Below are positions 1 to 64,000 of a stretch of DNA of 64,000 nt, piece by piece. The notes below the pieces were generated by a model. The model made no database searches, had not been told where the DNA came from, and was given only the letters and a program-made list of their open reading frames with translations. The DNA comes from Umbilicaria muhlenbergii (Eukaryota > Ascomycota > Lecanoromycetes > Umbilicariales > Umbilicariaceae), in contig KK106983.1 of assembly GCA_000611775.1 (NCBI GenBank), positions 5,746,240 through 5,810,239 of the forward strand. Reading direction: 5' to 3'. The position numbers were made by a program, and so were the translations under genes. The stretch's first letter is position 1; each line of letters opens with the position of its first letter.

Positions 1-1042
1 CTTCGTGGCCGTGTCTAGCTGCCAAATGCGAAGCTGTCGTTTTTGTTGGTATAGCCTTCTCGAAGTTCTCGTTAATATCAGCTCCATAGACCAAAGCTCA
101 CGGACAGACAGCACGTCTCCCTCTTTCGCTGCTTTATGTAGTGCAGGCATCTCAGCGGCTGCTGTTTGCGATAGTCCCTCGTATATTTCTGAAGTGTCTA
201 CGCAACGAGCCGGAGATTCACAGCGCATTGGGGATAGATTGCTGATCTGAATGTTAGCCTGCAGACTCACTGCAACCAAATTTGGGGCATCTCTGACAGT
301 GACCCACTATCTAGCGAAGGATCAGAGCACTGGAAAAGCTCTCGAGAATGAGTATCGGAATCTGATATGGGCGAAGATGGAGCAACGAAGCCTACGTTAA
401 CAGTTCCTTGAATGTACCTATTCAAAGTAAATCCGACATCAGTGCCCGCGGACCCACATCCGTTGACCGTACTGGACCAATCATCCGGTTCTTGGCCACT
501 TGTAGCCATCAGACGAAAGTGACAGAATCTTGAAAGTTGTTCAGCGTGGGTCAATCTTGATCGGTAGGTTTTGCGGATGTATAGACTTACGCGCTGATAG
601 TACTTAGTGCTGCGTTAAGGGTTGCTTTATTCTGCCCTAGCCTATCCAGTGAATCCTTGATGTCTTTCTTTTTGAAGTACCACTGCGCGCCGGAGCTAAA
701 CTTGGAGCCTTTGCCGTCATTCAAGGGCTTTACTCGGCTTTGAATCTTGAGCATGATTTGACCCAACGTTGCCGAGCAATTGCGCAGAGGCTTCTCCAGA
801 TTCGCCAGCATTGCTACCATAGCAGTGTTCTCTCGGACTATACTAATGACATCGTCGTCTTTGAGGGATGATTCCAGAGATAAAACAATGTCGTAAAACG
901 CATGGACGTCATTAGATATCCCGGTGATTTCCTCAGGGGCATTTTTGATACTATCGATGAGTTCAAATAGGGCTTGAGCGCTCTGTAAGGCTGCGGTACC
1001 CACGGCGACGACGGAGGCTATGATCGAGAGGGGATCAGCCAT
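1..1042 (-). CDS. STAND-like protein, fungal N-terminal domain plus ankyrin repeats (partial)
   Basis: The gene starts at the ATG at 1042..1040. Exon 1 (1042-591) encodes a protein beginning MADPLSIIASVVAVG, the typical start of the N-terminal domain of fungal STAND/ankyrin proteins. Exon 1 ends at a GTAAGT donor (590); the next exon resumes at 528 after CTGAAC..AAG and stays in frame to a TGA at 267-269, where a GTGAGT donor lies on the stop. In another frame, about 240-5 encodes ankyrin-like sequence (LHKAAKEGDVLSVREL, then VYGADIN). Those two ankyrin pieces differ by one frame near position 100, so either a base is missing or the gene is broken. The rest lies beyond the left edge. Such proteins are usually intracellular sensors; no ligand can be inferred. 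Confidence 0.6.
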
Positions 1043-1782
1043 GGTTGAAGCCAGCTACCTGAACTGCAGGTGCAAGCTGCGTGTGGTCACCATGCGATTG
1101 CTTTAAAGCTGTGCTGGTGGGAGATGAAGGCAGCAGAAGGTGAGGTGGGATGATCTGCCGGCATGGTTATGGAGGTTGCACCAGAGTGGCACAGCATCTG
1201 CACAGGAAGGCAGCGCAATACTCCTCAATTTGACAAGGCTTTGACGAGCTTGGAAAGGGCAATCCGTGTGCCGGAGAGGCAGGAAGTCAAGTGATGAAGC
1301 CGACTAACTTGCAGAAGACGGAAAGACAAGGTTGACCAACTCGCGGGGCTAAAAGGTGTAGGGCACGCAGACAGTGACCGAGTAATCGAACCTACATGGA
1401 GGCGGAAAAGAAACCCTACCGTACCTCCGAGAACAAGGATAAGAATTATCGAGTCTCATCTGTCGCACGTCTCTCTTTCACACTTTAGTCAAGAGAACTT
1501 TTAACAATTCAAGCCCCCAAATCTCCTTCTCACCAATTCACCAACCTTCCACCAGCACATTCCAGCGGCAGCAGAACCATAAGGTCGAGCAATCATTCAA
1601 TTACACAAAGTACCTCGTTCTGCACAGCTGCAAGGGTATTCCGATCGATCGCAAGCAGGATCGTTGCCTAGCATCAAGCCCCCACATAACCAGAGCCATG
1701 ACGCAAAGCCCCTACATCCCCCGGCCCCACCCACACCCCCCTCCCCCCCGGCTTGGACAAATCCTCGAACCCTACATCCACC
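1043..1782. other. Intergenic: promoter of the STAND-like gene, 3' flank of eIF4E
   Basis: I see no gene. The right end is pyrimidine-rich, with C runs around 1720-1750, just after the eIF4E stop codon. Confidence 0.5.
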
Positions 1783-2759
1783 TTAGACTGTAAACTTCGC
1801 CTTCGCCCGACTACTCCCACTATGCGCACTATCACTATGTCCCGAAAACTCCACCACCTCCCCCTCCTTCAACCTCAACACCTCCTTCAACCTCCTTCCC
1901 AACCCCATCAGCACCTCCCGCGCCTTCTCCGCACTCCTCCCCTTCCCGCCCGCCACATCCCCTTCCCCGCCCCCCGGCACACTCTTCCCCACCGTCTTCG
2001 TCCACAAGCCGATCCTGTAGAACCCCTTGCGCACATTAACCACCACGCCCATGACTTCGCCGTCGTCGGGGTTCGTTTCTAGCGTTTCACCGATGGCGGC
2101 GAGCATTACGTGCAACCAGAGTTCGTCGATGGGCACGTTACGCTTTTCGCGGTATTGGTAGGACCATTTGCCGCCGTGTTTGTTTTGCGGATCTTCCCAT
2201 TCGGGGCGCACGCCGCGTTTGAAGAGGTGGTAGTCGGATTTTAGAGCCAGTTCGGAGGTCGGGGTTATGTTGTTCTGGTGGGGAAATGGGTTAGTTGGAG
2301 GGGAAATTAGGGTAAGGGGGTGTGGGGAAAGGCGTACGTAGACGCCCCAGAATTCTTCTACGGAGTCGAAGGTGACGACTTCTTTGAGGAGGTCGTTCCA
2401 GTTGTCGCCCTGGGGATGGGTTAGCCTTTGTGTGGTGAGAGTAATGAACCGCTGTTGAGATCGCATACCTTGCCACTCGGTGGTTTGGTGAACCATAGGG
2501 TCCATTCGTGCATCAGTGGGTGTTTGACGTTGAAGTTCTGTGGGTCGTGGAAGACTGTGATCTGCTCATCGTCCTTGTACTCTTTCTTCGGTGCTGAACC
2601 GTTGGGCGGTAAGTTTTGATCATTGATTCCATCGGCGCGGCCGTTCAAAGCGTTGGGACCGCTGGTTCCGTTTGCGGGTGAAATGGGGATAGTGTCGAGA
2701 GGGACGGGTGAGGAGGGGTTTGCGGAGCCGTTGGTGGCAGGAGTGTCGAGAGTCGCCAT
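1783..2759 (-). CDS. Translation initiation factor eIF4E (cap-binding)
   Basis: Binds the mRNA 5' cap and recruits eIF4G for translation initiation in the cytoplasm. Three exons: 2759-2469, 2409-2338 and 2274-1783, giving about 284 residues. Introns of 59 and 63 nt have GTATGC and GTACGC donors and CCCCAG and CACCAG acceptors; the second has a CTAAC branch site. The N-terminal 70 residues are a low-complexity, Pro/Ser/Asn-rich extension. The core then shows HEWTLWFTKPP, DNWNDLL, VEEFWGVYNNI, RPEWEDPQNKHGGKW (cap-stacking Trp and adjacent Glu) and DELWLHVMLAAIGE, all family hallmarks. The ATG at 2759 (MATLDTP) is preferred; an in-frame upstream start would add 19 residues. The frame is intact. 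Confidence 0.95.
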
Positions 2760-3394
2760 ACTGAGTAGAAGACGAGAGGATGATAGGTTCGGGAGTGCAG
2801 CAGGTTTGTCGTTCAAGAAGAGGTGAGCTCCGCTTTGAAGAGAAGTCTTTCTAGGGATGATGGCTCAAATAGCTGAGGGAGAAGCTTTGGTGATATTCCG
2901 AGGGATGGAGAGGAGCTCGTTGATTTAGGTTGTAGTGAAGTGAGTTAAAATTAGTGGAAGGTGGTCCTGCGCCAGGCAGTGACTTCTTTTAGTGAATGAT
3001 GTTTGATATGGGAGTTGGGTCTGAGGGAGGCAGCCACGCAGCGTCGCCTAGTTGGTTTGTTAAAAGTTGCGATTGCCGCCAGCGCACTTCGAAATGCTTG
3101 GCAGCCGCTCGAATTCTACGGTGACCACATACATACGTCTCAGAAGATGCCAAACATGCACTTTCGGAATGGGCCATGTATACATGTCTAGCAGAGTGTT
3201 TGAGCCTAGGTGTACACTGTTTTCTAGCCGTCATACATACATTAAGGGGTATCTATCCGAACTCCGAATGTACTGAAGGACTCGCTCAACACACAATCGA
3301 GTCTTGAAATGCTCCACGCTGTCCATCCACCTCTTCTTTTCACAACAAATGCAACCTCTATGTGACGTGCAGGAAAGAAGTTCCGTCATTCGCA
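2760..3394. other. Intergenic: eIF4E promoter and Sym1 3' flank
   Basis: Short ORFs on both strands overlap one another and resemble nothing I recognise. No convincing TATA box or RNA gene. Confidence 0.5.
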
Positions 3395-4170
3395 TCACTT
3401 GCCTCCCTTGCTGTTAATGTAACTTAGATAGCAATTCCACCCTATCGTCGCGACTCCTTAGCAACCTCCCACTCCAGTAGAGATAATCCAGAGTAGCACT
3501 TACCTAAGCTCACGATATTAACCACTAGCACCCTATGTTCCAACGGCACAAGCTTGAAGTTGATGGCTTGCACCCACGGCCAAACCATCCAATTCTTACT
3601 TAACGCCGTCGTATACGTGCTCTCCAACTTATCCTTCGGACTGGTGCCCTCCATAATCGCCATACTGCTCAAAAAGACGAACAGATTGGTCGAGGCAAAC
3701 ACACACTGATCGGTCAGGACGCGCGCGGCGATGGTGGTGTTGGGGTTCTTGAGGTTGATTTTGTTTTGGAGGAATTTGAACCAGGTGGTGGCTGCGGGGC
3801 CGAAGATAGCTGAGAGGTCAATGTTAGTTGAGGGGCTTTATTGAGAGGGAAGTGGAGGCAGAGGGAAATGTACCACCGCCATACAACGCCATACGCCCTG
3901 TCCGTGCAAAGTTGTGCTTGTTGAAGCCGACGCGCTCAACGGCTTGCTGGGCCATGACATCGCCTGTCGCGAAGAGGACCTGGAGCAGCTCCCATCAGCG
4001 CTGCTATCCCCGGCGACGACAGTTGTAAATTATAGCGTTGCAAGTACTGACCGCTGTGGTAATACTTTGAGTGAGGAGCGGTCGTTGCGCGAGCTTCATC
4101 TGGTACCTGCACAATTGATACATTAGTGGGGTCTTTCACAGAGAGAAACGTTCACGCACCATCGTAGCAT
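3395..4170 (-). CDS. sym1: Sym1/Mpv17/PMP22-family membrane protein
   Basis: Small integral membrane protein of the Mpv17/PMP22 family; yeast Sym1 is a mitochondrial inner-membrane protein needed for ethanol metabolism under heat stress. Five exons: 4170-4160 (only 11 nt), 4106-4052, 3979-3874, 3809-3504 and 3441-3395, totalling exactly 174 codons plus stop, the usual family length. The product starts [18 protein letters not shown], matching fungal Sym1. It then shows [63 protein letters not shown] and the C-terminal signature [17 protein letters not shown], restored by the last splice. Introns are 53-72 nt. The gene lies between the syntaxin and eIF4E genes on the same strand, and every exon junction keeps frame. 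Confidence 0.93.
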
Positions 4171-4844
4171 CTTGGGCGATGTCGATCCAAAGGGGAGCAC
4201 TATGGAGTGATGCTGAGACTGCTACGTCGGCATGGAGGGGGCACGAGGGGCTCACTATCATGTCTCTCTCGGAGTCCAGATGTTCTGAGGGAGCTCGAGC
4301 GTCAGATTGCTTGGCCAATCGGTAGACTTACCTCGTAGGGCTGTGGCCATGCAGAGCCTTACAGCCCTGGTCAGTCTAACCAGGTTCAAGCCATCTCGAC
4401 ACTGATGACTGCCACTAAATCCTAGCTCTCAGGAACCTACGAGACTTGATCGCTATGGCTTGAGCCACTCTACTCATTGGTTCACTACATGGTGCCCATT
4501 CTTCAAAACTTTTGTATTGTTCAACTCCCGTGCTGTAGAAACCAGCATAAGTTGGTGGAACACAAGTGGAGGGTATATGAACAAGAGGCTACCATCTCCA
4601 CCGCTGAAGGAGTAACAAAATGCTTGAGCTTGCGGAACGCCGACATTTTCGCTCGAGAGAAGATTATACAACGGTGTAGGAAGTCCGCGGCGTCCTGTGC
4701 TTATGGGCTACGACAATGTCAGAGAACGGCTCACTGCTAGAGCCGGTCACTCGGAATCTGGGGCGACAGTAACTGAGTGTGTTCAACAGTAGCCAAAACG
4801 GAACAGACGCTTGCTTGATACGGGGTAATCCATGGAACGAACGC
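4171..4844. other. Intergenic: Sym1 promoter and syntaxin 3' flank
   Basis: No supported gene. The short ORFs here are unrelated to known families as far as I can tell. Confidence 0.5.
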
Positions 4845-6249
4845 TCAAGTAACTTTCTTGGCGGTATTGCGAGTAACAAGGACAACCACAACGACGACCA
4901 CCACGATGATGATGATGATGATTACTGGAAGCAGTCAGTAAAAGCCCTGCTGAATTCGGCCACCTAGGAATCCACCTACATAGAATGAGGAGACACCACC
5001 ACTTCTTCCGGTTCCGGCTGCGCGCTTTTGCAATGGCTCCATCCATCTCCACGTTTGCCTTGCCTACATTTTCCGTGACCTCTTCGCCCTTTTGTTCGAT
5101 CTGTGTAACAGCAGGTTCTTGCTGCACAACAAGCGCTTCCATGTCCTGGAATAGTTGCGCTAGCTCGATCATTTGGGATTCGATCTTCTGGATCGCTTCG
5201 TGTCTGCCTTGTACGGCTCGTAGCGCAGACTGCGATTGGCCACGGCGGTCACTTTGTAGAAGCTGCGAAGTGATATTAGCAGGGTCTTTCGGGCGGGGAA
5301 AATCGGAGCTACTTACAGCTTGGCTAAAAACTTGGTTGTTCGAGGTATCTTCGCATGCCTCGCGGACTTCGGCGTCGCTGGCATCAGGTCTGACAATACG
5401 ATATTGTCGCTCCATCTGTGCCTGTAGCTTCTTGCGGAAATCCCTCTCCACTTGCTGGTATTGATTGATTGCCGTCTTCAACTTCCGGTCCACCTTGCCT
5501 ACTTGAGGCGCGTTTCGTGGATCTCCAGATTCCCTTTGTTGTTTGATGCCCTTGATGCGTGCGGCAAAGTTCCGGTATAGCGTCATGGTCTCCGAGCTTA
5601 GGGTGTCCAACTCGCGGTTGGTCTGGGTTCCTTGGCTCGCGTCCGGGTCATCAAGGGCTCGCTGTTGTAGGAATCGAAGGCGTTCTAGGTTGCGCTCAAT
5701 AGAGTCGATACCGCGGTCGATGTCCCTGCATTCATTCAGAATGGCATTGGGATCTCGACCAGCCTGACCATTCATGGGAGTCATCTCCATATCGTTACCG
5801 CCCACTACCGACTATTAGTCACGGCTATTTGGCGCTATGTGAGCATATCTACTACTCACCATAGCCTCCATTACCCATGTTCTGTCCTTGTCCATACCGA
5901 CTGCCATAAGGAGCTTGTTGCTGGGTTTGACCTCCATACCCGCTCTGTATTGGCGCTGGCTGTTGGTATGTGGTACCACTCTCTTGCCCGTATGGGTTTC
6001 CGCCTGGTCGCGAGTACGGGTTGCCCGTATCCTGAGCATAGGGGTTTGCCGCCGGTTGACCGTAAGGGTTAGGCTGGCCGTAGTCGGCTTGATTATCGTA
6101 GCGTCCGTACTGCAGCGAAGAAAGGTTGTCAGCAAAAGCGATGGTGTGGGTGTCGCCTCTGGCGACCATGAAAGGGTAGAAGTTGTCCACACAGGAGGAA
6201 TGCCGCCCTGGTTGACCTCAAGGATTTAATGGATTGTGCTTACACTCAT
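4845..6249 (-). CDS. Plasma-membrane syntaxin (t-SNARE, Sso1/Sso2-like)
   Basis: A Qa-SNARE mediating fusion of secretory vesicles with the plasma membrane. Five exons: 6249-6244 (ATG AGT only), 6109-5860, 5804-5317, 5262-4980 and 4924-4845, totalling 368 residues. The N-terminus is a Gly/Gln/Tyr/Pro-rich segment (YGQPNPYGQ-like repeats, about residues 3-85). An Habc-type helical region follows, then the SNARE heptad region (ALRAVQGRHEAIQKIESQ.. to ..NVGKANVEMDGAIAKA), a basic RKK stretch, and a C-terminal anchor that is almost only Leu, Ile and Val, ending TRNTAKKVT. The third intron (5316-5263, 54 nt) is a multiple of three without a stop, so it can look coding; GTAAGT, GCTAATATC and CGCAG mark it as an intron. 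The frame is intact. Confidence 0.93.
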
Positions 6250-7092
6250 CGTGGAATCCTGCTATGTTTCCAGCCCCTATACTAGGTAGGCCAAGTGAGT
6301 TGGAATGGTGATATTAACACAATGCGGTGCTAAAGATCTGCAGAGTTGACATATGGCGGATCGATGAATGGAGCGAGACGGGCAGAGCTGTAAGTATGCA
6401 AATGGTTGTCTGATGACGATGACTTTGATGGCGCAGTGGTGTTTTTAATTAGTTACGAGACGGCGACCCCTACCTTGGATCGATTTGGCGCGCCGGGAAT
6501 AACGCTGAGGCTGAGGCTGAGGCTAAGGGGAGTTTCTATTTCTGCAGCCACGCTAAATAAATTACTAACTGCTTACCTTAACAAGCCTGCCCCCCTGCGT
6601 GCAACCCCCCCTCTGCATGTAAACAACATGTTGACACGTCTGTAAGCTTCTTCAACTTTCTCACACTCTTCTCTTTATTCTTCTCAACTTCTTCATCGTC
6701 GTCTCTGCTGCCCTCATTACCACTCTTGCTCAGGCTGTCACTCTTTACACTTTTCTATTGTTTTTTATCATCACTGATGTTTTTCATGCCATTCCGACTG
6801 TCCGTGAACATGGATGTCTATATCATACATCACTCTCTATAATCTCATAAAGATCTAAGAATTTCTCTTCTCTGCTCATGAGGTTTAAATGCTTACTGCT
6901 GTTGGCTTTAAGATCCAATAGCTGTATATTGATAACATCTAATTTTCATTTAGGAAGATCTGTATTTATCCTGATTAAATAATAATTTACTTTCACTGTC
7001 GACAGTATAAGAAGAAGAATCATAAGTTGATATACAAGTAAACAAGTTTTTGAAAAACACAAAAGCTCTTCGGGTTAATCATTGATTATTCC
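6250..7092. other. Intergenic, AT-rich 3' half
   Basis: Contains a short GAGGCT-type repeat near 6507-6530 and CT-rich sequence at 6640-6740. No gene seen. Confidence 0.45.
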
Positions 7093-7128
7093 TTGAAGAT
7101 TCGGGTGATCAAAAGATTCTTCAAACTC

Positions 7129-7467
7129 ATGAACGACGGGTCGCTAACCCTAACGCTTGATTTCAGCAATGTGCTTTCTAATCAACGTTCTTCCCTAGCC
7201 AACGCTCTCCAGTCGAGAGCATATGGTTTTGGCATCAGACTCAGACCAAAGCCCTCTGGTCGCACCGCCGCTCGCCCAGCCGCACAAGGTGAGGCGGCCT
7301 CAAAGCCTTCCCAGGGATTCATGTTCACACCGGAGGAATACGCGATGCTCGTCAACCTAAAGAGGACTCAGGGCCTACGTTGGGGCGAGATCAAGCGCAA
7401 ATTTTTGCACCGCAGCCTCGGATCGCTCAAGGTGCACTGTTCTATGAAACTGAACAAAGGGATCTGA
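7129..7467 (+). CDS. Small SANT/Myb-like domain protein, hypothetical
   Basis: A 112-codon ORF from the ATG at 7129. The N-terminal half is low-complexity and basic, with no recognised domain. Residues about 65-110 carry FTPEEYAMLVNLKRTQ, LRWGEIKRKF and RSLGSLKVHCSMKLN. This fits the SANT/Myb-like pattern common in small fungal nuclear proteins (an acidic first helix, Trp in the second helix, then an RS.GSL..H...KL third helix). I infer DNA or chromatin binding. The frame is open to 7093, so a 5' exon is possible. No neighbour suggests a pathway. The alternative is a fragment of a larger gene. Confidence 0.5.
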   Translation: MNDGSLTLTLDFSNVLSNQRSSLANALQSRAYGFGIRLRPKPSGRTAARPAAQGEAASKPSQGFMFTPEEYAMLVNLKRTQGLRWGEIKRKFLHRSLGSLKVHCSMKLNKGI

Positions 7468-9477
7468 TGTCGAGAATGTAGTCCTATCTACACTCTGTTT
7501 TGTAATTTGATGTTGTGTGCTGTATTCTCTGCCTTGCTTTTGCTGAAGAAGATTGATATCCTAGGCGCCTGGTTTTCTTTTCTGCATCCGGTTGCACGTC
7601 AATGTCACGGTTCGCATAGAAGATGAAAGTAATCCAATTCATCTGTTCTATGTAAGGTTACATTTAATACTACAGAGTGACGGTATGATCTTAGTCGGCC
7701 TACACACATCACATCGACGCTTTTCTTAACTTAATTGATAACGCTATGCTGGCTCACTAGAATCCGTCCCCCAAGGTACTATGCATGCCTTGAGGGAAGC
7801 GGGCCTGCTCCCATTCCAGTTCCCTCTCAAAAAGATCATGCACGCGTACATCCACCACCTATCCGTCTTCCCCGATGTCCTGGGTCCAATGAAGCTAAGA
7901 AATATACCTAAAATGGATGTCATGATCTCCGCCTTCCTCCCTCCTTCCTTCCCTCCCTCCCCTTCGTTCATCTTTCAAACAGATGGTCGCAATCAAGGAT
8001 GTAAGACGATGTAAGCCAGCGCCAAAGGCGTGCGAGTTGCTGGCGCTGAAGGTGAACAAGCGGAAATAGAAAATGGGGAAGATCTGGCTGGTGAGCGAGA
8101 ATCGGGTTGATGTTGTTGGGGGCGTGGGCGGTGAGGATGCAGGCGATACGGGTGGATCGGGATGTTGTTAAGAGGCATGCCTGGGAAATACTTATGACTT
8201 GGTCTTGGTGTCGATCGTTCTAGGGATTGAGGGGATAGAAATAGACCAGAAGGTGTCAGAACTGAGTCTTTGACTGATCTAGAAAAATGAGAAATGGGTG
8301 GCAGAAATAATTGGTTGATTTGCTTGTGCTCAGTGCCCAAGTGGACCGACAAAATCTAGACAGAGAAGCGGTAGTAATAACCCCTGCGCTTCAACCCATT
8401 GATATGTAGTGCCTCATGCGGCTTCGATACTCCTAGAGCAGCTAACATTTAGCTCTTTAAAACTTTCAATGATCATCGTCATCCCAGAAGGGCTCTAAGG
8501 AGAGCAGTAGAATCCATCATTGCCGTACATAGTTATGTACATACACATTCTAGGTCTCACAGAGCAGTCAGCTAGCTTCCTAACGTTCTTATATCTCGAA
8601 TCATCAGCATCCGTCTGAGCGGCTTGTCGATTCTTGCCGTACTGACTTTACAACTGCTCAATCAAACGTCATTCGCTGACCTCATTGTTATTTCATAGTA
8701 GCACATGGGGAATTGGTAGTCAAGGATATCCCTAGCAACCGAGCTGGGTGAAATAGAAAGATGTTAACGCGCCCCAGCTGGTTCAAAAAAGTTCAGGCGA
8801 AAACATCGCCTTAAGCAGAGCTATCAACGACGAGGAGAGCGCCGTAAAGAGGGCCGGCCAGTTAAGCGAGGATGCAAAGAAAGCCTGTTGAATCAACTAT
8901 CGATGCTTACCTTTCGTCCGGGTGAATCATGCATGAAACGGTATTCGGGAACCTCACTTCATCGCTTTCAATTGAGGTTGTGCCTAAGCTCCGACTTCCA
9001 ACACTGCTATCTGTGGTATTCTCGTTGGGTGAGCTTGTGAGCGGGCCATTTTCGGCGGTCAGCGCTGACTGCAGATACTTCTAATCAAGCAATGATCAGT
9101 TTCCCGTGGTGCTTTGAGGTTCTGGCGTGGCGGGACTGTGATTAGCTGCAAAAACAATTGTATCGGACTGTGCGCATTGGACCCCATCGCCGTGACGCGG
9201 GTTCGAATCGTCACCGCGAGCATCCAAATACACCGGAGCCTATCGGGCTCACCCTGCAACAGAAAAGGAACGGTCGGAGGCGGTCCGCTTTCAGCGACAG
9301 GCCCCCCTGCAGTCGTTCGGCCCCGACGTCTCTAATACATTCCTACTCGGAGTAAGCACTTGAGTAAGACCGGAATTGTCCCCAACATGATTTTTTATGA
9401 CTTTAAAATCTCTCGGCGTGCGGATTCGATCCCTCGCCCTGGAATTCTGACTACAGAACTCCACGCACACACCAGCC
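7468..9477. other. Long intergenic region
   Basis: Two kilobases with only short overlapping ORFs. Around 9190-9215 and 9415-9445 there are GGTTCGAATC- and GATTCGATC-like strings resembling tRNA T-loops, but no cloverleaf folds around them. The right end is the FSH1 promoter. Confidence 0.4.
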
Positions 9478-10305
9478 ATGAGCTCCACATCAAGTCCAGA
9501 GACGCTGCACAAGCCTCGCATCCTGTGCCTGCACGGGGGAGGCGTGTCTGCAAAGATATTCAGACTTCAGGCGCGATCCCTTGTGGCCAGTCTAGCGCCT
9601 CACTTTCGTCTCGTCTTTGCAGACGGCCCGTTTGCCTGCGAAATGCACGAAGACCTCAAGCCTGTTTACGGTGGGATGGGATCATGCCGCAGATGGTCGC
9701 GCTGGCTGCCCCACCATCCGCCCCATACTAGCAACGCGGCCATTGACGGGATCGAGCACAGCCTCACAGCCGCAATGGAAACTGACGCCGGTATTGGCGA
9801 GTGGGTCGGCCTGCTGGGCTTCAGTCAGGGCGCAAAGCTTGCCGCCAGCGTGCTGCTCGAGAACCAGCTGCGGCGGCAAGAAAGTACCGCCTTGGAAGGT
9901 TTTGCGGGAGTGCACTGGAAGTTTGGCATTCTCATGGCTGGTCGAGCACCCCCTTACTCCCTAAGCGGCCGGACCAAGGATAACAAGTTTTTCGACCAGC
10001 TGGGCGTGCTGCCAACTGGCGATGACGACACTGCCGACTTCCCGGACAAGTTGAAGACACCAACGCTTCACGTACACGGATTACGAGACGCAGGGCTGGA
10101 GCTGCACCGGCAGCTCCTGCGCGACTTTTCAACCGCGGACAGCGCGGTGCTTATCGAATGGGACGAGGGACACCGCATACCTTTCAAGACAGCCGACGTC
10201 AATACAGTGACAAATGGAGTTCTCAAGGTCGCAAAGGTACGGAATATTTGGATCAAGTGAGAGCTAGCGTTGCTAAACGGCTTGCAGGCTGCGAGCGCCA
10301 TCTGA
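9478..10305 (+). CDS. FSH1-family serine hydrolase (LovG-like)
   Basis: An alpha/beta hydrolase of the FSH1 (serine hydrolase) family, which includes thioesterases such as LovG that release polyketides from their synthases. Exon 1 is 9478-10236 and exon 2 is 10288-10305; the intron has GTACGG, a GCTAAAC branch site and TTGCAG, and the protein is 258 residues. Visible motifs: the N-terminal strand RILCLHGGG, nucleophile elbow GFSQGA, LKTPTLHVHGLRD with the acid residue, and DEGHRIP with the catalytic His. The triad is complete and the frame open. It is convergent with a broken AflR-like regulator, which hints at a former secondary-metabolite cluster, but no synthase is present. General fungal esterases of this family also exist, so the substrate is unknown. 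Confidence 0.85.
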
Positions 10306-10664
10306 GCAGCGAATGCCGATCGCTTCTGCCCCGTGAGGAGGGAGACATTGATGCACTGGCATGCTTGAATGAAGCGGATATACAAGGCTTGAGGTCGGAT
10401 CCAACATGGAGCGAGTACGCAGACTTTATAGGATGAAACGTTCAATCCGGTCAGGACCAAGCACATGCATAGCGTCTAGTTCCATGCTGAAAGCCTTACG
10501 CGGAGCGGCAGGAGCTCAACGTCTCCCTCTGGACGCATGAGAGAGTACCAGGCAACATATGTACCGGCAGAGCGAGGGGCTTTGGCTAACACCTCTGCGG
10601 AGAGCATAATTGTCTATATAGAATCACGATCTACCTCTTTTCACTACATATTAATCGTCCCCTT
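10306..10664. other. Convergent intergenic spacer
   Basis: Lies between the 3' ends of the hydrolase and the regulator pseudogene. It should hold both terminators; no specific signal stands out. Confidence 0.4.
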
Positions 10665-12471
10665 CTACAGCATTCGCAGCTTCACCAGTTGCTGCTTAAT
10701 CTTGGAGATCCGATCCCGCTCGGCCCGCAGCCCCCCGCCAGAGCCGTAGTCCGTCATGGCCATCTCGACAAACTGCGGCGACACGTTGGCACTCATAATG
10801 CCGCACCCCTCGTCCTCCCTCTTTTTGCTAACGCGATAGCCGTCCGGCAGGCCCAGTGCCAGCTCAATCTCGCCCAATATGTGCGTGCTGATCTGGAGCA
10901 TGAGTCTGATCTGGAAGTTGCCAAAGCCTTTGAGCGGCACGCCGCCTATCTGTATGCCTGAAAAGATGGGCAGACACTGGCTGAAGAGGTTGTCGAACTC
11001 AATACTCTCACCGCGGCTGTTATCCTCCTGTCGAGCGTGGTCCTGGGGCGCGGCGGCGACATAGTGGACGATTGCGGTATAGAGGATGCTGTGCAACTTC
11101 CTAAAGCGGGTATAGCAAGCAATCAGCTGGAGGATGGTGGTCATGTCTGCCCGCGGGGACTTCCTTCCGTCATGTATTGTGGCTGTGTCGCTCGTGCTTG
11201 CACTCGAATGGCGGGGCTTGCGCATGGTCTGGAAGCCGTGGAAGGTCTCGCCAAAGCAGAAGTCTGGGCAATCCGAGGACGTGGACGTGTCGACACTGTT
11301 TGTTGCCACGCTATGGTGAGACTCGATAGCGTCATCGCACAGGTGGAAGCATCTCAGCAGGTCCACGAATGCAGCAGAACTCTGCAATACCTTTCCGGCA
11401 AACTCGTCGGGTCAATATGAGAGCGTCCCCGATTCGTACATTTGCTGGTGAAGATCACTGCTTGCCTCGAGAAGGGTGTGTAGGCTCATGCCTAATTCTG
11501 AAAGCTGCTGCATGCGGTGGTGCTGCGCTGCATGAAGATTTCCGGCAAGGGGCAGCTTGCCCTTGACTTCACCTTTACCAAGGCTAGATTTAGATGTCTT
11601 GTCCACGCGGTCTAGGTCCTGTGTTCTCGCCATGTTTGCCCTGTTGAGGGATGGTCAGACGGTTCACAGTAGCAGTTGAGCCGCTTCGATGCGTGTCGCG
11701 AGGAAGAACATCAGACAATGGAGGGCTTTCAAGTCCTAGAAAGCTGTCTGGAAAATCTGTCGCGTTGAGTCCTGATGCCTTCGAACAGCTCTGGTTGTCC
11801 ATCGTACTGAGCAAAGGAGTCCGAGGGAAGCTTATGGGTCGGGGTTGATTTATGAAAAGGTCCCGTTGGGTTATCGGCCTCAAAGGCTCAAACTTCATGA
11901 GGTCTGGTGCACTTGAGGTGCCCATCCGACTGTCATCAAAATGAGGGCTAGGCGAGGGGCAAAGCCGTCCCCGTGTATGCTGAAAGTGGTTGAGCTGGTC
12001 CGGTTGGCCTGGAATTTGGTCATGCATAGAATTTTTATTGAACGGTCTTGCGGACGGTGCAATTGTCAAGGAGGTTCGCCCCGGATCTGCGGCATGACTT
12101 TCTCTATCCACAATAGAGCCTGCAGGGGCATCTCCCGAATGCGCGCCGTATGGATGGTCCAGGAATAGCTCTTCAAAGTCGCTCAAGCTACTCCCGTTCA
12201 ACATGTGTTGCAATGACGTTGTTTCGTTTTGCCTCCCACCCCCTTCACCCTGGTATCTTTCCGTTGTCGACAGACGGCGTGTAGCTTGAGGTCGGCCGAC
12301 TGGTTTCGACACACCAAAACTACACGTCGCCTTGGCTGCAGCACAGCGTTTACACTTTGCAGATATGCTTGGAATTTCTTGTATACACCTTAGCTTTTAT
12401 GCGCGACACCTGTCACTCGCTGCACGCTTGCCTTGGCGTGAGTTGGTTGAGGCGGAGTGGGCAGTGCTCAT
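10665..12471 (-). pseudogene. AflR-like Zn2Cys6 transcription factor, broken
   Basis: From the ATG at 12471 the sequence reads MSTAHSASTNSRQGKRAASDRCRA, a TAA stop (12399-12397), then KLRC, KCKRCAAAKATCSFGVS and VGRPQATRR. This is the zinc-cluster plus GRP linker of AflR-type regulators. The first metal-binding Cys is Ser (AGT), and the TAA sits between the second and third Cys. The frame then stays open to 11590 (Ser/Pro-rich, with SFLGLESPPLSDVLP). The frame changes by +1 near 11600-11660 without a convincing intron, continues as MARTQDLDRVDKTSKSS.., meets a TGA near 11410, and ends at 10665 with an AflR-C-like helical region (QSSAAFVDLLRCFHLCDDA). Four independent lesions make it a pseudogene. 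It is convergent with the LovG-like hydrolase. Confidence 0.75.
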
Positions 12472-12878
12472 GAAAGCGGATGTGATTTAAGTCTTAAGTC
12501 AGGGTACGGTGGAAGCCTACCTTATCGAGTAACGTAACGTAGCTTCATAAGTAGGTCTGGGAAGCTGCCGGAGGATGCCGACGCGCTGGCCTGGACGGAA
12601 TCCTTCTTAACAACAATTCTGCAGCATTCAAGCAATCCTCTGTGAGGTAAGCTTACCTTCACATCCTGATGCCTGCGATGCTGACGCGCAGGGCCTGAGG
12701 GGGTACAAGGATCTTATGATGATTCTTATCTCAGTTACACGGGCTGACAATGGCAGATGGCAGTGGTGGCAATTGAGGGGAAGGGGTTGGTGGCTTGGAG
12801 CGCGATCCATGATGCTGGTTGAAGGATTGCCGTTGCTTGCGGGCCTTGACGGGGTGATGACATCCGAATGAGAGGGGT
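12472..12878. other. Intergenic 5' flank of the AflR-like pseudogene
   Basis: No gene seen; it ends at the inserted MITE-like element. Confidence 0.4.
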
Positions 12879-13146
12879 CTGTTGCATGTGGAAAATCGTT
12901 CGTCCGCCCCGCCCTGCAGCAGCCAATATATGCCCGTAGCAGGCATCATGCCTACATGCGCTCGGCCCGACTATAGGCGCTCGGTCAATGTAGGCGAGCA
13001 CCGAGGAAGCCGATATGGGGGGTTATTTAATGTGCCCTGATTTCTACGAAGACTGCTTGCTTCTACACGTTCATTTATATCATTTGGGCGGTATTTAGCT
13101 AGATACAATACATCTATTTGGCCTCTATATCGCCCCATTGCAACAG
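12879..13146. mobile_element. MITE-like element, copy A
   Basis: A 268-bp element nearly identical to 27598-27866. The ends are imperfect terminal inverted repeats: the left end reads CTGTTGCATGTGG and the right end, reverse-complemented, reads CTGTTGCAATGGGG. It is flanked by the 3-bp direct repeat GGT (12876-12878 and 13147-13149), as expected for a target-site duplication. It has no coding capacity, so it would be non-autonomous. A 3-bp duplication is compatible with the PIF/Harbinger or CACTA superfamilies, but the termini match neither consensus obviously. Confidence 0.75.
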
Positions 13147-13768
13147 GGTCGCGTCTGATCTAGTGTTATAGTACAGTCATGAACTTTTAGTTCTTCGTGA
13201 AGCAACCCAGTCATTTTATGAAGCGTCTACTTACTTCATGACGCCGTCGTTGATCCATGAAGTGTAGGAATTAGTCAGTTCTTAGTAAGCAGTTCGCGTA
13301 TATATACGGCTGCTCGGCTAGAATTGAACTTTAGTCCCTTTGCAAACCCTCCCGGAACTACGGAAGCACCTGGGTCTTTAGGAAGCAAACGGGAAGTCTA
13401 TCACATGACAGATGCTGATTTTTGTGGGCGGAGAATTCCATACGGCGTGACTTCATTCTGCATGCCATACGGGTAGTCACCCCCTTCTCACACGGGTAGT
13501 AGTGATTGGAAAACGATCTACGCATGTTATTCGCCGCAGTGCTTCTTGCAGTGATGCAGGCTTCGGCGGAAGTGACAGCCGAAACCTCCTGTTCTGAACG
13601 ATTCGGTCGGGGAGAATATCTCCGGGTTACTGACTAATCTTGGCAAGGCAAACCAGCTGAATTCGATTCACCTATCTCATCTCTCGAAGTCTTCCGGGAG
13701 TTACCTTATGTAATTATTGTATCTAGTACAAGCCAAAAATTTGTCTTCCACAAGTTGATCTCTTGAAG
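13147..13768. other. Intergenic promoter region
   Basis: No ORF of note. It precedes the alpha/beta hydrolase-ankyrin gene. Confidence 0.4.
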
Positions 13769-15417
13769 ATGAAGAAAGCCTGGGACAAGGCTCGTGGGCG
13801 TGACCGTGAGGCTGAAGCTTCGGCAAGTAGAAGCACCACTGCCTCGACTATAGTAGGCGGCATTGGAATGTGCGTTCTTCTGGAAGGAAAAGGCAATGAC
13901 AATCCAGTAGTTGAGTGAGGATGATCCTGGATTCTGGATATCTCTATAACTAACTTAATCGGTACAGCATTGTGTTTGTTCACGGCCTAACTGGTGACCG
14001 TATATCTACGTGGACTGATGATACGACGGGCGTGCTTTGGCCTAGAGATCTATTGGGGAAAGACATTCCTGAAGCACGCATTATGACTTTTGGTTACGAT
14101 GCAGATGTTGTCGGCCTGTGGAGTCCAGCATCAGCGAACGGCGTCAGCAATCATGCAAGGGATCTCCTCGGCGCCGTGTCGCACAAGAGAGCTGACAAGG
14201 ACATGGTAAGGTTATCTAATTACTCTGAAAGCTCTGATTTTAACAATATAGGCAGGCTCAGCGCAAGGTTGTTTTCATCTGTCACAGCATTGGTGGGCTC
14301 GTCATCGAAGAGGCGTTGAATTTATCTCGAGTTGATGCCGATGAGCACATCCGCCAGATCTCACAGTGTACAATCGCTGTCGCTTTTATCGGGACTCCTC
14401 ATCACGGTGCAGATTTGGCGGCCTGGGCGTTGCTCGGAATACATTTTGTCAACCTTGTTCGTCAGGCAAACAAAGAGATAGTCGCCGTTTTACGACCCGG
14501 CTCTGAAATGCTTGCAAGCATCCAGAATCGTTTTCAGAATTCCCTCCGAATTGCTCCAATCCAAATAACTTGCTTCCTCGAGGATCTACCCTATCCAGGA
14601 GTAGGCTTGGTTGTCATGGTCCTAGCGAACATCCTGTACTATTTACTGACGATGAATAGATTGTCCTCAACATTCCGCAATCCTTCCCGCGTATGCAAAT
14701 TATAGTATACATGGCAATCATACAGTATGTAATTCAATCTCTCTTCCTGAACCTCATTGGTGCTTTGTGGGCTATTGCTTTTTGCTAATGATTTCGACCA
14801 TAAAGCAAATCACTCGTTTCACCACACAACAAGATCAGGGCTATGAGGCCATCCTCGGAGAGTTGAAGAGATGGGTCCACCCACTTCGAGCGCGTCCTGT
14901 AAGGCCTCCGAGCCCTACACTCCCACTTTTGCTTGTCGCTGCAGCTTCACCCAACATCGAAGACCTCGAGCGTGTACTTCGTATAGTTCCAGATGTCAAT
15001 ACAACAGAGGATGGTCCGCTTCAGCGGAATGCTCTTCACATGGCTGCAATATTCAACCAGCCCAGAAACATACCGCTTTTGCTGCGGGCTGGCGTCAATC
15101 TACGTGCATTAACGAGTCAAGGGTTTAGTCCACTCTTCGCTGCATGCATGCTCGGCAATGCGGAAGTGGTCGAGGTCCTCCTGGAGGTGAGTAATGAGGA
15201 CCCAAATGCGAGGGATCCCCGCCAAAACACTCCTTTGCATGCAGCAGCCGTCAACGGCCGAGTAAACGTAACACGTGTGCTACTAGAGCACGGTGCGGAT
15301 CCTTTTGCGACTCAGCCTGACGGGTGGACACCCTTGAACGTCGCCGTGGCCAAAAATCACGCTGAGATCACCCAGATACTGGATAGAGCTATGGTAAATC
15401 ATCAATTCAGAACTTAA
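13769..15417 (+). CDS. Alpha/beta hydrolase (DUF676/PGAP1-like) with C-terminal ankyrin repeats
   Basis: Exons: 13769-13869, 13968-14205, 14256 to about 14610-14626, 14660-14724 and 14806-15417. The hydrolase part shows IVFVHGLTGDR, WPRDLLGKDIPEARIMTFGYD, the nucleophile elbow VFICHSIGGLVIEEAL and AFIGTPHHGADLA. A QQDQGYEAILGELKRW linker follows, then at least three ankyrin repeats (NALHMAAIFNQPRN.., GFSPLFAACMLGNAEVVEVLL, NTPLHAAAVNGRVNVTRVLLEHGADP). The same architecture occurs in fungal NLR-like proteins, where the hydrolase sits in the effector position. The exon 3/exon 4 junction does not keep frame with any canonical donor; removal of one C (CCCT to CCT near 14665) would explain it, so the gene may be recently broken. 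Reported as CDS with that doubt. Confidence 0.65.
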
Positions 15418-15840
15418 GTTTGTTTCCGTCCGTTCCTGTTGACTTTCTATTATTTATTATTGTGACATGTTGGTGTGTCTAGCTAGTAAGGACGGAGAGG
15501 ACGATATTTCCTGAATTGACGTCATTTGACTCAGTCAGCACAAGTAAAAGATAAAGAGAATAAAAAATATGAAGATCATAAATTGCGAGATTGAATGAAG
15601 TGAACATCAGTTATATTTTATCCAGCAAGGCAAGTTTAACTGTTTGAATAAATATATGAAACTCATATATATACCGGGGACGAATCCGCTCATGAAGCTG
15701 AGCATCAGAGAGCTCCGGAGGTTCACCTCATCACTGTGGAGGATAGCCCACGCGCATCAACACACGCCGGCAAGCAGGAGGGCGGCGTGGCTTTATTTCA
15801 AAAACAAAAAACGCTGGAATGGGACGGACGCGGTCACTCC
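15418..15840. other. Intergenic
   Basis: AT-rich to about 15660. The plus-strand ORF at 15644-16003 overlaps the dynamin remnant and is probably spurious. Confidence 0.4.
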
Positions 15841-15843
15841 TGG

Positions 15844-17155
15844 GCTAGAAGATCGCCTTGGCAAACTTGACGTTGAGAGATTGAACCGCTGCCCGCAATC
15901 GGCGTTCGTGAAGTGTAGAACCGAAATCAGATCATGCGTCCACCGTTCTAAAGTAGTCGGATTCGTAATGGCCATTCGCGCTAGCTTTAGTAAGGTCACA
16001 TAATTGCAAACTAAGCTGCACCAAGGACTCCTTTTGCTGACGCACCGTCGAGCGTTCCTGTCCAAGGGTTTGCAGACCTAGCAATGTCTCTTCATAAACT
16101 TGATCTAGCTCTTCACGCAGCTTGAGAATCTCATATTTGATATGTCCGAAGAGAAAGTCACTCAAGCGGACCCTGAGCGACTCGATGCTAAGCATGTCAG
16201 GCGGTATATTCTGCTAATTGCCTTTGCTGAAAAAGGCTTTCTCTGACTGATTCTGCTGATCAAAGCTGTCGTGGCGTTCAGGACATGTCATCCTAGCGTG
16301 AAGAAGATGTCTTCGTTTCTCGCGAGGTTGATGAATGCAGTTTCGTTCCCTGAGTTTGGATAAAGGTTATCTGGTTTGGTTATGATCCCCAGCGTTCTGC
16401 TCCCTTTCTTAACAAACTCTCTGGCCCGTTTTAAGATGATTTGATTCGCATAGTCGTTCTTGGCTGAAACAATCGCCAGGATGATGGTGCGTGGGTTGGA
16501 GATGTATCCTTCGACTAAGTCCCAGACTAATTGAACGTCATCACTGCTTTGGGTCTTGTTTTCCGAATGGATCAGCCCGGGAAGGTCGATCAAGGTTAAC
16601 TGTGGTCGGTCGGGTCTGGGTATACCTAATCCTATAAAAATATCCTTAGTTATATAACAAAAAAAGATAGAAAAAACAGCTATCGCAATGCTTAAAATGT
16701 CTCTGGAGAAAGCTTTTCTGTTTGATCTGTGGCTTCTTCAATACCCATAAGTTGTGTCGCCTTATCAATGAGATCAGGGATTTCGCGGAAGTCTGAGATA
16801 AACTCTCTGAATCGCAGTAATCGCGCCAGTTCGGCTTGCTCCTGTTTCGATCTTGTCTTTTCGAGAATGATTCAGGTCTTGATAGAGGAAGTTGGCGCCC
16901 TGCGCAGGACTATCTCTTGGGAAGTGGAATCTCTGTTATCGCCTCCAGGACCGAGCTCTTTCCTGATGACTATTCACCGCAGACAGCCAGTTGCGGCAGA
17001 GAGACGATCCCTTCGGGTCCACACTGTCGAAGTGAATCAACAATATTGAGGACCTGCCACTGCTCATCACTTTGAAGGCTGTCAAGAGATGACGTTGAAA
17101 TAGGAATGTAGCGGCATGCTGGCGGAATGACTTTGGACAGTAGGAAAGGCCTCAT
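15844..17155 (-). pseudogene. Dynamin-like GTPase, decayed
   Basis: Starts at the ATG at 17155. Recognisable blocks appear in order: SLDSLQSDEQWQVLNIVDSL, LPQLAVCGE with a TAG stop (16972-16970) where the G1 loop starts, SSGKSSVLEAITEIP, then in another frame REFISDFREIPDLIDKATQLMG. After another frame change come AFSRDILSI, RPQLTLIDLPGLIHSE (G3), GIITKPDNL (G4) and FFTLG followed by TGA (16290-16288) at a Trp position. Next is a shifted frame with SEKAFFSKGN and TAG (16216-16214), then a stalk region (MLSIESLRVRLSDF.. to ..GHYESDYF), TGA (15934-15932) and FGSTLHERRLRAAVQ. At least four stops and several frameshifts show it is dead. The family resembles fungal Mx/Vps1-type dynamins. Confidence 0.85.
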
Positions 17156-17674
17156 TCAGTACAGAGCATCTATGATTGATCGAGTGAGACCAAAGACTTC
17201 AGATGGATTCAGCTTCAGGTAGAGGATGGTAAATGCGAATGAATCTTAGAGTATATTTAAGGAACACACTACCTTACAGCTTGACGCACATTATTGCAGC
17301 CCAACTATTCATGTAAATGAGTTTTCATTTTCAAGTATTGCAGCAGAGCTGTGCTTTGTTAAGAATCACGTTGAGCGACGTTCAACACGAGGCATTCCAT
17401 GGGGAAGCTCATAATCTTTGTCCACTCACCGCTCTTCAAATCCATCTCTTGAGGTCAAGGGTGTTTCCGGGGGCGCACTTGTGAAATAAGCAAACGATCA
17501 GCGAATGGATAGGCGAAAGCAACAAACACGTGCATTGCATTTATTTCGCGTGGCACAGTATCTTATAATCGTGCTTCGTCTTATGCCAATCTCCCAACTT
17601 TCCACCTGTCTCATTCCTCTACAGGCTAGAGGATAATACATGTGGTGTCGCTTCCAACATCCTAGTTCCTGAAA
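17156..17674. other. Intergenic between divergent genes
   Basis: Shared upstream region of the dynamin pseudogene (minus) and the unknown gene at 17675 (plus). No recognisable element. Confidence 0.4.
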
Positions 17675-18870
17675 ATGGCCTATTCATCAGCGGACAGGCG
17701 GCGGGTCTTCCTCGCCTACCGTACTGTATTTACTGGTCCCCACGCTCATATTCGGAAATCTAAAAAGGTTCGAGAGGTCATCGAGCAGCACAGAGGGTCC
17801 TTCAAAACATTGATCCGTGACTTCGGGTTCGATAAGGTCGCCGAGATTATCAAGACCCTCTTAGATCAGCGCGTCTTTGAGTCTGAATTAAAGGCAAAGA
17901 TCGCATTCCCGGAGCTCTTCCAAACCTCACCAGCCCGCGATGTTCAACGTAACGCGTCAGAAAATGATGCTGCGCGGTCCATAGCAGAAGCTTTAGAAGA
18001 AGTGACGTCTGGAAGTGAACGTGGAGGACTTGGCGATGATCACGAGGATGAAAATATTCCAGAGAGCATGTTACCCTATGTACTGCACATAACAACCAGA
18101 GAGGATCCTGACTATCTAAACAAGCATCAGAACCCGCTGCAAAGATAGCTCCGTCCTTATATCCCTCCTACCTTCCGTATAAGGTTCAACATCTTATCCT
18201 TACAACAGCTCAGCGTCAGCTTGAGGAGTGCTGTTTCGACTTTGCAGCCAAATGGTTACCATCGCTATTGGAAGAGCATAAATGGGACTGTGCTGAGGCG
18301 GTTGAGTTGACAAAGTGGACAAGGACTTTGGCTAAGCGCTGCGATAAACTGCCTGCTTCTGCAATAGACCACGACTCCGAGCCGCCCCTGAAGGAAGTCT
18401 TCTTCTCCACAAATGTGCTTCGACACACGGCCGTACATCGGCTTTCAACAACCGCACGAGGGATACACAAAATGATCCTGTCTGCGTCACAGCTTGCACA
18501 GACTCTCGGCGATCTTTCAAGGGCTACAGAGTTAGAAAACCTACACCTCGAGATTGGAAGTCGAATCAGGGATATGGAACTTAACAAGAACTTCTTGGAG
18601 AATAGGCTTGATGAACAGCTTCAGGCCATTTCCGAGCAGCGTGCAGAGCTTGATAGGAAAGAGAAAGAGGCTATAGCAACAATATTACAAGAGGATCAGG
18701 AGAACAAGCTGCTTATAGGATCATTCCTAGAAGATACAGTCAAGACCACCTTTGGACAACCTGACAAGATCGGACCCGTAGAGTCAACAAACATGGTCAA
18801 TGATGCACATGAGAGCGATGGGAACGATGGAGACGGACATGAGAACGTTGTGGAGCGTGGACTTAACTGA
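17675..18870 (+). CDS. Hypothetical protein in two overlapping-frame segments
   Basis: I do not recognise the family. Segment one (17675-18148, from an ATG) starts MAYSSADRRRVFLAYRTVF and is helical and charged. Segment two is open from about 18112 to 18870 in a different frame; it contains YPSYLPYKVQHLILTTAQRQ, a region rich in Leu/Glu/Gln that looks coiled-coil (LENLHLEIGSRIRDMELNK), and an acidic Asp/Gly/Asn-rich tail. The segments probably belong to one gene. A GTGAAC donor near 18015 with an AAG or CAG acceptor at 18124 or 18130 would join them in frame; otherwise a frameshift separates them. No function is proposed. Confidence 0.45.
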
Positions 18871-18924
18871 CATGAGTCGTGAACTTAACTGACATGAGTC
18901 GTGAACTTAATTGACATAAGTGCT
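18859..18924 (+). repeat. 22-bp tandem repeat, three copies
   Basis: Three consecutive 22-bp units built on CTTAACTGACATGAGTCGTG; the third is diverged. The array begins over the last codons of the upstream ORF. Confidence 0.8.
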
Positions 18925-19354
18925 GGCAAATCAACACATCATTTATTTCACTGGGGTAATTGGTTTGACTATGAGGAGTTTTTTTCTTCATACGTTATGT
19001 ATTTAAGTGAGCCAACGTCTAAGGAGCGATCCAATCCTCCATCCCTAGTGCAACCGTGACAAATTAGCTACAGCGCTGATTCAATTACAGACGTGATCAA
19101 TGAATCGACGCCGATCCTTCCGATTGACTTAATCGGCAAGTCTTACATTTGAATCCGGTCGATTGCCAACACTGTGAAGGAGCCCGATTCGCAGATCTTT
19201 GTTCAAACGACTGGAGTAATGGCGTACTCGGGATGGCGCTCCGATTGGGTCGTCATAGTATGCTGCCATGCCGACTCAACAAGCATCACCAGCTTTGTTG
19301 CATTGCACTCCCTCTGTGCCTCCGCAGCTTGGCTTTGCTTTACCTTTGTTCGAG
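18925..19354. other. Intergenic promoter region
   Basis: No gene is supported between the tandem repeat and the acyltransferase start; overlapping ORFs here look like shadows. Confidence 0.35.
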
Positions 19355-20706
19355 ATGCCGTGGTCAGAGATCAGCCCCGGGCATTATCAACGGCCTATTG
19401 GGGAAAATGAGGCTTTCATTAAGATGATCGGCGATGGCGGGAATGCTCACGGCCGTGAGAACTGGTCTATCACTTCTCTTGCTTCTTTCAAGCCGACCGG
19501 CTCGCTGGCAAATAAAGACTTGTCTCATACGTTCCGTCAAGCGTGGAAGGCGCTGCGTTTCGAGCATTCTAGTATTGCCTCCGCGGCTAATGGAGACTCG
19601 CTGGATTATACCATTCCTGACGCTGCAGACCTGGAACAGTGGGCAGACGAGACTTTCTTCGTCGTCGGCAGCGATGCTAGCCCCGGTGAGCTGATTGCTC
19701 ACTTCAAGCCTAATCGCTACGTTACTGTGCACTATTTGCCCCGGAGCCGTCATATCATCCTGCTGACTTCTCCCACTGGCGTACCGACGGTATTGGCGCG
19801 CTGCAGCTTCTCAACGCCTTCTTCAACACTGCCGCCTCACTTCCGGACCGCTATCTGGCTCACTTGGCATGGGGACAGGAGCACTGCAGACTTGTGCCCA
19901 GCGTCGAAGAGGCCTTGAACGTGCCCACAACAGCCACGCCCGAGAGCGTCGAAGCGGCAAGCCAGTGCATCGCCACACTTGCGTACGCCAAGGATCCCCT
20001 GGGTACGCCGTACCGGGGCGACACAGACACCCTGCCCGCAGGCACTCGAAGCGCACACCTCCGCCTCTCAGAGCATACAACCAACTCCATCCTTGCCGCC
20101 TGCAAGCATCGCAACATCCGTCTCACCGCCGCCGTCGCTGCCACCGACGACCTCATCGCGCCCGCAGCGTCGAACCGCACCCACACACACCAGCACCCTG
20201 CACACACCAGCACCCTGCGCACCAACCTGCGACCCTACCTGCCCGAGCCGTACAGCACGCCTGCCTACGCCGCCGGTTTGCACACGGGCGGCGTCGTGGT
20301 CAAAGTGCCCGCGTCGCAGTCTTGGATCGGGAAACGCACGGCTGTACGACGGCGAGTATGCGCGGGGCGTGACGGAGGGGTTTTGGCGGGCGCGCAGGCA
20401 GTATGCGCGCGTTTTTTGTTAAGGACTTGTTGCGGAAGAAGGCTGCGGTTGATCCGCCGGCTAGTGGGATTGATATTTCGAGCGTGGGGGATGCGGATGC
20501 GGATTTGCTCGTGGATGCGGTTCATGAGGGCGAAGGGTGGGGTGGAGACGCTGACGAGGCGTGTTAATTGCTTTGTGTGGAGTTTTAGAGGCCGGGTTGA
20601 GTTTCATCTGGTGTATACTGAGGGGTTTTATGGGGCTGGGGCTATGCAGGCGGTGCTGCGCACGCTGGAGGGGGTCTTGGGGGGGGAACTTCTTCGGTGG
20701 GACTAG
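19355..20706 (+). pseudogene. BAHD-type (trichothecene acetyltransferase-like) acyltransferase, frameshifted
   Basis: Members transfer acyl groups from CoA to alcohols or amines in secondary metabolism. From the ATG at 19355 the first frame encodes MPWSEISPGHYQRPIGENE.. to ..YLPRSRHIILLTS. Near 19770 the frame shifts by one and resumes with the catalytic signature SHWRTDGIGALQLLNAFF (HxxxDG) and LAHLAWGQEHCRLVPSVEEAL. It continues through AGLHTGGVVVKVPASQSW, shifts again near 20330 (NARLYDGEYARGVTEGFW), again near 20415 in a T run, and again near 20535, ending with a WSFRGRVEFHLVYTEGFYG block and a stop at 20706. The DFGWG-like end motif is not clear. Four frame changes without introns make this a pseudogene, unless the assembly has indel errors. 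No promoter feature or companion synthase was found. Confidence 0.75.
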
Positions 20707-21344
20707 GGAGCTGGATAAGACTCGGACAATGTTTCTCTCTTGATCAGTGATGTGGTATAGTAAGACCGTGATCAAACCTGCTGTGATGATTGATATAAAT
20801 CTCGAGGGTCGGGCAATGAGAGTGGTGCTGTGACACCATAATCATGGTCAGAAGAACATGAGGTGCTGTCTTTATTTGATGTGAGCGCCGCACTGATGCG
20901 CCCTGGACGTGTGAAATCGGCACAGCGTTACATGTCCATCAAGTGACAGCGAGGTGTCTTTCGCTTTCGGTGTCTTGTTTGTTTCTTTGCATCTTGAAGT
21001 TACGCACAATCATGACGCAGTCACTTCCATTCTCAGATTCATTTGAAACGTTCTTCAGAGCATTCACACGTGCATATGCTGAAGGTGTATCTGATACAGA
21101 ACGACGAGACCTTTTTAGGCAATCACGGAGGTCAAGTATAGTATATGAGATCACTGACAAGGCTGCACCATGTCAGTAAGAAGCATTATGCGAGACTGTT
21201 GAATGCAGAGAATGTTCTAGTTGTTATGCTCCACACAAAGCCAGTGTTTGCAAATTCGTAAACTTTTCGTGATAACCAATATAACCAGTGGTACGAACCT
21301 CCAATGCCATTCATCATCGTGAACCCGCATCGTCCACCACATTC
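20707..21344. other. Convergent intergenic region
   Basis: Short ORFs only; no supported gene. It lies between the acyltransferase remnant and the 3' end of the FAD monooxygenase. Confidence 0.4.
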
Positions 21345-22805
21345 CTACACGTTGAGCCGGCGGCCATACTCCTCTCTCGCCTCACTCACCATGCCATTCA
21401 CATCAAAGTCCCAAATCTTGCGCGTGCGTCTCTCGACCTCGGCTTTGCATTTGTCCGCATCCCTCCCCGTTTCGGGACCCGCCCATTCGTAGATATCGCC
21501 TATCTCCCGAGAGCTCTGCACGAGCCACTGCGTGCGCTCATAGCGGACCGCGCTGTAAGCTTGGAATGCCGTGCTCAGGGCCACGGCCTTGCTGGCCGCA
21601 CCTTTCTCGAGCGTCGATGTCGCCTCTTCCAAAATCGTTCCCAGGGCCAACGCATCTTCGATCCCGAATCCGGCCCCAGCGCCGTGGTGGGGCGTAGAGC
21701 TGTGAGCCGCGTCGCCCGCTAGACACACCCGACCCTTCGCGTAGCTGGGGGCGGGGTGGTCGTACATGTCGAACATGGCCCACTTGTCCAACTGGTCGGG
21801 CAGGAGGCGCATGACGGCTTGGATGGCGGGACTCCATTCCGCAAAGGCCTCGATCACTTCCGTCTTTGTCGCCGGAGCGGTCAGCTTGTCGCCGTCGTGG
21901 ACCCATTCTCCGGGGTCGGTGACAAACGCTACGATATTCAGCAAGGTGGACCGCGCCAAGGGGGAGGTGAGCACATGGGCGCCGGGGCCCATGTGCATGC
22001 ATTGGTTGTGGGCTTTGTCTTGGCTGAGCGCGGCTACGGCTGCGCCCATGGGAACGATGGCTCGGAAGGCTACTTTGTGCGTGTAGTTGGGATAGGAGGC
22101 AGGGTTGTCTTCGCCCAGGAGGATCTGACGCACGCGTGATTTGATACCGTCGCAGCCGATGACTAGAATATCAGGCGGAGAGGGTCAGCAATTTGCGGGT
22201 CACTCATCAGCACCGTCAGAGTAGTGTATATAACTCTACTGACCTGCATCCGCCTCGCCTGTTGTTCCATCGGTGAATTGCATGAGCACTTTCACGCCAC
22301 CGTCCTTGTCCACGTATGTTTCCAAGCGTTTCCGGAACTCCACCACGCCGTCCGGCAATATCTTGACCAACTCCTCCAAGAAATGTGCGCGGAGACATCC
22401 CCAAAACCCCATGTCAGCAACGGGAGTGTGGAAGAGAAGCTTTTCAAACGTGTCGTGCGGGTCAGTACTCTCGTGGCTGTAACCGTCGACATAGTGGTTG
22501 TAATCGTTTTTGCTTTGATTCGCTACTCTCTTCATCGCCTCGAGAATCCTGGGGTCGAGAAGATGCATGCAGCGCTGGGCAGTCGCGGTGAATGCGACGC
22601 CGGCGCCTATCTCGCGGAAACTGCGTGCCTGCTCGTAGATTTTGATCTTGATGCCTCTCTTCAGGAGGCCGAGCGCAAGAATGATGCCAACGATCCCGCC
22701 ACCCACGATGGCGACATCGAAGGCCGGATCGCCCGCTTTTCCACTGGTGTCGCCATTTGACGCCGGCGGACCGTTTACGCCGTTGGTATCGCTGACAGCA
22801 CTCAT
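21345..22805 (-). CDS. FAD-dependent monooxygenase (salicylate hydroxylase-like)
   Basis: A group A flavoprotein aromatic hydroxylase using NAD(P)H and O2. Exon 1 is 22805-22244 and exon 2 is 22162-21345 (81-nt intron, GTCAGT..TTCTAG), giving 459 residues in frame. After a Gly/Ser/Asn-rich lead come the FAD Rossmann motif FDVAIVGGGIVGIILALGL, IKIYEQARSFREIGAGVAFT, the conserved VIGCDGIKSRVRQ, and the GD motif GRVCLAGDAAHSSTPHHGAG. These place it among salicylate 1-monooxygenase-like enzymes of fungal aromatic catabolism or secondary metabolism. The start (MSAVSDTNGVNG) is the first in-frame ATG giving a normal N-terminus. The exact substrate is not deducible. It is divergently placed from a broken SDR gene. 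Confidence 0.9.
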
Positions 22806-24179
22806 GGTTCTAGGTGCGAGATTGGTTGAGCCGGAGAAGGGGGAGGAAGACGTTTGCGTAGATGGTAGGGTATTCCGTGAACAGATAGATGGATCTATAA
22901 GGGTTACCCAGTTGCTTACATCCGATGTCAGCTGTACTGAACAACTACAGCAGTCATCCTGTTGCTCCTTCTGCCACTGCGGAAGACCGAAAGGCACTCA
23001 GTCATATGTCTCATTGGCACGTCTCGTTGGCAAACACTTGATGAGCATGCGTCGACTCCTGAATCAGCAGCCACAGGGCAGCAGGATTTGATCGGGGGGC
23101 TGATTCCTGTCAGCAGTGCTGCGAGTAAGCCGGATGTTGTATCGCTGCTCTGGACGTGTACGCTGTACGAGCTGAGGGGCCAAAGCCTGTGGGGGCCCTG
23201 CCTTACAGAAGGCTCGCCCTGTACTTCTAGGACCGTGAGCAATGAACAACATGATGGGAACGGAGACATGAGGGATGAAGGATGAAGGATGAAGGATGAT
23301 GTCTCCCACAGACAAGATGGTCTCGACACCAATCGGGAACCATGATTTGCTTGCCAGTCAGGAACGCGGCCTGTTCTCACCGCTTTCATCGCCGTCTCCA
23401 TCAGCGAGAGGGCACGGACTTTGGTGCCCCGACTCGGACTCGGCACCTACGGAGTAAGGTATGGCCGATTGGCGGTGCCGGGGTGACGGTAAGGCATGCT
23501 TACGCTGAGTAAGCTCGTAAGGAGGTATCTTACCTAAGGTACCTTAGGTAGCTTTGGACTCTGCATCACTTGCCCACAAGAATGGGTCCCTTCGGTACGA
23601 CAGGCACACCAAGATCGATTCCTGGTTTTAACATTAGGATACAACAAGCATTCACGTCACCAAGATAATTCAACGCTTCATTGCTTGCGAGACATATGTG
23701 ACCAATGTACTGTTCACAATCACGCAACCGAGTTAGCCTTTTGGAGGGACTCCACTATGAGTAACCTTCTGACAGGGTCAAGATCAGCACATTTGAACAG
23801 TGGGCGGCTTTGACAAATAAAGCAAGAGCTGGGGGTGTGATTTTGGAAGTAGTGAGCCTCAAAAATACAGTGGTGGTATAGAACGGAAACTTACACTGAG
23901 TGTGGCTGTCTTACTCCGTATCGAAGGGACCGAATTCGAGGCTTCCTCATCAACCAGATGCTTGATCCATGTTTATCCTCTGTTTACGGCTTGTCGGCGC
24001 TTTCACTGGGCTTATTGTTTCATCGGTGCTAATACATGATGACTGATCCGTGGCTCCGTACGTACATGGAGCTTTCCTACAGCAGCACGTGGCGCATTTC
24101 CTAGCTACTTATAACGCGTCCGAGACGTTGGATCATCCTTTGCTTTTGGAAAGACCTGTTTGGGCACCCAAGACTCGCA
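22806..24179. other. Divergent intergenic region
   Basis: Promoter region between the FAD monooxygenase and the SDR remnant. It contains a GATGAAG-type short repeat at 23273-23300 and a 20-bp palindrome at 23531-23550. ORFs here are not convincing. Confidence 0.4.
23531..23550. repeat. Perfect 20-bp palindrome
   Basis: TACCTAAGGTACCTTAGGTA equals its own reverse complement. It may be a hairpin or a binding site for a dimeric factor; such CCTAAGG/CCTTAGG strings also occur as simple repeats in fungal genomes. Confidence 0.7.
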
Positions 24180-25109
24180 ATGGCAAAGAAGACCGTCCTC
24201 ATCACCGGCTACAGCGAAGGTAGTCTAGGGGCAGCTCTCGCGCGGGCCTTCCGAGATCAAGGCTTCTACGTCTTTGCAACGGTTCGCAACCAGCCAAAGC
24301 CGTCGCCCTCGCGAGCGACAACATCGAGATTCTGCCTCTGGAAGTGACATCCAAGGAGTCGATCGTCCAATGCGTCGACGCCGTGAAAACAAGGACGGGC
24401 GGTACGCTCGATGTCCTGGTCAATAATGTCGGGTCCACGTTCTTCATGCCGCTGCGCGACACGTCGATTGAGGACGGTAAAAAGCTTTTCGATGTCAATG
24501 TGTAGGGCATGCTGGGTGTGACGCAGGCTTTCGCGCCGCTGGTAGTCAAGTCCAAGGGCGTCGTGCTGAACATTTGTTCCATCGCGGGCGCCGTGCGCAT
24601 AGCGTGGCAAGGTGAGCTTTTGGGAACGCTCGCGTTGATGGAATCGTCCTTCGACGACCCCATCCACAACACTGCAGCTGCAGCTGTAGCTGTAGTGGCT
24701 ACGGCACAGCGCAGAAGACAAAGGAACAGGCTTACGATGGACCCACGCAGGCACCTACAACAGCTCCCAAGCAGCCGCGACCTGGCTTTCCGAGACCCTG
24801 CGCATCGAGATGGAGCCGCTCAGCGTGCGAGTAGTAACCGCCATAGTCGGCGAAGTCGAGACCCAGATCTACGCCAACCGGAAAGACTTATCCCTACTCG
24901 CAGGCTCCTACTACGCCTCCGTCGAGCATTTCATCTCCAAGCAGAGCAACGGCGTCCTCCTGATGAACAACGAGCCGGCCGATGTGACGGCCCGGAACCT
25001 GGTCAAGGATACGCTGGGGGGCCCCCGTGGCCAGGTCTGGCGCGGCGGGGTCGCGGGGACGGCTAAATACACGTCGTGGTTGTTGCCGACCAGATTGGAT
25101 TATTTGTGA
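24180..25109 (+). pseudogene. Short-chain dehydrogenase/reductase (Ayr1-like), broken
   Basis: Starts MAKKTVLITGYSEGSLGAALARAF, the nucleotide-binding TGxxxGxG segment. A 1-nt shift near 24290 (after ATVRN) puts the rest (AKAVALASDNIEILPLEVTSKES, DVLVNNVGSTFFMPL) in another frame. A TAG (24503-24505) replaces the Trp expected after LFDVNV. An intron (24612-24750, GTGAGC..CGCAG) restores GTYNSSQAAATWLSETLRIE. The Tyr of the YxxxK active site is present, but the Lys is Gln. The C-terminus (VRVVTAIVGEVETQIYAN..) is clean to the stop at 25109. A frameshift, a nonsense codon and loss of the catalytic Lys argue for a pseudogene. Homologues reduce 1-acyl-dihydroxyacetone phosphate or related ketones. 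Confidence 0.8.
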
Positions 25110-27388
25110 GTCGTGGTTCAGGTATCCTCACCTGTGTGGGTGTCATGTGCGCTGACCTTGGCGCTTTAGGAGAGACTGCTGCACACGAGCAGGGGCGTTT
25201 ACCAGGTGACCCCACCTTCTTCCTAACTACGAACGAGTGAGTTTTCAGGATCAGCGAGACCATTTGGGAGTATGAGCGTTTGTTTTATCGCTTTGTAAGA
25301 TAAATGAAAAATCAATTGGCGTGGGGTAGCTTTAAATGTACTTTCGTGCTCCGTACCTCAATTTCCAAGTGCTAGTCCATCAAAAGGGCAAGGGGCTTGG
25401 CCGTTGCGCGTCGCGATACGGGTACTTATGCAGCCATGCGGCGTTTTCATTTTGTCATAGTTCGTTGATCACATCCGAAGTGGCCGCTCGAGGTCAAGAG
25501 AGTATTTCGTAGCTACATATTACATGGCAGCTACTGTTAACGCGGGGAGCCTCTGCTGGCCGCAGCCGTGTAACGTTACATTTGTGTAAAGTTACGTTCC
25601 CATCCCTTTGATTATGGTGGGCCGAGCTAATAGCCGCAAGGTGTGTCGAGCGCTCAAGGGAAGGACGGTCCATCTGGGCCTCAACTCGAACGAGAGAATA
25701 ATGTATTATAAGTTATGTAGATAGGGGGAAAGCCTCGCTTAATTTTTCCAAATCCCGCAGTTGCGTAGAATGCATCTCACCCGCGTAAGGTAATTTCAGG
25801 CATGTAACACCTCGCTGCCCTCACCTCACTGTCATCATGCTGCTGTCATCCTCAACTCATGGAGGGGAAAGAGGAGAGTTTCACATGTCTAGAATTAAGG
25901 TCATTACTAAGCAGTCACGTTAGCCACTAGTAGCAGTAGGATTTAGTCTACTCGCGTAGCATATCATCTTAAGCCTCGTGTGGACGCCTGCATTTTAAAG
26001 CTTGTGAGAAAACAACAGTAGTGAAAATTGTTAATTAAATTATTGTATACAAACTCAAGAAGCTCGAACCTACCTTCTCCAAAATAATGAAATATTTGAC
26101 TGAAATATAAACAATATGTTGTCACGGGACAGTCTGCTCAGGCCGGTTTTGCTTAGCACAACACACTTAATGAAAGCTTGACAAATGAACAATTACAACA
26201 AATATCAGAAAACCTTTGACTATAGGATTATACAGTTTAACTAAGTCTCTGCCTTTGTATATGAACACTCTTTTGCATCTGTTTCTGTTGTAGAGTTATT
26301 CAATAATTTAGTTAGAATACTGCTACGATTGTAACATTCATTAATTGTTGTCGGCAGCCTCACCTTGGCACTGTGGCGGCGACTAACCACAAAGCGTTAG
26401 TAAAAAGTAGTGGCGCAAAGTCGCCTGAGGCAAGCCGGTCCTCTTCTCTCAAGTCATACAACGCAAATGCAAAGGTTCCATCTTACGGTCTGGAAGGACG
26501 CTCGAATCCTCCAGCTTCAAGCAAGTCATTCATAGGGACACATCAGCAGGCTGCGCCTAGACTGGGGTGTTGTATTTGTGTCGACATTTCCATCGCCTTT
26601 TTATTCTTAGCAGCACCATTTTCTTTCGGCGCAGCAGCGCAGCCTACCTCACGCCTACGGTAATTTCGTACTCACATTACGAATTCGTGTATCCACGCAC
26701 TGCTGTGTTGTACTCCTAGAGGTGATCAAAGCCTTGTTCGTTATTTGATGTCGCAATGGATCCTTGTCCGCTTCTTGTTAAGTTGTTCCTTCATTGCAGA
26801 GCTGCATTCTTAGCCCTGACACTTGCGTTCATCTGCCCCGCAAGCTCTAAGCCTTTCTTAGCCCACATGGATATACCAGCATCACCCATCTTACATACTC
26901 TTGCATGATTCTCTGATTTCAAAACTTACCACTAATATTGAAACGATAATTCGAGAGGGGCATGTTAGGGATGAAGGTGCTGTGCCTGGCATGCATGCCG
27001 ACCCATCCCCGCCACCTGGTAAAGCGAAACACTCAAAAGCCTTGCCGCTCCAAATACCCCCACAACCTGTCGGATAAACCCCCAGATTATGGACAACTAT
27101 GGAGATTTGATTACCCTCGCCCATGCTTCTCGGCGGTGATTCGCCGGATGAGCATGGATTAGACCTTGCAAGTGGTGCGGATAAAGGATTCAGAGATCGG
27201 GGGAACCCCCTGTGATACATTAAGGCTTGGTGCCTCAAAACTAACGGCGAAGCGTACTGTGCCCTGACGATCGCCAAGCAAATGACATGCCCTTTGACCA
27301 GTTGGCGTTACCCATGGATTACTTATATACCTCGTCCACCGTAGTGTGAAAGGCCGTAGCTGTCCCTCCATCTTTGCCATATGAAACA
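25110..27388. other. Long gene-poor region, AT-rich in the middle
   Basis: About 2.3 kb with no convincing gene. 25980-26340 is AT-rich. An ORF at 26373-26663 has a hydrophobic C-terminal stretch but no recognised domain. A GTAACGTTAC palindrome lies near 25570. The right end is the GH127 promoter. Confidence 0.4.
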
Positions 27389-27567
27389 ATGAAGCTCTTT
27401 GCTATCCTGACTGCGCTTGTGACTGCAGCAGCCGTTGCACCTTCAGCGAATGATATTCGTCAGTTTCCATCTCCAAAGGCCTAAGAGCAAGGGACACTGA
27501 TGAACGCAACAGTCTTGCCTTTCGTTTTCCAGCCATTGCCATTAGGATCCATAAAGCCGCAAGGCTG

Positions 27568-27888
27568 GTCTGTTGTCTGAACCAGTTATACTGGTTGTTG
27601 TTGCATGTGGAAAATCGTTCGTCCGCCCCGCCCTGCAGCAGCCAATATATGCCCGTAGCAGGCATCATGCCTACATGCGCTCGGCCCGACTATAGGCGCT
27701 CGGTCAATGTAGGCGAGCACCGAGAAAGCCGATATGGGGGGTTATTTAATGTGCCCTGATTTCTACGAAGACTGCTTGCTTCTACACGTTCATTTATATC
27801 AATTGGAGCGGTATTTAGCTAGATATAATACATCTATTTGGCCTCTATATCGCCCCATTGCAACAGTTGTAAGCTGAATAGTCGGCAG
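27568..27888 (+). other. GH127 intron 2 enlarged by a MITE
   Basis: GT at 27568 and CAG ending 27888; splicing joins TG to G of a conserved Trp codon (QGW/LRDQ). Without the 269-bp element and one copy of its TTG duplication the intron would be 49 nt, the normal size here, with a GCTGAAT branch site. Confidence 0.7.
27598..27866. mobile_element. MITE-like element, copy B
   Basis: A 269-bp near-identical copy of 12879-13146, in the same orientation, with the same inverted termini except a C-to-T change at the first base. It is flanked by direct TTG repeats (27595-27597 and 27867-27869). It sits inside the second intron of the GH127 gene. Confidence 0.75.
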
Positions 27889-30230
27889 GCTCCGGGACCA
27901 GATGGAACTGATGGCCAACGGGCTCGCAGGCCATGAACAAGACATTTACCGCTATGTCAATCACAGCTCTTGGGTTGGCGGCGACCAGGAGTATAGCTCG
28001 CTTAACGAGGGCTTTCCTTACTGGCCCAATGGCCTGGTGCCTCTGGCATATGGACTGGATGATGACCGTCTGAAGGGCCAGGTCCAGCAGAGTATTGACT
28101 ACGTGATTGAGCATCAACAAGAGGTACCGCTTCGCTAACAATGGGACACGTCCAGTAGGTTAACGTAGGAGGATAGGATGGCTGGATCAGACTGGAAACA
28201 ATAGCTAATACGAGGGGCCTCTGGATACTCTAAGCTTGCAATATTGGTGGTATTCGTGACTAATGCAAACGTCCAGGCGCGATATCCAGTTTTTCTTGGT
28301 TTGATCCAGCTGGTAGAAGCGGATTCGAGCCAGGCAGATACCATCATCCCAGCAATGCACAAATTTGTCAACTTGATGAATTCGATGCTTTCAAATAACT
28401 ACACTGGCTATATCGAGAAGCCGGGAGACCAATTTGATGCATCCTGGGGGAGGGCCCGAAGTCACGATATGATAATCTCGCTACAGTGGCTGCTCGAAAA
28501 TTATCCGGCGAATAATACGCAAAGATTGTTGGAGAACATGCAGTTCCTCAATGATAAAACTTACGGCTGGGCTTACTGGTGGCAAGATGGTGTCTTTATC
28601 AAGGAGAATCTGGACACGGTCTCTAGCGAATACACAAATGCTATGTACCAGTACGAACATGGAGTCAATGTGGGACAAGGTATACTCTTCGAGATTGAGG
28701 TTCATGGGCATGCTAGCTGATATGACTCTACCATGGCAGGCTTGAAAGCCCTGGCAGTGGTCAATCAATTTACGCACAACGCGTCCCTTCCTGACATCAC
28801 CAGGACTGGGGTCAATTGGACTTTCGTCTATCATGAAGCGTCTTCGGGTACAATCCTTGCCGACGAGAGGGAGCGGGGTCTAAGTCCATACTGTTAGTAG
28901 CACATTCATACATCCTCCAAGTGCATACTAAGCAGGATTTATTATAGCCGGCTCCGAGCTGTGCACCGCTGTGGAGACTATGTACCCTATGAGCTACCTC
29001 TACCAGACCATGAGTGACAACGAGTTCGCAGACCGTTGCGAGCTTGCCGCTTTCAATGCTCTGCCTGTAATGATGACGCCAGACCATTGGGGTCACCAAT
29101 ATATGGCTCAACCAAACCAGCCTTACAGTCGTAAACTCACGGGAAACCCCCTTCTTCAATGTTAACGCAATGGGCCAGAGCTTCAGACTGGAGCCCAACT
29201 ACCCCTGCTGCACGGTCAATCACCCGCAAGGTTATTCAAAGTTCTTGAACTTCTTGTCAGCTTCTTTTGTAGGAGTTGGCGACAACGGCCTTGAACACGC
29301 ATTACTTTCGCCCGCCAGTGTAACCACCAACCTCGGGAGCGGTAATACGGTCACAGGGAGCTGCAACACGAATTATCCCTTCGATAACACACTGCTTTAC
29401 ACCATCAACGCTACCCAGTCCTTCGACTTCTACGTTCGAGTGCCAGGCTGGTACGTCGCCAACAGCTCGAGCATCATCGTGAACAATAACAGCAGCCAAA
29501 GCCTCTCCCCCAATGCCTCCACCGGCATGCACATGATCTCCATCAATTCCGGCCAAAGTACCATCACCTACACTCTAGGCGCTAGCATTGTCATCGAGCC
29601 TCGCGCCAACTCCACCATCGCTGTCCACTACGGCGCCCTCCTCTACGCTCTCTCAATTGGCGAACAAATGTCGGTCGGGCTCACAAATTGGCAGAACCTG
29701 ACGGCGTACCCATCTGGGTATGCACCGCCGGAATGTCACGACTGGACGATCAACAATACCACGGCTTGGGATTACGCCATCGACCCATCAACCCTGCAGT
29801 ACCAATCCACCAGCACTTCGGATCCCACGAGCATCCAGCCCCTCCCGAAGCCCATCTTCGACTCTGGAGCGCCTCCGGGTACCATTACCGCCATGGCGTG
29901 CGAGATCGACTGGCCCATTGCCAGCGGTGTTCCAGCCGCGGTGCCGTTAGCGGGACAGAGGAACTGCACGGGACCGACGGTGCAGGTGACGCTGGTGCCT
30001 TATGGGTCGGCGGAGATTCATATGGCTGAGTTTCCTACCGTTCAGTTGATAGTTGAGCCGGCGGAAAGAAGTGGTTCTTGTCGAGCGAGAGGAAGGTGAT
30101 GGAGTTATTGAGCTGGCGGAATGGTTGTACTGCTGGCTTGAAGGTGTGGGCTTGGATTAACGTTCTCATTATGCGCAGAATGCTTGAGATCAGTCGATGG
30201 TCTCACGTTATATCGTGGCCCTGATAAGAT

Positions 30231-30285
30231 TAAGATAAGATAAGATAAGACCATGATCTGCTCTAGATAAGATAAGAAAAAGAGA
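30231..30285 (+). repeat. GATAAG cluster
   Basis: At least five GATAAG hexamers, mostly in tandem. It is either a microsatellite or a cluster of GATA-factor sites about 600 bp upstream of the monooxygenase start; sequence alone cannot decide. Confidence 0.6.
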
Positions 30286-30408
30286 TCAGGCTCAAAAAGC
30301 CGAGGCCGAATTGAAACGCGGAGGAGTGGAAACTTTAACTTCGGATCTGGGGTACGAGTAACACGACGCCCTTCTGGGAGATGCCGACTCGCCCCGTTCA
30401 AGCGTAGT

Positions 30409-30452
30409 TGGGGCAGGGCAAACAGGGCAAACAGGGCAAACAGGGCAAACAG
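30409..30452 (+). repeat. 10-bp tandem repeat GGGCAAACAG
   Basis: About four tandem units. Further short arrays follow: GTTCCCCTCAGC about three times at 30510-30550 and ACCCAGGTCGAGAT twice at 30619-30648. Confidence 0.85.
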
Positions 30453-30876
30453 GCCACACAGGCATGCCAGGACTGCATGGGCCATGGCCGTGGAGAGGGG
30501 TCAGGGCACTTCCCCCTCAGCGTTCCCCTCAGCGTTCCCCTCAGCGTCGAGGGCCCCGGTGCCTCTCTTCGAACCGTTCGTGAGCACTCGTGCAATCTTT
30601 TGGTTCGTCATCTCACAACACCCAGGTCGAGATACCCAGGTCGAGATACCTGCTCACTGTCCTCTACTCATCCTTGGCTGAACGGAAGGCACCCTCACCA
30701 CCGTACGGATCTCATGCGAATTGTGCTCGACTTGAGCGGAAGCGGAATCCCAGCAGATTTACTGCTCGACCGACCACAGAATGTCGAAGCCCTGGCCTGA
30801 AGTGCCCGTATGTACTCTCTCTACAGATAGGATGGAGAGCGGAGTGCTGACTTGATGCCAGGTGAGCAATGTGAAC

Positions 30877-33258
30877 ATGACCAATGCCGCCGTTGTCATC
30901 ATCGGAGCCGGTATAAGCGGCATGTGTACGGCAATCGACCTGTTGAAGAACAACTGCCACAACTTCATCATTGTTGAGAAGAGCGGCGGGCTTGGAGGTA
31001 ATACATGTCTTCGTCGTTGGGTTGGAGAGGTTCACTGACGGGTGCAACAGGAACATGGCATGATAACAAAGTTCGCATTCAATCCCAACCCGCAGAGCAT
31101 CACTGAGTAAGAGAAAGTATCCCGGCTGCTGTTGCGATGTCTGGAGTCATTTGTACTCCCTCTCTTTCGAACAGAACCCGGATTGGACTCGCGAATACCC
31201 CGGCCAAGAAGAGATTCTGGACTATTTGCAGGCCGTCGCCGCCAAATGGAACCTATACCGGGTACTGTGATTATCAATTGAAGTTTCCATTTGTGGAGCT
31301 AACGAGGAATCAGTATATTCGCTTCAATACCTCTGTGGATCAGGCTACATGGGACGATACAGAGAAGAAGTGGAAGGTCGACGTTCGGGTGTCAAATGGC
31401 AAAGACTCGGAGTACGCAAGCGCCTACACCATTTCCTCCGATTACCTCGTCTCGGCCGTCGGTAAGTGCTACACGTCCTTTCAGGCACCCCCGCTCAGCG
31501 ACAGCACTGACCTGTATACCTTTAAGGCCAGCTTAACGTCCCTAGATATCCCGACATCGAAGGCCTCGACTCCTTCACTGGAAAGAAGATGCATTCCGCG
31601 AGATGGGATTGGTCCTACGATCTGAAGAACAAGAGAGTTGCTTTGATCGGCAACGGCGCAACAGCGGCCCAGATTGCTCCGGAGGTTGCAAAAGTCGCGA
31701 AGCAACTCACCATATTCCAGAGAACGCCCAACTGGGTCATACCTCGCATGGACGCCCCCATCAGCGAGTTTAGGAGAGCATTGTACCGCTATGTCCCACC
31801 CGTTCGTCATTGGTATAGAGCTGGCATGATGGAGTATGCACTTTTAGGAGGCTGTTCTGCTCCTGACTAAGAGCTAATACCATCATAGCTACCGCGAGTC
31901 TTTCTATGCCGGCGTGGCCGATCCGAGTTCAGACTTTGAGAAACTCCTCGAGAGCATGAGTCAGGATATGATGAAGCAGCAATTAAATAACAAGCCAGAA
32001 TTATGGCCAAAGCTAACACCCAACTACCCCACTGGCTGCAAGCGCGTCATCATCTCCGACGGTACGTTTCCTACCTCTAATCATGACACAAGATCAGAAT
32101 CTAACGCAATCCAGATTTCTACCCCATGTTCAACCTTCCAAACGGTACTGGACCCCCCTCCCATCCACTCTCACCCTCTCATTCCCAGCTGACAGGGGCC
32201 CCCATAGTAACCCTCTGCACCACCCCCATCTCCTCCATCACCCCAACCGGCATCCAAACCGCCGACCAAACCCACGACTTCGACCTCATCATCCTCGCCA
32301 CCGGCTTCCGCACCGTCGAATTTATGTACCCCATCCGCATCTTCGGCCAACACGGCAAATCCATCGAGGACATCTGGAAGGGCGGCGCCAAGGCGTTTTA
32401 TGGCGTTAATGTGCCGTGGTTGCCGAATTTTGGAATGCTGTATGGACCGAATACTAATTTGGGTCATAATAGGTATGTGCTGTCAAGAGGGTGGTAGGGG
32501 GAAATGAGGTGTTTGGATGGACTGACCGGTGGGGCAGTATTATATTGATGATTGAGGCCCAGTCGAGGTATATCAACCAACTTATTCAGGTAGTACTAGA
32601 CGCTCGAAGACGAGGTAAGCCTTGCCTGCGTTCACTCCATTCTCCCGTTTCCTCTCCATCCTTCCGTTTCCTCTCCATCCTTCGCTCTTCCTCGTCTCTC
32701 CAGCTTCATTGACAGCTTACCCTACCCATCACCTTCACAGGCCAATCCCTCACCCTAACGCCCAAACCCTCCCGCGTCGACGCCTACAACTCTGAACTCC
32801 AATCCGTCCTCCGCACCTCCACCTTCGCCCACCCAAACTGCCAGAGCTGGTATAAGACCGAAGAGGGCTTGGTTACGAACAAGTACATCACTTTTCTATA
32901 TTCCGCTACACTCCTTCCCCGCCCCCGGACTCAACCTCTCTATCTCCCGCCCTTCCCCTCCTGAAGCTGTTGCCGCTAACGTATCTCGCTCCACAGCTGG
33001 TCCGGCACCGTCGTGTCCTACCAAACCCTCCTCTCCAAAATCAACTGGTCCGACTACGACATCGACGGTTCCGCCTCTTCTCTCGTCGCCTCCAAGGAAC
33101 CAACCTATATCGGGCGCGTCGTTGAAGAAGGGCAGACTAGTTTGCTCACGCTGGCGCTGGAGGCGACGGCTGTGGTGGGGGTGCTGGCGGCGGTGGTGTG
33201 GAGGAACGGGGGGGTGTGGAGGGCGGGGGCTGGGCTGGTGGGTGGGGGGAAGACCTAA
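30877..33258 (+). CDS. Baeyer-Villiger-type flavin monooxygenase
   Basis: Inserts oxygen next to a ketone using FAD and NADPH. Eleven exons keep frame exactly: 30877-30997, 31051-31070, 31118-31261, 31314-31461, 31527-31833, 31889-32061, 32115-32144, 32196-32472, 32538-32614, 32741-32882 and 32997-33258; 566 residues. Motifs: first Rossmann AAVVIIGAGISGMCTAIDLL, GTWHDNKYPGCCCDVWSHLYS, EILDYLQAVAAKWNL, the Baeyer-Villiger fingerprint FTGKKMHSARWDW (FxGxxxHxxxW), second Rossmann RVALIGNGATAAQIAPEVA, LTIFQRTPNWVIP, ILATGF and [24 protein letters not shown]. The C-terminal 40 residues include a hydrophobic stretch (LALEATAVVGVLAAVVW) that may anchor it to a membrane. Every intron is GT..AG. No polyketide partner lies adjacent. 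Confidence 0.9.
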
Positions 33259-34247
33259 AGCTTGAGAAGGGAGGGGGGGGTGTTTAAAATGGGGGATGGG
33301 CCGTGTGGGATGGTGGAAGAAGTGGGCGGCTTTGCTATGTGATGTGAGGGAGGTACTGGACGGCAAGGATGGCGCAGGAGAGCGGTACCGGGTGGACATG
33401 TAAGAGGACAATTAGTTCGTTGGTGTCTTGAGGGTGCTGCTCATCTGACGCATGGTCGTTTTAGTGATGGCACGGTGACTGAGCGGATGGCTTGATGCGT
33501 GTGGAGATGGTCTTTAGCTGCTCAGCTTGCGCTGCTCACTCTATACAACTTCTCCCCCTCAACGCCATGCTGTGCATTCTCCCCACGAGATTCAAATCGC
33601 AGCTGTAGATGCTTTCTGAATAAAACTTGTGGCGATGCTCATGTGCATCATCATAGACACAAGAGTCCGTGCATGGAATCCTCATCCGCGGGCGCTCGTT
33701 AGCGCTAGACTAGAAGAACATGATCAACCTACAACGAATGAGGAATGGGCAACCAAGCGCTCGAAGGTCTAGGGGATCCTCATCCTCTTTGTATGCATGG
33801 ATCATACACGATTGAGTTTCGAGGAGGCCCCTCCATAGAACGTTGTTTTGAAGGTGTTGATACTCTAGGCAGGCGCGGTACAAAAGAGATGAATGAGGTA
33901 GCACCTTGGGAGTTGAGCGCCCGCCAAGGAGCCTTTTGAGGCGCGCGATGGATAGTTGGAGTTTGATCATTTGACCCCTTTTTAAGCAACTGGTATAGCA
34001 AGGGGTTCGGAATTGTGGAGAGACGCGTTGTTTGGATCTACTAGAACTGATCACTCGAGAGTATTATGTTTCTCTCTCATTTTTATATGTTCTTGTTTCA
34101 GGTCATCCTGCGGGCTATCCTCAGGTTCTTCCGTTGTGCCATATACCTAATAAGGACTCAGCCTGAGTAAATCAGTAGTGAAATTGCTCAGGCGTTCAGA
34201 GTCGATGTAACTGGACTGGTCAGGACAGAGGGCAAATTTAGTTCTAA
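33259..34247. other. Intergenic
   Basis: No supported gene; G-rich 33259-33300, then mixed sequence up to the foldback element. Confidence 0.4.
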
Positions 34248-34537
34248 GTAAGAGAATCGGACATAAGTCATGCATAGAGAGAGAACTGCCAGCCCTCAGC
34301 TGAGGGGCCCCTCAACCACTCAGCAAACAAGACAGACCAGTTAATGTAGCAACATTAGAAACCGTGGATATCTTCCACTTACCGCTCAAGGACTTAGATA
34401 TATCGCTTTCACTGTTGTGATATCAGGAGGGGCCTCAGCTGGAGATTGCCATTTACAGCGTAGAAATTCGCAACAGCTCACTAGGAGACTTGCCCCGGGG
34501 TCTCTCTCTGTGCATGACTTATGTCCGATTCTCTTAC
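34248..34537. repeat. Foldback element with 37-bp inverted repeats
   Basis: The arms 34248-34284 and 34501-34537 are inverted copies with about one mismatch (core AGAGAATCGGACATAAGTCA). A second weaker inverted pair built on CAGCTGAGGGGCC lies inside. No coding capacity and no obvious target-site duplication. Confidence 0.75.
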
Positions 34538-34752
34538 ATCATTCTATCAGAATAGTGGCAGTAGGAGGTCTTCATTGTAACTTTTACGTGGATGTGGTTC
34601 AATTACTTTTGGACAACATGAGTCAGGCACTTTTGGATGAGTAGTGGGTGAAAAATGCATTGCTATGATTTAAAGATTTATGGTCTTACCTGCAGATTGG
34701 TTACCCTATACACCACTGCGCCTGGCTCGTAACCTAACCGTGCTTTTTTGCC
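34538..34752. other. Intergenic
   Basis: Short spacer, nothing recognised. Confidence 0.35.
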
Positions 34753-35769
34753 TCAAACCTCTCCGGGCTCAGTGTCCTGTTCACTGGGATCACCCAGTCC
34801 CTCTGCCCGCAGTCTTTCAACCTCCCTCCGCAAATCCCTCGTGGACTCGAAAAGCAGACTGTGCAATGCCCCTCCACCCACATCTTCTTCACCCAGGCTT
34901 GCCCGCGACTGCCGCACCGATTCCATCGATGCTTCGCTCATCTCGATCAGGCATTCGAGCTGCTCCACCCGTCTTCGTCGTTCGGCTGCGCGGTGTCTCT
35001 CGGCTTCATCGGCACCCACTCCTTCCGCCACGGTCAGGGCGGCGCGGAGGGTTTGCAGGCGATCGTGCGCGAATTCCACGTTTAGTCGTGCGCGTTCGGC
35101 GGAGACTAGGTTTGGGTATCCGGGACTGCTGGCGTGCCGGTCGATTATGCCTTGAGCGTCGGCGATCATTGTCTGGATGTCGGATACGAAGCCTGCTGCG
35201 GCCAATTCGTTGATGTTTTCGCGCGTTCGCTCTACGTCGGCGGCCAATTCGTTGTACCATTCTCGCCTCATCACTTGGACGTACCGCCGCTCTAGCGTTG
35301 CCGCCTCCTCTGCTTCTCGTGCCTCCTGGTGTCTCTTGACCCCTTCCTCGCCTTCGCGGAGGTACAGTGACCAGAGCTTCTGGTTCACGGAGAATTGAAG
35401 ATTGGTTCCGCTTTGAATGATCAGGTCGTCGAGGAGCTCCATATCCAATGATGAAGGGGGGTTAGTGTAGTTGTTCCGCAGTGCGTCGACTTGAGCCTGC
35501 AAGTCGCGGATTGCTGCTACTCCCTGGAGCAAATTTTCTTCGTCCGTCTTGTGTGCGCAGATGGAGCACACATGAGGGCGGCGTGTCTTGACGCCGAACT
35601 GAGGCCTACGGCAGCTGGTACTGCAGGCTCGAGTGCTGAGTGTGACCGAATGAAGGCAGGTGAGAATGTGACTGGTTCCATTGCACACACGGTTGTCGTG
35701 GGCGTTCAGTCCAACTCTGTACCTGTCAGCCGGGGATTCGGGGGCCAAGAAGGATCTGAGGGCGAACAT
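34753..35769 (-). CDS. Hypothetical protein with Cys-rich N-terminal motif and coiled coil
   Basis: A 338-residue open frame from the ATG at 35769. Residues about 30-70 have CNGTSHILTCLHSVTLSTRACSTSC and then HVCSICAHK, a spacing of Cys and His that could bind zinc. The rest is strongly helical and charged, with long Glu/Arg/Ala/Leu stretches (for example EAREAEEAATLERRYVQVMRREW) typical of a coiled coil. The acidic tail is DPSEQDTEPGEV. I know similar Cys/His N-termini from uncharacterised fungal proteins but no function. A 5' exon is possible because the upstream frame is rich in Ser/Lys and ends at a GTAAGT-like site. No operon-like partner. Confidence 0.65.
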   Translation of the reverse strand: MFALRSFLAPESPADRYRVGLNAHDNRVCNGTSHILTCLHSVTLSTRACSTSCRRPQFGVKTRRPHVCSICAHKTDEENLLQGVAAIRDLQAQVDALRNNYTNPPSSLDMELLDDLIIQSGTNLQFSVNQKLWSLYLREGEEGVKRHQEAREAEEAATLERRYVQVMRREWYNELAADVERTRENINELAAAGFVSDIQTMIADAQGIIDRHASSPGYPNLVSAERARLNVEFAHDRLQTLRAALTVAEGVGADEAERHRAAERRRRVEQLECLIEMSEASMESVRQSRASLGEEDVGGGALHSLLFESTRDLRREVERLRAEGLGDPSEQDTEPGEV

Positions 35770-37091
35770 GACTTACACGTGCGTCCTTGGTCTTGCTCGA
35801 ATGTGATAGTTTCTCTGTGACGTGATTTTTTCTGGAAGGGTTCCAGGAACAGTGTCTAAAGTTGATACTCTTCATGATCGCAACGGGCCCCGAAGTAAAT
35901 ATACAACCAGCGACTGCACAAGGGCTTTGTTTGGTCTTTGTAAGCAACAACAAAAATCAACAAAGAGAATGCAGTCGCAAGTGCCCAACAGCTGCCAATC
36001 TGTCCAAGTTCTTTGTTCGATGGTGCAGCTGAACAATGATATAATAAAGTTAATGTTGGACGTATCTTCAACAAACATAAGAAATAATCGACTGTGTTGT
36101 GGCTTCTGTCAACGATACTGAATAATTTATAGTCAAAGACGTGCTTCCAAATCAGCGTGCACTGGCATTGGTCTATCGTTAGATCTTGAGTCTTTATCAA
36201 AATTCAGGTATGATGTTCAACGTTCGAAGACAGCAAATCCTAGGGCCAGCTTGTCAAAGAAATCACTGAGCTCCCGGCTGATAGCCTGCCACTTGAGATC
36301 TTTTGAACTCCAATATGTTACCTGCGCCTGCTAATATAAGCTAACGTAGACCCGGATGAAAGCGGATCATGTGAGTGAATAACGACTTTGACCACCATAA
36401 GACGTAGACGATCGAGTCGTCGGCGTCATCGAGACATGGTACTAAAGCAGAATGACGCTCCTTCAGCATGGAATGTTGCCGCAACCGGCAAAGGTACCAG
36501 TTTAGCATCTTGGTAGATTCCTCTAGAGCGGCGAATGTTCAAATGTACCATGTGTTGAATGTGCACGCTGTCGGCTTCGATAATCGCATGTTTGGAGAGG
36601 TTTCGGGGTTCAAGCAGTCACGCCGGGGGCATGGAGTTAGGCGACTTGATAGTTAAGCGACCACGCGATGCTGAAAAATGTTCCCACACCAAAAGGCCAA
36701 CACCTCCGCAAAAATCATCAATACAAGCGTCGGGTCGAAATAAGTGGCAGTTCTACGTCAAAGGATCCAGGCGGCCCCCGGCAGTAAATTGATAATAGAC
36801 TGCAATATCTAGAAACCTTGCTACTGCAGATCGGTGAGCTCAACGGCTTTTAAAGATTGACAGAATTCGTTGATGCTTTGCTATGCAGAGGGTCCCCTGA
36901 TTGAGAGTGTTATTTATTTTGACCCTACGCCTGCAATAGATAGGCGACGCAAGCGATTTCACTCAATAATTTTAGCGACCGCGAGCTCGGCTACAGTCCC
37001 TCATCTATGCTTCACAACAGATTGAGGTCTCCGTCATCCTTGTCCCGTGGTTCTGGCTATCGAAGGACAAAAGGCCGGTCCTCTTACAACC
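35770..37091. other. Intergenic
   Basis: 1.3 kb with only short overlapping ORFs; I see no gene or RNA. The last part is the promoter of the decarboxylase-like gene. Confidence 0.4.
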
Positions 37092-37859
37092 ATGACGGGG
37101 GGAACTCCGATTAAGGACCTGCAAAGTCTCCGGGATCTGAAGAAGATAGGCTTCATAGTTCCCTCGTCCAACATTGCCCTTGAACCGATCACTGTCTCCA
37201 TGGCAAGCCAACTGGGTGCTCTAGTCTCACTTCACTTCAACAGAATGGAGGTAAAGAAACTGGATACTAGTGAGAAGAATTTGGGCCAGTTCGCGCCCGA
37301 TAAGATGCTCGCGGGTGCTGTATTACTTGGCCACGCAGAATTGGATGCTCTTTTGTGGAATGGCACCTCGGGAAGCTGGAGTGGGAAGGGTTTGCAAGCA
37401 GAGCATTCGCTTGTGACGTCCATTGAGCAGGCAACTGGGATAACCGCTTCAACGTCTACGCTCGCGCAAGTGGAAGTCCTGGAGTGGAAAGGTGTCAAAA
37501 GGTTCTCTCTGACCGGTCCCTACGTTGACGGGCCCATGCGAGGACTCGTCAAATTCTATACTGGACTCGGGTACGAGGTCTTAGCTACATCGCAGATGGA
37601 CGAGACGCTGAATACGGTATTCGGAAACACTCCTTTAGCTCAGATTAAGGGACTCATCAGGAAATGTAACCACCCGGACGCGGAGTGTGTCGTGGTGGCG
37701 TGCACGAATTGGCCGGCGGCTTTGGTGGTGGAAGAGATGGAGGCCGAACTTGGGAAGCCGATCTACGATAGCGTGTGTGTTACGCTATGGAAGGCTTTGA
37801 GAATGGTCAACATAAACGTTGCACTACAAGGCTGGGGCGCATTGTTGGGTACTCGATGA
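37092..37859 (+). CDS. Asp/Glu racemase superfamily protein, arylmalonate decarboxylase-like
   Basis: A single exon of 255 residues. It has the KKIGFIVPSSNIALEPIT start of the maleate isomerase/arylmalonate decarboxylase branch, LDALLWNGTSGSW in the first active-site loop and ECVVVACTNWPAA in the second. Racemases and maleate isomerases use a Cys in both loops. Here the first position is Gly91 and only Cys204 remains, as in bacterial arylmalonate decarboxylase (Gly74/Cys188). From this I infer a decarboxylase or one-base enzyme rather than a racemase. The ATG at 37092 gives MTGGTPIKDLQ; a longer non-ATG frame exists but is unlikely. The neighbours are unrelated. Confidence 0.8.
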   Translation: MTGGTPIKDLQSLRDLKKIGFIVPSSNIALEPITVSMASQLGALVSLHFNRMEVKKLDTSEKNLGQFAPDKMLAGAVLLGHAELDALLWNGTSGSWSGKGLQAEHSLVTSIEQATGITASTSTLAQVEVLEWKGVKRFSLTGPYVDGPMRGLVKFYTGLGYEVLATSQMDETLNTVFGNTPLAQIKGLIRKCNHPDAECVVVACTNWPAALVVEEMEAELGKPIYDSVCVTLWKALRMVNINVALQGWGALLGTR

Positions 37860-37896
37860 GGCGTTTCTTATATATATCGACTTGTGAAACAGCTCC

Positions 37897-40086
37897 TTAG
37901 TAAGAGTCTTCGAGCTCTTGATCCCTGATCAGCTTCGCAAACATCCCTTCGCCCAATCTCCGTGTATTCAGAGACCTGGACTCTTTGTTTATGTCCCAAT
38001 TAGTCGCACAGGCCACGACCAGTATCTTGACCGTGCATTTGACGCTTCCGACCATTCGGAGCAGCGCGTTCATGAGCTCGACTTCGCTGATGGATCCGGA
38101 ACATACGTCTATTCGGTCGAGAATGATTTCTACCGGGCTCTCATCTTCCAAGAGGTTCAGGATAGTTATCAAGAAGTCGCACACCTCTTCAATGTCATCC
38201 TCCCAATCAGGACTCTGCAATTTTGATTGGAGACGCCTGAATTCGGTCGGATCACGCAGCAGCTTCGGGCGTTTTGTAAGGAGCTGAGTGGCCAGGCTGA
38301 CGAAAATATCGTGGGCGGTCGGATCTATGGTTTGATTTTGATGGCGCAAGTTGAGATGGTAGAGAATAAACCGGCCACTTTGCAGTGATTCGTCGATGAA
38401 GTCAATGGCGGCAGGCGAAAGCCAAAAGCAGCGTCCACAACGTTCAATGATGCCCCGCTCGTTTTGGCCGGAAAGGGCAAGGAGGCTAGACTGCTTGGAG
38501 TTGATCCAACTGAAGTATTGCTCCGTCTTGCGGAGGGTCTCCAGATCCATCTTGGTTCTGTCTGGATCCTCTACAAACTCTTGAAGGTGCATTCGGTATT
38601 TACTTATCTGCTTGTGGTGTTCGTCCTCGTTGTAATGTTGAGTTCGGAGAAATTTCAGAATCTCCGTGAGGTGTTCGCTGTCTTTGGTTTCGCGCATTTC
38701 TAGAAGCCAGGCACGTCTGGTCAGCATTGAAGCAGGTTAAGAACTGACGGCTCTAGTGTTGCTTCTGGGGACACTAACGGCACAACTGCTCCTCTAGGTT
38801 CTTGATTTGAAAATGGAGAGACACGTTTTGTGTCTTAACCTCTACATGGTGTGGTCAGCGGTAGGACTTTTCGTAGCTTAGCTCGCGTCGCGATAAGCTT
38901 GCAGGAAAGCTTACGAATTAGTTCATCTTCGAGGCTCTTGCTGTAGCTGAGAATATCTGCGTCCACTTCAGCGTTGGTCTCACCGTTGGGAATGGTATTC
39001 TTACCATTCGATGCCATCTCGATTCTTTCACACCTCTCGGCAAGAAGTGCTTCACACCGCGTTTGGACAGCCGCCATAAGCGTCTTGATCTTTGCCACAC
39101 TATCATCGAACGCGTGCGGGTCTCCGGCAGCTCGTAGCGACCTCCCTGTAGAGGTCAGTTAAGATAAGCCGCACCTAGGCCCCGTGGATGAATCATATGA
39201 CTTACATATCCCGTGGTTCTTATAATACTTGATCGCCACTCTTGAAAAATCGGTCATTCCCTTGAACACCTTTGCAATCAGTGCCCCCAGACTAGGGTCT
39301 GGATAGACCCTTCTGTAAATTACCATTTCTTCGAGTCTGGTTTTCAGGTCCTCGATGGCGCTCTGAAGAGCTGTTTCCATTCCCTGTTTACTGGCCGCCA
39401 CCTGCTCGACGTTAGCAATGCCGCCACGGGGAGCTGTTACCAAACGCTTACACTGAAGAGTAGAGATAGAGCCCCATAGGCCAGTCCGCCATATTGATTA
39501 CTTGCCGATTTCTGTCAACGTCAGCCGAGACCGGTGCAAAGGCGGTATAAGAGACTGGCCATGATATCGACAATGCCAGAGTAGACGGCTAAGAAGTCTT
39601 GGAAGGTTTTGGCAAACTTTACAAAACGCGTAGTTGCTTTTCGGACCCCCTTGGTTCGCTTGACTCTCAGATCACTCTTTGCCCGCCCAGCTTGATCAAG
39701 CCGCTCTCCAATATAGAAAGGCTCTACAATTTCAACAAGCCTATCATATGTCTGTTTGTCAAGCGCGTCGAGGATGTCTTTGGTGTTCGCGGTGTCGTTT
39801 ATAGCCTTGAGGTCTGCCTTGTCGATGTTTTCTTCCATCCATCTCCGGAAATCTCGCTCGCCTTCCAGGGCAGCATCAAGCTCTTTACTGCACCGCCTGT
39901 CAGTCAGCGTGTTCGTTGCTGATGCAGAGGATTCTGAAGTCACGTCTTCTTGCTTTTCGGCCACCAACTAGTCAATTCTTGTGCTTTACCACTCGGCGTT
40001 GTCTTTTTGGTTTCTTCATTGGATATCGCTGACACGGGTTGTGGTTGTGCTTGTGGCTGAACATTTGCCGAGGCAAGAAGAGACAT
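37897..40086 (-). CDS. DUF7708/NACHT-like STAND protein without a canonical P-loop
   Basis: Seven exons: 40086-39944, 39896-39560, 39511-39452, 39401-39206, 39145-38915, 38841-38779 and 38699-37897; 610 residues in one continuous frame. The second intron uses a GC donor (GCCAGT..ACAG). The N-terminal third (FAKTFQDFLAVYSGIVDIM, then QYGGLAYGALSLLFS, YPDPSLGALIAKVF) is the DUF7708-type domain that precedes NACHT ATPases in fungal NLR-like proteins. A coiled-coil linker follows (IKNLEEQLC). Next is a NACHT-like core where the P-loop position reads ALSGQNERGIIERCGRCFWLSPAA, lacking GxxxxGK[ST]; VEIILDRIDVC looks like Walker B. It ends without repeats. It is divergent from an AAA+ ATPase gene 530 bp away. 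Regulatory or immune-like role inferred only. Confidence 0.75.
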
Positions 40087-40616
40087 GGGGTCGCGCCTGG
40101 GAACCGCTTGCAATCCTATTCGCAATCGTCCCGAACCACGTCCATGCGACCAGGAAGCGCTTCACTTTCTAGGGTTGTATGGTGAGCATAAGGAGAGGTA
40201 TCGGTAAAATCTTGTCGCTGTACGGAATAGTACCAACAATGTTGCGGGGTTATGGATCGACTCATACAACGAGCTGACCACCCCGTAAGTGGCTGAGGAG
40301 GGCCCACTTACCAGGTGCAGACCGTACATTTTTGGGGGCGAAGGTGCAAAAAAAGCAAATTCTCCCGCCGATTCTGCGTGACAACCGGGTGCATTCAGCA
40401 CTAGGACCCTGCAGGAGTCCCGTGGATCATTCCCTCATTCGTGCTCGGAGCTCCGGTCTTTCGTCGTGGCAACAGATATCATAACGGGCGCAAATTCACA
40501 CGCGTCGAACCGTCCATCATACGTGAGCTAGTAGTGTCGCAGGCACTTCGACGTAGGCGGATTACTCTCAATTTTCGCAAACCTACAGCGCTGAACCGTC
40601 AAGCAACGACCTCACC
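40087..40616. other. Bidirectional promoter region
   Basis: 530 bp between the divergent STAND-like and AAA+ genes. No specific site recognised. Confidence 0.45.
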
Positions 40617-43600
40617 ATGAGCGCAGAGGCAGCAAACGGCGTTCTCCCAGTAAGTCTTGACCGGAAGAACACTCCTTGTGCTCTGTTCGGAGTGGCTGAC
40701 TTGTAGGCTAGCAAAACACAGCACATGTACACTCCTTAGAGCTGAGATATATTGAGCTTTTAGAGAAGCGAATCGCAGATCTAGAGAAGCTGGTTGCAAC
40801 CAATCCCAGCGCGCCCGCTGTAAGTAGCTTCTATCTTACGGCCTTCTTTGGATGCTGCATCCGACTGACGGCGGGCATTCATTTCTAGGCTGGGGAAACC
40901 AAGAATGCCGTAGAAGTGCCCAGCGCTAAGCCGAATGACACTGTATGAAGCACTTGTTCTCAATGTCCTACCAGCTTGCCTCCGTCCTCTGACTTATCCT
41001 TCAGGCGTCCGACGGCGTCAAGACGGATGGGCAGCCAGCCAAAACTGCTGAAAGGGTACGCAACGTGCTCAGCAAGTGGGATCCAATAGAGTGTCGACGA
41101 ATAGACAGAGATGCGTCCGAAGTTGTCCCACCCGTCAAGGAGGAAGCCCACGCATTCATATTCCGCAAGACTCAAGACGAGAAGGATAAATTTATTTATT
41201 CTGAGGTGGAGATCAAATCCGTTGATCTTAAGAGTCTGCTGCAGGACAACCTAAGGCATTATCCAGGTCATTTCTGGGACGGAGATACTGTCACTATACC
41301 TGACCCTTTCGCGCCAATAGTTCACAATTGGGACAAGTTGCAGAAGGTAACGAAAGAGAAGGGGACTGAACTGTCGGACGCTGACAAGCTCGCGCGCTCA
41401 GACCTCAAGCTGTTACTGAACATTATCTCAACAGCATCAGGAGTTGACAGGTTAGGAAAGTACTTCAAGGAGCGAGAACAGCATATCTATAACAAGACGA
41501 TAACGTACGAGACTCTCTGGACCCTATTCCCCCCCGGCAAGCTCGTATATTCCGCGCCGTTCCTCAGGCAGGAACAGATTTTCATTGCCGGGTCTTCTTA
41601 TGTAGATTTCCCGGACGAGAATAGACGGGCTAGACCCTGGTCCGTTACCTGCTGGGGTTATGATTGGAACGGAGAGACGTTCGACAGGAAGGCTTACCAA
41701 TTTGAATTCGAAAAGTTCCTAGGCTCGAAGATGATCAACGCGCTTCCTTGCTATCCACTGGAGCACTATGGTAACGGCGATCAAGAAAAAATTAGGCGAT
41801 TGAAGAGCCGGCTGGCTGACCGAGGGCGCAATTTCAAAGAACTTGCTACCGCAGAGAAGGGCAGGCAGATGTTCAGTTACCAGGGCAAAGTTCTATATCG
41901 AGGTATAGGTATCTCTACAATCGACAGCGCCACACAAGTGACCCAGGTTCGTGTGCCCAAGTCAAGGCCGTGATTTGCAACTAAACCTGTGACTCGTAGG
42001 TGAACGATGATGACGATCGTTCGTATATAACCTCTACCACGGAAGAGCTCGGAGAAGCGACCAGGCGAAAGCTCACGAAGCTGATGACATGCGATGTATG
42101 CAAGTCCCCTGCTTCTGTGTCACAGTCACTTATGGAGACCGCCTGCAGGTAAAGGAAGCGACTGTGATGGTCGACTTTCAATCATACTTCCAGTATGCAG
42201 ACAAGGTCGCGCGACTTGGTGACTTGAAGCCTTCAGGTGACGATGATGATGAGTATGTTGCTCAAATCATGACAGCCTGATGGCAGCGAAGCTTCAGTTT
42301 TTTTTTGACCAGTTCACAATAGGTGTGGATGCCCGACCTGCAGAGGAAACGAGGAGCTCAGCAACCTGCTCAAGTATAATTTCGATGAGCAGAAGAGAGA
42401 CGCAGAGTTTGAGCCCTTACAGTACATGATGTGCCCTCCGCGAGTGTTGGGCTACGTTATCGAGCGAAAGATGTGGGCACAGCTTCAAGTCGACGACGTC
42501 AAGCCTGTAAAGAACGAGAATGCAGGTGATACCTTTGACAAGAAGCTGCAACTCGAGGAGGACACGAAAGAGCTGATTAAAAATCTCGTGACAAACCACG
42601 AGCAAGGAAAAGAAGAAAAGAACGGGAAACGAACGAAAGGCATACAGGACGTGGTGCAAGGCAAGGGTGATGGGCTTGTGATACTTCTCCACGGTAGGGT
42701 CGAGAATGAACGGGTCAGGAAATGCTCAGCTAAAGTCTCAAAAGGTCCGCCTGGTGTCGGTAAGACGCTTACGGCTGAGACCGTGGCAATGCGCGCGAAC
42801 AAACCCCTTTTCGCAGTCGGAGTGACCGATGTTGGTGTGGATCCGGAGAATGTGCAGATTAATCTAGAGAGATTATTCTCGCTCGCAGCTACCTGGGAAG
42901 CTGTACTCCTTATGTAAGCTAATTTTCAAGTCATGAGACTAATGGTGCTAATGCAATCGAACAGCGACGAGGCGGATGTATTCTTAGATTCGAGGGCATC
43001 AAAGGGCGGTCAAACCGATTTGAGAAGGAACGCTTTAGTCTCAGGTAGGTTGAACCTGTTCTGTCACATACAATCGTGCAAGCGTTTTGATGCACCGCTA
43101 TCTCCTGGGCAAACGGGGCTAGTAAATATGTTACTTTGGATTTTGGTGAACGAGGCGATCGCCCTGATTTAGAGGGACATTGCTGACACTGGAAGTGTTA
43201 TTGCGTGTCCTGGAATACTACCAAGGGATCCTGATACTTAGTAAGTCCACAAAGATCATCAATTTCTCTTCATTGTTAACAACCCACCACATAGCAACTA
43301 ATCGGATCCGGGATTTCGACGTTGCAGTCCAGTCCCGAATCCACCTTGCCATCAAATATGAAGACCTAAGCCGGGAGCAGCAAATCCAAGTCTTTTACAC
43401 CTTTCTTTCCCAGGCCCACGAGAAAGGCCATGTGGAAGATTGGACCAGAGTGTGCAAATGGGTGGAGAAAGATGCAACCTCGAATCAATCGAAATTCAAT
43501 GGGAGGCAAATCCGCAATATTGTCACGTCCGCGATGGGCTTGGCCAGAGCGGGAGATCGGAAATTGACGAAGGAAGATCTAGGTATGAAAACTATTGCCA

Positions 43601-43717
43601 AATATGTACAGTATTGACATTTTTGCAGCGGAGATTGCGCAGATGACGAAGGAATTCAAGCATGATACCAGCGTTCAGGAGGCTTTGTATAGGGCTAATC
43701 AGATCGAATTCAAGTGA
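40617..43717 (+). CDS. AAA+ ATPase with fungal N-terminal DUF7025-type region
   Basis: Twelve exons: 40617-40649, 40712-40819, 40889-40942, 41005-41946, 42000-42095, 42149-42252, 42323-42693, 42745-42913, 42965-43044, 43196-43240, 43295-43582 and 43629-43717; 792 residues in frame. The N-terminus has a short coiled coil (LELRYIELLEKRIADLEKLV). The middle part (SKWDPIECRRID, HAFIFRK, YETLWTLFPPGKLVY, RPWSVTCWGYDWNGETF) is the region found before AAA domains in many fungal proteins. The ATPase shows VILLHGPPGVGKTLTAETVA (Walker A), AVLLIDEADVFLDSR (Walker B), GILILTTNRIRDFD (sensor 1) and FNGRQIRNIVTSAMGLA (sensor 2). Substrate unknown; likely a protein or membrane remodeller. It is divergent from the STAND-like gene. 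Confidence 0.88.
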
Positions 43718-44722
43718 TCGATAAATCTGTACGCAATTCCGACAGAGGTTGAGAAGACTGTACCCAAGGAATTATTTTCTATGAGTGTGCAATAGCTAAA
43801 TACGTTAGAAAGCCCGTGATAAATATTCAGAAACACCTCTGTCCTTAACCAAGAAAGTGAATTTGAGTGTAAAGTGTGTGCTAGAGTGAGCAAAGGATAA
43901 ATCGCCACATAACAATTCATCATCATGACGATTCTAGACGAGCGTACCTACACAGGTAAAAACTTACAAAGAGCTTCAGCTTGTTAGTTGACAGGGTTCT
44001 GGAGACCCCAGCCATGATCCTGTGGGGCCCCCCGCCAAGGCTCTAACGGAGGTTGCTGAGGAGGGGGGAGGGGAGAAGCAGACACCCTACCGTATCTGTC
44101 TGTACCCGCGCTGAGGAGCACCCCCCCTCCCTCTCGGACACCCTAAGGTACTGTATCTGTACTAAACGCGGCGGGGCGCCCCCCTCACCACCTTAAACAC
44201 GCTACCGTATCTGTACTAGCGCTGGGGGGTTTTTCGGAATACTGTTAGTTGATCGAACCGAGAAAAATGATCCACCGTGAGGGGACCTCTCGCTTGAGGC
44301 ATGAGCTTGCATGACTAAGCAAATAAGCGGACGGGACGATGAGTTTTAATCACGTGCAGGCCATAGCCCTACCGGCTTTAATGTTATTCCCGCTAAACGT
44401 CATTATATACCAACCTCGGGGGCTGATTTTCATTTATTTTATATGTTTCAGGTTTACCCAATAGAGATTTTAGATAGATATGTAGATTGTAGCCTCATGG
44501 CCTTTGAATTCAATTTTCAAACCCTCTGTTCAGGGAGCTAACCGCTTTAGTTTTGAAAGCACGCGTTTTTAAACCACCAAACATCATACTTCAATACAAT
44601 ATGACATCATTTACAGTAAGTTATAGCCTCATTCTGCTGCCTGCCTCCGCCGCTGCCTGCCTCCGCCGCTGCCTGCCTTCAGCGCCTCCGCCCCTGCTGC
44701 TGCTGCCCCTGCTGCTGCTACC
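43718..44722. other. Intergenic with GC-rich imperfect repeats
   Basis: Around 44086-44235, about three imperfect 53-bp units share ACACCCTA..GTATCTGTACT followed by C- and G-rich strings. From 44630 a CTG/CCG trinucleotide-rich stretch begins. No gene. Confidence 0.5.
44086..44235. repeat. Imperfect ~53-bp tandem repeat
   Basis: Three diverged units each with a CCGTATCTGT or ACTGTATCTGT core followed by a GC-rich tail. Confidence 0.55.
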
Positions 44723-44853
44723 GCTGCTGCCTCCACTGCTGTTGTCTCTGCTGTTGCTGCCTTTGCTGTTGCGTAATTTTTAGTACCAACTGGCAGACGC
44801 TTGCGGATCATATTTCATAACCTTCAGGGGAGACCCCTGGAACCTCCCTCTCA
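44723..44853. repeat. 131-bp direct repeat, left copy
   Basis: Matches 47986-48116 over 131 bp, beginning with a CTG-rich stretch and ending after GGAACCTCCCTCTCA. About six differences, all transitions: C or G in the right copy is T or A in this one. Confidence 0.85.
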
Positions 44854-47800
44854 TTCTTTGCCCTGCTGATATATGTTTCAGACTGCTGCAATGTGATGTG
44901 ACTTCGTAGTGTGACTTACTAGTAATATTTCTCTGTTCAGAACTGTTCAGAGTTGTTTGAACACACATCCACACACCTTCTGAATGAAAAGTTGTTCAAT
45001 TGATGCATTGCAGTGTTCTTTTCTGATGATCCTCCTCCTGCATATCCTGAATCACAGAGGGAGCCTGTGAGAATCTAGATATATAAAAGGGTTTTTCAAA
45101 CATCAAGCCCTGAATCATTCAAACACGGGAAATTGTCACATAAGTAAGCTCAAGAGAGTGATCTTTTGTACTGATATTTAAAATTACCTTATCAAGCGTT
45201 AAACCCTGTGATTTGTGAACAGTGATAATGTATACAAGAACAGCAGGGAACATCTTTTAATTATAAGTGACTGAATTGACCTCTCATTCATGCTGAACAG
45301 GTATAATCAGTATCATTGACTGTTCCTCTGAAGTTCACTGGCAAGGCCTGTTTTCAGCATAATTATCTGAAATGAATCAAAGCATGCAAGGCAGACTGAT
45401 GAGTGAATCATCTTTTGAACATCACATCACATCATACAGTGTGCTCAGAGTCTCATTGTCATGAGTTAATGACAATCCTGAACTCACGTAGGGTATGCGC
45501 CCTGTAAGTGACTTGACAGCATTAATGAGTTACATGAAAAACTCTGCACTGCTTGATCTCACCTTCATTCCTTAGTTATTAGTTCTATATAGTTAGGATC
45601 ATATAATGTTATACATTTATATCTCATGCTGTCATGAACCTTGACTATACTTCCTTTTCTAATAAGGGATGCTATAATCTCACAGTTTTAATAATTTTAC
45701 CTTTTAAAGAGTGATGACCTGAGATAAGATGCAGACTTAAAATCAACTACATCAAACTTCTGAAGCAGAATGAGACATGATGATGAAGAATCAATAAAAT
45801 GACTGTGAAACATCACTCATTTCCTCTGACATCAGTGAAGTGAACCTCAAGGGTGAAGAATCCTCAGGTGAAATGATGCATAATATTAATGACAAGATCA
45901 CACAAGTGAGATGACAGTGAGATGAACTCTTAAAGCAACAAGAGCTGCAGCAGCTCTGAATGAAAGTTTTAACATTAAAAGTCAATCTACTCAGAGATCC
46001 TGTTACTCATGTTGATACCTCAGCTGAGAGATTCCTCAACTTGATGAACACTGAGTTCATAATGAGCAAGCATCACGCTGATGAAATGCTGTCAATATGA
46101 AATGTATGATCAAGAATTCAGGCAAAGGAGTTGCTGTTATATCATGACAAGAACATGAAGAAGCACCTGAATTAAATGTGAGATGCAAGAAATATTTTTC
46201 ATTTTAACTCAGTTGATTTCCCTCATGAGGAGGATAAGGTGATTTATGTCATGTAATACTTAAAGGGTGAATCAAAGAAGACATGACTGCAAGATGATGA
46301 GATTATTTCACTGTTACTTGAGATGATTTTATGAAATTCCTGCTCAACATTATTGAGAACTCTGTGAATCATCAGCTTCACATCATTCAATTATATAATG
46401 ATGCTGCTCAACTACCTCATTAATCAGTTCAAGCTTTTAATAATTATTTAAGCACCTTGAAAGCTCAGTTACCTTCTTACAGTGAAGAACACATGAGGAC
46501 TCTCTTCTTCATAAAATTAAAGTCTGAGGTTCATGCAGCCTTGATGAATTATCAGGATCTACTCACAACTTAAAAGAGAACTGTCATCTTGATCACACAT
46601 CTGAAGAATAATTTATGTTTGAGAGTCATCATGAAATTGAAAGTGAATCCTAATATGATAGTTACCTTCAGTTGCAACTTTAAGTCACTGTTAAAGCCTG
46701 CTGAGAATAAGGATCATAAGTCTGATTAAAGCAAGGTGAAGAGCAGGTGAGATAAAAAATATAAAAATGAATTAATGAAAACTCCTGAAACAAAGAACTT
46801 GTCACACATGACTTGTTGAAATTGTAAATAAAAGGGATATTATTCCTCTGATTATTCACAGCCTGTGAAGAACTCAGACCTGAATGAGACTTTGATTGCA
46901 ACTGTCTCAGCATCAAAAAATAAAAATGTTTCAGTGAAGACTTCATACTGCTGAAGTGCTGAACAAAAGTAGCTTCAGAGCTCAGTTTAATTGTTGATGA
47001 ACAAGTTCTTCACAATGATGATGTCATACTCATGCAAGCCTTATTGAACACGGGAGCTAAAGTCAATGTGATTTTGCAACACTTCATTATTGAGCATCAA
47101 TTAACTCATATAAAGAGCTTATTGCCTCAATTTTAATTCTTGAATGATCAGAAGGCTTACTGCTTCAATGTTTATCATGTGTGTTATCAGCTCACTGACA
47201 GTTGAGGATAATCTCATGAATGTGAACATGTATTTTATATTTTAAATAAGTCAGGATCACCCCTTATCCTTGAACTCTTCACATTGAAGACTGAGCATGT
47301 GTGAATTGACTGTGAAATGAAGGCGTGACGCTTCAATATTGAGGAGCAGTTTATCAAGTTACAGTCATTAAATGAATTTACAAGAGAGATTTAAAATCAC
47401 TCTGCTGTTTATGCTGTGATATGAGTCAGTCTGAGTGATGATGTTGCATCAGAGGTGTGCATATAAAGCATTAATATAACATAAGCTTTACCTGAGGAGT
47501 ATATTAATTATGTGAATGTGTTTTCAACAGAGAATGCTGACCTCCTTTCACTTCATAAGATCAGTGATCATGCAATTGACCTGAACAGCACAGACTCATC
47601 TTATGACTCTTTGTATAACCTCTTTAATATTAAGTTAAAAGTGCTATGAGAATACCTGAATGACATCTTAACAAAAGGTTGAATTCATCATTTCTGTTAC
47701 AGCATGATTATGATCTTATTAATGATGCTTTTTTCTTTGCTTCATGAGTGCCTTCCTTTGCTACGTGATAGTTCATACTAGTAGTGTACTTATATAATCA

Positions 47801-47985
47801 CAGTTCTATGAGAATGATTCTGTCAGGGCCATCATATATAGTAGTATGACAGTACAACAGTACGACAGTACAACAGTATGTCATTATAACTCACTTATAT
47901 GATGACTCAGTGAGTAGCGCCTTGGCATCAAGTGAAAACTCTTCACAAGGAGGTTCAGAAACCTGCTTCCTCAGTGATCAGTTTT
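44854..47985 (+). mobile_element. Ty3/gypsy fragment (gag, protease, LTR start), heavily mutated
   Basis: No long open frame, but a conceptual read of one strand shows gag-like blocks around 46000-46700. A Cys-x2-Cys zinc knuckle, whose His and last Cys have become Tyr, lies near 46810-46860. An aspartic-protease-like LNTGAKVNV segment lies near 47047. At 47821 the LTR start TGTCAGGGCC begins and runs to about 47985, where it is cut off by the right 131-bp repeat. Reverse transcriptase and integrase are absent, so this is an internally deleted copy. TGA codons and CpG loss are as in the larger element at 56124. Confidence 0.65.
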
Positions 47986-48116
47986 GCTGCTGCCTCCACC
48001 GCTGCTGTCTCTGCTGTTGCTGCCTTTGCTGTTGCGTAATTTTTAGTACCAACTGGCAGACGCTTGCGGATCATATTTCATAACCTCCGGGGGAGACCCC
48101 CGGAACCCCCCTCTCA
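47986..48116. repeat. 131-bp direct repeat, right copy
   Basis: Partner of 44723-44853; it keeps CpG sites that the left copy has lost (for example CACCGC, CTCCGG). Confidence 0.85.
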
Positions 48117-49419
48117 GGGAAAACATCATGTGATTTCCATCATCAAGCCTGTTCAGATCCGCGTTCGGAAGACCTTGGCCGTTCAGAATATCATTCGGAT
48201 TAGGAAAACTTCTAAAACACAGGTTAGAAAGATTATGGAAAAGGACCCTGAACCTACAGCTCTGCAAGCTGAACAGGTTTTTCAATACTGATAGCCTTCA
48301 TTATATTCAGCGGCGGGTTTCAAACGCTTACAAGCACTACAGGCAAGGTAGTCCATAGTGAATGCAGTCCATAGTGAATGCAGTAGTATTTTTGAAGAAT
48401 TTGCAAGTCGTGCCAAGCCCACAAGAAGCCTAGTCTTGAAGAGGAAAAAAAGCACCCTCCGGAACGGAAAAATCTACTCCACTAGCGGCCGAACGCGATT
48501 TGGAACCCCTCTGGAGATTTAACATGAGCAAGCTCATGAATAAAGCCCTGTGACAGGTGATAACATAATACACGTGACCACTACCGATTCAAGAATAGTC
48601 TAGAGATGCATCATCAAAGACTTTAGACTGCGCACGAGCTTTGTCCCACCAGCATCAAAGAGACTCGGGTCAATCACATTTGGTGTCTTCTTTGTGAGCT
48701 AGTATGTCTACTGTGTATTTCGAACTTGATTCCTTCTCGGCGAGCGTGGAAGAAAGCCGTACTCTCGGAATCTACGAGGAAGATCAATTCGCCTGAAATA
48801 GTGAGAGAATTGCCATGCGATTGAACAGGCTTACGAACCGAGCGGTTATCAAATTCGCGATTGGCGTCACGTGTGCAGAAGCGGCCAACGAGCACGTAGA
48901 TGTTCCAGGCGGTTGGGAAACAGTGACTTCGCTAGCTTAAGGTAGCACCCCGAAACAGGGAGTGGCTCAGCCACTTTGCTCAGCCACTGTGGCGTGCGAT
49001 CAAAAGCTTGGTTTGATTAAGCTAAGAAAGGCTAATTAAGTTTGAGCTTGACTGCGGCGAGTGACGTACCGTATTCTTGGCATATCCGCTGCTGTTTCCA
49101 CGCAGACTTCAGGGTCTCGGGTCGCGTGTGCGAATTGTGGGAATTGTGGGAAATGTGGGAAATTGCATTGGGACAAGGACTTCCGTAAGGCCACTCTGTC
49201 TCATCGGCGTCAATTGGCGACCACTGACGACTGCAGCACAAACAGGTTTCTTAGCGCCCCAGCTGGCCGTGCCCGCCTCATCATGGACATCAATAAAGCA
49301 ATCTTCTTCTCCGCGTCGGATTCCTCCTCCTTACATCTCTCGACCAACGCACCCAATAACGACTTCACGTCAAGCACAACGCGCAACGGTATTGTACGGC
49401 TACTGCCACCATCGTCAGC
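48117..49419. other. Intergenic; pali-gene promoter
   Basis: Normal base composition. It contains a short tandem repeat (CCATAGTGAATGCAGT twice near 48351) and, at 49133-49165, a TGTGGGAA array about 260 bp before the pali start. No gene is supported. Confidence 0.45.
49133..49165 (+). promoter_or_regulatory. TGTGGGAA(A) array upstream of the pali gene
   Basis: Three to four copies of a TGTGGGAA-type octamer in tandem. A similar array, in the same orientation relative to its gene, lies upstream of the alpha-glucosidase (54109-54129). Confidence 0.4.
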
Positions 49420-50400
49420 ATGGCACGAACCTCCCCGCTCCACTGGTATGTGGTGACAATTTCCATGTCACAATTCGAGTCGTGGAGAACCCACCACTAA
49501 CAGATCACTCGCGCAGGGTCGGCGTCGCCTTCCTCTTTATCGCCTCCATCCTCCTCCTCATCACCACCATCTCCGCCCCTGTCATCAAAGACATCGCCAT
49601 CCTCAAAGTCATGCTCACCAACAAAACCGACATCCGCCACTCCTCCGTCACCTTCGGCACCTTTGGCCACTGCATTCTCGACGTGCCCCCTGTGAAGTTA
49701 GTCATTCGCTCCCTCTGCGTCGCATCCTTTTTGTCCGATGGCGCATTATAGGGCGAGTAGGTACTGAGATTACGGAATAGCACCGATCAGGACTTCTGCT
49801 TCCCCAAGCACATCGGCTATAAACCCGCCGTCATCATGTCCCAGATCGACGGCACCGGCTTCAGTAGGACCGCTTCCGCGTCCGCGGACGGCCTTACTCA
49901 CGCCATGATTCTGCACCCGATCGCCTGCGGTGTCGCCTTCATCGCCTTCCTCCTCTCCGTCGGTGCGGGAGTCGTCGGCTCCCTACTCGGCGCCTTGGTC
50001 GCGGGATTGGCCTGGATCCTCACCCTTGTTGTCATGGCCATCGACTTTACGCTCTTTGGGGTATGAGTAACCCTAAAGCCCTTCGTTGGCGACGGTATAC
50101 TAATCTTCGACACTGCAGATTATCAAGAAACATGTCAACTCCGACGGGTCGGGCTCGCACGCCTACTTCTCCACCGGCATGTGGACCTGTCTCGCCGCGA
50201 TGATCCTTCTCTTCCTCGGCATGTTCATCGTGCTGTTCACGTGCTTTAGCGCGAGGAAGGCGAAGAAGACCGCTTCGTATAAGACTACGGGGGATGCGTA
50301 TACGACGGGGGATGGCTATCATGGTGGCAATGGGTATAATGACACTACCACACATACACACGCTACCCACACGAGGAAGAAGCGCTTCGGTATCTTCTAG
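49420..50400 (+). CDS. Pali/SUR7-family four-TM membrane protein (PalI/Rim9-like)
   Basis: Four exons: 49420-49445, 49517-49696, 49781-50060 and 50119-50400, giving 255 residues in frame. Hydrophobic segments: VGVAFLFIASILLLITTISAP near the N-terminus; ILHPIACGVAFIAFLLSVGAG; LLGALVAGLAWILTLVVMAID; and MWTCLAAMILLFLGMFIVLFT, i.e. four membrane spans. The extracellular loop carries FGTFGHCILD and DQDFCFPKHIGY, the paired-Cys pattern of the SUR7/PalI family. The cytoplasmic tail is Gly/Thr/Tyr/His-rich and basic (RKKRFGIF). PalI/Rim9 proteins assist the ambient-pH sensor at the plasma membrane; other family members act at eisosomes, so the assignment within the family is open. Confidence 0.85.
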
Positions 50401-50890
50401 ATCTGTTCTCATTGTTGTCGGTCACAGGTCAAGGTGCCACTGTGGTGTCATGAGGCTTTTCTTATGTTGTTGCGACCGTGCTTGCTTTTATGTGACATAT
50501 ACTAAGTGGTTACTCGGTGCGAGCTTTTTCCATCGAATCTGCGGATACCAACATGACTTGCGAGCGACGGAGCTATGGCCGGGTGGGCTCTGTAATTATA
50601 GTGTGTTCATTCAGCAACTATGGAGACTGAAATGTGTAACTTCGTGGAGTTCTACTTCGTTATCCTGATGATACTGTCACCCAGCCTCGATGTGAATGTG
50701 ATTTGTATCAATTGTTACGTTCAGTGATCACAGCTGTAAATGATTCTTGGTCTTGTTGATTCTCTCTTGACACTGATGACTGCGTGTCACTATGTACTAA
50801 ACTTTTCATCACCCATCTCACCCCTCACGCTCAGATTGTCTACGCAAGCTGAAGACCCCTCACCATGCTCCCAAGAAGTTTATTCTCTCC
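50401..50890. other. Convergent intergenic spacer
   Basis: Between the 3' ends of the pali gene and the alpha-glucosidase. Nothing else recognised. Confidence 0.45.
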
Positions 50891-53712
50891 TCAGTGAAGC
50901 TTCGTCGAGAAGCCCTCAGTCAACACTTTGTTGATATCAATCGTCAGTGTCTGCGCTGTGGCATTGTACCCCCTGTTGTTCCTGCCTGCTTGCGCCGCCG
51001 TTGCTCCCAGCAGAGTCACATGGGAGATGCGCACATGCATGTCGTGATATCCAAAGGTGCCCGTCATGCTTAGCGTCGTTCCATCATACGCGAACTGGAT
51101 GACCGATATAGCCTTCTGGACAATCGACACACCGTCGTCGAGGTAGAGGCTACCTGAAGCTTTGCCATCCAGGCCAGGTGCGACGATAAGGTTGAAGTCA
51201 ATCCTGCGGAGTGCAGCGGTCGTGTTGGCGCTCTCCTTGCGCATCGGGATGATGGAGCCGCCTTTGATGTGCACTGGGATCTCGGTGAAGTCAAGGTTGG
51301 TCAGGGTGATGCTGGATCCGGTACCACGGACGGGCTGATAGGTGAAGAAGTCGTAGAACTGGTCATTGGGTAGGTACAGGGTGACACTGGTGGACTCGTC
51401 ATCGACCACAGGACTAACCAACAGGCTCTGGCCGTAGAACCATTGCGTTTGGATGGGTAGTGTGTTATCATCGTTAGGGTAGAGGAAGAACATCGGGTTG
51501 AGCGTTGGGGTGCCGTCCACAGATTGTTGGTACATGGCAGTGTACAGGTAGTCCATCAGCTGGTAGCGAGTCTTGATGGCGTTCTTGGCGGCCTGAGCGA
51601 CGACGGGGAAGCGGTAGAATTCATGGTCGATCGTGCCGACAGACTGATGGTTGCGGTAGAACGGTGTGAACGCCCCCAAAGTAGCCCATCTAGCGCAGAG
51701 AGACTCGGTCGTGTCCCCGGCGTACCCACAAACATCTGCTCCCACCATCGGGATCTGGTAGAGCGCTGCAAAGGCAACAGCTCCGGCGATGGAGAGCCTG
51801 TATTGGTTCCAGGTAGCAGTGTTATCACCGAGCCAATGTCCGACTTTGGCGCCAGCGCCAGCGAAGGTGCTTCGAGTGATGATTAGAGGTCGCAACCCTG
51901 GACGCTTACTGAGCATCGCGTCTCGGCTGCTGGAGCTCATCATCGTTCCGTAAAGATTGTGAGTATCGTACTCAACGAGCCCGTTGGAGTGGACGAGGTC
52001 AGTGTTGATAGTGGCCGAGCTCAGACTCCCCGCAGCATTATGGATCTTATATGGCGGATTAAGAAGATCTCTGCCAGGCAGACCTTTCTCGTTCCCGCTT
52101 GTTGACTGTCTCCTCATCTTTGCACCAGGTTGGAAATCCGCTGGCCATCCTGGAATAGCCTGGGGATTAGAGGGCCGAACTGGTGGTGGCGGGGGTGGGT
52201 CATTGTTCGACTTGGCGAAAGCGGCCGGGTCATTACATGGGAATGGGCAGAAGTTGGATGCCTCGTTCATATCAATCCAGAGACCATCGATGTCGACGCC
52301 GGTTTGCGGATCGAAGAAGGTTTGGAATTCCTTATTCCACCAAGTCTGAGTATTTGGATTGAACCAGTCCGGAAATGCGGTAATACCTGGCCACACGACA
52401 CCTGAACTATGTCAGCGGCCAAGGTCTAAGGAAAGACAGACCCGGTTGCGCTTACCTTGATAGATTGAGCCATTGCTGAGCTTCAAGAAAGCTCCGGCAG
52501 ACGCCCCGTTGTTGAAAGCATCATAGTCCTGATATGCCACTGCAGGATCAACCATCACGATATAGTGCTGATTGTTGTTGTGCAGATGAACGACCAGCTC
52601 CTGCACCTTCTCCAAAGGAAAACGGTCGGGATCCAAGGTGAAGACTTTGCGAAGATCCATGTAATCAATGTCGGTCCACATCGTCTCCAAGGGAATGGCG
52701 GCTGCGGAATAGTTATACACAACATCGGCCACCTCATAGACGTCTTGCATGCCGTAACGGCATTGATGGAAGCCCAGACCCCAGTAGGGCATCATAGCAG
52801 ACAGGCCAACGACCTGACTGTATTGTTGTGCAACTTGGACCGGGCTCGGACCGGCCAGAAAGTAGAGATCAATAATGCCGCCCAGCGTATTATACTCCAA
52901 GTACTGTCCTGTGGCGGCAGTGTTGTTAATCTTAATGTCCATGCCGTTGCTGTTGAGGAGGAAGACGCCGTGTGTTTGATGCGTCGCCTCGCGGTGCTCG
53001 AAATAGATTGGATGGTTTCCATACAAGTTCGTTCCGGATGGCTCCAAGTAAGCATCGCGAGACCACAGTGTGCGTACATAGTTGGTAGCGTTAAGACGGA
53101 AGGAATCGGTGTGCTCTCCTAATCCATAGATATCTGATAAGATCAGCATAGGTCGGGTACGTTGCCATTGATTGTGAGACTCTTACTCGGGTTTGCAGGA
53201 AGGGATGTACGCAAGCGCAAGTACTGGGATTCGAAGATGAGTGGCGACCCCGAAGTATCAAAGAGGACCTCATTGCTCCCCTTGCGCTGGACCTTGAACG
53301 AGAAGGGCTTGTTGGTAATTACGAATTGGACGGCGGCATTCTTTGCAGTGCTGCTGGTTGTCGAATCAGGACGCTCGACAACGTCGCTGGGAACCTGGTA
53401 AACCTGTTGGGCGGCATCGTAGATCTGAACATGGAGACGGGTGTCTGGAGAAAGGCTTCAGCATATTGAAGATGAGCTCAAGGCTGGGACGGGCTCACCT
53501 GTTTGGTACTCGACTCTCAATCGTAGATCTGTCAGATCCGTACCGTATACATTGCAGGCAGGGCCCGCCAGCTGTAGGTTGGCAGTCAAGGTCGACTCGG
53601 TCGTGACGACATTGGATGCAATGTAGCCCGGACAGCTATCAGGGCTCTTCTGAGCCACTGCCACCGTGCTGGCGCAGAGTAGCGCAAGCCATGCTCTGTA
53701 CGAGGTCAACAT
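50891..53712 (-). CDS. Secreted GH31 alpha-glucosidase
   Basis: Hydrolyses terminal alpha-glucosidic bonds of maltose and starch fragments outside the cell. Four exons: 53712-53499, 53444-53187, 53133-52456 and 52401-50891; 886 residues, in frame. It begins [20 protein letters not shown] (signal peptide). The N-terminal beta domain contains [13 protein letters not shown]. The barrel shows [15 protein letters not shown], the nucleophile motif [25 protein letters not shown], the acid/base motif [23 protein letters not shown] and FTPFYRNH. A Pro-rich insert ([10 protein letters not shown]) follows the nucleophile, as in fungal secreted enzymes. The C-terminal beta domain has [15 protein letters not shown] and SGSLYLDDG. 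Many NxS/T sites fit secretion. The start ATG gives the only frame with a signal peptide. Intact. Confidence 0.95.
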
Positions 53713-54973
53713 GATGCGTGAGTGAGGCACTCCTGCTGGCGGTGGAAGAAGGAGATGTACCTCTACTTATAGGTGGCATCCACAAGGACTGCTACCGTTA
53801 CAATTGCCAAGGTACGATAGTGCAGAGGTAGTGGCGATGTCGAGATGAGGACGAGGACGAGAAGGAGAATGATAGACCGAGGTCCCCCCGCATTTGGGGA
53901 GGGGAACCATGCTAGGCCGCAAAGGACAGCGCGCCGTCATAGCCGCAGAGTTGAGGCTATTCGAAATAGTCAGGATAGACGTTGAAGTTTCAGCAAACAA
54001 CCTCCGCACAAAGCGGGTCTGATGTTCTAAAGAGAGCACGCCCAGGGGTATTAAGCATGTCTAGTGGCGTCTAGTCTCATTGGTAGCGACCCAACCTTTT
54101 CCCCACCGTTTCCCACATTTCCCACATTTCGGAGGACAAGCCAAACTTGGCGATTCTCGCCGCAAAGGTTGACACGTCTCAAGGAAAGCTTATTCTTCCT
54201 GGTCCGTACCTTACCCTACCCGGTTGGCCCACTGTCACCACGGCCACCAGCAAATGAGCCGAATAGTATTGCGCGATTATATGCCTGCACTTGCTGAAGA
54301 CTTGTGGCCTAGGCGGTTCAGTGGTTTAATGAGTAGTGGGACACTCTAATATGGCAAAAGAGGGGTTTCGGGAATAGAGTAGAACAAGGTGAGTGGCCAA
54401 CTAAACTTCAGACGCGTGGAGTAATCCCATCACCTGCGGAGGGGATCCCTCATCTGCTCATCTCACTCCCCGTCTCATTCCCCGCAGATTGCATCACACT
54501 TCAGCCTCCGCATGGAGCCCGTGCAGTGCGAAGTTCAAACACTCAGCAACCATCCCAGGACTTACACATTGTAATTCCTCAACTGCACCGCCGTTGCAGA
54601 GATCGATCCCCATGGCATCTCACTCAGCCTCATCGGCCGCTTTATCCTCACGGACGGCAAGTAAGGCGGGCTGAACACCTTCTTTCTAACGCTGTTGAAG
54701 CAGGTGCTTAGAGCGAGGTACATGTTGCCTTTATTATTGATAGACGTTTTTTGCAGATTGCCATCTGACTTCGCGTTGCGCCATGCTGTTGTAGAGCGCC
54801 AGGCGCCGCGGATGTTGATGAAGGGGCCGATGAACATGGGCGGGTCAGGGCCAAATTTTTCTAGTGCCTACCTTAGGGGCCAAGCCTTGGCGTAAAATAG
54901 AGTGTCACAATTATAACTTCACTGTGTATGTGACTGCAGTCAGTTGCAGCTGTTAACAATTAAAATAACTGTA
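53713..54973. other. Alpha-glucosidase promoter and intergenic region
   Basis: ORFs here are short and unrecognised. The minus strand carries a TGTGGGAA array at 54109-54129, about 400 bp upstream of the glucosidase ATG. Confidence 0.45.
54109..54129 (-). promoter_or_regulatory. TGTGGGAAA array upstream of the alpha-glucosidase
   Basis: On the minus strand: AATGTGGGAAATGTGGGAAA, two units in the same orientation as the gene, matching the array before the pali gene. Confidence 0.4.
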
Positions 54974-55065
54974 TGTCAGGGCCACCATATATAGTACGAC
55001 ACTATAGTACGACACTATGGTACGACACTATAGTATGACACTATGGTACGACTTGCCTCAGTCAC
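54974..55065 (+). repeat. Gypsy LTR head fragment with tandem TACGACACTATRG
   Basis: Begins TGTCAGGGCCACCATATATAG like the LTRs at 47821, 56124 and 63969, then has at least four tandem TACGACACTATGG-type units. The rest of the LTR is missing; non-mutated GC-rich sequence follows. Confidence 0.65.
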
Positions 55066-56123
55066 TCAGACCCCCCTGCCTCGGCTAGGACTAGCCGGGC
55101 CCTAATGCCCTTTGGGATTAGCTACAAACGCTGACTACGTGCGTTTTTCGGGGAGGGTCTGAGGGCGTAATCTTGAAGGCCACACTTCTGGATAGACCCC
55201 AAATCTTCTGGATAGACCATTCTAACCTAATCGGGTTATATGACCTCGGCGCGTCTGTTTTACGCGTCAGAAGTTCAAAATCACCATGATATTGAGGGTT
55301 AACTTAGAAGGCTTAGTTCCTTATGATTTGAAGTTCAATTTTGGCCTCCAAAAGTCATTTAGAAGTCAAATATATGCTAATAAACTGCAGATCACTCACC
55401 ACACACCTTCAATCACGCCTCCCACTGCCGCCGCTGCTGTCATCAATCATGCACCCCCCCCTTCTAAAAATCTAGGGCGGCCTCAGGCAACGAAGTGCTG
55501 CTCAATTTCAGCCAGCTCATCAGCCAGCCAATGGGTCACTGACTATGCGGCACGCCTCTAGGTCAGAGACTTATTGACTGATGAGCTGAAATGACCTCAT
55601 CATGCCGTCTGAGATACCTTGAGAAGATGAAGCTCACTGCTCCTGCTGACCTCACTGCCTCTGCTAGCCTTGCTGACCTCAAGGTCTCATGTTTCTCAGA
55701 TGATCTGTCACAGGGGCAAAGTCAGTGAACTGAGACAGAGTGATCTGCTGCTTCACTGACTACTTCAGCTGCATTGAAGCTCTCTGAGCTCTTGATGCTC
55801 AGTGCTGCTCTTCACGCCCCTCACCACGCCCCTGTACACGGCCCCCTCACTGACTTGCTCACTGACTAGCCCCTGTCTTCACCTCCTCTTGCTGATGTAC
55901 CTGGTTCAAAGCTAGCTCTCACTGGGAGAGATCACGCCTCACAGAGGCATCATTGAGCCTCTCACATCAATGAATTCAGATGGGATCCTGCACCAGAGTG
56001 ATAAGGTTCACTGATTGAACCTCTGTGAGTGAATCCAGCCATCAATGAGGGTGAATATGATCATTGTGTCATGGAATTCTACTGCTGAACTTGAAAGAAG
56101 TTCTGAAAATTCATCCATGATTG
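55066..56123. other. Spacer: unmutated sequence, then CpG-poor sequence
   Basis: 55066-55560 keeps CpG and has an ORF (55286-55561) of no recognised family. From about 55560 the sequence takes the TCA/TGA-rich, CpG-poor look of the gypsy element, but no domain is readable, so it may be part of an older insertion. Confidence 0.45.
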
Positions 56124-56400
56124 TGTCAGGGCCACCATATATATAGTATGACAGTACGACACTATGGTACGACACTATAGCTTAGATATGATGACTCAGC
56201 GCCTAGCGCCTTGGCATCAAGTGAAAACTCTTCACAAGGAGGTGCAGAAACCTGCTTTCTCAGTGATCAGTTTGATCACTGAATAAAAGATGTATAATTA
56301 CTGCATTGACCCTATCATGACTTTACTGCCTACGACACCCCGTTCAACATTTATATGATGACTGTCATACACTCACCCTCTTACATACTGATCGCTCAGT
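56124..56400 (+). repeat. 5' LTR of the gypsy element
   Basis: The first 160 bp match 47821-47985 closely (for example GCGCCTTGGCATC.. and CTTCACAAGGAGG). The 3' boundary near 56400 is estimated from the start of gag-like sequence; no clear primer-binding site was identified. Confidence 0.6.
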
Positions 56401-59400
56401 ACCTTCAGGTGAACGGTCACATCAGAAGCAAATAAGACATGATGACATCAACACTTCAATCTCATCAGGTCAGTGAAACAGTCAATCAAGCTGAATCAGA
56501 GCCTTCAATTAACAGATTTACATTATTAACTGTCAACACCTCTGCTTCTGACATCATCAATGACAATGATGAACATATCACTGCAGGTAATCTTGATGAC
56601 ATCATTAAAGACCTTGAGGCAGTCACTGCTCATAATCAGGAGATCATTGAGCGTCAGTGATTACAATTATGACATGTATGACAAGAAATTGAGTTTGAGG
56701 ACAATAAAAGAGAGCTTCAGGAGCTTAATCAACACCTGTAAAAAAATTCTTCAATTATGATAAACTCAGGAAACAACACAGGTTCATCACATGAATTATG
56801 ATGTTAAGTTATGACAGACATCACACCTCCCCCTTTTCAACACCTTATAAAGTCATGAGAGCCTCATCTTTATGCAGGAGGTGTTAAAGTCATGAGATGA
56901 AAACTTCAGAAATACTTAAATGAAATCAATCAAAACTGAGAGCTGATGTCAGAGCAATTTCTTATCAAATGAGATTTCATCATCTGAGCAGGCACCTACC
57001 TTGAGAAAACAGTCATGAACAACTGACAGAAGCAAAAAAAGCAGCATGATCACATTTAAATCATTTATGACAACTTTTTAAAGGTTCTAGAGAAGAACTT
57101 ATCCTCTGATGAAGACATGAATGAATGAAATATCATCACCTTCAATGCAGCTGAATCTCACAGTCATGATATAATCACCTTTTGATATGACAGATTATCA
57201 GAACTCTACTGTTTCCTTTCAGCTTCACATAAGGAAATTGATGAGATGCTCATTCAAGATTGCTGATGATCAAGGCTTCCTCATCACATCTTGACTGAAC
57301 TATGACGTTGAGATCTGATGCAGGTTGCAAGACAGTCAGTGCAAGAAATTTCAACACATCTTGATGTCATCATTAATCATGAACTGTTCTGAAGCCGTTC
57401 AGACACTAAAAAGGACCGTCAAAACAAGATTGATGACATAAACAAAAATATGACACTGACATCATACTATGACAGAAAAGAATCTTTCACTGAATAATAA
57501 ACCTCTCACCCTCAACAATTCAATCATGAAAGAGGAAACAATTCATGAGGTTTTTATCAAGAAAGTAATCATGATCAAAGCTGAAATTTAAAACACATAT
57601 CAGTTGCAGAGAAAGTGATCATGATAACAACACAGACATTCACAGGATCCTCATGCTGACAAGGAGACTTTATTCTCAAGAACAAAGTGAATGCATGAAA
57701 AGCAGCAGACCTCTGTATCAAGTGTGAAGTCATCAGTCATTGAATAAACAATTATACAACTGAATGATCTACAGCTGTCTTCACCACAGTCAATGCAAAT
57801 AAATGACTCATGAATCACTTTCAGTTTGCCTCATTACTGATTATTGATGATATCCCACGTCTGATATCAGGGCAACTAGAGGTGAAACTGCACATAATGA
57901 CAATGAGTGATATGATGAGCAAATCTTCACAATATTCATATATTATCAACAACGGCAGTCAGGGCAATACAATCACATGAGATGTTGTCAATAAGCTGTA
58001 ACTACTGACTGAATCCTATGAGGCTCAAGGTAATGCATGAAGTAATGTGATTAAATTATCAGAGTCTGTTGTACTGATGATTACAACATATGACACTGAT
58101 GATCAACTTTACCGCTATAGCAATTATTTCTTTATCACACAAGACAACACATCAGCTCCTTTTGTCCTCAAGCTATCATTTTTAATTCATGCAAACTCAA
58201 ATCACTACTACAATATGAGTAAATTCTTATGAAGAAAGTCAAAACATACTACTGCATGCTGTATATTCAACAAAAATGAAAAGAAGGAGTTGAAGAATGT
58301 TTTATGTATGAACAACCTCATCATTACTGACTGCTTTATAGGGCCGGCGGACCTAGTGACCTATATGGAAAAATATACCCTACAGATGAACTCATTGTGA
58401 TATGACAAAAAGTACAACAATGTTTATGACAGTTTACCTCCTGAATATCATGACTTCACAGACATATTTCAAGCAGCTGAGAAGCAGTCTATAAATGAGA
58501 GAGGTTCACATGATCATGTCATTGACTTGAAATCAGGGCAGCAACCTTCATTCAGAAAGTTATACTCAATGTTCTCAGCTGAGCTCAATGTACTGAAGGT
58601 ATATTTAGATGATGTTATGAAGGCAGACATAATCTGCAAATTAATATCATCTGCAGCTTCACCTGTTATGTTTGTACTGAAATCAGACAGCAGCCTATGA
58701 CTAGTCATTGATTATAAGCACTTGAACAATATTATCATTAAAAATCACTACTCACTATCACTTATATCAAACATGTTGAATCATCTTCAAGGAGTTAAGA
58801 AGTTCACTAAGCTGAACTGCAAGAATGCATATAATCAAATATGAATCAAGGGTGAAGATGAGTGGAAAACAGCATTCTGAACATGATTCAGCCTGTTTAA
58901 ATATCTTGTCATGCTTTTCAGTCTCATGAATGCTCCTGCTACATTTCAGGCATTCATTGATAAGACTCTTGATGAGTTCCTTGATATAACTTGTGTGATT
59001 TATCTAAATGATATCCTGATCTTCAGCAAAGATGAATTTGAACATGAGGAGCATGTATGACAAGTATTAACTGCATTATGATGTCATGATCTTCATCTTA
59101 AGATCAGCAAATGCTTCTTTAATGCAACAGAAGTGAACTTCCTGAGGTTTAAGATCAATACTGAAGGCATACATATGAGTTCAGAAAGGATTCACGCTGT
59201 TGAAGAATGACTACTCTCAGAGAACATTCATGAATTGCAAGTCTTTTTAAGCTTCATCAACTTCTTCTGAAGGTTTATAAGAGATTATTCATGAATTGCA
59301 GCATCACTGTTAAATCTCCTGAAAACAGGAAAGAATAAAAAGAAGATTAAAGATACATCACTCTCTCCTCTTCAGTCTCAACAGACTGTTATTAAAAGAA

Positions 59401-62400
59401 AGCAGAACAACCTGACCTCATTGTGAAGATTTAATACAAAGTATTCAGCATGCAACCTGTAAGTCAGAGGAGAGTTACAACAAGAAAACATCATACCTGT
59501 CTTTTTTTCACTCTTAAGAGTCACATTGAAAGTGTTTAATGCTCTGAAGAAGACCTTCATGAGTGCTTCATTATTACATTATTTTGATGAAAACAAACTC
59601 ATGAGGGTTGAAACAGACGCCTCTGAATTCACAATTAATGAAATCTTGATGCAACACTTCAAGGTCAATGATCAATTGCACTGATTATTAATTACTTACT
59701 ACAGCAAGAAGCTGCTAAATACTGAGACTTGATATGATACAAGTGAGCAAGAGCTCCTTGTCATCATGAAAGTCATGCATCATTGATGACACTACTGTCA
59801 AGGTGCTAGGCACCTGATCATCATATTGACTGATCATGCAAACCTTGTTTGATTTATGACTACCTCAAACCTCACATGAAGGCAGCTCAAGTGAGCTGAA
59901 AAGCTCACTGAGTATGACTTTAAGATCACATATCAAGAGGGCAAGAAGAACTCTGCTGACAGTCTGTCAAGATGACCTGATTATGAACTGCTGAAGACTG
60001 TCAGTACCTTGACTGCTGCTGAAATAATGTGACAGTCCTTTCATTTAGGAAGCAAGAATTATAAGTCAGTGCAGAAGAAATTATATGCACTTGCTGCAAT
60101 GATGCTGCAGTCAAGACGCTCAGTACAACAGAAGTTATGACAAAAGAATGTCATATCTGTCACAATGAATAATATCAGTATGATGAATATTGAAGCTGAT
60201 GACATGATTGAAACATCAGCAGTCTGTGATCTACATGCTTGAGAAGCAAGCTGTGATGAACATATCAGTATGATGAATACTGAAGCTGATGATATGACTG
60301 AAACATCAGCAGTTCATGACTTATATGCTTAAGAAGCAAGCTGTGACTGAATGAGAAAGCTTGAGTATGCAGAATCTGAGCAGCACTCAATTAAGGATAA
60401 CACAGTAAGCATTGTAATTATGAACAGTGATGCAAGTCATGTTTTTATTAATCTTTAAATTAAGGATAACACTCCTTCTGCTGACACTGTTGAAGCGCTT
60501 CAGCTCATGTCTACTCACTCACCTCTAGGTGAGGAGATAACAGCTTATACAAGAATGTTTATTAAACAACTTGAATGTACAATTCATACTGAACAGTCAA
60601 AAGACGGTTTAATATGATGAGTATGACAGGGATTAACTACCCCTCTCAAGGATAAAAACAACTTGACTGAGTCAGAAATGATAAATATGATGACAATACT
60701 CCCTGATGTAATGAAATGTTGAGAGGAAATTGAGGATGTTGTATATTATAATGATAAGATTTACATTCTGCAGAACCCTGCCCTTCACAATGCAGTGATC
60801 AGTCAATTTCATGATGATGTCTTTGCAGGTCATTTCAGGAAATCAAGAATTACAAAATTAATGCAGTGATCTTATGACTGATCTGATGTTGTCAGAGATG
60901 TATGACGTTACTGTCATGACTGTGTTGAATGTCAAAAGATGAAGTCAGCTCATCACAAATTATACAGATTATTAAACTCATTGTCAGTCTCAACTGAGCT
61001 GTGACATACAGTGACAATGAACTTCATTATGAATCTGTCACTGAGCAGCACATATGAAAGTACAACATGAGATTCAATCCTTGTCATAGTTGATAAGTTG
61101 ACCAAAATGACTCACTATATTTCAGTACAGAAGACAATGTTGATTGCTGACTTCATTGAAGTGTTTATTCAGGACATAATTAAGCATCATGATGTGTCAA
61201 AAGTCTTAATCACAGACAGAGACAAGCTGTTTACATCAGAGCAGTGAATCAGCTTCTGCTTTCACATGCAGTGTCATCATAACATGTCAACAGCTTTTCA
61301 CCCGCAAATTGATGATCAAACAGAGAGGCAGAACCAGTCCCTGAAGATATATTTATGCATATTTGTTGATGAGCAGCAAGAGGACTGAGTGAAGCTCTTA
61401 TCCTGCATGAAGTTCTCATACAACAACTTCATACATGCTGTTATGAGAAAGAGCCCCTTTCAGCTTAACTTAAGATGAGACCCTCAGATGAGCTTAAGTA
61501 GGCTGTTTATACAGCACTCACATGAACAAATAAGATTCTATGCAGATGCACAGCAGCTTCAAGATTAAATTGCAACAGCTTAAGAGTGACTATGACAGGT
61601 TAATAAAATGTATGCAAACTATTATAATCAGTGCTGAACAGAGATAACATTCAAAGAAGGTGATTTAGTACTGATCAATGAAAAGAATGTGTCAGTGAAC
61701 AAGCAGATGAAGAAACTGCATTGAAAAAAACTCAGCTCATTCATGATATGATGTGTGATAAGTCAGTCATCATATGAACTTGACCTCTCAGAGGATTGAA
61801 ACATCTATAACATATTCAACATCACTTTATTGAAGTCATTTCAAGGCACATGTCATGTGTCCTCTGCATTGACAGGAAAAGACCTACTACTCAACTGAGA
61901 TGATGAGTGAGAAGTCAAAGCAATTGTGAATAACTGCATTCATGACAGCAGGCTTCAATACTTCATTAAATGAAAGCTGATGAATCAGGTGTGAGATGAC
62001 ACATGAAAGTCAACACACTTCATTCACAATATAAAGGCAAAAATGTGAAAATTTCATGCTGACAACCTTGAGAAACAGAAATTCAGGCAAGCCTTAAGAC
62101 ATGACTCTTCAAAATTAATTAAAAAGCTGTCACAAAAGTCATGAGTCTTAAGAACTGAAAACTTTATCAGCTTTGTTAACCTGATCTCTTATGACAGAGC
62201 CTGTGCTCTATGACAAGTATGACAGAGGTTATGATGCTATGATGTTATGATGAGATCTTTAATAAGATTACTGCATGAACTACATTATCACAGACATGTC
62301 ACATCACAGAGAACACTTAAGCGCAGAAGCATTTCATTTCAAGTCTGAAGATCAAAATGAACCTGAGATCAACACCTTGCACTCAACCCCTCATCAGTGT

Positions 62401-63968
62401 CATGTCAAGTTACTTTCATTTATCTACTTGTTTTCTGTCATCTTAAATTCTTCTTCACTGTCTGATGAAGCCTCTGACCTCATCTCCTCAATGTGGCGCT
62501 GCTCACAGAGTTCAATATACTCTTGATGATGATGAGATTAATGAGTGTTGAGGATGCAGAGAGCATGAGCAGTGCTCTTCAGCAAGACAGCAAGAGCCTG
62601 AATGAACTTCTCAAGACTACTGAATTAACACATTTTGACCTCAAGAGAGTCAAGAAACTCATGTTGAGGAGCAGCTGCAGAGGGTGTGAAGAATATTAAT
62701 AATGACTGATAAGAGGCAGCAGTGTGAGGAATTGATCAGCTGTCAAGCGCTATACAACAATTAGCATATTAATAGTACAACAGTGCAACAGTACAGCAGT
62801 ACAACAAAATGTTGTATGTACAACAGTATGACAAAATGTTGTATGTATGACAGTATGACAAAATGTCATAGGTACAACAAGTACATCATATTCATACTAA
62901 ATGAAACAAAATGAAAGGGAATTAGAAAAGATAAACTTACAGTGTGTCATCACCCCTCCTGTCATCATAGGCATGTGCACATGAAACAACAACATCAGAG
63001 CTCTCAGAGGCTGAGGCAGTGATGATTGAAGACTTCATCATGCATTGATCATGAAGGTTGCAGAGTGATGTGTAATGAGTGCAGGCTGAATTGACCTGCA
63101 ACATGAAGCACTGATCAACTTCAGCTCTTCTGCAAGAGTCACAGTGAACAGTACTTGACAGCATGTGACTGAGGTTCTTTCAAATCACATGCTCATGATG
63201 ATGACCCTGCTGCACGTGCACTGGCAGTGAGGTATCATCATGACATCACATAAAGCAGAAATCACTGTCAAAGATGTCACTCAGAGGTAGACACCTGACC
63301 CTCTTCAGATGTTAAACAGTCAATTTTATCACTCTGTTTCCTCATCTCTTTCTGAAGGTGTTGATCATCACAGTTTCATTCATCAACTCTGACTCAGAGC
63401 CCTCCTCATCACACTGAGCCTGAAGATCAACAGGCTTCCCTGATGAAGATGAGTCTTCACTGTTGTTCACAGCTGTGGGTTTAAGAATTCAATTATTAAT
63501 TGCCTATATATCATGTTAGCATTCATACAATATATGACAAGAAGTATGACATTATAAGAATGTTGAGCTGTGAGCTGCAAGCTTCATGATGCTCTCTTCA
63601 TGAGGTGAACACCTCTGCAATGAGGATGACATCATGAAGTCATCAAGTCACTCAATGAGCTGCAGAAAAGCTGTGAAAAGTATGATGACATGTCATAAGA
63701 GAGATGACAAAGAAGAAACACAAGGGAAGGGTGTTTTGAACTTACAGTAAACATTTTAATTTTGATGTTTATGTTAAGAAGAAGAGCTTACTGCCAGGCA
63801 TGATATCATCACAATTAAGTGAGAGCATGTGATCAGTCTTACTTTAGTGCAGTTTCACACCTTCACTCTACATGATCAACCACTTATCAGGTCATCATGA
63901 TGATGTTTATGATGATGAATTTAAAGTCAATTGACATCAGGGACGGCATCATGAGAAGGGGAATGCTG

Positions 63969-64000
63969 TGTCAGGGCCATCATATAATAGTATGACAGTA
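63969..64000 (+). repeat. 3' LTR start of the gypsy element (truncated by the window)
   Basis: TGTCAGGGCCATCATATAAT.. repeats the first bases of the other LTR heads. Confidence 0.7.

What the first reader, a model, noticed from the sequence alone, without database searches (positions are those of the whole stretch)
55560..64000. Non-canonical RIP-like mutation: CpG loss and TGG-to-TGA, with CpA/TpG spared
In the 660 bp at 56881-57540 I counted three CpG and no TGG or CCA, while AGG/CCT occur at least ten times and TGA about four times per 60 bp. In the readable retroelement domains, Arg codons (CGA) appear as TGA and Trp codons (TGG) almost always as TGA, never TAG. Canonical RIP (CpA to TpA) would deplete CA/TG, but these are very abundant. 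The pattern implies C-to-T at CpG plus at the first C of CCA. CpG-directed decay is known in some fungi; the strict loss of TGG/CCA next to intact CCT/AGG is unusual and may mark a different cytosine-targeting activity.
Basis: partly seen in the sequence, partly recalled or inferred. Interest (0 to 1): 0.75.

Follow-up and report, generated by a model that had tools for sequence, protein, structure and literature searches.

The report
RIP-like hypermutation with inverted target preference
In what is probably a lichen-forming fungus, repeated transposon DNA has been mutated from C to T by what looks like a repeat-directed defence process that depends on the two bases after the C and favours almost the opposite sites to the textbook version, so the usual composition indices would miss it.

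Summary
The AT-rich blocks (44854-47987, 56122-64000) have almost no CpG and almost no CCA/TGG, while CCT/AGG, CpA and TpG are abundant, far beyond dinucleotide-preserving shuffles. Pairwise comparison of 30 copies of one Gypsy element and 29 of a second family gives one graded rule: the base after C (G>C>T>A) and the next base (A>>T>C,G) matter about equally. CGA and CCA are nearly exhausted, CTA and CAA intermediate, CAG almost immune. This explains TGG->TGA, CGA->TGA, the scarcity of TAG stops and the loss of CTA/TAG. The process is almost purely transitional (12 LTR pairs: 245 transitions, 3 transversions), post-insertion and on both strands. LTR, LINE and DNA-transposon remnants carry its stop spectrum; two single-copy transposon ORFs are spared. 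The genome carries RID- and DIM-2-type methyltransferases related to those of Lasallia/Umbilicaria. I conclude RIP-type hypermutation with an inverted, two-base target preference: CpA, the canonical RIP site, is least favoured, and standard RIP indices score these blocks as un-RIPed. The enzyme and its timing are not shown. Strand-run clustering, a mark of fresh Neurospora RIP, was at most marginal.

The parts
56124..64000 (+). Ty3/Gypsy-type LTR retrotransposon, hypermutated (TGA-riddled), running into the contig end
   Evidence: Pfam on stop-free pieces: RVT_1 in 58887-59057 (4.9e-7), RT_RNaseH_2 in 59463-59681 (3.3e-9), below-cutoff Integrase_H2C2 in 60723-60866 (0.0011); 3 of the 8 pieces scanned matched nothing. 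The 660-bp probe has 39 other scored matches at 88-91% identity (188 candidates, 40 scored)
56124..56386 (+). 5' LTR (about 263 bp; ends approximate)
   Evidence: Matches the 3' stretches of 12 other copies; begins TGTCAGGG
63969..64000 (+). start of the 3' LTR, cut by the end of the window and contig
   Evidence: Same TGTCAGGGCC start as at 56124; window is C3:5746240-5810239 and C3 is 5810239 bases long
55500..56110 (+). separate, lower-copy repeat beside the LTR element, partly mutated (CpG scarce)
   Evidence: 26 other matches in the genome, many short, best 95%; 150-bp composition table
44854..47987 (+). second AT-rich block: hypermutated fragment of another repeat family, ending in a partial LTR of the same type (47821-47984)
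   Evidence: Probe 45500-46700 has 39 other full-length or nearly full-length scored matches and one of 30 bp (255 candidates, 40 scored); same context matrix over 29 copies; 47897-47984 is 94% identical to 56186-56273

Best explanation
This is repeat-induced-point-mutation-type (RIP-type) hypermutation. Repeated DNA is recognised after insertion and its cytosines on both strands are converted to T much faster than ordinary mutation, destroying transposons mainly by making TGA stops. The agent depends on the two bases 3' of the target C: +1 G>C>T>A and +2 A>>T>C,G, with a weaker A/T preference at +3. Sites fall in the order CGA > CCA > CGT > CTA, CGC > CCT, CAA > ... > CAT > CAC > CAG. Shown: the context rule, nearly transitions only, post-insertion, both strands, the same stop spectrum in three element classes, sparing of two single-copy ORFs, presence of RID- and DIM-2-type genes. 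Inferred: that the agent is the host RID-type (or DIM-2-type) cytosine methyltransferase, and that it acts on repeats before meiosis.
For: Context rule: 30 copies (of 40 scored matches), 435 pairs, flanks identical; discordant fraction CGA .91, CCA .82, CTA .44, CAA .27, CAG .018, broadly alike for C->T and G->A on the element strand. Logistic fit: +2 explains as much as +1 (McFadden R2 .063 and .057), +3 .012, -1 .007; +1 and +2 additive .143 against .150 for the full 16-cell table. 30 of 30 copies keep CCA>CTA>CAA>CAT>CAG and +2 A on top in CC, CT, CA (pairs share copies, so not independent); hazards CGA 1.71, CCA 1.05, CTA .30, CAA .15, CAG .010. Second family, 29 copies: same matrix, though only 4 CGA sites remain. 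LTR pairs (12 elements, 3053 aligned bases): 245 transitions (138 C/T, 107 G/A), 3 transversions; counted against opportunity, CGA 29 of 33, CCA 24 of 42, CTA 31 of 115, CAA 12 of 96, CCT 11 of 95, CAG 1 of 86; +2 A 96/286, T 41/373, C 12/207, G 5/179. Simulated uniform, CpG-only and CpA mutation (12 copies each, one run each) give no +2 A effect through the same script. Stops: RVT_1 682 TGA/106 TAA/15 TAG in 149 of 150 matches; Exo_endo_phos_2 206/44/5 in 50 of 50; DDE_1 127/49/4 in 39 of 43, the order the matrix predicts. Repeat dependence: the one stop-free RVT_1 match and one stop-free DDE_1 match have no other DNA match in the genome and have CpG o/e .94 and 1.11. Genes: RID-type with PPCQ and EQT motifs, 69% to Lasallia pustulata; DIM-2-type, 85% to an unnamed protein, 78% to Lasallia.
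Against: Strand runs: correlations between neighbouring sites are near zero for same- and opposite-strand pairs. The same-strand excess at 21-100 bp is .008 (126 of 2000 label permutations reach it) in one family and .011 (50 of 2000) in the other, whereas 91.9% of fresh Neurospora clusters are strand-pure (PMC7296669 passage). Repeated rounds could erase runs, but a diffuse per-site process fits as well. The 3.7-kb duplication of 44264-47987 on C2 is 99.5% identical with 7 mismatches (6 transitions, two of them at CGA/TCG), and its 590-bp GC-normal part still holds 23 CpG: a long repeat not yet hypermutated. L099 (DDE_1, no stops) has 8 other matches (best 85%) and CpG o/e .46 but CCA/TGG 55.6 per kb, hinting that CpG and CCA loss can be separated. 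The 12 LINE stretches (of 50 matches) are less clean: 724 transitions to 146 transversions, CTA .24 against CTT .18, CCT 0 of 146, no CGA left. A DNMT5-like fragment at 79% shows an ordinary spectrum. No cross, methylation or mutant data exist here.
Confidence: 0.75

Rival explanations
1. Mitotic, DIM-2-dependent mutator: heterochromatic cytosine methylation by DIM-2 raises C->T mutation in repeats during vegetative growth; the context rule is DIM-2's. (Overlaps with the best explanation in the enzyme; odds are not exclusive.)
For: DIM-2-type gene with a long stop-free frame. Near-independent sites and a narrow spread of load between copies (mutated fraction at variable sites .35-.53 in one family.29-.51 in the other) suit a steady process. 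In Zymoseptoria tritici dim2 promotes C->T at CpA in mitosis, and CGA and CGC are preferred among CG methylation sites (PMC8016269 abstract and passages).
Against: LTR pairs show 245 transitions against 3 transversions, so little ordinary mutation accompanied it. The measured Zymoseptoria mutation preference is CpA, the opposite of this one.
Confidence: 0.17
2. Two overlaid processes: methyl-CpG deamination plus a RID-type activity that targets C-N-A. (Also a RIP-type reading in part; odds are not exclusive.)
For: The +2 gradient A:T:C:G differs somewhat by +1 class: CpG 1.29.18.10, CpC 1.15.11, CpT 1.19.18.23, CpA 1.21.15.07. L099 has lowered CpG with intact CCA. Amselem et al. link CpG signatures to methylation by Masc2-like genes and CpA/CpT to RID (PMC4352252 passages).
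Against: +2 A is on top inside and outside CpG; the additive model is nearly as good as the full table. In LTR pairs CGA is hit in 29 of 33 scorable sites while transversions number 3 in 3053 bases, too fast for slow deamination.
Confidence: 0.25
3. Editing of the element's cDNA or single strand before integration (APOBEC-like hypermutation).
For: Strong local context with C->T or G->A hypermutation is the mark of such enzymes (general knowledge).
Against: The two LTRs of one element differ by many transitions on both strands, so mutation came after integration. DNA-transposon and LINE remnants carry the same TGA-rich stop spectrum.
Confidence: 0.01
4. Not mutation but a reassigned code: TGA read as Trp or Arg in an AT-rich element.
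For: TGA is the dominant in-frame stop.
Against: C/T segregates between copies in CGA and CCA contexts on both strands, and TAA stops occur too.
Confidence: 0.005

Closest known systems
Canonical RIP (Neurospora crassa, RID-dependent)
   Same: Transitions in repeated DNA on both strands; single-copy ORFs tested are spared; RID- and DIM-2-type genes present
   Different: Preference inverted: CpA is the least hit +1 context; a +2 rule as strong as +1; strand runs at most marginal. Standard indices read opposite: TpA/ApT .55-.63, (CpA+TpG)/(ApC+GpT) 1.65-1.73
CpG-type repeat mutation in fungi (Tuber melanosporum CpG+CpA; Microbotryum TpCpG)
   Same: CpG->TpG in repeats
   Different: The context effect named for Microbotryum is on the 5' side (TpCpG); here -1 matters little and +2 matters most. 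The CpG-only species in Amselem et al. lack a RID/Masc1-type gene (PMC4352252 passages), whereas one is present here
Dim2-linked mitotic C->T in Zymoseptoria tritici
   Same: DIM-2-type gene; C->T in transposons
   Different: CpA target there (PMC8016269 abstract and passages)
Plant DRM2 non-CG methylation
   Same: A cytosine methyltransferase whose activity depends on the +1 and +2 bases, A/T favoured (PMC10711165 abstract)
   Different: Methylation, not mutation; prefers CWW, not G or C at +1
RIP in the lichen fungus Cladonia rangiformis
   Same: Lichen fungus with RID and DIM-2 homologues and RIPed retrotransposons (PMC12542154 passages)
   Different: Most of its transposon sequence falls to 10-20% GC; the blocks here stay near 35% GC. 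No context analysis in the passages seen

Membership tests
RIP (repeat-induced point mutation) | C:G to T:A transitions almost only, in repeated DNA | tested here: met
   47444 transitions to 2435 transversions (30 copies); 41329 to 2516 (29 copies); 245 to 3 in 12 LTR pairs. Direction C->T is inferred from the context rule and the base composition
RIP (repeat-induced point mutation) | Depends on repetition: single-copy relatives untouched | tested here: met
   One stop-free RVT_1 and one stop-free DDE_1 match have no other DNA match and normal CpG and CCA. Against: a third stop-free match (L099) has 8 other matches, CpG o/e .46 and CCA intact, and a 99.5% duplication is not hypermutated. Two further stop-free DDE_1 matches were not examined
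RIP (repeat-induced point mutation) | CpA preferred target | tested here: not met
   CpA is the least mutated +1 context in both families and in LTR pairs (19 of 436 sites)
RIP (repeat-induced point mutation) | Runs of mutation on one strand per event | tested here: inconclusive
   Same-strand excess at 21-100 bp .008 (126 of 2000 permutations) and .011 (50 of 2000); single events cannot be seen in accumulated mutations
RIP (repeat-induced point mutation) | RID methyltransferase gene present | tested here: met
   L032, PF00145, 69% to a Lasallia pustulata protein; PPCQ and EQT motifs
RIP (repeat-induced point mutation) | RID-dependent and premeiotic | not testable with these tools
   needs crosses and mutants
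Methyl-CpG deamination decay | Confined to CpG, slow relative to other mutation | tested here: not met
   Per-copy mutation estimates CCA .65, CTA .26, CAA .14; 245 transitions to 3 transversions in LTR pairs

The most novel reading that the evidence does not exclude
The RID-type (or DIM-2-type) methyltransferase of this lineage has switched specificity. A single RIP mutator reads a C-[G>C>T>A]-[A>>T>C,G]-[W] motif, inverting the CpA preference that the 2025 fungus-wide survey concluded RIP-like defences share. RIP would then be systematically missed in such lineages by index- and CpA-based screens.
Probability: 0.45. Interest if true: 0.75.

Novelty: new variant of a known kind. Interest (0 to 1): 0.6.

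Why it matters
It gives a quantitative two-base target rule for a RIP-type mutator whose preference runs opposite to the textbook one. It is a counterexample, in one genome, to the statement that RIP-like defences share a CpA preference (PMC12543289, section 9; the 130 species with strong signatures there fall in four classes, Lecanoromycetes not among them). The usual indices score these heavily mutated blocks as less RIPed than genes (composite -1.0 and -1.2 against -0.5), so RIP may be under-called in other lineages. The inversion also makes the question of what sets RIP target choice (RID, DIM-2 or chromatin) testable by swapping one gene.

Tried and rejected
Organism: an early guess of an Onygenales pathogen (note; searches) was dropped when the RID-type and DIM-2-type proteins matched Lasallia pustulata and Umbilicaria vellea best among named hits. 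The species is not identified; 'lichen-forming, near Umbilicariales' is inferred.

cDNA editing and code reassignment were considered and rejected (see rivals). A strand-run test gave at most a marginal excess. A gene-duplicate test with the DNMT5-like fragment L034 (79% to L033 over 947 aligned positions) gave an ordinary spectrum: 68 C:G>T:A, 53 the reverse, 55 transversions. The CCG and CGG cells are unreliable, because the neighbouring base is itself a target and is required to be intact; they were left out of the log-additive fit. The CpG-only simulation raised the CpA cells to about .22 as an artefact, so the CpA rates here are if anything too high. No Rfam match in the window at the gathering cut-offs.

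Literature: nothing describing a +2 rule or a CpA-last order was seen in the listings of searches of the held open-access library, nor in the passages read. Clutterbuck 2011, a survey of RIP in filamentous ascomycetes, is not held and could contain a related report. PMC12543289: abstract, passages and section 9 read. PMC10711165: abstract and start of the introduction. PMC4352252, PMC8016269, PMC12542154, PMC7296669, PMC10234303, PMC12994199, PMC5872316, PMC4595289, PMC11540331: passages only. PMC7882544: one passage, in its reference list. PMC13334192: a passage search with no hit. PMC8725592: look-up failed, not read. The supposed EQT-for-ENV mark of RID, the DNMT5 label and the index thresholds are recalled.
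Full report
What is there. The window is the right end of contig C3 of a 34.8-Mb, seven-contig genome. Two blocks drop from about 51% to about 35-38% GC. The second (56124-64000) is a Ty3/Gypsy-type LTR element cut by the contig end inside its 3' LTR; of 8 stop-free pieces scanned, one matches RVT_1 and one RT_RNaseH_2 above the Pfam cut-off, and three match RVT_1, the integrase zinc domain and rve below it. The first (44854-47987) is a fragment of another repeat family with a partial LTR of the same type.

The observation. In both blocks CpG and CCA/TGG are almost gone and CCT/AGG are about twice the Markov expectation. CGA/TCG and CTA/TAG are also depleted (o/e .17-.20 and .36-.42), CAA/TTG weakly (.70-.81), and TCA/TGA rise to about 100 per kb against 38 in genic sequence. 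Canonical RIP would raise TpA and lower CpA/TpG; here TpA is low and CpA/TpG high.

The rule. 30 of the 40 scored copies had loci (3.7 kb each). They were aligned after orienting them, and each of 435 pairs was scanned for C/C against C/T sites (and G/G against G/A, reverse-complemented) with identical flanks and at least 30 of 41 local matches. The discordant fraction f orders as +1 G .54, C .32, T .17, A .10. Within every +1 class +2 A is on top: CGA .907, CGT .620, CGC .428, CGG .280; CCA .822, CCT .280, CCC .174, CCG .022; CTA .443, CTG .134, CTT .131, CTC .102; CAA .269, CAT .066, CAC .043, CAG .018. The two strands of the element broadly agree (CTA .47 and .38, CAA .28 and .24, CCA .82 and .84). 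Logistic fits with four identical flanking bases on each side (211536 site pairs) give McFadden R2 .057 for +1.063 for +2.012 for +3.007 for -1. Per-copy probabilities p=f/(2-f), bootstrapped over copies: CGA .82 [.72.94], CCA .65 [.59.71], CTA .26 [.23.29], CAA .14 [.12.15], CAG .010 [.007.013]. A log-additive model of the hazards has R2 .975 over 14 cells, and 30 of 30 copies keep the order CCA>CTA>CAA>CAT>CAG. The second family (29 copies; one near-identical duplicate, L036, dropped) gives the same table: CCA .846, CTA .553, CAA .293, CAG .015, with only 4 CGA sites left. Twelve of 50 LINE endonuclease matches give CCA .83, CTA .24, CTT .18, CAA .16, CAG .04, CCT 0 of 146 and more transversions (146 to 724 transitions), a weaker but similar picture. 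Simulated uniform, CpG-only and CpA mutation show no +2 A effect in the same script.

When and how fast. 3' stretches were fetched for 20 of the 29 other copies that had loci. Thirteen held an LTR-like match; one belonged to a neighbouring element and was dropped; 12 LTR pairs remained. Identity within pairs is .868-.968, and of 248 differences in 3053 aligned bases 245 are transitions (138 C/T, 107 G/A) and 3 transversions. Counted against opportunity, with agreeing flanks: CGA 29 of 33, CGT 14 of 20, CGC 9 of 37, CCA 24 of 42, CCT 11 of 95, CTA 31 of 115, CTT 11 of 91, CTG 4 of 89, CAA 12 of 96, CAT 5 of 167, CAG 1 of 86. LTRs are identical at insertion (general knowledge), so mutation came after insertion, on both strands, with almost no ordinary mutation alongside. 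These pairs are separate insertions, so this is the cleanest form of the rule. Slow methyl-cytosine deamination alone and cDNA editing do not fit it.

Genome-wide. In-frame stops in transposon remnants: RVT_1 (150 scored of 877 candidates) 682 TGA, 106 TAA, 15 TAG, 149 of 150 bearing a stop; DDE_1 (43 matches) 127/49/4, 39 of 43; Exo_endo_phos_2 (50 matches) 206/44/5, 50 of 50 (transcribed by hand and summed). This is the order the matrix predicts: TGA from CGA and from TGG (CCA), TAA from CAA, TAG from the nearly immune CAG; I did not correct for codon use. The one stop-free RVT_1 match is a LINE-like reverse transcriptase with no other DNA match, CpG o/e .94 and CCA/TGG at 37 per kb; one stop-free DDE_1 match is likewise alone and normal. 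A third, L099, has 8 other matches with best 85%, CpG o/e .46 but intact CCA; it does not fit a single process neatly. Two further stop-free DDE_1 matches (C3:1094722, C5:2343492) were not examined.

Machinery. Four PF00145 places. L031 is DIM-2-type: MTase, DUF7893 and a BAH match just below its cut-off; best hits 85% (unnamed) and, over 88% of the query, 78% (Lasallia pustulata). L032 is RID-type: one reading frame interrupted by a TAA that falls in a presumed intron, with PPCQ and EQT motifs conserved with Lasallia (that EQT in place of ENV marks RID is recalled). L033 is called DNMT5-like from recall, and L034 is a diverged fragment of it. Nothing here shows which enzyme mutates.

Results against the reading. 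Strand runs are weak at best: same-strand minus opposite-strand correlation at 21-100 bp is .008 (126 of 2000 permutations reach it) and .011 (50 of 2000) in the two families, unlike fresh Neurospora RIP with 91.9% strand-pure clusters (PMC7296669 passage). The 3.7-kb duplication shared by 44264-47987 and C2 is 99.5% identical and keeps 23 CpG in its 590-bp GC-normal part, so it is either very recent or escaped. Pair counts are not independent observations, and the bootstrap covers copies only.

Compared with what is known. It works like RIP and meets the transition and RID-gene criteria; repeat dependence rests on two single-copy cases, with L099 and the recent duplication as untidy exceptions. 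It fails the CpA-preference criterion, so I file it as a new variant and do not claim it as canonical RIP. The 2025 survey of 1,239 fungi concludes that RIP-like defences share a CpA preference (PMC12543289 section 9); these blocks contradict that for one genome. By the usual indices they score TpA/ApT .63 and .55 and (CpA+TpG)/(ApC+GpT) 1.65 and 1.73, further from RIP than genic sequence at .72 and 1.24.

Verdict. A real and strong RIP-type mutation signature with a two-base target rule that inverts the canonical one; enzyme and timing remain to be shown. Interest 0.6.

Noticed in passing
window 44264-47987 and G000:C2:~6315260-6318970 (L036): A 3.7-kb segment spanning 590 bp of GC-normal DNA and the whole AT-rich block is present on another contig at 99.5% identity, 7 mismatches and 6 gaps: a duplication that seems to post-date the hypermutation of the block.
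   Followed up: partly
window 44723-44853 and 47986-48116: A 131-bp CTG-rich sequence flanks the AT-rich block as a direct repeat; all 6 differences are C or G on the right and T or A on the left. Too long for an LTR-element target-site duplication.
   Followed up: partly
window 54990-55052 and 56154-56178: A 13-bp tandem repeat (TATAGTACGACAC) in the flank recurs inside the LTR of the Gypsy element.
   Followed up: no
window 60172-60351: A 90-bp tandem duplication inside the Gypsy element, its halves about 88% alike.
   Followed up: no
L097 (G000:C3:3998400-3999800): A stop-free, 60% GC LINE-like reverse transcriptase ORF with no other DNA match, in a genome whose window genes are about 51% GC; possibly domesticated or acquired.
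   Followed up: partly
L033 and L034 (C5:2349218, C1:6527376): A DNMT5-like gene (label recalled) and a diverged, broken fragment of it (79%, ordinary substitution spectrum), so this old paralogue seems exempt.
   Followed up: partly
window 64000: The contig ends inside the 3' LTR of a high-copy element, so the end looks like an assembly break rather than a telomere.
   Followed up: no
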